Source: a virus
Strand: one strand, 5' to 3'
Length of the DNA: 33,236 bases
Virus record (IMG/VR): IMGVR_UViG_3300021225_000401
Span: 1-33,236 of that record
Below, piece by piece: positions 1 through 33,236 of the stretch. Below the pieces are notes generated by a model, which was given only the letters and a program-made list of their open reading frames with translations, was not told the DNA's origin and made no database searches. Made by a program: the position numbers and the translations under genes. Positions within the stretch are counted from its first letter, which is position 1. Every line of letters starts with the position of its first letter.

Positions 1-125
1 TTACTCATCTCTCATTTCACCATAGACGTTGTCTGTAACTGGTTACGTTTCCTTAACTATCTGCATTACTAGTTGTTGTCCTGCGGTCGATTTTGCTTGT
101 GCAGTAGAGGATATATGTTTTTTTT
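1..125. other. Unexplained sequence upstream of an adapter, probably chimeric
   Basis: No convincing gene lies here. The stretch ends in a T-run that passes directly into a sequencing adapter, so it is probably foreign or chimeric sequence attached during library preparation or assembly. Its true origin cannot be told from the sequence. An open frame that runs across it, the adapter and the repeat is not a gene. Confidence 0.6.
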
Positions 126-189
126 CAAGCAGAAGACGGAATACGAGATACATCGGTGACTGGAGTTCAGACGTGTGCTCTTCCGATCT
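126..189 (+). other. Illumina P7 index adapter (artefact)
   Basis: The 64 bases match the TruSeq-type index primer from memory: the P7 flow-cell part at 126-149 (one difference, GGAATACG where GGCATACG is expected), a six-base index ACATCG at 150-155, and the read-2 primer part at 156-189 ending in CTCTTCCGATCT. ACATCG is the form of TruSeq index 2 as written in the primer. This is synthetic DNA left in the assembly. Nothing before about base 190 should be treated as phage sequence. Confidence 0.97.
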
Positions 190-294
190 TACGGCAACGG
201 CGACGGCGACGGCGACGGCTACGGCTACGGCGACGGCAACGGCGACGGCTACGGCTACGGCGACGGCGACGGCTACGGCGACGGCTACGGCAAT
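190..294 (+). repeat. Hexamer repeat (GGC-DAC)n, left contig end
   Basis: About 17 tandem copies of a six-base unit GGC[A/G/T]AC. Only the first base of the second codon varies, so in frame it encodes Gly alternating with Asn, Asp or Tyr. The same repeat closes the window at 33194-33236. A short-read assembler would be expected to stop here, so the true copy number is unknown. Confidence 0.95.
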
Positions 295-297
295 TAA
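190..297 (+). CDS. Glycine-rich repeat protein, C-terminal part (split by contig ends)
   Basis: Read in the frame TAC-GGC, this stretch gives 35 codons of alternating Gly and Asp/Tyr/Asn, ending G-Y-G-N and TAA at 295-297. It has no start of its own because the adapter replaces its upstream part. The frame that starts at 33167 at the other contig end runs into the same repeat in the same Gly-Asn/Asp register, so the two are most simply one gene. The left half holds most of the Tyr codons and the right half only Asn and Asp. Function is unknown; the low-complexity composition suggests a disordered or structural tail. The next gene (337) starts 39 bases downstream. Confidence 0.6.
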   Translation, partial: YGNGDGDGDGYGYGDGNGDGYGYGDGDGYGDGYGN

Positions 298-336
298 TTA
301 ATTTTTGGCAAGGATGCCTTTAACTGGAGCATGAAA

Positions 337-675
337 ATGAGCATACAAATTACCCAACTTGGCTATGGCGACCATCAAACATGGGGAGGCCGGACACCTT
401 ACGAAGAACAGGAAAATGATTTTAAGGAAAGGGTGGCGGAACTAAAACAAGGCCACGCCGAAGCCATGATAAAGGATTTTATGGCTAGTGATTTGCAAGA
501 CGTGTTGGACAAAATGAACGACGACCAAGCCGAAATATTCGCCAAGCAAGTCATGCTGGTGGTTTTTCAAGCTGAAAATGATTATCAAGAATTCTGGAAA
601 GCGTTTGCAAAAGTAACCGAAGAACGCGCCGAAACCGATATTTTTAAACAGGAAGATAAAAGCAGTAGGCATTAA
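337..675 (+). CDS. Hypothetical left-operon protein (112 aa)
   Basis: A short, charged, mostly helical protein with no recognised domain. Two ATG codons are possible, 331 and 337. The GGAG at 326-329 sits 7 bases before 337 but only 1 base before 331, so 337 is preferred. Composition is rich in Glu, Lys, Gln and Asp, with no membrane segment or signal peptide, so it is probably cytoplasmic. It is the second or third gene of the left operon, after the DUF6948-like gene and the glycine-repeat gene across the contig junction. Early left-operon genes of lambdoid phages often encode host-takeover or anti-restriction proteins, but nothing in this sequence shows that. Confidence 0.7.
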   Translation: MSIQITQLGYGDHQTWGGRTPYEEQENDFKERVAELKQGHAEAMIKDFMASDLQDVLDKMNDDQAEIFAKQVMLVVFQAENDYQEFWKAFAKVTEERAETDIFKQEDKSSRH

Positions 676-678
676 AAA

Positions 679-698
679 AGCCGCTTGTCACAGCGGCT
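679..698. terminator. Hairpin with A/T flank, possible terminator
   Basis: A perfect 7-bp stem (AGCCGCT/AGCGGCT) with a 6-base loop follows the stop codon at 675. It is preceded by an A-run, so a U-tract exists only for minus-strand transcription. For the + operon it may act as a weak terminator or an RNA processing or stability element. Confidence 0.45.
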
Positions 699-724
699 CT
701 CAAAGGGGTTTCCATCAAACTACA

Positions 725-745
725 TCCCCACTGTGCAGGTGGGGA
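725..745 (+). other. GC-rich stem-loop upstream of gene 765
   Basis: TCCCCAC (725-731) pairs with GTGGGGA (739-745) around the loop TGTGCAG. No U-tract follows, so it is not a standard terminator. It lies just before the AAGGAG ribosome site of the gene at 765. Its form (ATCCCCAC, loop, GTGGGGAA) resembles the stem of type I-E CRISPR repeats, though the loop is longer. Only a single copy is present. Confidence 0.5.
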
Positions 746-764
746 ATTCGAAGGAGTCAAGATT

Positions 765-977
765 ATGGCGCATTTAGCAAGTAAGCGCAACACACCCGCA
801 CCACTGCGTATTTTGCAATTGGTTAAACCAAGCGCATGGCAAAACGAATTGAAGGCACTGGAAGCCGAACAAGCGGCCGATTTGGCGTCACCTGAATTAA
901 GCTGGTGGCCTGATCACATTACGGACGAAGCGACCTATTACAACCAACTGGCAACCCGTGGAGGATTTTATGCGTAG
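765..977 (+). CDS. Hypothetical protein (70 aa)
   Basis: A small soluble protein without a recognised domain. It has a strong ribosome site, AAGGAG at 751-756, eight bases before the ATG. The N-terminus is basic (MAHLASKRN), followed by an Ala/Glu-rich helix and a Trp- and Tyr-containing C-terminal part ending RGGFYA. The next small gene begins inside its last codons (970), a sign of translational coupling. Function is unknown. Confidence 0.7.
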   Translation: MAHLASKRNTPAPLRILQLVKPSAWQNELKALEAEQAADLASPELSWWPDHITDEATYYNQLATRGGFYA

Positions 978-1071
978 GGCTAAAACAGTTAGCGAGGCAC
1001 GGATGAAGCAACGCCAAGCGCGGTATCGGTCATGGGGCTGGGCTCACAAGCTCCGCAAATCACAACATTAA
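970..1071 (+). CDS. Small basic protein (33 aa)
   Basis: The ATG at 970 lies five bases after a near-perfect GGAGG (960-964) and overlaps the last codons of the preceding gene. The product is very basic, with about ten Arg or Lys residues in 33 and two Trp near the middle (SWGWAHKLRK). It could bind nucleic acid, but no family is recognised. The strong ribosome site and tight overlap are the main support for calling it real. Confidence 0.6.
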   Translation: MRRAKTVSEARMKQRQARYRSWGWAHKLRKSQH

Positions 1072-1110
1072 TCAACGGCGCATAGACGCGCCAATCATCA
1101 AGGAATAACC

Positions 1111-1650
1111 ATGTCAGACGTAGAAAAAGTGTTGGATTCAATCCAGCAAATCAAAGTTGAAGCCGTTGTGGGTGGTGTCCTGCAAAGCATCGAATTCAAG
1201 ACCGGAACTAATCCCGCAAGCGTGGGCGATATGTTGCGAATGCTGGACGCTAACGTAAAGGTACGCGACGATTTCCCAGCAAAAGCCGCGTGGGGTGGTG
1301 CGCGTGATGTCAAAACCGCACGGGTATTGTCCATATCCGCCCGTAAAACATCATCTGGCAGGTTCATCGAATTGGGAGCAATCACATTGGTGGACGGCAA
1401 AGAAAAAGACGTTGCTATCAGTGTCGGAAAAGATGACGCGGACGGCTTTTTGGGGGCGATCACTGCATTGAACAAACTCAGTGAAACCCAACTGGAAGAG
1501 TTGACCAAGGCATTAAGCACCGACAACGGCAAGGCATCAATAAACTTGCGCAAAGTGGAAAACCAGTTTGGTGCAAATTATTACTTAAGCAAATCTGGTG
1601 GCGCATATCTTGACAAAGCCACTGCCGAAGCTCCAGAAATTGAGGGTTAA
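1111..1650 (+). CDS. Hypothetical early protein, possibly DNA-binding (179 aa)
   Basis: The start is supported by AAGGAA upstream. The protein is soluble with mixed beta and alpha composition and no transmembrane segment. The middle (about residues 60-110) alternates short hydrophobic strands with charged turns (KTARVLSISARK, FIELGAITLVDG), compatible with a small beta-barrel such as an OB fold. This is weak evidence. Four bases separate it from the exonuclease gene at 1654, so the two are co-translated and may work together, for example as a single-strand DNA binder with an exonuclease. That role is an inference from position and fold impression only. Confidence 0.75.
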   Translation: MSDVEKVLDSIQQIKVEAVVGGVLQSIEFKTGTNPASVGDMLRMLDANVKVRDDFPAKAAWGGARDVKTARVLSISARKTSSGRFIELGAITLVDGKEKDVAISVGKDDADGFLGAITALNKLSETQLEELTKALSTDNGKASINLRKVENQFGANYYLSKSGGAYLDKATAEAPEIEG

Positions 1651-1653
1651 ATC

Positions 1654-2469
1654 ATGACAGCCGCAAGAAGAATTCACCTAGATTGTGAAACCTACCGCAC
1701 CACAAACTCAGTGCTGATTGATTCGATTGTTGACAGCGAGACATCGAAAAAACCCGCCCACAACGTCGCAAAATCAGTCAAGGACAAATGGTTTACGGAT
1801 GAAGCCATTAACGAAAGGGTTCAAAAGGCACTAGATAAAACATCAGTAAACCCGATGTATGCCGAGGTTTTAGTGACGTGTTGCCGCACTGATGAAGGCG
1901 AGCTGTTCACCTTCGACGCAATGGAGCAAAGCGAAAAAGAATCCATGATCCAGTTCTCGCGTTTTATGTCAGAAATAAGCGATAAGAATACGATCTGGAC
2001 AGCATTCAACGGGAAGCGGTTTGATTTTAGTCTGTTGCTTAATCGCATGATCCGCCACCGCGTAAGACCACCCGAACACTTCCCTGTATACGCTGGAGGC
2101 TGGCGTGGGCGAATTTTCGACACAATGGAGCGATTGCCTACATCCGAGATATTTGTCTCGTTCAAAGAGGCTTGCGACATTTACGGTCTAAACTGCAAAA
2201 CGACTATGTGGGGAAACGAACCAATGGGCGGGGCGCGTGTGGGGGAAGCTTATCGCGCTGGTGAATTCCAACTAATCCGCGATTATTGCGCCGCCGACAC
2301 TGAACATGAAGAAGCGTTGTATCTGGCAATGACTCATAACGACACTTGGGGAACTTATGACGTTGGTGATGATTTGTCGGCACTGTCCGAGATTTACCAC
2401 AGCGACGACTCACCCGCCTACAAGTGGTCAGCCGCCGCCCCGATCCTAAAAAGTGCAGGTTTAATTTAA
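1654..2469 (+). CDS. DnaQ-like 3'-5' exonuclease (271 aa)
   Basis: A member of the DEDD exonuclease superfamily, which removes nucleotides from 3' ends with two bound metal ions. Motif I is RIHLDCETYRT near the N-terminus (Asp and Glu of D-x-E). Motif II is WTAFNGKRFDFSLLL in the middle (Asn-Gly and Asp of the F-D pair). Motif III is YCAADTEHE near residue 210, with the Tyr-x3-Asp spacing of the DEDDy group. No polymerase domain is present, so it is a free-standing nuclease resembling the exonuclease part of family B polymerases. An insert of about 40 residues follows motif I. It probably acts in phage recombination, DNA processing or repair. Confidence 0.85.
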   Translation: MTAARRIHLDCETYRTTNSVLIDSIVDSETSKKPAHNVAKSVKDKWFTDEAINERVQKALDKTSVNPMYAEVLVTCCRTDEGELFTFDAMEQSEKESMIQFSRFMSEISDKNTIWTAFNGKRFDFSLLLNRMIRHRVRPPEHFPVYAGGWRGRIFDTMERLPTSEIFVSFKEACDIYGLNCKTTMWGNEPMGGARVGEAYRAGEFQLIRDYCAADTEHEEALYLAMTHNDTWGTYDVGDDLSALSEIYHSDDSPAYKWSAAAPILKSAGLI

Positions 2470-2512
2470 CACCAACCCACCGCAAGGACGCGGTAATTAA
2501 CCGGACAAGATT

Positions 2513-2833
2513 ATGAGAAATTTCAAAATAGGCCAAGCGGTCAGGAATAAAAAAACCGGACTAAGCGGAATAATAAAACAACTTCACCCGTTAGCGATCA
2601 CCGTGCATTACGGTAATTGTAGAACTGAGCATTTACCACCCGCACACGCCTTAATTGACTTGGTGCCAATAAAGAAAACCCGAATTAAGTTTACTGCTGG
2701 ATGGATAAAAAACTTATTCATGGCGTTTCCTAATTTGCTGGTTTCATGGGAAATCGAACACGATATTTTTATAGTCGAATATCGCTTTGTTTGGTTGGAT
2801 GGGTATTTTGGTTTGAATATTACGAGGTATTGA
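2513..2833 (+). CDS. Hypothetical protein (106 aa)
   Basis: The first half (MRNFKIGQAVRNKKTGLSG) looks like a small beta-barrel of the kind seen in proteins with a 'G-x-x-V-x-N/H-x-x-x-G-x-x-G' turn, followed by more strands. The C-terminal half is aromatic (Trp, Phe, Tyr) and hydrophobic, possibly membrane-associated. No ribosome site is clear before the ATG. The stop is followed two bases later by the start of the next gene. Function is unknown. Confidence 0.6.
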   Translation: MRNFKIGQAVRNKKTGLSGIIKQLHPLAITVHYGNCRTEHLPPAHALIDLVPIKKTRIKFTAGWIKNLFMAFPNLLVSWEIEHDIFIVEYRFVWLDGYFGLNITRY

Positions 2834-2835
2834 AA

Positions 2836-3015
2836 ATGGCACTGAAAAAACAAGAACGCAAAAATGCTCTACTTGAAATTTACAAGCTTTTAGCTAAAGC
2901 AGATGACAATGAATTCGCAAAAGAGGCGCGGTTAAAAGTCATAAATATGCTTTCACATGATGGGTTATTTATTTTAGAAGCAGCACAGGAGACAAAAAAT
3001 GACAAACCCAATTGA
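2836..3015 (+). CDS. Small helical protein (59 aa)
   Basis: The ATG at 2836 is chosen because GAGG at 2824-2827 is well placed; an earlier in-frame start at 2746 lies inside the preceding gene and has no such site. The product is Lys- and Glu-rich, predicted as two helices, and has no membrane segment or recognised family. It overlaps the next microprotein start at 2999, part of a run of coupled small genes. Confidence 0.6.
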   Translation: MALKKQERKNALLEIYKLLAKADDNEFAKEARLKVINMLSHDGLFILEAAQETKNDKPN

Positions 3016-3094
3016 AATAGAACGTTTATGTTTTGTGCTTGGCTGCTTGTTGCTGGCTGGCATGGGTATCTTGGCTTTTGCTGTGGGGGCTTGA
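2999..3094 (+). CDS. Single-pass membrane microprotein (31 aa)
   Basis: ATG at 2999 follows AGGAG (2987-2991) at good spacing and overlaps the preceding gene by 17 bases. After a short polar N-terminus (MTNPIEIE) the rest is one hydrophobic segment (LCFVLGCLLLAGMGILAFAV), so it should be an inner-membrane peptide. Its length is below the cut-off of most gene callers. Function is unknown. Confidence 0.55.
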   Translation: MTNPIEIERLCFVLGCLLLAGMGILAFAVGA

Positions 3095-3096
3095 AT

Positions 3097-3255
3097 ATGA
3101 AATGGGAAATTAACGGTAGGAAATTGGCTAGACCTGATTTAATTATTAGACGGCTGGCAATCTATCCTTTTTACTTTTTGGCTAAATGTGCGCTGTTTTT
3201 GACCGTGTTTATTGGATGGGGAAAGCATGAAGCACTAAGGCACTGGGAAATTTAA
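3097..3255 (+). CDS. Small membrane protein (52 aa)
   Basis: The ATG at 3097 follows the previous stop by two bases. A basic N-terminal half (Arg and Lys within residues 1-20) precedes a hydrophobic, aromatic segment (about residues 22-43), then a short charged tail. This gives one probable transmembrane helix with the N-terminus inside by the positive-inside rule. It belongs to a set of three consecutive tiny membrane proteins at 2999-3353. An upstream in-frame start at 3028 exists but would overlap the previous gene almost entirely. Confidence 0.55.
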   Translation: MKWEINGRKLARPDLIIRRLAIYPFYFLAKCALFLTVFIGWGKHEALRHWEI

Positions 3256-3257
3256 TT

Positions 3258-3353
3258 ATGACAACCGCAATAATCGCAGGAATAGCCGTATCAATACTTT
3301 ACGCATGGCTATGTTGGAAAACTTGGGGAATGAATGAGGATGGGGAGTTATGA
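3258..3353 (+). CDS. Single-pass membrane microprotein (31 aa)
   Basis: ATG at 3258 lies two bases after the previous stop, and the stop overlaps the next start as ATGA (3350-3353). The N-terminal 20 residues are hydrophobic (TTAIIAGIAVSILYAWLCW) and the tail is acidic. Tight coupling on both sides supports translation, although the Shine-Dalgarno is poor. No family is recognised. Confidence 0.5.
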   Translation: MTTAIIAGIAVSILYAWLCWKTWGMNEDGEL

Positions 3354-3685
3354 AAATCAAAACCATGCAAGACCTAGCCGACAAACACGCGCCAATAAAG
3401 CGCAATCTAAATACTTTAGTAAGTCGTCAATATTCTGAAAACCAGCTACGAACCAGAAAACAACTTGGAGCAAAAGGCTTATTGGTACGTGATGCAAAAA
3501 AAGCCGAACAGGCGAATAAATCCACGTCTAAAACTGATTGTGGAATAAGTGCCAAGGAAGCCAGCGACCAACGCAACCGCGAGTATTGGGAAAAAGTGAA
3601 CGCCGGACTGATTGACGACAACCCGCCCATGCCGGATGTGATAAAGGCGTTAATGATTCGGGATGATTTGGATAGGCCGATATGA
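3350..3685 (+). CDS. Hypothetical basic protein (111 aa)
   Basis: The start overlaps the preceding stop by four bases (ATGA), with GGGGAG just upstream as ribosome site. The N-terminal 60 residues are strongly basic and polar (many Lys, Arg, Gln, Asn); the C-terminal part has REYWEKVNAGLID and ends near RDDLDRP. It has no membrane segment and may bind nucleic acid, but no domain is recognised. Its stop overlaps the next gene, again as ATGA. Confidence 0.65.
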   Translation: MKIKTMQDLADKHAPIKRNLNTLVSRQYSENQLRTRKQLGAKGLLVRDAKKAEQANKSTSKTDCGISAKEASDQRNREYWEKVNAGLIDDNPPMPDVIKALMIRDDLDRPI

Positions 3686-4059
3686 GTGATGATATTCAAA
3701 AGCAGTGGGAGCAGGACGTTGCGGATTATGGCGATAATGCGTATTTGATGTGGAAGCTAACGTATAAAGATAGGTATAGTCCAAAATTAGATAGAAACGA
3801 CGACATAGCACATCATCTTAGACTTAAGCCTGAGTATCCCATAGTAACTCGCAAAGACTCCGCCGCCCTGCCGTTTGACTTGGAACAGGCTAAGAATGGG
3901 GCTGTGGTTGAAATATGCGGTTTGCAAGGTTGGGTAAAATGCAATTCAAAAACCTTTGAAAAAAGAAAATATCCGCTAATCCAGCTAGATGGGATTAGCG
4001 TTTCAGTGCATAACTTACACATGAAATACCCGCCAAAAGTAACAAGTGATAGGGATTAA
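3682..4059 (+). CDS. Hypothetical protein (125 aa)
   Basis: It is translationally coupled to the preceding gene by an ATGA overlap. The N-terminus is acidic and aromatic (QWEQDVADYGDNAYLMWKL). The C-terminal half (about 70-118) has a beta pattern with Gly-Trp turns (VVEICGLQGWVKCNSKTFEK), compatible with a small barrel. No catalytic motif is visible. Two bases separate its stop from the next small ORF. Confidence 0.65.
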   Translation: MSDDIQKQWEQDVADYGDNAYLMWKLTYKDRYSPKLDRNDDIAHHLRLKPEYPIVTRKDSAALPFDLEQAKNGAVVEICGLQGWVKCNSKTFEKRKYPLIQLDGISVSVHNLHMKYPPKVTSDRD

Positions 4060-4061
4060 AA

Positions 4062-4208
4062 ATGGAAATAAAACTAAGCTTTTACCCGTGGTCTTTGTTT
4101 ATTGGATTGTTTTACTCTGTAAGGGGCAAAACTCTTTTTATTCATTTTTTACCATGTTTGGCAATTTGCATTTCTAAGAAAAGGCCATTTAAAAATTACG
4201 TGGATTAG
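4062..4208 (+). CDS. Small membrane protein (48 aa)
   Basis: The ATG at 4062 is preceded by AGGG (4051-4054) and its stop is two bases before the excisionase start. The product is hydrophobic with two likely membrane segments (around residues 7-20 and 24-38) separated by a short Arg/Lys turn, and a basic C-terminus. Function is unknown. It continues the series of tiny membrane proteins in the left operon. Confidence 0.5.
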   Translation: MEIKLSFYPWSLFIGLFYSVRGKTLFIHFLPCLAICISKKRPFKNYVD

Positions 4209-4210
4209 AT

Positions 4211-4558
4211 ATGACCATCCTATCAATAACCGAAGCCGCCCAAATCCTCAACATGCAGCCTGAAACCTTGCGACGAAAAACCAAGGCCGGAGAAATCCAA
4301 GGCAAGCGATCTGGTAAACGTGGCTATCTTTACACTCAGGCCGGACTTGAAGCGTGGATAAATGGCGAGTATTCTCCACAGCGTAGAGAGTTGCGGGTGA
4401 TTGATGGCGGACAACCAACGGAGAAAACTAAACCATGTCAATCTACACGCGCGGGGAAACGTGGTGGATTCAATTCACCGCACCAAACGGCGAGCGAGTA
4501 CAACGCTCTGCTAAAACTAGATGTAAAAAAGAAGCCCAAGAACTGCACGACACGTTAA
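4211..4558 (+). CDS. xis: Excisionase-like HTH protein (115 aa)
   Basis: Residues 4-60 form a MerR/AlpA-type helix-turn-helix: LSITEAAQILNMQPETLRRK, then a wing with GKRSGKRGYLYTQAGLEAWI. Such proteins bend DNA at attachment sites and steer integrase toward excision. The C-terminal 40 residues are polar and probably disordered; their codons overlap the first 124 bases of the integrase gene in another frame, an unusually long overlap. The position directly before the integrase is the main reason for the excisionase call. A general transcription factor of the same fold cannot be excluded. Confidence 0.75.
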   Translation: MTILSITEAAQILNMQPETLRRKTKAGEIQGKRSGKRGYLYTQAGLEAWINGEYSPQRRELRVIDGGQPTEKTKPCQSTRAGKRGGFNSPHQTASEYNALLKLDVKKKPKNCTTR

Positions 4559-5460
4559 AGGCCGAAGCATGGCGGGTTAAAAATCTGGGGGATAAACCCC
4601 GCCACACTTGGCAAGAGTCGGTTATTAGGTGGATAACCGAAGGGGAAGGACGAAAGGGGCTAGAAACCGATAAAGTGCATTTGCGCTGGTTGAATCAGCA
4701 CTTAGGCAATCGGTATCTTGACGAAATTACCAAAACCACGCTTGACCGGATAAAGGAGGCAAAGAAGGAAACCGGAGTAAGCAACACAACAGTGAATCGC
4801 GTCATGGCGATTATACGGGCAATTCTCAATCGGGCAAAGGATGAATGGGAATGGTTGGACTCAGTGCCAACTGTGCGAATGTTGCCTGAACCAACATGCA
4901 GGATTCGTTGGCTAACCCCACAAGAGGCGCATAGGTTATTGCAAGAATTGCCACCTCATCTGGAAGCAATGGCAAGGTTTGCACTGGCTACCGGATTACG
5001 TGAGGCAAACGTAACAGGGCTTAAGTGGTCACAAGTTGATATTGAACGGCAAACCGCGTGGATATTGCCCGATCAAGCCAAGGCTAAAAAGGCAATCAGC
5101 GTGTTTTTAAACAGTGACGCGCTTGCCGTACTGGCCCATCAAACCGGAAACCATCCTGAACGGGTTTTTACCTACAAAGGCGAGCCAGTCAGGAAAGCGG
5201 GTGGTAAGGCATGGCGAAAAGCACTAGAACGCGCTGGCATTGATGACTTTCATTGGCATGATTTGCGCCATACGTGGGCAAGCTGGCATGTGATGAAGGG
5301 AACGCCGCTAAACGCCCTCAAAGAGCTTGGAGGGTGGGCTGATTATGACACCGTTTTGAAATATGCCCACTTGTCGAGCGATCACTTAAAAAGCCATGTG
5401 GAAAACTCGAAAATAGCAAAACCTGTGACAAATTTACTACAGCACAAAAAAAAGGCTTAA
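4435..5460 (+). CDS. int: Tyrosine-family phage integrase (341 aa)
   Basis: A site-specific recombinase that would join the phage attachment site to a host tRNA gene. The N-terminus (MSIYTRGETWWIQFTAPNGE) is the typical arm-binding beta start. A SAM-like core-binding domain follows (about 58-145) and the catalytic domain runs from about 155 to 325. Catalytic residues are Arg189 (TGLRE), a hairpin Lys near 217, His275 and Arg278 (HDLRH), Trp301 in place of the second His, and nucleophile Tyr310 (KYAHLS). Its start lies inside the excisionase gene. attP begins about 30 bases after its stop, the usual arrangement. Confidence 0.96.
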   Translation: MSIYTRGETWWIQFTAPNGERVQRSAKTRCKKEAQELHDTLKAEAWRVKNLGDKPRHTWQESVIRWITEGEGRKGLETDKVHLRWLNQHLGNRYLDEITKTTLDRIKEAKKETGVSNTTVNRVMAIIRAILNRAKDEWEWLDSVPTVRMLPEPTCRIRWLTPQEAHRLLQELPPHLEAMARFALATGLREANVTGLKWSQVDIERQTAWILPDQAKAKKAISVFLNSDALAVLAHQTGNHPERVFTYKGEPVRKAGGKAWRKALERAGIDDFHWHDLRHTWASWHVMKGTPLNALKELGGWADYDTVLKYAHLSSDHLKSHVENSKIAKPVTNLLQHKKKA

Positions 5461-5473
5461 CAAAATAAGCCTT
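5452..5473 (+). terminator. Hairpin terminator after integrase
   Basis: AAGGCTTA (5452-5459) pairs with TAAGCCTT (5466-5473) around ACAAAA. The stem overlaps the integrase stop codon and is followed by an A/T-rich, moderately U-rich stretch. It would end the left operon just before attP; A-rich flanks allow action in both directions. Confidence 0.65.
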
Positions 5474-5489
5474 AAGTATTTGATTTTAT

Positions 5490-5538
5490 TGGTCGGGACG
5501 ACAGGATTTGAACCTGCGACCACTTGTCCCCCAGACAA
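5490..5538 (-). other. attP: attP core: 3' half of tRNA-Pro(GGG)
   Basis: The minus strand reads as the end of a proline tRNA: anticodon arm with loop CTGGGGG (anticodon GGG), variable region, T-arm with GGTTCAAATCC, acceptor strand GTCCCGA and CCA. The 5' half of the tRNA is absent, and similarity stops at 5538 inside the anticodon stem. Phages that integrate into tRNA genes carry such a 3' copy to restore the gene. It is not an expressed tRNA. Its place in the middle of the contig, with phage genes on both sides, shows a circular or excised genome and not an integrated prophage. Confidence 0.92.
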
Positions 5539-5658
5539 ATCTTACAGTATTTTACAATAACAAAATCAGTTACTTGCAACACTCTACACTTCAAAATTAC
5601 TTCAAATTACCTACAATTACGCCAAACCGTAGTAAAACGCCGTGACAGATTTACTACA

Positions 5659-6045
5659 CTATCCACCTAATTGCTTAAGTCGATAAACAACCTTATCAAC
5701 CAAGCTAACCCGCCTAGGATTAACCGCCGTTAACGGCTCTTTTGTCGCTTGTTGAGCATAAGCAATATCAGCCATGCCGTGCAGTAAGGTATTGGCTATA
5801 TCCTGACGTTTGATATTCTCTTCACGCGCCGAAACCACCGCCTCGCCAGTTGCCCGATTTGCTTGAGCAACTTCAGCCAACATAATTGGCATAAACGAAA
5901 TGCCACACGCTGTCTCGTCCATCATTTCACCCGTCTGAGGGTTTCGCCCCGCTAAAGTTGTAAGCCAGCCGCAACGATAAATTTTACCGTCTTTTGACTC
6001 TTCACATTTAGCCCCCAACGGGCATGTTTTAACCGTTTCAATCAT
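5659..6045 (-). CDS. Hypothetical Cys-containing late protein (128 aa)
   Basis: This is the last gene of the late operon before attP. The ATG at 6045 is chosen: it overlaps the stop of the fibre gene as ATGA and has AGG upstream, while the longer frame begins with TTG. The first 50 residues hold four Cys (TCPLGAKCEE, YRCGWL, ETACGISF) and a conserved-looking NPQTGE turn, possibly a metal or disulfide site. The remainder is helical. I recall similar small proteins at the end of podovirus late operons with no known role. Confidence 0.75.
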   Translation of the reverse strand: MIETVKTCPLGAKCEESKDGKIYRCGWLTTLAGRNPQTGEMMDETACGISFMPIMLAEVAQANRATGEAVVSAREENIKRQDIANTLLHGMADIAYAQQATKEPLTAVNPRRVSLVDKVVYRLKQLGG

Positions 6046-7037
6046 GACTTTGTACCTATGCAAAAATCCATATAACGAGGCGACCAGCTTGTTGCACCTG
6101 TATTTACTGCTGTAGCTAACGAAAAAGAAATATTGGCATTTCCGCTTGCCGTTGTTCCAGAACCTCCAAAATATCCTGCTGGCCCTGTGTTCCCATCGAC
6201 TTTGTATAATGGGTCTGTAGTGCCGTTCGCATAACTGTGACTATGACCGCTATCGGTAATTGTCCCTGTTACTGAGTGAGTATGCGAGGCGACCACATTA
6301 TTTAAAATTGGCGAATGACCGCCACCGCCGTTGCTTGTTCCGCCTGTTGCGCCCGATGTTACTACGCGCATCATAGAGTCATTTTGTATTGTCGTTGCAG
6401 TCCAGCCAGCCGGAGGCGTTGCCATGTAAAACGGCATAATCGTCCCCGAAGCAATTGACGGGGAAATATTAAAGCTTGGGTAAGTCGGATTAAGAAAGCC
6501 GTAGTAAACCGACACTAAACCAGCATCTAAAACGGTTGAGTCATTCGTAACCGTTACCGTTGTTATTCCCGTCGCATAGGTTGAGCTGGCAATTGTTGCA
6601 TAACACACGCCGCCACTGACGGCGGCCTTAATTCGGCGGTAATAAGTAAACGTGTCGCGCTGATCACCCACTACCGAAAAGCTAGTTGCCGAGATATAAG
6701 TCGCTGCACCCGAAAACAATAACCACTCAGAAATTGAAGGCGTAGACGTGTCATTCACGCCGCTGATCTTGTCAACCGTCCTAATCAACGTGCCAAGACT
6801 ATCCCGCAAAACCGCCTTGTAACTATTCCCCGACGTTAGCCATATTGGATTATCTGGCTCGCCCCTGATATTCAACACAATGGGGTTTGCTTGGGGCACC
6901 GCCCCCAATGAGTCTGAATAAGTGGTTGCTGGCGTAGTCGTGCCGGACAAATACCAATAAAGTTGCCCACCGGAAAGCGTATCGCCGACGCTATCAAACT
7001 GAGCATCGTTAAATAGTGGGCTTAAAAAAACGGTCAT
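6042..7037 (-). CDS. Tail fibre protein with collar domain (331 aa)
   Basis: Probably a trimeric virion protein that contacts the host surface. Residues 8-95 are an N-terminal beta domain with GGQLYWYLSGTTTPATTY and RGEPDNPIW, a module seen at the start of several podovirus tail proteins. From about 197, SGTIMPFYMATPPAGWT is the phage tail-collar signature. It is followed by His pairs HTH (252-254) and HSH (265-267), as in fibres whose shaft binds metal along the trimer axis, and a C-terminal strand RYMDFCIGTK. It overlaps both neighbours by 1-4 bases, so it is co-expressed with the ejection proteins upstream. Confidence 0.85.
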   Translation of the reverse strand: MTVFLSPLFNDAQFDSVGDTLSGGQLYWYLSGTTTPATTYSDSLGAVPQANPIVLNIRGEPDNPIWLTSGNSYKAVLRDSLGTLIRTVDKISGVNDTSTPSISEWLLFSGAATYISATSFSVVGDQRDTFTYYRRIKAAVSGGVCYATIASSTYATGITTVTVTNDSTVLDAGLVSVYYGFLNPTYPSFNISPSIASGTIMPFYMATPPAGWTATTIQNDSMMRVVTSGATGGTSNGGGGHSPILNNVVASHTHSVTGTITDSGHSHSYANGTTDPLYKVDGNTGPAGYFGGSGTTASGNANISFSLATAVNTGATSWSPRYMDFCIGTKS

Positions 7038-9916
7038 TATTTGTCCCCTACGTGTGGAATGGTTTGTCCATAAATGCCAAGGTTGGTTATAAACGCATCC
7101 GCCAACCGTTCGCGTGACGTGGGCGACATGTTCTTAAGTGCTTTTTCGGCATATTTTGGGTCTAAAAGCATTCTGGCAAATGTCGCCTTTAGTTTTTCGT
7201 CGCCAATTTTTTCGGTTGCCTGAATCGCAAATTTTAGCGCACCACCGCCGGGAATTTTCCCAAGTAAAGCTGTAGAGAAACTACTGTTAGCGAGATTAGC
7301 CGCTGTTGGCGAGCCTTGGCTAAGTGCCGCATTTTTGGCAAACTGGACACTTTCCAAGTCTTGTTGCAATCGGGTCAATTGTGCTTTTTGCTTCCGGTTT
7401 AATAGCATGTCGGCAAGCTTGCGGTTATCTGGCGACTTCAAAAACTGCAACGCGTCCGCTTGGTTCCAACGCTGATTACCTAAAACGTCGCTTGCACCTT
7501 TTTGGAGTGTCTTGTTTAAGTAAACATCCTTAATACCGCCAGCAAGGTTGGCTTTTTTGTCTTTGTCGCTGCTGATCAATGTCCCAATATCGCCAATATC
7601 TTTTTCTTTAGTCGCACTGGACAACAAGCTTTTGACCTGCTTTGGTGCGTCTTTGTCATTCAGGAAATGCCGAACGCCGCCGCTTTCGAGTTTGGCTTTA
7701 GTTTCCGCCGCTTGGCCCTGCAGTTTCATTGCCTGGTCAATACGCGCTTTCAGTTGTGGGAACTGATTAAGCACTGGACGATACTGGGCGTTAAATTTTG
7801 CATAAGCATCGCCAAAGTTTTTTTTCAGCTCACCGGATGGCGTAAATAAAGCATTATCGAATTCACCCTTAATATGGCTTTCCGCCGCCGCCATCGCCGC
7901 ACTATCCCCACCGATAGCCGTCACAAACCGCTTAACGTCATCAGGCGAACCATTCAAGAAATTACGCATAACCTGGGCATCTTCAAGCTTAGTTGTGTTG
8001 TTGATGCCTTTGCGAATTAAGTTATTTGTTGCCCCAGTCTCAAACGTGTCGCCCTGATTCTTCCGTAACGCCACCGCATACCGCACACGATTAGCCATAT
8101 CGGGAGGGATAACGCCAGCTTCCGCCGCCATTTCTGGCACGTCAGTTAAAATCCGTTTCATCTCGCCCAGAGTTCCCGCCGCGTGTACGTCGCCAGTGAG
8201 TCCGGCCTTGTGAACCTCTTGGCTGGCTTTTGCCCTTAGTGCGCTGATGATGGATAACGGCACTTGGCTTGGTTGATTTCCCGCGATTGCCATTAATTGC
8301 TTAACCGCTGGAGGAAGCTCATCATCCGCCAAAGGATGCCGAGCCTTAATAACCGCCTCAAGCTTATCCAACGGAATAGAAACCCGCGATTCATTGTTAG
8401 GGTCGATAGCCTCGTAAGCCGCTTTGGTTGCCGCTTTAGCATCCGCGTGTCGACCACCCACCACACCACGAACCACGCCGCCCATGTATTCAGGCGTTGC
8501 GTTGCTGGCAATGGCATTAGTGGCATTCTGAGCGTTTAAGCTGTTTGCCGCGTTGATCTGGTTAACGTCGCCCTGCACTTGCGTTTTGAACTTTTCCGCG
8601 CCGTTTTGTGCGGGGATAGCTTTGTTAGCCAGTGCCGCTTGTGCCGCCTGTTGTTCTGCATAGCGATTGGTGAACGCTTCGGGAATGCTAGTGTTTTCGT
8701 CCAGTCGCCCTGGCATGGTTTGGTATGTCCGTTGCATACTGGCAAGGCCGGAGTTTTTCAAAGCCTGTGCGCTGGTTTGCTGGCTACCTTTGATAATGTC
8801 TTTCTGGTTGGCGAGCATTTGTATCAAGGTTTGGCGATCTTTGCCAGACGCTTCGATAAAGCGATCAGCCGCCATATTGTTAACACCCGTGTTAGTAATT
8901 TTGTTGCGGTCGAGTAATTTTTGCGCACCGATTCTACCCGCACCCGAAGCACTGGGAGCAATAACCGAGGCGGCAATTCCAGCAATCGGGGATTTAGTCA
9001 CTTCTTGCACTGAGCCGCCAGCTACACCACCCACCGCGCCAGCCGTTAAATTACGCGCAAGGCTTCCAGGGGATAATCCGGCTCCGGTCATTGACTGGAT
9101 TACATAATCAGCAACCCGACCGCCTTGTGACGTGGGATCGTATTCACCGCGAATCATGCCATTGTTGCGCATAAAATTTTGAACGGTATTTTCTGGAATA
9201 GTGACTTCCGGCGCGTCTTTCGGATCATAAAACGCCATCCCGGCACCCGCTTTAAGCAAGTTGTAGGCGTTTTGTGGGGTGTTTAAAATGTTATCGGCTA
9301 CACCCGCAATCCCTTTATTCACCGAATTAAGCGTAAAACCTAGGGGACTACCCCCCTGATCTGGTTCAGCTTGCATAGTCTGCGAGCTGTTCAGTTCTGC
9401 CAGAATCTTCGGGTCAGTGACTTCTTTCATAGACTGTGAACTGTTCAGTTCTGCCAGAATCTTAGGGTCGGTGACTTCTTTCAGCTTGCTTGTGTCAACG
9501 TATGGGGTTTCATCCGCACTGGCTGAACTAATCGGATTCAATGCGCCCAGTATTTGGGACACATAATTCTTAGTTTCTGGAAATGGTGGAATACCTTTGT
9601 GCGCATCAACCGCCCTCGGACCGGCATTGTAAGCCGCCAATGCCAAACGTTCGTCACCGTTGTACTTTTTCAGCATCGCGCCTAGGTAATCGGTGGCAAA
9701 CCGCCGTTGTTCTTGTGGGCTATTATCCGCCAATGGTTTAACGCCAAAGCCTGGATCACGGGCGGTCTTAGGCATGACTTGAGCAAGTCCACGCGCACCT
9801 TTTGGCGACACCGCCGCATTATTGCCGCCAGATTCTTGTTGAATGAGCGCATCGACCAATTCAGGCCGAGGAATGCCAAAATGGGCAAGAATAGTTGGGT
9901 CGGTGACTTCTTTCAT
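7037..9916 (-). CDS. Ejection protein with lytic transglycosylase domain (959 aa)
   Basis: A large internal virion protein equivalent in position to P22 gp16. Residues 15-125 are an SLT transglycosylase domain: catalytic Glu28 in ALIQQESGG, GLAQVMP (43-49) and AYNAGP (95-100). It would cut peptidoglycan locally as DNA enters the cell. Around it, the motif KEVTDPxILA occurs three times (2-11, 146-155, 164-173). The remaining 750 residues are Ala-rich and helical with Gly/Ala hydrophobic stretches around 280-320 that could insert into a membrane. The start ATG is itself part of the first repeat. The gene overlaps its upstream neighbour by four bases. Confidence 0.9.
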   Translation of the reverse strand: MKEVTDPTILAHFGIPRPELVDALIQQESGGNNAAVSPKGARGLAQVMPKTARDPGFGVKPLADNSPQEQRRFATDYLGAMLKKYNGDERLALAAYNAGPRAVDAHKGIPPFPETKNYVSQILGALNPISSASADETPYVDTSKLKEVTDPKILAELNSSQSMKEVTDPKILAELNSSQTMQAEPDQGGSPLGFTLNSVNKGIAGVADNILNTPQNAYNLLKAGAGMAFYDPKDAPEVTIPENTVQNFMRNNGMIRGEYDPTSQGGRVADYVIQSMTGAGLSPGSLARNLTAGAVGGVAGGSVQEVTKSPIAGIAASVIAPSASGAGRIGAQKLLDRNKITNTGVNNMAADRFIEASGKDRQTLIQMLANQKDIIKGSQQTSAQALKNSGLASMQRTYQTMPGRLDENTSIPEAFTNRYAEQQAAQAALANKAIPAQNGAEKFKTQVQGDVNQINAANSLNAQNATNAIASNATPEYMGGVVRGVVGGRHADAKAATKAAYEAIDPNNESRVSIPLDKLEAVIKARHPLADDELPPAVKQLMAIAGNQPSQVPLSIISALRAKASQEVHKAGLTGDVHAAGTLGEMKRILTDVPEMAAEAGVIPPDMANRVRYAVALRKNQGDTFETGATNNLIRKGINNTTKLEDAQVMRNFLNGSPDDVKRFVTAIGGDSAAMAAAESHIKGEFDNALFTPSGELKKNFGDAYAKFNAQYRPVLNQFPQLKARIDQAMKLQGQAAETKAKLESGGVRHFLNDKDAPKQVKSLLSSATKEKDIGDIGTLISSDKDKKANLAGGIKDVYLNKTLQKGASDVLGNQRWNQADALQFLKSPDNRKLADMLLNRKQKAQLTRLQQDLESVQFAKNAALSQGSPTAANLANSSFSTALLGKIPGGGALKFAIQATEKIGDEKLKATFARMLLDPKYAEKALKNMSPTSRERLADAFITNLGIYGQTIPHVGDK
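9374..9481 (-). repeat. 54-bp tandem duplication in the ejection gene
   Basis: Two adjacent copies (9374-9427 and 9428-9481) differ at a few bases and encode the 18-residue unit containing KEVTDPKILAELNSSQ. A third, diverged copy forms the N-terminus of the same gene (about 9876-9916). Confidence 0.9.
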
Positions 9917-11082
9917 TTTTGATACACCTTGCCGTTAATCATCACGTATTCAGCCCCGTTAATGACCTTAGAGCCGCCGATAGTTGGCTGCATTTGCTGA
10001 TACTTGCTCACATCCTCTGGGTTTCTGCCATAGTTTTGGTTAATGTCGTCAATGTTCATCGCCTTGATGTTCACGTCATTTTCAAAGGCTTTTTTCAAGG
10101 TTTTTAATTGCTCTGCAACAACGCCATTACTGTTTCTGTTTTTGATTATCGTAGCCAAGGCGCGTTGTGCGTCGCCTTCGGTTTGCGTACCTTTTGCCAT
10201 CAACATGACGTTGTTTCTAAGCTTTTCAATAAACGTATCAAATTGAGCGTAATTAGTTGATTGCTCGTCCTCTTTGCCTAAGTAATTTTTAGCCCCAGCA
10301 AGCGCATTATTCACAATACCTAAATCTAGCTTTTTATTTTCAATAGAACTGATGACATTATCCAAATCCGCAATACTTTGCGACAACGTGCCAATGCCTT
10401 CTTTGTTTTCAGCAATCATCTTAACCATTGTTGGAAGCAACGGCTTGTTGTACTCGTTAGCTGTGCGTTGAGTCACCCGTTCCATTGCCGCCGCGTCACG
10501 CATTCCCGCGAGTTCTTTTTGATGCTGAAAATTACGATCTTCTCTAGCCGCGTCGTGTTCACTGCGTAAGCCGTACTTGGCTTGCTCCATTTGCAATTGA
10601 CCAGGCATCAATGCTTGTTGGTCTAATATCTTTGCCTGTCTAGCCGCCGCCGCTTGTTCGCCAGGTGTCGAGTCCGCCAGTGCTTTGATCTGATCTAGCG
10701 GCATGTAACCCTGAGCTGGCAAGCCAAGAACGCCCGTAATGTAAGGCTTCATGGCATCTTGGTACTTGTTCATGAATTCTTGGGCTTGCGTTGGGTCAGT
10801 AATGCCAGCTTGTTGAAGTTTTGACATGGCATCAGTCGCTAAACCCTTCATAGCAACATGCTTGTGCAAGTCGTAGGTCATTTGTCCGGCTTGGTTTTGT
10901 AATTGCTTACCTTGCAAGTCGGTTTGTTGTTGCTGGCGTTGCATTGCCAGTTCGTCAGGAGCTTGAGCCATACGCATATCGAGCAATCGGTTTTGGCCTT
11001 GTTGCTGCCTCAACTCGCTAAATTTTCTAGCCTCATCGACAAAGGAATTTGGCTGTAAAACAGGGATATTGTACTCAGCCAT
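9913..11082 (-). CDS. Probable ejection protein, gp20-like position (389 aa)
   Basis: A Gln-, Ala- and Met-rich, almost entirely helical protein with no catalytic motif. It begins MAEYNIPVLQPNSFVDEARKF and passes into long coiled-coil-like stretches (for example ELRQQQGQNRLLDMRMAQ). In P22 order, the gene between the gp7-like and the gp16-like protein encodes gp20, one of three proteins injected with DNA. Position and composition suit that role; direct sequence similarity is not claimed. It sits between genes with at most a 4-base overlap or no gap, so it belongs to one translation unit. Confidence 0.7.
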   Translation of the reverse strand: MAEYNIPVLQPNSFVDEARKFSELRQQQGQNRLLDMRMAQAPDELAMQRQQQQTDLQGKQLQNQAGQMTYDLHKHVAMKGLATDAMSKLQQAGITDPTQAQEFMNKYQDAMKPYITGVLGLPAQGYMPLDQIKALADSTPGEQAAAARQAKILDQQALMPGQLQMEQAKYGLRSEHDAAREDRNFQHQKELAGMRDAAAMERVTQRTANEYNKPLLPTMVKMIAENKEGIGTLSQSIADLDNVISSIENKKLDLGIVNNALAGAKNYLGKEDEQSTNYAQFDTFIEKLRNNVMLMAKGTQTEGDAQRALATIIKNRNSNGVVAEQLKTLKKAFENDVNIKAMNIDDINQNYGRNPEDVSKYQQMQPTIGGSKVINGAEYVMINGKVYQK

Positions 11083-11988
11083 TTAGTACCCCTTACCGTT
11101 GTTAAAGCCTAGGGATTGCTGGCTTAATAGCGTGTTGTTGTTAACACTGCTCCATGGGTTGCTGTTTGTGTTTCCAGAGCCAAACTTATCCGAATAAGCC
11201 GCGTAAGCACCCAGTCCACTATTGACCGCGTTGCCGATGCCTGTATACATATTGGCGTTATTCTGCCCTTGAGCCATCGACAAACTAGCCTGAGTGTTGC
11301 CATTGTTGGTTGCCGCACCTGCCAAAGCCGAACCCGCGCCAAGTTCTGCACTTGCTTTGCCACCCGCCGCCGTTTGCCCGTTATTTGCCATCGACTGCAA
11401 TCGGCTATAGCGGTTGGTGTTGCTGGTGTTGTTGCGGTCAAATGCCGCTTGGTAAGCTTGTTGCGCACGTTGCCAAGCTGCTTGGTAGCCTGTCGCCGCT
11501 TGCCCCTGCGCGTAATCGTTAACCGCTTTGACCTGCCGACCGGACAATAAAGAGCCGTTAGCCGCCGCCGAATTGTTAACCGACTGCAAGCCTTGTTCGA
11601 GTTGGAATTGATAGCCAGGGGTGGCTTGGAGGGATGCCAAATCCGTCACCATAGGGGTATAACCCGCATCGTTCCGGTACTGGTCTTGTGTGAAGTTTTG
11701 ATTTAATGCGCCTTGCTGGCCTTGACCAACAAAGCCCGCATCACCGCCGCCCGTGCCCATTTCCCAAGCGAGCTGGTTTGCCGCTTGTCGCCCCATTTTT
11801 TCGTAGGGGTCGTAATATCCTTGAGCTTTTTCGTTGGCTTTGGTTAAGAATTCTTTGGTTTGCCCATAAGATTCTTTTTGCTGATTGCTGGCATTATTGA
11901 GCGCATCTTCTTGCTCGCTGGCTCCCGCTAGTGATGTGCCAATTGATGCCGCCGTACTAATGCCGCCTACTACCGCCGCTGCAACCAT
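11083..11988 (-). CDS. DNA transfer (ejection) protein, gp7-like (301 aa)
   Basis: The N-terminus has an Ala/Gly-rich hydrophobic stretch (AAAVVGGISTAASIGTSLAG), then helices with AQGYYDPYEKMGRQAA. The middle has TPGYQFQLEQGLQSVNNSAA, AANGSLLSGRQVKAVNDYAQ and a following Gln/Ala helix. This pattern (TPGYxFxLxQG...G...SG) is typical of the P22 gp7 family of DNA transfer proteins. The C-terminal 80 residues are Asn/Gly/Ser-rich and low in complexity. It would be packaged in the capsid and leave with the DNA. Confidence 0.8.
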   Translation of the reverse strand: MVAAAVVGGISTAASIGTSLAGASEQEDALNNASNQQKESYGQTKEFLTKANEKAQGYYDPYEKMGRQAANQLAWEMGTGGGDAGFVGQGQQGALNQNFTQDQYRNDAGYTPMVTDLASLQATPGYQFQLEQGLQSVNNSAAANGSLLSGRQVKAVNDYAQGQAATGYQAAWQRAQQAYQAAFDRNNTSNTNRYSRLQSMANNGQTAAGGKASAELGAGSALAGAATNNGNTQASLSMAQGQNNANMYTGIGNAVNSGLGAYAAYSDKFGSGNTNSNPWSSVNNNTLLSQQSLGFNNGKGY

Positions 11989-12006
11989 ATTTTTACCTCG
12001 AATTAA

Positions 12007-12462
12007 TTAATCACCCAGCCACTTAGAGAAGTAAGTTTCTACTGGATCAAATTTTAAATACTTAAATAATGGACTTGCATCGGCGTGAATCTTTGAACCG
12101 ACGAACCACCGCTGAACCCCACGGCGTTTTAATTCACTTTCTACAAACTGAAACAACTTAATTCCCGCGCGTCCGTTGCGCTTGTCTTTTCGGATATAAA
12201 AAATATCCATTGTGCAGGTCAGGCAGGTTTCATAGTGCAAACCGGGGGCGATAAAACCGATAAAGTACCCGATAATCTCGCCTTCTTCCCGTGCTGTCAC
12301 CAACAGCAATTGCCCTGCATCTTCCCGTTGTGCGTAAACATGCCATTGTGGTGCAAGTGGTACTTTGTCTTTATTAAGTGCCAGCTCTTCCCAGTGCAAA
12401 GGCAACAAGTGTTTAAATTCGTCTAGTCGTTCTTTTACACTTTCAACGGCATAAGTAATCAT
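12007..12462 (-). CDS. GNAT-family acetyltransferase (151 aa)
   Basis: An acyl-CoA-dependent N-acetyltransferase fold of normal length. Strands 2-4 include QLLLVTAREEGEIIGYFIGF; motif A is FYIRKDKRNGRAGIKLF, with the R-x-x-G-x-A/G acetyl-CoA pyrophosphate loop around residues 108-113. A helix (QFVESELKRRGV) and the terminal strands FVGSKIHA and YLKFDPVETYFSKWL follow. The substrate is unknown. It lies between the spike/hydroxylase pair and the ejection genes, where P22-type phages may carry virion assembly factors, so a virion or host-surface substrate is possible. A 53-base gap upstream holds a possible promoter. Confidence 0.85.
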   Translation of the reverse strand: MITYAVESVKERLDEFKHLLPLHWEELALNKDKVPLAPQWHVYAQREDAGQLLLVTAREEGEIIGYFIGFIAPGLHYETCLTCTMDIFYIRKDKRNGRAGIKLFQFVESELKRRGVQRWFVGSKIHADASPLFKYLKFDPVETYFSKWLGD

Positions 12463-12490
12463 TTGTCACCCATAATTTAACACTTGTTAT

Positions 12491-12503
12491 GTTATATCGT
12501 AAC
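12491..12503 (-). promoter_or_regulatory. GTTACGATATAAC motif, possible promoter
   Basis: In the only sizeable gap between hydroxylase and acetyltransferase genes, the minus strand reads GTTACGATATAAC. Twelve of its 13 bases recur at 26973-26985, upstream of the lysis genes. The TATAAC end resembles a -10 box. It could start a local or late transcript. Confidence 0.35.
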
Positions 12504-12515
12504 ACTTTATTGACA

Positions 12516-13085
12516 TTATTTTGAGAGCTTAATATCAATAACCAAGTGAATGCGATCATCAGCCGAATTGTTAATGACTTCGTGCAATTGCGCGTTATCA
12601 AACCACCAGCATTCCCCCGTTGCCATGTACACCTGTTCATCGCCAGCAATAAAAACCACCCCAGGCTGTGACTGCAAAACAATATGAAACCGATCATAGT
12701 ATTCTGCATGTGCTGGCGTGTCTTTGTGTGGAAAAATGCGCCCCCCTGGCTTGATTTTGTTGATAATGCACCGTCCCAGCCGTTCACCCTGTACGTTTGC
12801 CATTAGTGCCATGATTAGCGGTCTGGCTTCATGCAGGACATTGTAAACAGGCAGGTCTACAGATTCGTGCTGGTCAAAATTCGCCAAATCTCCTGCCTCA
12901 GCTTTTCTGGTTTCCTCGGTTGAGCGAGTCGGAAACCTCAAAATGATAGATTCACAATCACCAAACGGCCCTTGTGGGTAATCCCTCAGATACGTGTCCT
13001 CTTTCCATATCCCGTCGTGACGTTTTATTGCCAAAAGCAAAGGCAGGACGCTAATTCCTGCCGCGATTTTTTGAAAGTTTTGCAT
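12516..13085 (-). CDS. Asp/Asn beta-hydroxylase-like 2OG dioxygenase (189 aa)
   Basis: An Fe(II)/2-oxoglutarate oxygenase of the aspartyl/asparaginyl hydroxylase type. The metal triad is visible as H120-x-D122 (IFPHKDTP) and H168 (QLHEVINNS), with Arg178 ten residues on (DDRIHLVIDI) as the likely 2-oxoglutarate anchor. FHIVLQSQPG and GECWWFDNAQLHEV are typical of the family. The start at 13085 is preferred over an upstream one at 13139 because AAAGAGG lies just before it. The enzyme would hydroxylate Asp or Asn side chains. The adjacent spike and fibre are possible substrates, but that is inference. Confidence 0.88.
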   Translation of the reverse strand: MQNFQKIAAGISVLPLLLAIKRHDGIWKEDTYLRDYPQGPFGDCESIILRFPTRSTEETRKAEAGDLANFDQHESVDLPVYNVLHEARPLIMALMANVQGERLGRCIINKIKPGGRIFPHKDTPAHAEYYDRFHIVLQSQPGVVFIAGDEQVYMATGECWWFDNAQLHEVINNSADDRIHLVIDIKLSK

Positions 13086-13099
13086 TGTTGCCTCTTTAA

Positions 13100-16000
13100 T
13101 TAAATACCAACCAAAATACCCGCGCCATTCGACACCCAAGAACTCGGCGCGGGCGTGTCCATGGTTTTACTGTAAATGTTCCCATACCACCAAATAGAAA
13201 ACGTTGTTGCCCCCGTCACCTTCCAGCACACCGAATCACGCCGCCAATCTTGAACTGATTTACTAAGATTGAGCCTAAAAATTGGGAAATCATAAGTTTG
13301 CGCACCTGCATCATTTGTCCATTTGAGCTGAAAATATCCGTTTGGATCAACTAAATCAGAATCATTTGCAACATACCAAAGCTCAAACGTTGTAAAATCT
13401 AAGACAACCTGATTAATTGGGGTTTTAGCACCCCAAAATGGCGAGAATATGCCTTCCATATCATAACTTGAGTATGACGTTTCAGCCCTTGACGTGCCGC
13501 TAATCAGCCCAAACGCTGCAACCGCTTTTGAGCTTCCGCATTTCAACAATTGCATTCCATCAGAAAACTTTATGCTACTGCTAGAATGCCAAAATCTGAC
13601 GTACATCCTTAACATGCTTGCGCCTGTTTCGCCTGGCCTAATTTTGACAGGCATAAAAAGCGGGGTTTTAGTGTAAGACGGAACGCGCCGAACGTTATCA
13701 GAAACCCTAGAAGGCGATGACAACGGGCCAACTATCAAAACTGCCGCCGCATGACATGCACTAAAATCATTCATAACCGAGTTACTTGTGACGTTTGCAA
13801 CTAACACGTATTCTTCATCTAATGCCGTTGTAAAAGCCTGCCTGCTTCTTATATAGCTGTGAGTAGTTAAAACGCTCCCACGCGTAGATAGCATAGTCCC
13901 GTTTAGCTCCCAGACAATATCGGTAAGCCCTAATGCTGAATCGCCGCCCACAAAAACTGGCGTGTCTGATCTTGTGTCGTAATATCCGCACCCCCTAGCA
14001 ACAAGCGGCTCTCTAACATAAATCGTGTTTCCTTCGTCGTTTTCATAACTATCAAGGGTATATGATATTGTTGTAATTGTTTCTGTGCTAAAAACAAACT
14101 TAAAAATTGTGCTAACAAATATAGTCCCGGCGGTGTCGGTATTGCCAAACGCAATATAAGCCTCGTCTGCACTATAAACACACGTCGAATTTATAACGGC
14201 TGCTGGCAATGTTGCCGATAACGTCGATACTGTTCCAGCAACCAAATTAACTTTATATATTGTAGTTCGGATGGTTATCCCGGCATCACCCCCAAACACA
14301 TAAAGGATTGAGCCATATAAAGCGACCGTGTGCCGCTGCGTATTTGACGGCATGTTAACCAATAACGTTGCCACCCCCGTCGCTGGATTGACTTTATAAA
14401 TTGCTTTACTCACTGATGCTAACGTGCGCCCTCCAATAATGTACAAATAACCGCCGTAATACACCATCTCATGACGCTGCAACGCCACATCAATACCACT
14501 ATTGGTTACATTAGCGATAAATACCCAAGAATCAGAACCTGTAATTGATTTTGAATATAGCCCCGCTTGGTAAGTCGTCGAGCCATCAATTCCACCATAC
14601 GCCCAAACCGTTGAACCATTTGTTGCTGCCGCAAGCTCTTGAACGCTAATAGGAAACGCGTTTGATGTTGCCATAGAACCATCTGGAAGGCATTTATAAC
14701 AAGCCGTCTGCGCTCCAACTAAAGTAACCCCTGCAACAGACAACGCCGTGCTATCTGAAGCAATTACCATTGTTGATGACCTAAGAACTTTTGACCAACC
14801 AAGCGAATAATAAGGGGTCATGTCAAACGTATTGCCGACATGATTGGAAAGCGAGCATTTTCCGTAAGAAAAGAAATCCGGCCTATTTTCTGGCGTGTTC
14901 CAACCACTAAAATCAGAATTGCTGTTAACTACAGTTAAATCCGGGGTAACTTCAAAACCGCTTAACCTAGGTGCTGCGTACATATCCATAGCGGTCATTA
15001 CCGCACCAAGCAACACATCCATAAAAACCGTAGACGTAACTCCTGGATTTTCGGTTTGCGGGGCTTCAATCAAAAAAACGACGGCTTTTGGATTTCCACG
15101 ATTACGAAACCAATTGTACAAATAGGGTTTTTCGTGTGATTTTCGCTCTGCTAAAGTTGGTTGATCATTAACTATAGTAAATCTGCTCCAGTCGCGTTTA
15201 GTCACTAAATTGTTAATATAGTGATAAGCCCGGCGATGCGCCACCTCGCCCTCTTGATGCCAGTAAATCTGCTCAATCAAAAAACCCCATATAACTTGTG
15301 ACGTCCATCCGTGAGTATCGACAGCAACGTAAACGCGATTAACAAAATCCAAAGACCAATTTTGTACTCCTACAGTTTCAGGCTCGGATGATACGGAAGC
15401 CCCCTTATCTAAATCATCCTCAAGCGGCCAAAACCAAGGAAAATTTCTATTAAGGTTTATATGGTTTCTATTATTTCTAGTGTTATCAACTACGCCATCA
15501 GCATTAACGCTAAGTATGATAATCAGCCCGACTGTATTAGCAATTTTAGCAATACTGGGAAGCGTTGCCAGTGCATATTCTGTTGCAAATCTCATCATTC
15601 CGGGCACACCGTCACGCTCGTCGCCATGAATTCCTGTTGAAATAACAACTAACGGATTATTGCCCGTGTCTCTGATTCTTAACGCCGTGATTTTGTTACC
15701 GCTTGGCAGGATTGCCACATCTTCAAACGTAACAACGCGAGGGAAACGCGCCGCAAGGCTGGCGGCCTCTAATAAAGTTTGTGTGTATGAATAAGCCGTT
15801 GTGCTGTCTGTAAATGGCGACGACAAGCCGACCGTTTCAATAAACTTAAATGGGGAATTTAAAAGTGTGTGTTCGCTTGCTTGAGTTGAGGCGGATATGC
15901 TGGCTTCTGGTAAAGTCGGATAAACCTCACGGCTAACGATTCCAAAGAATATCAACCAAGGCAACGTCATCAACCCATTGTCATAAATAACAGGCTCGTG

Positions 16001-16210
16001 AAACGGTGCGCGATTCTTGCCAAGCTTGGTTAAAAACTGCACCCAATGAACACTAAACAGCCGAGAATCGGTTAAAACCCGCGTATTGCCCGGGCAAATT
16101 TCCGACGAACTGAGACTATCAAAATAAGCCGACCAGTATTGCGAAATGCGCCCATCATCCGTAATAACGCGCATTTTTGACGGCAATGCAAAAGGTGTCT
16201 TAGTGGTCAT
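13100..16210 (-). CDS. Tail spike/fibre with M14 carboxypeptidase and Kelch-like repeats (1036 aa)
   Basis: Residues 12-95 hold three copies of a roughly 30-residue motif (RVITDDGRISQYW, RVLTDSRLFSVHW, PVIYDNGLMTLPW), probably virion attachment. Residues 130-412 form an M14 zinc carboxypeptidase domain with a complete site: zinc ligands His195 and Glu198 (GIHGDERDG) and His300 (VDTHGW), substrate-binding Asn254-Arg255 (NLNRNFP), general base Glu382 (FLIEAP). About 530-775 has five Kelch-like blades (YGGYLYIIGG, YGSILYVFGG and others). The C-terminal 190 residues are beta-rich. It lies after the gp10-like tail gene with an ATGA overlap, the place of a receptor-binding protein. The substrate may be peptidoglycan peptide or a surface polypeptide. 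Confidence 0.88.
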   Translation of the reverse strand: MTTKTPFALPSKMRVITDDGRISQYWSAYFDSLSSSEICPGNTRVLTDSRLFSVHWVQFLTKLGKNRAPFHEPVIYDNGLMTLPWLIFFGIVSREVYPTLPEASISASTQASEHTLLNSPFKFIETVGLSSPFTDSTTAYSYTQTLLEAASLAARFPRVVTFEDVAILPSGNKITALRIRDTGNNPLVVISTGIHGDERDGVPGMMRFATEYALATLPSIAKIANTVGLIIILSVNADGVVDNTRNNRNHINLNRNFPWFWPLEDDLDKGASVSSEPETVGVQNWSLDFVNRVYVAVDTHGWTSQVIWGFLIEQIYWHQEGEVAHRRAYHYINNLVTKRDWSRFTIVNDQPTLAERKSHEKPYLYNWFRNRGNPKAVVFLIEAPQTENPGVTSTVFMDVLLGAVMTAMDMYAAPRLSGFEVTPDLTVVNSNSDFSGWNTPENRPDFFSYGKCSLSNHVGNTFDMTPYYSLGWSKVLRSSTMVIASDSTALSVAGVTLVGAQTACYKCLPDGSMATSNAFPISVQELAAATNGSTVWAYGGIDGSTTYQAGLYSKSITGSDSWVFIANVTNSGIDVALQRHEMVYYGGYLYIIGGRTLASVSKAIYKVNPATGVATLLVNMPSNTQRHTVALYGSILYVFGGDAGITIRTTIYKVNLVAGTVSTLSATLPAAVINSTCVYSADEAYIAFGNTDTAGTIFVSTIFKFVFSTETITTISYTLDSYENDEGNTIYVREPLVARGCGYYDTRSDTPVFVGGDSALGLTDIVWELNGTMLSTRGSVLTTHSYIRSRQAFTTALDEEYVLVANVTSNSVMNDFSACHAAAVLIVGPLSSPSRVSDNVRRVPSYTKTPLFMPVKIRPGETGASMLRMYVRFWHSSSSIKFSDGMQLLKCGSSKAVAAFGLISGTSRAETSYSSYDMEGIFSPFWGAKTPINQVVLDFTTFELWYVANDSDLVDPNGYFQLKWTNDAGAQTYDFPIFRLNLSKSVQDWRRDSVCWKVTGATTFSIWWYGNIYSKTMDTPAPSSWVSNGAGILVGI

Positions 16211-17640
16211 GACTCTAGTTCTTGACCTTCAACCACCGCCCCTATGATGATGACTTTTACAGGGTCGCTAATTTTGATATTGAAAACCCAATCTCTAGCC
16301 GCGCCTAGTCGTCGCCATTCCGCACGGGTTTTGTACTTACCAATTGCGCCTAAATTAACCCACAATTCATTACCAAATGTGTGCCCACCATCACGGGAAA
16401 TCCTGAGCATCGCTTTTGGTGCTGAACCTTGACCCGTTGCAGTACCCACGCCGCCTTCAATATCTATTCGCAAACGCCGGATAGTTACACTGCTTAATGC
16501 TTTACTGAATGAATGCGATCCCGTTATCTCCCGCTCAATCGGTGCGCCGTTGTCGGTAGTTGCGTTACTGTCCAGCAAATACAATTGACCGTTGCGATAA
16601 TCCGACACGATAAACTTTGTACCAAAGCCCGTGCCAATGTCGCCTAAGTGACGGCTAAACCCGTAAGACTTCAATTGCGACCATGCGCCACTGCTCGCCT
16701 CATAAAGCCATGATGCGCCCTGACTTCTGAATGTGATCTGGTAAAACTGCCGACCGTTCATGGTGTAGCCAAAACCCACGGCATCTTCTGGCGACACATA
16801 GTCACGAATCAGAAAATCAATGTCAGGCGTACTAATTGGAGTTAACACATACCCGATCAACTGAGCAATGACTAGAGAGCCGTGACGATTGCGGAATAGT
16901 CCGGTTAATTGCCCTGCGCATTTTGAAAGCGACCATTTAGCCGCAAGGCCACCCTCAGACGGAGCGGCATTAATGCGAATGAATGGGAAGGCGGTATCTG
17001 CAAACGGAGTCCATATTTCAGTCGATGAAGTGCCAAACAATACCAGCATCCCCGCATCGGCAACCACCGCTTGCAGGTCATCAGGACTACTTTCGGCTGT
17101 TGCATAATCCAACGCGCCCCACGTCAAACCGTCGTACAGGCCAGAAATAAAAAACTGTCCGGTATTGATACGATTGACAATGAATCGACCAGCTAAAAAC
17201 GTGACTGAATCAGCCGCATAGAGCATCGTTGACGTAATGTTAGTTAACGCCGATGTATTAATGTTGAAAATATAGCCATGCGTTCCGGTAACAATACAGA
17301 TTTGAGCGCCGTTGTTCGCCATTGACACACGGCTAGTCAAGTCGGCTGGAGTTGATGCCGGAAACGTTGCGACCGTTGCAAAGCTGCCGTTATTTTGCAC
17401 GGCAATCAAATTATCACGCTGGACAACATAAAGCGTGTCGTTTTGCTCCATCCAGTGCATACCGCGAGTAATTTCCCCGCTTGGATTGCTGAGCAAATTT
17501 AGTCCAGGCGTACCGACTGCCGCCACGTTGGTTTTGTCGGCTTGCGCTTGAATGTCGAGATAAAGATTAACGCGCTTTTGTGCGGTCAGATTGGGGGATT
17601 TTGACTGTTGCCCGATGCCAAACAGGTTATAAGCTGGCAT
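16207..17640 (-). CDS. P22 gp10-like packaged DNA stabilisation / tail hub protein (477 aa)
   Basis: Family features include the N-terminal MPAYNLFGIGQQSKSPNLTA and KRVNLYLD, then GTPGL, repeated beta blades, ESSPDDLQAVVADAGMLVLF and FGTSSTEIWTP, then NRHGS and a C-terminal ARDWVFNIKISDPVKVIIIGA. In P22, gp10 closes the portal after packaging and joins the tail needle to the gp4 ring. The length is close to the P22 protein. Start and stop overlap the neighbouring genes by one and four bases. No separate tail-needle gene was recognised downstream, so the needle may be missing or unrecognisable. Confidence 0.87.
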   Translation of the reverse strand: MPAYNLFGIGQQSKSPNLTAQKRVNLYLDIQAQADKTNVAAVGTPGLNLLSNPSGEITRGMHWMEQNDTLYVVQRDNLIAVQNNGSFATVATFPASTPADLTSRVSMANNGAQICIVTGTHGYIFNINTSALTNITSTMLYAADSVTFLAGRFIVNRINTGQFFISGLYDGLTWGALDYATAESSPDDLQAVVADAGMLVLFGTSSTEIWTPFADTAFPFIRINAAPSEGGLAAKWSLSKCAGQLTGLFRNRHGSLVIAQLIGYVLTPISTPDIDFLIRDYVSPEDAVGFGYTMNGRQFYQITFRSQGASWLYEASSGAWSQLKSYGFSRHLGDIGTGFGTKFIVSDYRNGQLYLLDSNATTDNGAPIEREITGSHSFSKALSSVTIRRLRIDIEGGVGTATGQGSAPKAMLRISRDGGHTFGNELWVNLGAIGKYKTRAEWRRLGAARDWVFNIKISDPVKVIIIGAVVEGQELES

Positions 17641-18830
17641 TAGTTGCCCCGATAAATGTTAAAGCCGCTGCCATTTTTCCCAGTCAATGCAATATCAATC
17701 TGAGCAGTGATAGGCCGTTTATTTGTGCGCTTGATGCCAGCTTTTGCCGATATAGCCAACGTCATAACATCCGCCCCCGCTGTGGTTTGATATTCATGGG
17801 CAATCTCAACCGCAAGGCAATATTTCATAGCCCTACAATAGCCAGGTGGTAATTCTACCGGGCTGTTTAATGTGTGGAATTGTGTAAACTCTTTCCGTGT
17901 GTACAACGACAGCGATACTGGCGCGTTTGGCGTTGGGTAAATATGGACAACTTCCAACGGGTAAGTTTTTTCTATATAGCAATATTGTGGAAAACCACCC
18001 ACCAGCGATTTAAGTTTAATTGCTGCCCAGTCGTCATATTCGAGCAAATCAAGCGGGTAATCAATACCGTTAACATTGAACGTAGCTTTTTCAATTTGCA
18101 TAGGTCTAGCCGTGTCAAAGTTCCCGCCGGGCCCTAGCGTATAAGTTGACTGATTTATCGTTAATGGAAAAATCTCACTAGTTACGTTAGTAATCATCAA
18201 CGATTCATTACTCCAACCGTCCAACATAAGATTAAGGCAATCTAAAGCATCCTGCGCTTCGCTATCGGTTAGCGACACATCTGGAGACAATACCTGCAAA
18301 ATTCGTAATGCACCGCTAATGATGCCAATTGCTGTGCATCCTTTTCGATAATTAACAAGGCTTACTGTGGCCTTGGCTGCGGTTATTGAAAAACTTGGAA
18401 CATTAGCAAAAATTGGCAAATCATAAGTTAGTAAAATAGATGAAATAAGCGTGTTTTGCGCCCCCCCCATACTAATATAAAATTCTATGTAATCAATCCC
18501 GTCAGAAAACGGGTCAATTTTTGTAAAAGTTTTTGCGCCTGTTGTGACGTATGCGCCGCCATTAGAAATATAATTTAATCCCGGCATAGCGAACATGTAT
18601 ATAACTGTACCACCTGGATTCGATACGTTATTTGTCATCACGATTTGAAGTGATACCAAATAATTAACGCTTATGGGTGATATTGGCGTTATTCTGATAA
18701 TTGCAGTATCAAAACCAGTTATTACCGCGCCACTGCCGCCCCAAGTTACCGTACAAGCTGGCGAACTATATGGCGACGTGGCTATATTGACTAATGATTG
18801 ACTACATAGCTGGACTGTTGAAATAGTCAT
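17640..18830 (-). CDS. gp4-like tail accessory factor with N-terminal extension (396 aa)
   Basis: The C-terminal part, from about residue 155, is a P22 gp4-type head-completion domain: ALRILQVLSPDVSLTDSEAQ, DALDCLNLMLDGWSNESLMI, LGPGGNFDTARPMQIEKA, FPQYCYIEKTYPLEVVHIYP and PPGYCRAMKYCLAVEIAHEY. It would form a ring under the portal. Family members are usually about 160-220 residues. Here an extra N-terminal domain of about 150 residues is rich in Ser, Thr, Ile and Val, looks like a beta sandwich, and is not recognised. The extension has no internal stop and the whole frame is open, so fusion is real in the sequence. Confidence 0.82.
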   Translation of the reverse strand: MTISTVQLCSQSLVNIATSPYSSPACTVTWGGSGAVITGFDTAIIRITPISPISVNYLVSLQIVMTNNVSNPGGTVIYMFAMPGLNYISNGGAYVTTGAKTFTKIDPFSDGIDYIEFYISMGGAQNTLISSILLTYDLPIFANVPSFSITAAKATVSLVNYRKGCTAIGIISGALRILQVLSPDVSLTDSEAQDALDCLNLMLDGWSNESLMITNVTSEIFPLTINQSTYTLGPGGNFDTARPMQIEKATFNVNGIDYPLDLLEYDDWAAIKLKSLVGGFPQYCYIEKTYPLEVVHIYPTPNAPVSLSLYTRKEFTQFHTLNSPVELPPGYCRAMKYCLAVEIAHEYQTTAGADVMTLAISAKAGIKRTNKRPITAQIDIALTGKNGSGFNIYRGN

Positions 18831-19267
18831 TATGGCGTTACGCTGTTAATGTACAAAGGAGTGGTAAAGCTTATATTGATATTAGAGGCGGTTGCCGATT
18901 GTGCGCCGCCAAAATCAATATATTGAACTAATAAATCCGTTGCCGCCGAACCCGTATTACGGTAAATAATAGCCCCAACAAAATTTAATGTTGCAGCAAC
19001 CCAACCATCTACAATATTTTGCCAAATAACAGGCAATCGTTTGTTTGTCGTGTCCAATGAGCCAAGCAAATAATTTAAAGCAATGCCTCCCGATGTATAG
19101 CCAGTCCCTACCGCTTCGTTAATTACATCAGAACGATGCACCATACTATCAATATTCACCTGCACCAAATTTGTACTGATGAGCATAATCTTATAAGTGT
19201 GCGTAGTGAAATTAATATTCCCCGCCGCTATTGCGCTTAATACGTTAGTAAAATTAGTAGTGTCCAT
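18830..19267 (-). CDS. Probable head decoration or structural protein (145 aa)
   Basis: A Thr/Asn/Ser-rich beta protein. The start THTYKIMLISTNLVQVNIDS and the motif NEAVGTGYTSGGIAL resemble a widespread type of phage structural protein with a 'E-x-x-G-T-G-Y-T-x-G-G' signature found near coat genes. It ends with beta strands (LLVQYIDFGGAQSATASNIN). The ribosome site is AAGG. It is coupled to the gp4-like gene through a one-base overlap. The exact virion role, decoration or head fibre, is not shown by the sequence. Confidence 0.7.
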   Translation of the reverse strand: MDTTNFTNVLSAIAAGNINFTTHTYKIMLISTNLVQVNIDSMVHRSDVINEAVGTGYTSGGIALNYLLGSLDTTNKRLPVIWQNIVDGWVAATLNFVGAIIYRNTGSAATDLLVQYIDFGGAQSATASNINISFTTPLYINSVTP

Positions 19268-19319
19268 AAAAAACCTTAATTTTTAGGGCTTAGTGGTTGC
19301 CATCCTTGGCAGGGGTTGT

Positions 19320-19655
19320 TTATCTAAAAAACGCGCCGAAAATTGCCAGCGACCAAGTAGCCGTAGCAGGTGGCGTAATGGCTGCCGCTGTGTTGTTTTT
19401 CCATGTTGCCGTAACTGTGTTAGTTGCGGAAATGGTCAAGCTTGTTAACACCAAACCTTTGGGAATTGTGACGGCATCACGTGGGCATAAACCAAATTTT
19501 GTATCGGTTGTTACCGCGCCTGTGAATGTGTAGTTTTCGGTTATTGACGCGCCCGCCGCAATGGCTGTGCCGCTGTTAATGAATACCGTTCCGGTAATGG
19601 TAGCAATCGGGAAAGTCCCGACAAGCATACCTGTACTATTGCTATCTGCTGACAT
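19320..19655 (-). CDS. Probable structural protein near coat gene (111 aa)
   Basis: A small, Thr/Ala-rich beta protein with an Ig-like pattern (ITENYTFTGAVTTDTKFGLC, LTSLTISATNTVTATWKNNT). It starts at ATG 19655 after AGGTG. It lies between a hairpin terminator downstream of the coat gene and the 145-residue structural gene. High abundance as a capsid surface or decoration protein would fit the place directly after coat, but this is inferred. No signal peptide is seen. Confidence 0.65.
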   Translation of the reverse strand: MSADSNSTGMLVGTFPIATITGTVFINSGTAIAAGASITENYTFTGAVTTDTKFGLCPRDAVTIPKGLVLTSLTISATNTVTATWKNNTAAAITPPATATWSLAIFGAFFR

Positions 19656-19678
19656 AAATCACCTATAAATTGTGGAAA

Positions 19679-19700
19679 ATGGCGGCGATTAAACCGCCAT
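19679..19700 (-). terminator. Hairpin after coat gene
   Basis: ATGGCGG and CCGCCAT form a perfect 7-bp stem with an 8-base loop, 11 bases after the coat stop. On the minus strand it is followed by a short ATTTTCC tract, so it is probably a partial terminator or an mRNA 3' stabiliser that lets coat be made in excess. Confidence 0.6.
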
Positions 19701-19710
19701 AAAAAATGGA

Positions 19711-20952
19711 TTAACCGCCTAAGCGCACCGCTAAGTCAGGGTAGATGGTTTTAACGCCATACAACACCTCAATACGGCAAGGCATCATGTTTGAGTTGAT
19801 GTCATACGCCTGAACAATACGAAGGCCAATACCCTTATAGTTTTCACGCGCCGCAAAATGCACGCCATTTGGCAATTCTTGATCAACGGTAACCAATGCA
19901 AACGCATTTTTATTGAAAAGCATGTTTTGCGATTGAGCCGCCGCCGCTACTGCACCAGTATGCACCGTGATTGCCGCCGTGCCTGCTGGAGTACCTATAC
20001 AAGTAGCTAATTGACCTGATGGTATGTAAGGCGGATAAATTGGCAATGTGCCGGAGGTAGTAACGGTTGTATCAGCGGTTACCACAAACTGCATTAAGCG
20101 GCCTGTAGATAAACGGTTTTGCGGGTTGATAGCAAACACGCCAGCAATCGAGATAATCGTGCCTTTTGGAATCGTACCCGCTGTGGTTGTCACCGCTAAA
20201 GTAGTTGCACCGGATGCTGGAGCCGCCGAAATAGCAGTAAGCGAACCCGCCGCCATTGGCGTAAATTGCTTAATGTTTGCGTCTTGCGCCCAGTCAAAAC
20301 CAAGTGTATTAGTTGCAAGTGCCGCGTCTTGGAAAATTGAGCTAATTTTTCCATTAGGATTAAATAAACCTGTCATAGATGACACAATCGACACCTGAGA
20401 CATAGGGTCAACAACCGCCGCACGTTGCGAAAGTGGAACGCCAGACTCGGTTAAAATCGCGCCGCCCGTCAAAATAGCCCCTTGAACACCTGCCAGCGTA
20501 GCCGAACCGCCATTAAGTGCGCCGCTTGTGCCGTAAGATGCCGCGTTGGCGCTGTGGTTAACGATCCGGTTAACGTCCAGATACAAGTTTGCAACTGCCT
20601 CATCAATCCGGTTAGCAACCGTTGCCATTGCTGGCTTTAAGAAACGGTCTTTAAAATCGTCAATATTTAACGCTAAATCGGTTGCTGAAAATGTAATATC
20701 AACACCTGCCATAGAATCAACGACAATCGGAACAAATGTTTCGTTAGACGCTTCAACAGATAACGCTTCACCAGTACGCCCTAAATAACGTGGCGGTTTG
20801 CGTAGGTTGTAAGTTGCGCCGATTTTTGCGCCCGTGTTTGCAAATTGGTTGCTGTATTCCCGATTGATTGCTTTTGACAAAGTCAAATCGTTTTCCAGCA
20901 CTATCAATGCCTCTTTAGCAATGACAGAGCTAGTAAGTAAGTTATTAGCCAT
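19711..20952 (-). CDS. Major coat protein, P22 gp5-like (413 aa)
   Basis: The N-terminus ANNLLTSSVIAKEALIVLEN, GAKIGATYNLRKPPRYLGRT and the following DITFSATDLALNIDDFKDRF belong to the P22 coat family with the HK97 fold. An inserted Gly/Ala/Thr-rich region at about 235-330 may correspond to the P22 I-domain. Length is near the 430 residues of P22 gp5. It has the best ribosome site of the late region (AGGAG, 5 bases before ATG) and its own downstream hairpin, which suits high expression. The scaffold gene lies just upstream. Confidence 0.93.
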   Translation of the reverse strand: MANNLLTSSVIAKEALIVLENDLTLSKAINREYSNQFANTGAKIGATYNLRKPPRYLGRTGEALSVEASNETFVPIVVDSMAGVDITFSATDLALNIDDFKDRFLKPAMATVANRIDEAVANLYLDVNRIVNHSANAASYGTSGALNGGSATLAGVQGAILTGGAILTESGVPLSQRAAVVDPMSQVSIVSSMTGLFNPNGKISSIFQDAALATNTLGFDWAQDANIKQFTPMAAGSLTAISAAPASGATTLAVTTTAGTIPKGTIISIAGVFAINPQNRLSTGRLMQFVVTADTTVTTSGTLPIYPPYIPSGQLATCIGTPAGTAAITVHTGAVAAAAQSQNMLFNKNAFALVTVDQELPNGVHFAARENYKGIGLRIVQAYDINSNMMPCRIEVLYGVKTIYPDLAVRLGG

Positions 20953-20982
20953 TTAAGCTCCTATTGGCCTGAGCCAAATTAA

Positions 20983-21783
20983 TTAACCTTGCTTGGATTT
21001 CCTCCAAGCCGCGTATTCGTCCATATTCATTTTGTCTGGGTCTTTTACCCCAGTTGTTGCGCGTCCGCCTGTTAGCGGGTCGATAGGCTTTGGAGCGTTT
21101 GAAACAGGTTTTTTAGCTGGTTCAGACGGGGTATTCTTTAATAATTGCGCCTCAAGTTTGCCGATATAGCGGCTCGCCTGTAACGGGGTCATGTTGCCAA
21201 TTTTGTCCAGCTCTTCTGGGTTTTTGCCCAAAAAATAAGCCAGTTCCGCAGGAGCTTCGGACTCCTGAATAATTTCAATAAATTCGGGTATTTTTGCTAA
21301 GTCATGTGACTGAAAGTCCGCTCTAGCATCCTCGTAATCAGGATATTTAGCCGCAATTTCCTTTTCTGATGTTGCAAATTGCTGTTGTTTTTGCTGCTGA
21401 ACCGCTTGGCGTTCCTTTGCTTGAAAGCGTTGCTCGACCTTGTACTCTGCCATCGCCTCAATATAATCTGGATCATAACGCCCTGCAGGATATTGCGACG
21501 GGTCAGGCGCACCCAATGAATCAACGCGCTGATTAGCTGAATTAGCTTGTTCGTGCTGTTTGCGCAAATTCGCAAGTTCTTGCTCAAGCTGGTCAGCGCG
21601 TCGCCGTTCGTCATGTCTTTTTCTGGTTAGCTCATCAATCCGCTTTTGCACACCTTTTGGCAATGGTGGCGGCTCTGGCTCGTTGTCATGATCAACATTG
21701 GTTTCTAAATTTTCCTGCTCATTTCTGGCCTGATTGCCGCTGTCTAACAGTGCAACATCATCAACTTGGTTTTCATTACTCAT
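20983..21783 (-). CDS. Scaffolding protein (266 aa)
   Basis: Acidic N-terminus, then a long charged coiled coil (about residues 45-80 and 110-150, rich in Arg, Gln and Glu), a central part with AKYPDYEDARADF and PAELAYFLGKNPEELDKI, and a basic C-terminal tail. This is the usual plan of P22-type internal scaffolds, whose C-terminal basic helices bind coat subunits. It directly precedes coat. The PAELAYFLGKNPEEL block is common in such phage proteins. It should leave the procapsid before or during packaging. Confidence 0.85.
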   Translation of the reverse strand: MSNENQVDDVALLDSGNQARNEQENLETNVDHDNEPEPPPLPKGVQKRIDELTRKRHDERRRADQLEQELANLRKQHEQANSANQRVDSLGAPDPSQYPAGRYDPDYIEAMAEYKVEQRFQAKERQAVQQQKQQQFATSEKEIAAKYPDYEDARADFQSHDLAKIPEFIEIIQESEAPAELAYFLGKNPEELDKIGNMTPLQASRYIGKLEAQLLKNTPSEPAKKPVSNAPKPIDPLTGGRATTGVKDPDKMNMDEYAAWRKSKQG

Positions 21784-21825
21784 TTTGTGCGCCTGTGGCT
21801 AAATCTTGCGTTAAAAATAACGGTT

Positions 21826-22257
21826 TTAAAGAATAATTGAGCCGCCAACTGTGGCGGTTACTGCTGGCGTTGTACCGCCAATGGTGTAAGAAATTCTATA
21901 TATGCGGGGTAATGGCTGTCTGATTGAAACGTTTGCAACTGTTGCCGAGTCACCCGAAACCGTTAACTGGGTAAATCCAGTTGCGGCAATAACCGACGTG
22001 GCAAGCATTGTGTAATAAACACCGCTTGCCACATCCTTTCCTTGTATTGAAACTATTAAAGTTGGAGCGGTTCCGGTTAGTCCGGTTACGTTTACGCCAA
22101 GTTGAAGGCTTTTACAGTTTGTATTAATAAAATCTGGACTATTCCCGCTTAAAGACTCTGCATTAAGAGTTAACAGCGTTAAATCCATGTTTCCGGTCAT
22201 TTGGTCATAATTTGGATCAGCGTATAACCCAAGCGTTTTGCGTAATTCGATAAACAT
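21826..22257 (-). CDS. Hypothetical structural protein between portal and scaffold (143 aa)
   Basis: A beta-rich protein with regular Val/Thr/Gly strands (SIQGKDVASGVYYTMLATSV, ATVANVSIRQPLPRIYRISY), similar in style to Ig-like or jelly-roll head accessory proteins. The ribosome site AGGATTA precedes ATG 22257. No cysteine cluster or catalytic site is present. In P22 the scaffold follows the portal directly, so this is an addition. A minor capsid or decoration role is possible. Confidence 0.68.
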   Translation of the reverse strand: MFIELRKTLGLYADPNYDQMTGNMDLTLLTLNAESLSGNSPDFINTNCKSLQLGVNVTGLTGTAPTLIVSIQGKDVASGVYYTMLATSVIAATGFTQLTVSGDSATVANVSIRQPLPRIYRISYTIGGTTPAVTATVGGSIIL

Positions 22258-22259
22258 AA

Positions 22260-24278
22260 CTAATCCTGATTTATGGTTGCAGTTTGCTCGCTAACGTCGC
22301 CAGCGTCGTTGTAATCTCGTTCGGCTTTGGTCATCTCGTGGATGTGCTTAAATTGCTTGTCTTGTGCATCCGCTTCAACCTGCATTCGCTTGGTTTCAGC
22401 TTCAAACCATTTAATTTCTAACTCATCTTTTTTGCTTTCCAATGCCGCTGTTGCAGTCAATAATTCTTGGCTCAAATGCTCTACTTGGTCAGCCATTTGA
22501 TTCATCTGCTGCTCGATTTTCGGATCAATCTGCCGGCCTTCGCCTTCTTTTTCTTGCTGCTGTAGCTGTGGCGGTAACATCAGCTTCATGCGCTTACTGA
22601 TTTCCTCAGCACCAGGCCAATCCATATTAGCTACGATCAAATCCCCTGCAACTTGCATAATTTGCGGGTCAGTCTGTACCATTGCCATCATCGCCTCGGC
22701 TGCTTCCTGCCGTTTGGTTGCGTAAGATGGGCCAGTATCAACAACCACGTCATACTTACCCACGCCCAAATTGTAAATACTCTGAATCTCGCCTTTTTCG
22801 TCCTTAACTTCCGTTTTTGGTGCTTCCATATCGGGGTCGAGCCGAACGGTTTGAGGCGTACCATCAACACCAAAAATCCTAGCAACCCGCGCCGTGTCGT
22901 AAATCTTGGGAATCATCTCAACCAAAATTCGCCCAGCGTGTTGTATTGACCGCCCCAAGTTGTCGGAAAAGTGAAAATTCCCGATTGATGCCTGTCGTTG
23001 CTGGCTTAATATCGCTTTGCCCGACTGGTTGGATTCTTTGTTGCCCACGGAAGCATCGTAAATGCCCATGACCGCTTTGATGTCGTCAACGCTGCGATTC
23101 ATCGCGGATTCGAGACCGGGATTAGTGCCGGGAGGCATCTCGCGCCGTGGTGGTGGAACTTGTGTGCCGTTGTCGCTTATCGGGTTATACGTCAGCACCG
23201 ATACATTAATTCTGTTAGCGTTTTCCCATTCCGCCTCGTGCCCGTCCAATTGACCAGCCGCCGCAATGTAAGGCGCACGGGGAGCAAGTGCCAATAATTC
23301 GACGTTTGCCGATTGCATATAGTTGTACAATCTCGCGGGGTCTTTGGCATGGCGTGTCAAGCCGTGCAAGTGCCGCTCACCTTCTATCCAAACCTCTGAG
23401 CCGTAGACGGGGATAACCGGAATATAGCTAGTCGGTATCTCAGTGCTATCTAGCAACGTATCACCCGCAATCTTGTGCCAGTTGCACTTTTTACGTTGTG
23501 ACTTGCGCGTTTTTACAATCAGAGCCGCATCCGTCACCTCGTCAGCCCAAACAATTGAACCATCCTGAAGCAATGCCAATTCCATAGTTTTTGCTTCGAT
23601 TGCGAAGTATTCCGCAACGCGCACAGTGTCGTCACTATGCCAGCCGCCGCTATCTTTACCCAAGTCCCAGCTTGTCACATCAACGCTTGGATATAATTCC
23701 TCAAACTCTTCGCGCGGCATTTCTTCGACCACAAACGCAAATTGTGCATCCGAACCATCCGGCTCTGTGCTGTTTGTGTCAAAGTAAACTTTGTTCGGGT
23801 CAGGTACGCGCTTAATGCGTATATCTTGATCAAACGACTCTGGGTCACAGTAATCAGTAATAATCCGAAAATAGCCTAAGCCTGTATCAACCTGCCATTC
23901 TGCCGCCGTGTCGTAAGCAATCGAAGCATTTGACGCATCTTGAATATGCCTGATAATGCCCATGAATATTTCCGCCGTATCAGGGTCGGCATAATCATCA
24001 ACAGGGCGAACTTTGATAGATGGCTCGTTTTGCCGAATCTCGTTAATGACCTGATTGCGAAACTGAAACAGCCTGTTAATCGTCAACATAGGACGCTCTG
24101 AGCCTGGACGCTTACGATCACGCGCCACCGCGTCAGGCCATTGCTCACCTAAACGGACAAACTTAATATCGTCCAGCCTGTCAACTCTGCCCGTGCTTTC
24201 AGCCGAAGCCGCCATCTCAAAGCGTTTTTTGGCCTCGGTGATAATCTTGCGATCTGCTGTATCAGTTTTTTTACTCAT
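22260..24278 (-). CDS. Portal protein, P22 gp1-like (672 aa)
   Basis: Forms the twelve-fold channel for DNA packaging and exit. Family features include an early WPDAVARDRKRPGSERPMLTI-like block, then INRLFQFRNQVINEIRQNEP, RPVDDYADPDTAEIFMGIIR, YDTAAEWQVDTGLGYFRI, VFDTNS-type and EEMPREEFEELYP motifs in the first 220 residues, and a long helical C-terminal barrel rich in Glu, Lys and Gln (about 590-650). ATG 24278 overlaps the terminase stop as TAATG and is preferred over a GTG nine bases upstream. Length is typical for P22-type portals. Confidence 0.93.
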   Translation of the reverse strand: MSKKTDTADRKIITEAKKRFEMAASAESTGRVDRLDDIKFVRLGEQWPDAVARDRKRPGSERPMLTINRLFQFRNQVINEIRQNEPSIKVRPVDDYADPDTAEIFMGIIRHIQDASNASIAYDTAAEWQVDTGLGYFRIITDYCDPESFDQDIRIKRVPDPNKVYFDTNSTEPDGSDAQFAFVVEEMPREEFEELYPSVDVTSWDLGKDSGGWHSDDTVRVAEYFAIEAKTMELALLQDGSIVWADEVTDAALIVKTRKSQRKKCNWHKIAGDTLLDSTEIPTSYIPVIPVYGSEVWIEGERHLHGLTRHAKDPARLYNYMQSANVELLALAPRAPYIAAAGQLDGHEAEWENANRINVSVLTYNPISDNGTQVPPPRREMPPGTNPGLESAMNRSVDDIKAVMGIYDASVGNKESNQSGKAILSQQRQASIGNFHFSDNLGRSIQHAGRILVEMIPKIYDTARVARIFGVDGTPQTVRLDPDMEAPKTEVKDEKGEIQSIYNLGVGKYDVVVDTGPSYATKRQEAAEAMMAMVQTDPQIMQVAGDLIVANMDWPGAEEISKRMKLMLPPQLQQQEKEGEGRQIDPKIEQQMNQMADQVEHLSQELLTATAALESKKDELEIKWFEAETKRMQVEADAQDKQFKHIHEMTKAERDYNDAGDVSEQTATINQD

Positions 24279-25693
24279 TACATCCACGATCCATTAGGTA
24301 CATAAACGTTAGTTTTTGGCTTAGGCTTTTTTGTTGTTGCATGTCGTCTCATCATCATTGCGTAACGAGTTGCACTAAGTAAGTCGTCATTTTTTTTTAC
24401 GATAATTCCGTTTTTTCGATGGTATAGCCGGAACTCTTCAAACCAATCCACGCACGTTGAAAAAACCTTAAGCCGCCCTGTTTCCATTCTGTCCAGCATT
24501 TCCATTACGCCAGCCTCAACCCCATTCGTTCCATCTTCAAAAGTTGCTCGACTTGACAGCATATTTAATCCCTGTGCCTTGTATTGGTGCGCCAGTTGTT
24601 CGCCACTGCCTTTGTCATGCTGCAATCCGTCATGAGGCCATGCCCACTTTAACCAATCACCCCACGGCCTAACCGATGCCGCAAACATTGCAGGGGTTTG
24701 CTCTCTTGCCCGATGACAACCAGTAACAAAAATAATATCGTTGTCTTTATCCCAAGCTATCCGCGCCCCTGCACTTGGATGATCCCAACCAAAATCCATT
24801 CCCGCCAGCTCAACCCAATGCGGAGGAATAGGGAACGGCTCACACTTGACCAAATCCTCAGAAACCGGAAAAACCCGACCACTTCCCATTGTTGGAATAC
24901 CCTTGGCTCTGGCCTCCCGTTCGTGCAATGGATAACTAGCAATAATCGCTTGCCGTTGCTCTGGCGTGTAATGTTCGGCATCATCAATGGTCATGTTTGT
25001 GATGTGCGAACCCTGCACCTTGTCCAGCAAATACCGCTTAACAACGTTGGTCATGCCTTTAAGCGGAGTAAACGTAAATAACACCGGCCCCATTGCCACG
25101 TTAGTTCTTGTCAGCCCCTCGGTATAAACGTCCTCGTCGTGTTCTTCATCAAACCAAACTAAGTCAAGAGTAGGGCCCTGCCATTTTTCCCGCCCTTGAT
25201 CATTCGACTTAAAGCCTATGATGCTTTGTCCTGCTTGCACATCGCCGCCGCCTCCGTGCTTGACAACAATCGTATCAACTGCGTTAGCAATACCGCGCTT
25301 GTTTGATACATCAATAATCGAATCGGCTGGAAGCATTCCCGTTCCAACTTTGCCAAGTGCGCCGTATAAAATACGCTGTGGATTATCGCGGGTAGATTCA
25401 CCAGTTATACCGCTAGCCCATGCCATAATCGGCTTGTTTGACTCCCATCCTTCCCACCAACTTGGATAGCGTCCGGTCAGGTGCATTGCTACCTCTGCCC
25501 CTGCACTCCATGTTTTGCCAAGCTGGTTCCCAGCCATCAATAGCCGCTCTCTAAAATCCTTACCAGCCGCGTGAAATTCGCGCTGTTTTGAATATGGCTT
25601 GTAATAATCAAGGCGGTTTTCCCGCTTGTGCCTGACTATTTGTTGTAAATGCTCAATGACTTCGTTTTCAATTGCATCAACTGAATTTTTCAT
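24278..25693 (-). CDS. terL: Terminase large subunit (471 aa)
   Basis: The packaging motor and headful nuclease. Walker A is AGNQLGKT (54-61), Walker B is LDLVWFDEE (177-184) with the catalytic Glu, and the coupling motif is FTFTP near 206-210. The nuclease domain starts around 299 with MDFGWDHPSAGAR (Asp300) and contains a later HHD-free acidic region including FKDDLLSATRYA-like DDLLSATRYAMMM near 440. Similarity in motif form is to the P22-type terminases, which package by the headful mechanism and give circularly permuted DNA. That agrees with a contig lacking true ends. Confidence 0.93.
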   Translation of the reverse strand: MKNSVDAIENEVIEHLQQIVRHKRENRLDYYKPYSKQREFHAAGKDFRERLLMAGNQLGKTWSAGAEVAMHLTGRYPSWWEGWESNKPIMAWASGITGESTRDNPQRILYGALGKVGTGMLPADSIIDVSNKRGIANAVDTIVVKHGGGGDVQAGQSIIGFKSNDQGREKWQGPTLDLVWFDEEHDEDVYTEGLTRTNVAMGPVLFTFTPLKGMTNVVKRYLLDKVQGSHITNMTIDDAEHYTPEQRQAIIASYPLHEREARAKGIPTMGSGRVFPVSEDLVKCEPFPIPPHWVELAGMDFGWDHPSAGARIAWDKDNDIIFVTGCHRAREQTPAMFAASVRPWGDWLKWAWPHDGLQHDKGSGEQLAHQYKAQGLNMLSSRATFEDGTNGVEAGVMEMLDRMETGRLKVFSTCVDWFEEFRLYHRKNGIIVKKNDDLLSATRYAMMMRRHATTKKPKPKTNVYVPNGSWM

Positions 25694-25710
25694 GACTTAA
25701 TAAACCGCTA

Positions 25711-26094
25711 TCAGTCATCATAAATATTCAATTCTTCCATTAATTCGCGTATTTTTGCCTTGCGCTGCTCTGGTGTTAAAGTTGGCTCTTCGCGTATTTC
25801 CTGAACTTTTGTCTCTTTCCATCGCATTTGAGTTTTAGCCCAGAAAATTAACGCCGCCGTGTCACCGCTCATAGCCTTATCAAAAAGAGTTGAGCCAATT
25901 TGTGCATTTGCCTTGGCTTTTCCGGCTAACAGCTCGGCTTTAAAGTGCTTAACTAACGTGTTGTCATCAATGCCGCCGCGAATTAATGCGGCGATTTGCT
26001 CTTGAGGCACACCATGACCACTCATTGCTTCAACTAAATCGCGCTCCTCTTGGGTCGGCTGCAATGGCGGTCTACCTACTGGATTAGCTTCCAT
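25711..26094 (-). CDS. terS: Terminase small subunit (127 aa)
   Basis: Residues 1-55 contain NPVGRPPLQPTQEERDLVEA, an N-terminal tail and a helix-turn-helix (HGVPQEQIAALIRGGIDDNT), followed by helices with AKANAQIGSTLFDKAMSGDT and ALIFWAKTQMRWKET. This is a common small-terminase pattern for recognising the packaging site. The C-terminal charged helix (EQRKAKIRELMEEL) could touch the large subunit. AGGATTA gives the ribosome site. A pac site is often inside or close to this gene but cannot be identified here. Confidence 0.85.
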   Translation of the reverse strand: MEANPVGRPPLQPTQEERDLVEAMSGHGVPQEQIAALIRGGIDDNTLVKHFKAELLAGKAKANAQIGSTLFDKAMSGDTAALIFWAKTQMRWKETKVQEIREEPTLTPEQRKAKIRELMEELNIYDD

Positions 26095-26131
26095 TTTTAT
26101 AATCCTGAAAAATAATCATCCGGCCTCTACG

Positions 26132-26500
26132 TTACCCATTCCAACGCGCCACATTTTCGCGTACGTCGATATGTACAAAATTCTTGTACAGACCAATCCC
26201 ACCGATAAAAGCCAAGTGGTGCGCATGTAACCCCCGCGCCAATCCCCATACGTCAATCGGTGTCATGCCCTGAATTGTGATGTCCGCCGCTTTTCCAACA
26301 AGATGCTGACTATCCGGGGCGCCGCCAACCGCCTCATTTCTGGCCTTGCAACGGCGACCACTTAAGATCGTTATCGGTTTATCCCCCGCTTTACTACGTA
26401 TTAACTCAAGCAAATTAATCAACTTGGGCGACACATCAGACGCACCACAGCCGCAATGACAAGCAAATTCTGAGCTGTTGAAGTGAGGGGAAAGGTTCAT
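26132..26500 (-). CDS. Endolysin, M15 peptidase (122 aa)
   Basis: A zinc D,D- or L,D-peptidase that cuts peptidoglycan cross-links. Ligands are His66 and Asp73 (SQHLVGKAAD) and His110 (FVHIDVR), with Asp112 next to it. ITILSGRRCKARNEAVGG is the usual preceding block. The N-terminus has SSEFACHCGCG, as in many single-domain phage M15 endolysins. No signal peptide is present, so it needs the holin. Its start overlaps the holin stop by four bases (ATGA). Confidence 0.92.
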   Translation of the reverse strand: MNLSPHFNSSEFACHCGCGASDVSPKLINLLELIRSKAGDKPITILSGRRCKARNEAVGGAPDSQHLVGKAADITIQGMTPIDVWGLARGLHAHHLAFIGGIGLYKNFVHIDVRENVARWNG

Positions 26501-26697
26501 AATTTTTCTTCAAACGGTTTTTGTGCAACCTTGCCGCCAAACGCCACAACTAAAAACGTACAAGCCAACTCCTGAGCGGTTTCGCCACCAGTCACCGCGC
26601 CGCAAATACCAAAAATCACCGCCGCCGCTAACGTGATAAAGCACATCAGACGGACACTGCTCTTATTGCCGTTGTCCTCAGTTAAAAAACTATTCAT
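26497..26697 (-). CDS. Holin-like membrane protein (66 aa)
   Basis: The ATG at 26697 is used; the upstream TTG is less likely because the ATG overlaps the preceding stop as TGATG. Two hydrophobic segments (about 17-35 and 43-56) are separated by a GGE-TAQ turn, with a charged N-terminus (TEDNGNKSS) and a basic or acidic tail. Size, two membrane helices and placement beside the endolysin fit a class II holin. Which of the two small membrane proteins here is holin and which is regulator or spanin-like cannot be told. Confidence 0.75.
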   Translation of the reverse strand: MNSFLTEDNGNKSSVRLMCFITLAAAVIFGICGAVTGGETAQELACTFLVVAFGGKVAQKPFEEKL

Positions 26698-26945
26698 CAA
26701 TCAAACTCCCCGTCTTTATCTTGATATTCGCTTAACGCAACGCCGCCAGTTTTTTCTAAAATTTTAACTTCCCGCTCCCTAAGTTCTAACAGCCGATCTT
26801 TTCGTTTTTTGTTGTCGAAATACGTCAACGCCATTATGAGCAAACCGATAAGCCCGACGTATGGATTGACTGCCATCATGACTGCTTGGAAAACCCCTAA
26901 CGCATACACCAAAAAATCTATAAATTGCGGTGGCCTGTCTGGCAT
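26697..26945 (-). CDS. Holin-like membrane protein with charged tail (82 aa)
   Basis: The start at 26945 is preferred because the earlier in-frame ATG (27011) lies within a terminator hairpin. Hydrophobic stretches FIDFLVYALGVFQAVMMAV and YVGLIGLLIMALTYF are followed by a strongly charged helix (KKRKDRLLELREREVKILEK) and an acidic end. It could be a holin, an antiholin, or an inner-membrane spanin with a coiled-coil. No separate spanin pair was found. It is the first gene of the lysis cassette. Confidence 0.7.
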   Translation of the reverse strand: MPDRPPQFIDFLVYALGVFQAVMMAVNPYVGLIGLLIMALTYFDNKKRKDRLLELREREVKILEKTGGVALSEYQDKDGEFD

Positions 26946-26969
26946 ATACCGTCCGTTTGAAGTAATTGA

Positions 26970-26985
26970 TACGTTATAACGTAAC
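26970..26985 (-). promoter_or_regulatory. Palindrome and possible late promoter
   Basis: TACGTTATAACGTA (26970-26983) is a perfect 14-bp palindrome between the terminator at 27002 and the lysis genes. On the minus strand it reads GTTACGTTATAAC, matching 12 of 13 bases of the element at 12491-12503. It may be the late promoter, an activator site, or both. Confidence 0.45.
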
Positions 26986-27001
26986 ATATCACAAACCAAA
27001 A

Positions 27002-27028
27002 AAAACCGCATTTTTTAGGTGCGGTTTT
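27002..27028 (-). terminator. Intrinsic terminator before lysis genes
   Basis: TGCGGTTTT and AAAACCGCA form a 9-bp stem with a 9-base loop; on the minus strand the stem is followed by more T residues (TTTTTTTTGG). It would stop the early transcript before the late genes unless antitermination acts, the role of a tR'-like terminator. Confidence 0.85.
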
Positions 27029-27166
27029 GGTTGTTTAAATTTATAAATGATGTGTTGTTTTACATCAATTAGGATGTCTAACTAATAGTTATACGTCAAT
27101 GTCCGGTGGACTCCATGCCCAACATTTCGGTAAAAGTGACTGACCGCGATCTTTGGCAAACAAAAC

Positions 27167-27874
27167 TTAATTTACAGTAGCCGCCTGATCACAGGCCAAA
27201 TTATCCGGCATAGTCACAGCACCAAGCAACACAACGCGACGGCCTTTTTCATCTGCCGAGCTAATTACGCCGTTAAGTTCCATGCGGTCGATTAATTTTT
27301 GAACAAAATTTAAACCCATGTGCAAATCTTTACACATTTTATTTTTTGAAACGTCGCCGTTTTTTAACACCCATTCAACCGCTTGGGAATAAAATAAAGT
27401 ATCTTCAACACTTAAAGCTTCAGTTTCGTTTAAACTTGGCAAATCCACCGCCACACCATCCGCCGATTCTGGAGTATTAACGCCATCGGTGAAATGTTCG
27501 CGGATTGCATCGGTTTCGGTTTCAGTTAAGCCGCTTCCTGTCCATTCGGCCGTCAATTCTTCGGGTGATTGAACAATCTCACCAGGAATAGCAACCACTG
27601 CTTGACGTTGCGCACGGGCAACCAGAATATCAACCGCTTGTTTCATCCAGTCGTAAGCCACATCCACATCTTTTGCCAACCCCAGCAACGCATCTGCCAA
27701 AGCAACGCCCCAACATTCTGGCGTGGCTTCCATAGCTGTTCCAAACGTGCAATTGCCTACCAAAAACGCCGCGATTTCATTATTTTTTATTTCAATCTTG
27801 CCAACTTTAAGGCCAGATATTTCCGGCCTAATTGCGCTGAACAAGTCCAATTGTGCTTCGTTACTTTTCGCCAT
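27167..27874 (-). CDS. Protein with FtsK-gamma-like winged helix (235 aa)
   Basis: Residues 158-216 (DTLFYSQAVEWVLKNGDVSK ... LIDRMELNGVISSADEKGRR) match the pattern of the FtsK gamma domain, a winged helix that reads polar sequences to guide the DNA translocase. No ATPase motor is present. The N-terminal part (26-92) with CWGVALADALLGLAKDVDVA resembles small phage or bacterial DUF5076-type proteins, a weak likeness. The middle is acidic and disordered. It is the last gene of the early rightward group before a 155-base gap, a place where antiterminators or regulators are common. AAGGGG is the ribosome site. A DNA-binding regulator is the best guess. Confidence 0.78.
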   Translation of the reverse strand: MAKSNEAQLDLFSAIRPEISGLKVGKIEIKNNEIAAFLVGNCTFGTAMEATPECWGVALADALLGLAKDVDVAYDWMKQAVDILVARAQRQAVVAIPGEIVQSPEELTAEWTGSGLTETETDAIREHFTDGVNTPESADGVAVDLPSLNETEALSVEDTLFYSQAVEWVLKNGDVSKNKMCKDLHMGLNFVQKLIDRMELNGVISSADEKGRRVVLLGAVTMPDNLACDQAATVN

Positions 27875-28151
27875 AATGTTTTACCCCTTGCTTGCTGTGA
27901 ATGGCCTTGTGACATGAGTCACAGACCGTGATTAAATCGCTTAAATTTTCGTTTCCAAATCTGGCATAGGTCAGGTGATGCACCTGAATACCAACTTGGC
28001 TAAAACACTTTTTCCCACCAACCACACACGCACACCGCCCACCATCCCTGTGCATCACTGCCGAACGTTTAAGCCGCCATGCGTCCGACTTGAGATAACG
28101 GTTGTAATCTGTCCGCCGTTTTTTGGCTTGGGTTTTGGTGAGTGGTTGCAC
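27861..28151 (-). CDS. HNH endonuclease-like protein (96 aa)
   Basis: A compact HNH protein: Cys40, Cys42 and Cys49 early, the first His pair in VHHLTY (58-59), Asn67/Asn69 in RFGNENL, then CDSCHKAIH (77-85). The two Cys pairs probably hold a structural zinc. The start is GTG directly after the previous stop (TAAGTG), supported by GGAGGG eight bases upstream. Small phage HNH proteins nick DNA in replication, recombination or packaging. Its place next to the replication genes favours an early role. It overlaps the downstream gene by 14 bases. Confidence 0.87.
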   Translation of the reverse strand: MQPLTKTQAKKRRTDYNRYLKSDAWRLKRSAVMHRDGGRCACVVGGKKCFSQVGIQVHHLTYARFGNENLSDLITVCDSCHKAIHSKQGVKHYGEK

Positions 28152-28805
28152 TTATGCGGCCCTCCAATGGTCAAGACAATAAAAATTATCTTCCCCTCTA
28201 GTTCCCGCGCTTATCGAACCAGCACCGTGACAACCAACCACGCAACAATTCCGGTGTCCGTGCTTAGGAGGTTTGATTCTTGCCCCCCAAATAACCAAAA
28301 TCGCTTCATGATTTTTGAGCAATTCCGCCTTGTAAGCGACTTGCTCGTCGGGAGTCCTATTTACATTTTTGTTCGCCTTGGCTTCGGCAAAGATGGCAAC
28401 CGGATCAACCTTCACCGTTGCAGGTGGCGGCAATAATGCCACTTGCTCGGACTCAATCCGGTTTAGCGTGGCCTTTTCCCTGCCCCGTTGCACCTGCTTG
28501 ATCTTCTCAAACAACTGCGGAATCTCTGGAGGCCACTCTGGAGCGGGTACAGTGTCGATAAACAGCTCATAAGCATCAGACACCAGCGTTAAATCTACCG
28601 CCCTCAGCTTCACGTAAAGCCTCCGCTTGTACAGCCTTAAATCCTCGTCAGTCGGAAACCGAGACATGAACTTATTGCCAAAATCCATCTTCATGACGTT
28701 GACCAACGACGTGACACAAACCGCTACGGGGTTTCTATCACTGGAGGTCTGACATGCAGGAGGTGTCAAGCCACTCAGCTGGACTAATCCTGTTTCTTGC
28801 ACCAT
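28152..28805 (-). CDS. Probable replication-associated protein, P position (217 aa)
   Basis: It overlaps the end of the initiator-like gene by 68 bases and has a strong GGAGG ribosome site before ATG 28805, the arrangement of gene P after gene O in lambda-type phages. The first 40 residues are low in pattern; residues 45-110 are helical (FPTDEDLRLYKRRLYVKLRA). The C-terminal 35 residues hold a likely zinc site (CCVVGCHG, then YCLDHW). No ATPase motif was seen, so a helicase loader rather than a helicase would fit. Direct similarity to lambda P is not clear, so the role rests on position. Confidence 0.72.
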   Translation of the reverse strand: MVQETGLVQLSGLTPPACQTSSDRNPVAVCVTSLVNVMKMDFGNKFMSRFPTDEDLRLYKRRLYVKLRAVDLTLVSDAYELFIDTVPAPEWPPEIPQLFEKIKQVQRGREKATLNRIESEQVALLPPPATVKVDPVAIFAEAKANKNVNRTPDEQVAYKAELLKNHEAILVIWGARIKPPKHGHRNCCVVGCHGAGSISAGTRGEDNFYCLDHWRAA

Positions 28806-29604
28806 AATTTCCTCCGTTGTTTTTACCTAAGCCTTGGTTTTGACTTGTCCGGTCGCCAAGGCTTTTTTGTTTCTGCTGAAATTCCCAAGCCCGTTTAACG
28901 TGGTTAAGGAACGTTGAACTCCAGGAGGAACGCTTTTCCCCGCGCTCAGTCCAGTACAAACAAAACTCATCTTTCAACCCGTCCGCAAAATCATGCGGTA
29001 TCCCTGCTCGTGCGATAAGTTCAATACACCTGTCGTCGGGTCGCCAATCGTTAGGAATTTTCCTAGTTGGATTTTTCGCTTTTTGATTTTCGCTAGTGTC
29101 GATCACATCGCTACCGCCCAAGCCGTCGGTGTTCAAATCGCTGTTTTTTAAAATTTCCGAACCTCCCCCCCTAGTAGTAGAAGTAGTAGATTCTTTTTGT
29201 TTATTTGTTACATTGTTAAGTCGTCGTTCGTCTGGTCGTTCGTCTGGTCGTTCGTCTGGTCGTTCGTCTGGTCGTTCGGTAGACTGATAATCGTTATAAT
29301 TACAAATAGTTATAATCGTTGTTAGTTCGTTCGTTTCAAAGTCAATCATGCCATCATTTTTCAAAGCTACTAAAAACCGTTTTAGCTTGTTTTGCGACAT
29401 CTTGAATTTCTTCTGAAGCGTCAACTGTGAAAACGCTAACTGCCCCCTTTTGCACTCCACTAAGCGGCCTTTTACCAAGAATTTTTTATCCTCGTGGTTA
29501 GCCATCATCAATAAATTAATCCATGCCAATGCTTTGTCTGGTTCATCAAAATTATTAAGCCAATGCGATTCAAATGACCTATGCAAAGCAATCCAACCCG
29601 TCAT
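28738..29604 (-). CDS. Replication initiator-like protein, O type with DnaT-like C-terminus (288 aa)
   Basis: Residues 1-105 have the phage O-type winged-helix pattern: GWIALHRSFESHWL, WINLLMMANHEDKKF, RGQLAFSQLTLQKKFKMSQN, then NYNDYQ. Residues 111-127 are four exact RPDE units, encoded by 12-bp repeats that look like origin iterons. Residues 185-245 (NDWRPDDRCIELIARAGI ... YWTERGEKRSSWSSTFLNHV) resemble the DnaT DNA-binding domain, which helps load helicase. The ribosome site AGGAAAGG precedes ATG. As in lambda, the gene seems to carry the replication origin inside its own coding sequence. Confidence 0.85.
   Translation of the reverse strand: MTGWIALHRSFESHWLNNFDEPDKALAWINLLMMANHEDKKFLVKGRLVECKRGQLAFSQLTLQKKFKMSQNKLKRFLVALKNDGMIDFETNELTTIITICNYNDYQSTERPDERPDERPDERPDERRLNNVTNKQKESTTSTTRGGGSEILKNSDLNTDGLGGSDVIDTSENQKAKNPTRKIPNDWRPDDRCIELIARAGIPHDFADGLKDEFCLYWTERGEKRSSWSSTFLNHVKRAWEFQQKQKSLGDRTSQNQGLGKNNGGNYGARNRISPAEWLDTSCMSDLQ
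29225..29280. repeat. Iterons: probable replication origin within the initiator gene
   Basis: Four perfect tandem copies of CGTTCGTCTGGT (29225-29272) and a partial fifth (29273-29280). To the right lies an A/T-rich stretch (about 29288-29320) with repeated GTTATAAT, suitable as the unwinding region; another A/T-rich stretch lies to the left. Iterons next to an A/T-rich region within the initiator gene match the lambdoid origin plan. Confidence 0.75.
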
Positions 29605-29606
29605 TC

Positions 29607-29750
29607 TTAACCTTTCCTTTTAGGCACAAAATCCATGCAACGCCTCACACAAATATCACAAGGCTTGTATCGGTATCGACTCACCACACAAAAGCCCGTG
29701 ACGGTCAAATTTTGGCATTCTCGGCAGTAGTGGCGGTCGTCGTGATTCAT
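29607..29750 (-). CDS. Small zinc-binding-like protein (47 aa)
   Basis: ATG 29750 to TAA 29607, ending three bases before the initiator start. The sequence has Cys pairs YCRECQ and PCDIC plus single Cys residues (FCVV, RRCMDF), typical of a small zinc ribbon or treble-clef. The rest is basic. The ribosome site is weak (GGAA). Coupling to the initiator gene suggests an early DNA-related role. It is too short for usual gene finders. The function itself is unknown. Confidence 0.6.
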   Translation of the reverse strand: MNHDDRHYCRECQNLTVTGFCVVSRYRYKPCDICVRRCMDFVPKRKG

Positions 29751-29944
29751 GATTGTTCCGTTGTTGTCTCAAATGGATTGATAGCCATGCCTTTTCCAAA
29801 CCTTGCCGGATTTATTCAACTGCTACCGTCTTTTTTAGGAGCGATAGGACTCCTGACATGACCATCAATAAAAAACCCTGAACCAAGATGTTTTGTTGAT
29901 GGCTTTGGTAACGACATTGATGTCGCTACCAAAACGTAAAAAAC
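29751..29944 (-). other. Gap with a long stem-loop (29904-29933)
   Basis: About 190 bases without a convincing gene; only 13- and 17-codon frames occur. A 14-bp stem, TTTGGTAACGACAT with ATGTCGCTACCAAA, lies close after the stop of the secreted-protein gene. The single mismatch becomes a G-U pair only in minus-strand RNA, so the structure is better formed in the minus transcript. No U-tract follows, so it may be an RNA stability or processing element. Confidence 0.6.
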
Positions 29945-30241
29945 TTAAGACTTAATAGCCGACACACTTAACGCCGTATAATTAGTGTCAAAATGACTAC
30001 CAGTTACAACGCCGACTTTGCTATTTTGCAAATAACCATGACCGCTTTTAAAAAGTGGTGGTGAAGTCACGGGCAAAGCTTTTCCAACTTCGGTCTTGAT
30101 GATCAACTTGGGAGGCGGAAAAGCATCATTGATAGCTGCATAAATATACAACTCATTCGCAAACACTCCACCAGAAGAAAACACCCCGCAAATCGCCAAT
30201 AACAACGGCAAAACAATTGATCTAAAAACGCTTTTTTTCAT
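29945..30241 (-). CDS. Small exported protein with signal peptide (98 aa)
   Basis: A standard Sec signal peptide is present: MKKSVFR, hydrophobic core SIVLPLLLAICGVF, then cleavage likely after VFA (residue 28), giving a mature part beginning NELYIYAAINDAF. The mature 70 residues are polar with Pro-rich turns and no Cys. AGAGG lies upstream of ATG. No family is recognised. An exported protein in the early replication region is unusual. It could act in the periplasm on superinfecting phage or host envelope, but that is inference. Confidence 0.7.
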   Translation of the reverse strand: MKKSVFRSIVLPLLLAICGVFSSGGVFANELYIYAAINDAFPPPKLIIKTEVGKALPVTSPPLFKSGHGYLQNSKVGVVTGSHFDTNYTALSVSAIKS

Positions 30242-30309
30242 ACAACTACCTCTTACTATTAATTTCAGGCCATAAAAGTTCGGGCGGCCCTATAACCCTT
30301 TAAAACTAA

Positions 30310-30486
30310 TTAACCTATCCAACCCTCGCACTCGTCACCGTTTAGTGACGCATCCGCCAGCATGTAAGACCGGACGACGTTATGAGCATCAAGCGCAATC
30401 GTTTTGAACCTCATGCAGTCGTTTTTTATCGGGCATCCGTTGCCATAGCATCGGGTATAATCGTCTGGGAGGGCTTCTTCGCTCAT
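30310..30486 (-). CDS. Small Cys-containing protein (58 aa)
   Basis: The ATG at 30486 is preferred over an upstream TTG; GGAAG provides a ribosome site. Four Cys lie in RCYGNGCPIKNDCMRF and ECEGWIG, a spacing that suggests a small metal or disulfide knot. The protein is otherwise acidic and soluble. It follows the tiny membrane proteins at 30492-30873 in the same transcript. Function is unknown. Confidence 0.62.
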   Translation of the reverse strand: MSEEALPDDYTRCYGNGCPIKNDCMRFKTIALDAHNVVRSYMLADASLNGDECEGWIG

Positions 30487-30491
30487 AACCG

Positions 30492-30611
30492 CTACTTCCT
30501 GCAATGCCCATCATCAATCGAAACCTGAGCGCACGGGTTGCCCATGTCCGCCACTGTCTGCACCACTGCTATTGCAATGACCACCAGCAACCCTACGATA
30601 AAAAATCTCAT
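30492..30611 (-). CDS. Small membrane or exported peptide (39 aa)
   Basis: MRFFIVGLLVVIAIAVVQTV is a hydrophobic N-terminal segment, followed by a short polar tail with two Cys (NPCAQ, GHCRK). It could be a membrane anchor or an uncleaved signal. Its start overlaps the stop of the upstream gene by four bases (ATGA), supporting translation. No family is recognised. Confidence 0.55.
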   Translation of the reverse strand: MRFFIVGLLVVIAIAVVQTVADMGNPCAQVSIDDGHCRK

Positions 30612-30736
30612 ACCCCACCGCCCTGATTGCCGCTAAACAACGCAATCCACAAAAGCCCCAAACAAGAACCGCCGACAATCACAATCGTCGCCCACAAAAT
30701 GACGTAGAAATTATTCACATCGCTTAGAAATTCCAT
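30608..30736 (-). CDS. Single-pass membrane microprotein (42 aa)
   Basis: The ATG at 30736 shares a base with the upstream stop, and GGGG lies ahead as a partial ribosome site. An N-terminal acidic part (MEFLSDVNNFY) precedes a hydrophobic helix (VILWATIVIVGGSCLGLLW) and a Gly-rich tail. It is one of three consecutive membrane microproteins between the LuxR-type regulator and the Cys-containing protein. Function is unknown. Confidence 0.55.
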   Translation of the reverse strand: MEFLSDVNNFYVILWATIVIVGGSCLGLLWIALFSGNQGGGV

Positions 30737-30873
30737 CACAACCACCCCTTAAAATACTGAACCCGATCATTCAGCCAATCCGCACAGTGATTGACTCCCC
30801 AGCCTAAGCCCATCAAAACCACCAAGGCTAAATAACAAACCGATACCACACCCCACGCCGCCGCCCGTTTCAT
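30736..30873 (-). CDS. Single-pass membrane microprotein (45 aa)
   Basis: It begins in an ATGA overlap with the LuxR-type gene. Basic start (MKRAAAW), one hydrophobic helix (about 7-28), then a polar, aromatic tail (NHCADWLNDRVQYFKGW). The topology is probably N-in. The chain of one- to four-base overlaps from 31127 to 30492 argues for one polycistronic message made early after infection. Confidence 0.55.
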   Translation of the reverse strand: MKRAAAWGVVSVCYLALVVLMGLGWGVNHCADWLNDRVQYFKGWL

Positions 30874-31127
30874 TCATCGCCCTTTTTTATCTCGATCATC
30901 TTTTCGGCAACAGCAATGGCAACCGCCATGCACCGCGCATTTGTTTGAGCAGAATCCACATTCATTTTTCGATAAATCGAATCGAAGTGGTTCACAACGG
31001 TTTTCCCAGATATGCCAAGCACATCGGCAATCCGCTTATTCACTGCACCTGCCGCCGCCAACACAAGCAAATCAAACTCCCGCGCCGACAACATGCCCCT
31101 ATTAATTTTCTCCACCAATACCGCCAT
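30870..31127 (-). CDS. Stand-alone LuxR/GerE-type HTH regulator (85 aa)
   Basis: Almost the entire protein is a GerE helix-turn-helix domain: LSAREFDLLVLAAAGAVNKR, IADVLGISGKTVVNHFDSIY, RKMNVDSAQTNAR. No sensor domain is attached. ATG 31127 is preferred over 31136 because GAGG is nine bases away. It is the first gene after the Cro-like gene and after an intrinsic terminator, the place where lambda has cII. It may therefore be an activator of lysogenic or late promoters, but this is by position only. Confidence 0.82.
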   Translation of the reverse strand: MAVLVEKINRGMLSAREFDLLVLAAAGAVNKRIADVLGISGKTVVNHFDSIYRKMNVDSAQTNARCMAVAIAVAEKMIEIKKGDE

Positions 31128-31230
31128 TTTTCCCATCCTCTAGGGGTTTAGCCCTATTTATCGCCTCGTTAAAAACATCAATAATGTGTTTGCTGATTAA
31201 TTTTTGATGTGTGGCTAGGTTGAAAAAAAT

Positions 31231-31251
31231 CCCCGCCCGATTGCTGCGGGG
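31231..31251 (-). terminator. Intrinsic terminator after the Cro-like gene (tR1-like)
   Basis: CCCCGC and GCGGGG form a stem with a 9-base loop and, on the minus strand, are followed by ATTTTTTT. It sits between the Cro-like gene and the LuxR-type regulator, so the early rightward transcript should mostly stop here unless antiterminated. Confidence 0.88.
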
Positions 31252-31316
31252 GAGTGGGTGGCGGAGTAAACCATGATTAGCCGACTATTAACCCCGTCTG
31301 CCAGGGGGTGATTTGG

Positions 31317-31517
31317 TTAATTACTTACAGATTGGTTTTGGCTAGAAAGCGATTCGTACAAATCAACTATCTTTTTACCAACCGAATAATTAGTGTTTTG
31401 ATGCTTTCCTGTTCTTAAACGGAACACAGTAGATTGATCAGCACCGACCAGCTCGCCGATCTTGTAATCGGAAAAACCCTTATCGTTGATACTTTGTAAC
31501 AATTCTTGAAAACTCAC
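31317..31517 (-). CDS. Cro-like HTH repressor (66 aa)
   Basis: A minimal helix-turn-helix protein: SDYKIGELVGADQSTVFRLR is the DNA-reading unit, with GADQSTVFRLR similar to the GVNQSTIHRFL of the repressor opposite, so both may read the same operators. The start is GTG 31517, with GAGG upstream. It is the first gene of the minus early transcript from the promoter at 31545-31573. Cro proteins switch the phage to lytic growth by blocking the repressor promoter. Confidence 0.82.
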   Translation of the reverse strand: MSFQELLQSINDKGFSDYKIGELVGADQSTVFRLRTGKHQNTNYSVGKKIVDLYESLSSQNQSVSN

Positions 31518-31544
31518 TTTTCATTCCTCAGTTGTTTGAATGAA

Positions 31545-31615
31545 ATATTAATGCGCTTTAGCATTAACGTCAATGCTTAATTGCATTTTTTTTATTTAAT
31601 GCGCTGACGCATAAT
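31545..31615. promoter_or_regulatory. Right operator/promoter region (three operators, PR and PRM)
   Basis: Three inverted repeats share TTAATGC-N6-GCATTAA: A at 31548-31567 (perfect arms), B at 31572-31587 and C at 31598-31613 (weaker arms). On the minus strand, TTGACG (31568-31573) and TAATAT (31545-31550) 17 bases apart form PR; A fills the spacer and B covers the -35. On the + strand, CATAAT at 31610-31615 places a start at the repressor ATG, so PRM may give a leaderless message; its -35 is poor and abuts site B. This mirrors lambda OR1-OR3. Confidence 0.85.
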
Positions 31616-31621
31616 TAATAC

Positions 31622-32305
31622 ATGAGCAAATTAAAAGAAAATATAGAACTGTTGATGCAGAAAAAAGGATGGAATCCTTATGATTTGGCTAATGCGTCTG
31701 GCGTAAATCAATCAACCATTCATAGGTTTTTAGCTGGCGATCATGGAGAGCCACGTTCAAGCACTATAAAAAAACTTGCCGTTGGCTTAGGTGTAACGGA
31801 ATTGCAATTAAGGGGGCTTATTGATAATTACGATACTAAATTAGAAAGCAGTCTTTTGACCGTACAAGAGCCAAGCGTCTGGAACGAACCGATAAAAAGC
31901 GGCTTTGTTCCGCTGATTAGCTGGGTAAGTGCGGGTATATGGTGCGAGGCAATAGACAGCTATGCCGTGGGCGATGCCGAGGAATGGATGCACTGCCCTG
32001 AAAAGCACAGTGATAATACCTACGCGCTTCGGGTGCGCGGTGATTCAATGACTAACCCGATCCCAAGCCAGCCAAGTTATCCCGAAGGGTGCATTATTTA
32101 CGTTGACCCTAAAGTGCAGGTGCATAACGGATGCCGCGTAATTGCCAAGTTGCCAGGCATCAATGAGGCAACTTTTAAAGAATATCGGGAAGATGGCGGC
32201 AAACGATACTTAAAACCGCTTAATCCTCAATATCCTATGGTTGAGATTTTCGACAATACGTTGTTGTGTGGTGTAATTATTGGAAAATACATTTCAGAGA
32301 AATAA
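31622..32305 (+). CDS. CI/C2-like phage repressor with S24 autocleavage domain (227 aa)
   Basis: Residues 5-60 are the helix-turn-helix (DLANASGVNQSTIHRFLAGD). The C-terminal half is a LexA-type S24 peptidase domain: cleavage site Ala104-Gly105 (WVSAG), nucleophile Ser142 (RGDSMTN) and base Lys186 (ATFKEY). It keeps the prophage silent and is expected to cleave itself when RecA filaments signal DNA damage, so the phage should be SOS-inducible. No Shine-Dalgarno precedes the ATG and the likely promoter starts the RNA at it. The lipoprotein gene follows by one base gap and is co-transcribed. Confidence 0.95.
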   Translation: MSKLKENIELLMQKKGWNPYDLANASGVNQSTIHRFLAGDHGEPRSSTIKKLAVGLGVTELQLRGLIDNYDTKLESSLLTVQEPSVWNEPIKSGFVPLISWVSAGIWCEAIDSYAVGDAEEWMHCPEKHSDNTYALRVRGDSMTNPIPSQPSYPEGCIIYVDPKVQVHNGCRVIAKLPGINEATFKEYREDGGKRYLKPLNPQYPMVEIFDNTLLCGVIIGKYISEK

Positions 32306-32306
32306 C

Positions 32307-32588
32307 ATGCAAAAAATGATAGTAATAAGCATTATGTTTTTAGCTTTAGCAGGATGCGCAGATAAAGTATATTTATCTCCGCCAACATTTATTGATTACC
32401 CAGGTTTTTGGCAAGGCATATGGCATGGATTTATTTGTCCTTTTGCATTTGCAATATCATTGTTTGATCATAGTGTTGGGATATATGCCACTTACAATAA
32501 CGGTGGTTGGTATGATTTTGGCTTTATTGTTGGGGTAGATATTTGTATTAAACTATCAACTTATGCCGCTTCAACAGAAAAAAAATAA
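32307..32588 (+). CDS. Small lipoprotein in the repressor transcript (93 aa)
   Basis: The ATG at 32307 directly follows the repressor stop; an earlier in-frame start lies inside the repressor gene. MQKMIVISIMFLALAGC is a lipoprotein signal with lipobox LAGC and lipidated Cys17. The mature part has PGFWQGIWHGFICPFAFAIS and NNGGWYDFGFIVG, a pattern I recall in small bacterial lipoproteins of unknown role. Being in the repressor operon, it should be made in the lysogen. Lysogenic conversion or superinfection exclusion at the envelope is a fair hypothesis. Two terminators follow. Confidence 0.82.
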   Translation: MQKMIVISIMFLALAGCADKVYLSPPTFIDYPGFWQGIWHGFICPFAFAISLFDHSVGIYATYNNGGWYDFGFIVGVDICIKLSTYAASTEKK

Positions 32589-32613
32589 TAGGAAATTTCG
32601 AATAGTTTAAAAA

Positions 32614-32628
32614 GGGGGATAATCCCCC
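32614..32628 (+). terminator. Hairpin after lipoprotein gene
   Basis: GGGGG and CCCCC around ATAAT, with A-rich sequence before and ATTT after. A weak or bidirectional terminator for the repressor transcript. A further perfect 7-bp stem with a 2-base loop lies at 32642-32657. Confidence 0.65.
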
Positions 32629-32667
32629 ATTTAAAACCATTTTCCTGACATCAGGAATATGATCAAG

Positions 32668-32690
32668 ACCCGCTTAGTGCGGGTTTTTTT
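32668..32690 (+). terminator. Intrinsic terminator ending the immunity operon
   Basis: ACCCGC (32668-32673) and GCGGGT (32679-32684) with loop TTAGT, followed by seven T residues. A canonical terminator that separates the repressor-lipoprotein transcript from the left promoter. Confidence 0.92.
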
Positions 32691-32706
32691 ATGTCTATTG
32701 AAAAAA

Positions 32707-32750
32707 TAATGCGAAATAGCATTGACATAATTAATGCTAAAGCGCATTAT
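32707..32750 (+). promoter_or_regulatory. Left operator/promoter (two operators, PL)
   Basis: Two further AATGC-N6-GCATT sites lie here: E at 32708-32723 and D at 32731-32750. Nineteen bases of D are an exact inverted copy of right operator A. TTGACA at 32722-32727 and CATTAT at 32745-32750, 17 bases apart, give a + strand promoter covered by both sites. It drives the left operon beginning at 32797 and should be silenced by the repressor. Confidence 0.85.
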
Positions 32751-32760
32751 ATCAACCAGC

Positions 32761-32778
32761 CCAAGCAATCCCGCTTGG
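32761..32778 (+). other. Stem-loop in the PL leader
   Basis: CCAAGC and GCTTGG form a perfect 6-bp stem with loop AATCCC, a few bases after the expected PL start. It might be an antitermination (boxB-like) or stability element; its position before the ribosome site (CTGGAG) is the only support. Confidence 0.45.
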
Positions 32779-32796
32779 TATAACTGGAGACACAAA

Positions 32797-33166
32797 ATGT
32801 TCGACATAAACAGCCTGACAATAGGCCAACTGAAAGAAATAGCCGCGTTAATTCCCGCTGGCTTTTTGCCAGTAACAGCCGCTGAAGCGCAACCAGAAAA
32901 AGCCAAACAAGACCCGCTGGTTGGTAAGTACGTCATTATCAGAACCTATTCTGCTGGTGTCCACGCTGGTGAATTAGTCGAGCAAAATGGCAAAGAAGTA
33001 TTGCTCAAAGATTCGCGCCGATTGTGGTCATGGGGAGCAAAAGAAGGAATTGCTTTATCCGGTGTGGCGGTAAGCGGCCTAAAAAGCGGATGCAAAATTG
33101 ATGCAAAAGTTGACCTGATCCGCCTGAGTGAAGCAATTGAAACAATCTTATGCAGCGATAAAAGCC

Positions 33167-33189
<23 letters not shown>
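32797..33189 (+). CDS. DUF6948-like early protein (130 aa)
   Basis: First gene of the left operon. ATG 32797 follows CTGGAG at good spacing; an upstream in-frame start at 32734 lies inside the operator. The block GKYVIIRTYSAGVHAGELVE, then GKEVLLKDSRRLWSWGAKEG and a C-terminal LSEAIETILCSD is, as I recall, the pattern of DUF6948 phage proteins, a small beta-barrel of unknown function. An N-terminal helix with INSLTIGQLKEIAALIPAGF precedes it. Its last 23 bases overlap the start of the glycine-repeat gene. Confidence 0.8.

Positions 33190-33236
<47 letters not shown>

Follow-up and report, generated by a model that had tools for sequence, protein, structure and literature searches.

A probable virion-borne zinc carboxypeptidase with a Kelch propeller and a tripled putative docking motif in a P22-like phage

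What is a zinc carboxypeptidase, fused to a Kelch propeller, doing among the structural genes of a short-tailed phage, and does it travel in the virion? Known phage tail depolymerases mostly cleave polysaccharides, and the gene considered here, for a protein that we call P0001, would call for a different kind of target. Below we examine its genomic setting, its domains, its N-terminal region and its relatives, and we weigh the ways in which such an enzyme might be used.

Gene and operon context

The window, by which we mean the whole stretch of DNA that was analysed, is a virus record of 33,236 bases with genes for terminase, portal, scaffold, a P22-type coat, adaptor, Hc3 and ejection proteins, together with an integrase gene at positions 4435-5460. 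Because it combines an integrase with a P22-type structural gene set, we assign it to a temperate short-tailed phage (P22-like, podovirus-type). Matches to the integrase are scattered across many proteobacteria; among named records Hc3 comes closest, at 37% identity, to that of Rhodoferax phage P26218 and those of environmental podoviruses, followed by BA3-like vibriophages. The gene for P0001 lies within the structural operon, between the Hc3 gene and the ejection genes, and its ATG start overlaps the stop codon of the upstream Hc3 gene as ATGA. The relevant genes are as follows.

6042..7037 (-), separate protein of the tail fibre/spike slot, P0012 (N-terminal homology)
7037..9916 (-), internal/ejection protein with an N-terminal lytic transglycosylase (SLT) domain (Pfam PF01464; phrog_342)
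11083..11988 (-), DNA-ejection protein, downstream of P0001 in the same operon (phrog_598)
13100..16210 (-), putative M14-Kelch tail-tip protein P0001, 1036 residues (ORF list, Pfam)
16207..17640 (-), Hc3 head-closure/packaged-DNA stabilisation protein, P22 gp10-like (phrog_578, E 2e-90)
17640..18830 (-), Ad3 head-tail adaptor, P22 gp4-like, with an extra N-terminal domain of 165 residues (PHROG match)

Over its first ~90 residues P0012 is homologous to two N-termini, those of P26218 gp26 and of the MW202557 colanidase spike. Since P0012 thus occupies the ordinary fibre/spike slot, P0001 is in a second one, immediately downstream of Hc3; the P22 map has the needle gene 26 in this place, after gp10. 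The preliminary description of this locus had placed the protein where a receptor-binding spike is expected. A virion slot within the structural operon is what we find, but it is the needle/fibre slot that follows Hc3, the usual spike slot being that of P0012. Hc3 is accordingly the predicted docking partner of P0001.

Several neighbouring genes have features of their own. Homology of the Ad3 adaptor to that of the sister phage L124, whose Hc3 is 58% identical, covers residues 166-396 (BLAST), the L124 adaptor being without the ~165-residue N-terminal domain; this extra domain might decorate the virion or serve in binding. Directly after the M14-Kelch gene, at 12516-13085 (-), lies a gene for an Asp/Asn β-hydroxylase/cupin-like protein (PF05118), a position at which relatives have a cupin-like protein, annotated in some of them as a short tail fibre. 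A GNAT acetyltransferase gene is found inside the structural operon at 12007-12462 (-), and acetyltransferase-like genes occupy a comparable position in PBR31 and MW202520. Finally, the relative L044 encodes an uncharacterised protein of 797 residues with spike-like sequence (576-2969, +) between its adaptor and Hc3 genes, and this gap is a further appendage site in the phage group to which P0001 belongs.

The M14 domain

The enzyme domain and its predicted active-site residues map as follows.

14978..15802 (-), M14 zinc carboxypeptidase domain, residues 137-411 (Pfam, model, structure superposition)
15617..15628 (-), predicted zinc ligands H195 and E198, HxxE (alignments)
15476..15478 (-), R245, equivalent of the carboxypeptidase active-site arginine R127 (profile alignment; invariant)
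15446..15451 (-), N254-R255, equivalents of the Asn-Arg pair that binds the C-terminal carboxylate (profile alignment; invariant)
15311..15313 (-), predicted third zinc ligand H300 (profile alignment and alignment of relatives)
15065..15067 (-), predicted general base E382 (invariant in alignments A2, A6 and A7)

The Pfam family Peptidase_M14 (PF00246) matches residues 151-309 with 59.6 bits, against a curated cut-off of 21.6 (E 4.9e-16). A more specific assignment, to the murein tripeptide amidase MpaA (NCBIfam PRK10602), was rejected at 23 bits versus an equivalog cut-off of 157. A model of residues 105-428, built from an alignment of 25 M14 domains, has a pLDDT of 88.1 and a pTM of 0.88. 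Its fold matches those of carboxypeptidases A, B, O and T, with many A/B rows tied for best; superposition on carboxypeptidase B1 (7eqx) gives a Z score of 28.7, with an rmsd of 2.2 over 257 residues. Structure prediction, proposed at the outset as a check on the trimer and the zinc site, returns a carboxypeptidase A/B fold for this domain.

The six core residues named in the preliminary description (H195, E198, N254, R255, H300 and E382) are all where it put them. When a profile of the relatives is aligned to solved carboxypeptidases, R245, N254, R255 and H300 fall on known active-site positions, and all seven residues, R245 included, are invariant in alignment A6, which has ten M14-Kelch rows representing nine distinct proteins (the L010 protein being the same as that of L005) with identities to P0001 as low as 22%. 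H300 drops off the invariant list in A7, whose ten rows include the two most divergent relatives, and is kept in A2, which also contains those two; its loss looks like an effect of alignment. The position of carboxypeptidase A (CPA) Tyr248 is seemingly taken by an invariant serine, or else the loop is shifted. It is the invariance of the core catalytic residues throughout the ten-row alignment that leads us to argue for catalysis, and the intact Asn-Arg pair would favour exopeptidase action.

The Kelch propeller and C-terminal region

The M14 domain is followed by two further regions.

13874..14803 (-), six-bladed Kelch propeller, residues ~470-779 (Foldseek, structure superposition)
13103..13855 (-), β-rich C-terminal region, residues 786-1036, common to the relatives (alignment; low-confidence model)

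In Pfam the repeats are recognised by Kelch_6 (PF13964; 30.8 bits against a cut-off of 25.3) and Kelch_1 (PF01344; 26.8 against 20.1). Five Kelch-like blades had been counted from the letters of the sequence, but the fold has six, since the propeller superposes on complete six-bladed Kelch domains, matching that of NS1-BP with a Z score of 36.5 and an rmsd of 2.1 over 280 of 284 residues. The full-length model of P0001 has a mean pLDDT of 59.8, with values of about 90 in the propeller region; outside the Kelch and M14 parts it is poor, with low confidence for residues 1-127 and 786-1036.

The tripled N-terminal motif

Residues 10-92 of P0001, which the preliminary description passed over, consist of three tandem copies of one motif, at steps of 30 and 29 residues. 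They were recognised by repeat and motif tests and by similarity to the motifs of L124 and X14.

16112..16183 (-), putative docking repeat 1, residues 10-33 (...RVITDDGRISQYWSAYFDSL)
16022..16093 (-), putative docking repeat 2, residues 40-63 (...RVLTDSRLFSVHWVQFLTKL)
15935..16006 (-), putative docking repeat 3, residues 69-92 (...PVIYDNGLMTLPWLIFFGIV)

The internal triple repeat scores 94, a value reached by none of 2000 shuffled sequences, the highest of which scored 57. The motif itself comes from the relatives, in which proteins of the post-Hc3 slot share an N-terminal motif, D..G..SR.W..FF..L, which is present once per protein in most of these phages; P0001 has three copies in the form D..G...(S)..W..FF..L. 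Among 81 Hc3 loci, many of them close relatives, the next gene was readable in 79, and by a strict expression at least 49 of these 79 have the motif; the count is a lower bound (L044, for example, is missed). The proteins that bear it are needles, fibres or a pectate-lyase spike: in BA3-like phages the motif is followed by coiled-coil-like stretches, and in MW202674 by the pectate-lyase spike. L124 has a single motif in its post-Hc3 slot, and each of the three P0001 repeats resembles it.

In an ungapped 14-column test none of 3000 shuffles attained the summed post-Hc3 motif score of P0001, for a stretch that was picked after the motif had been seen. A profile HMM of the motif scores single repeats weakly, at 1.8 and 3.7 bits, which is not beyond shuffles, and the significance of the docking motif in P0001 accordingly rests on the ungapped test together with the tripling. 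Elsewhere in the scanned Hc3 loci the motif never occurs more than once in a protein. When IMG/VR was scanned for the triple W..FF spacing, the three matches returned were attributable to chance (out of frame or unrelated), so that no second triple-anchored protein came to light, and tblastn with the N-terminal 115 residues alone retrieved nothing meaningful among 50,697 phage records.

The triple repeat is the strongest clue in the sequence to where P0001 may be located, and it points to docking on the virion in the needle slot. From the position of the genes we infer that the motif binds Hc3.

Recurrence of the M14-Kelch module

Three other IMG/VR phages (L005/L010, L006 and L007/L008) have the M14-Kelch-β module at 41-43% identity. 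Phage J2-1 and L009, L027, L028 and L029 have it at 22-28% identity, and L011/L013 in a still more distant form. A search of the viral contigs with the single protein found no M14-Kelch proteins; these were recovered by searches with alignments. Among the bacterial genome contigs scanned there were distant M14 proteins only, and no M14-Kelch prophage.

In L009, L027 and L028 the module is C-terminal to the N-terminal part of a tail-tip hub of the TipJ/GTA type. The N-terminus of the L009 protein matches annotated GTA TIM-barrel and tail proteins, and the other two are assigned through their similarity to L009. In a tree of the module P0001 adjoins the L005-L007 group (100% support), apart from the hub-fused L009, L027 and L028 (93%). 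These relationships would fit a module that has moved between virion anchors.

Other arrangements were also seen. L011 (6713-11266) and L013 (1358-5863, +) encode proteins of ~1500 residues with a distant M14 domain, Kelch repeats and long extra C-terminal domains. The M14-Kelch protein of L029 (6569-10054, +) has a zinc-ribbon-like segment at its N-terminus (CDRCSFKFKASKL...VCNACWEPRHPSDFF), and its gene lies between coat-like and adaptor-like genes. L033 (6077-8110, +) has an M14 peptidase behind the curated tail-spike N-terminal domain PF18668 (Tail_spike_N), and is by its predicted domains a second, independent peptidase-tailspike design; P0001 itself has no match to PF18668 (TSP1/Gp66 N-terminal domain) at E<=1.

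Proposed role and alternatives

We consider it probable that P0001 is a virion tail-tip M14-Kelch enzyme that is docked at Hc3 and trims surface peptide. The N-terminal tripled motif would attach the protein to the Hc3 (gp10-like) nozzle, either on its outside or within it, where relatives have a tail needle, a fibre or an enzymatic spike, so that it would project the M14 metallo-carboxypeptidase, the six-bladed propeller and the β-rich C-terminal domain. The propeller and the C-terminal domain probably attach to the host surface, and the zinc enzyme would take C-terminal residues off a surface peptide or peptide-bearing polymer, for which peptidoglycan stem peptides, a polyglutamate-like polymer and a surface protein are all possible candidates. 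Such trimming might open a route to the membrane, or report contact, ahead of DNA release. Taken together, the analyses strongly suggest both virion location and catalysis, and they suggest the exopeptidase mode and the binding to the surface.

We regard P0001 as probably virion-borne because of its docking repeats, its place among the structural genes and the fusion of related modules to tail-tip hubs. With the domains themselves, these observations make the original suggestion, an M14 peptidase that bears a Kelch propeller and is part of the virion, the best reading. The same three observations make a cytosolic enzyme that is absent from virions, the refutation foreseen in the preliminary description, unlikely, and they weigh against a related proposal, in which P0001 is active outside the virion as a soluble enzyme that is freed at lysis and clears a surface peptide polymer for the progeny. 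There is a precedent for this in PghP, the best-known M14-like peptidase of a phage, which is related to carboxypeptidase A and reported to be non-structural (PMC6966330; PMC4497714), and some of the relatives (L005-L007) are without a long N-terminal anchor. Set against the tripled post-Hc3 motif of P0001, its needle-slot position and the hub fusions, however, we find a soluble role unlikely. Nor do we favour a receptor-binding protein that has reused the carboxypeptidase fold for binding only and is in practice inactive. The needle-slot proteins of relatives are mostly short, with no obvious enzyme domain, and the CPA Tyr248 position is not clearly kept, but binding alone needs none of the zinc ligands, the arginine, the Asn-Arg pair and the catalytic glutamate, all of them invariant at 22-43% identity, and this makes an inactive protein improbable.

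How many chains occupy the slot is a separate matter, since our preferred reading, of a docked virion enzyme, leaves the oligomeric state open. One sub-case, assumed in the preliminary description, is a homotrimeric spike or fibre, with three chains, nine docking motifs and three catalytic sites. In relatives the M14-Kelch module is attached to tail-tip hubs, and the hubs of well-studied phages are trimers. The same holds for the needles and tailspikes known from P22 (PMC3741392). The model of P0001, however, shows no coiled coil, β-helix, collagen or knob, in regions where its confidence is low, and each chain already has three motifs, compared with at most one in the other slot proteins examined; we regard a homotrimer as quite conceivable, at somewhat less than an even chance. 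More tentatively, P0001 might be a pseudo-trimeric plug made of a single chain, a monomeric enzyme that has taken the place of the phage's trimeric needle and whose tripled peptide fills the three sites of three needle chains. If so, one metallo-carboxypeptidase with a Kelch receptor-binding head would stand at the very tip of the tail, where its trimming of peptides would clear or sense the host surface. A symmetric tail would thereby have been fitted neatly with an enzyme that is monomeric, and needle-slot docking on the gp10 nozzle, a long-standing question, would become directly testable. More widely, if a mobile M14-Kelch module is mounted on several virion anchors that are unrelated to one another, its bearers would form a family of tail enzymes directed at peptides, from which one could learn which hosts expose peptide polymers or trimmed peptides at their surface.

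Comparison with known systems

The preliminary description knew of no example of this domain set, and among the open-access papers searched we found none that brings together a zinc carboxypeptidase, Kelch repeats and a phage. A domain search among phages, which it had proposed, nevertheless recovers the M14-Kelch layout in J2-1 as well as in the IMG/VR contigs. The 'Kelch motif family protein' of Pseudoalteromonas phage J2-1 (MF988720, ATN93378.1) has the same M14-Kelch-β order in ~930 residues and, like P0001, keeps the catalytic residues. It differs in its 142-kb genome and its N-terminus, which is without docking repeats; its M14 part is unannotated, and identity to P0001 is about 22-26%. 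The L005/L010, L006 and L007/L008 proteins resemble P0001 along the whole module, with invariant catalytic residues, but are encoded in neck/tail or lysis-side clusters and have short N-termini without the triple repeat. L009, L027 and L028 share with P0001 the placing of M14 (with Kelch in L009 and L027) at the C-terminal end of a virion protein, whereas they are anchored by the N-terminal portion of a hub protein of long tails rather than by the Hc3-slot motif. Kelch proteins are rare in phages, and one has been proven in the virion of phage CBB (PMC5259590).

A peptidase in a phage tail is not in itself the novelty that it had seemed. M14 zinc carboxypeptidases are annotated in the tail clusters of Staphylococcus phage StB12 (gp61), Bacillus phage Page (gp14), Halomonas phage YPHTV-1 and Stenotrophomonas phage BUCT702, and phiCP24R was reported in 2012 to have a viral zinc-carboxypeptidase domain (PMC9234517). 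StB12 gp61 is, like P0001, encoded in a tail gene cluster, and its record explicitly notes a tail protein. The M14 domains of these four phages are distant from that of P0001, being reached via the M14 protein of another phage, and they belong to other tail types and hosts.

PghP of phage phiNIT1, a poly-γ-glutamate hydrolase (PMC4497714), is like P0001 a phage zinc peptidase, and it acts on a surface peptide polymer. By its published description, however, it is a soluble endo-hydrolase of 23 kDa for which no Kelch repeats are mentioned.

For the mode of attachment the nearest comparison is with the needle gp26 of P22 and Sf6. In P22 the needle consists of one trimer, which may bind in the tail channel through a site made up of its N-terminal residues, and the C-terminal tips of needles vary and are exchanged between phages (PMC3741392). 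The slot after gp10 and the N-terminal docking are as we propose for P0001, but gp26 has a trimeric coiled-coil shaft and a non-enzymatic tip, whereas P0001 has three motifs per chain, an enzyme and no visible shaft, its model showing no long helix outside the M14 domain (with residues 1-127 at low confidence). The parts of P0001 are thus known separately, and tail peptidases as such from annotations; the M14-Kelch fusion is recurrent and seemingly still to be described, and the tripled anchor is so far unique.
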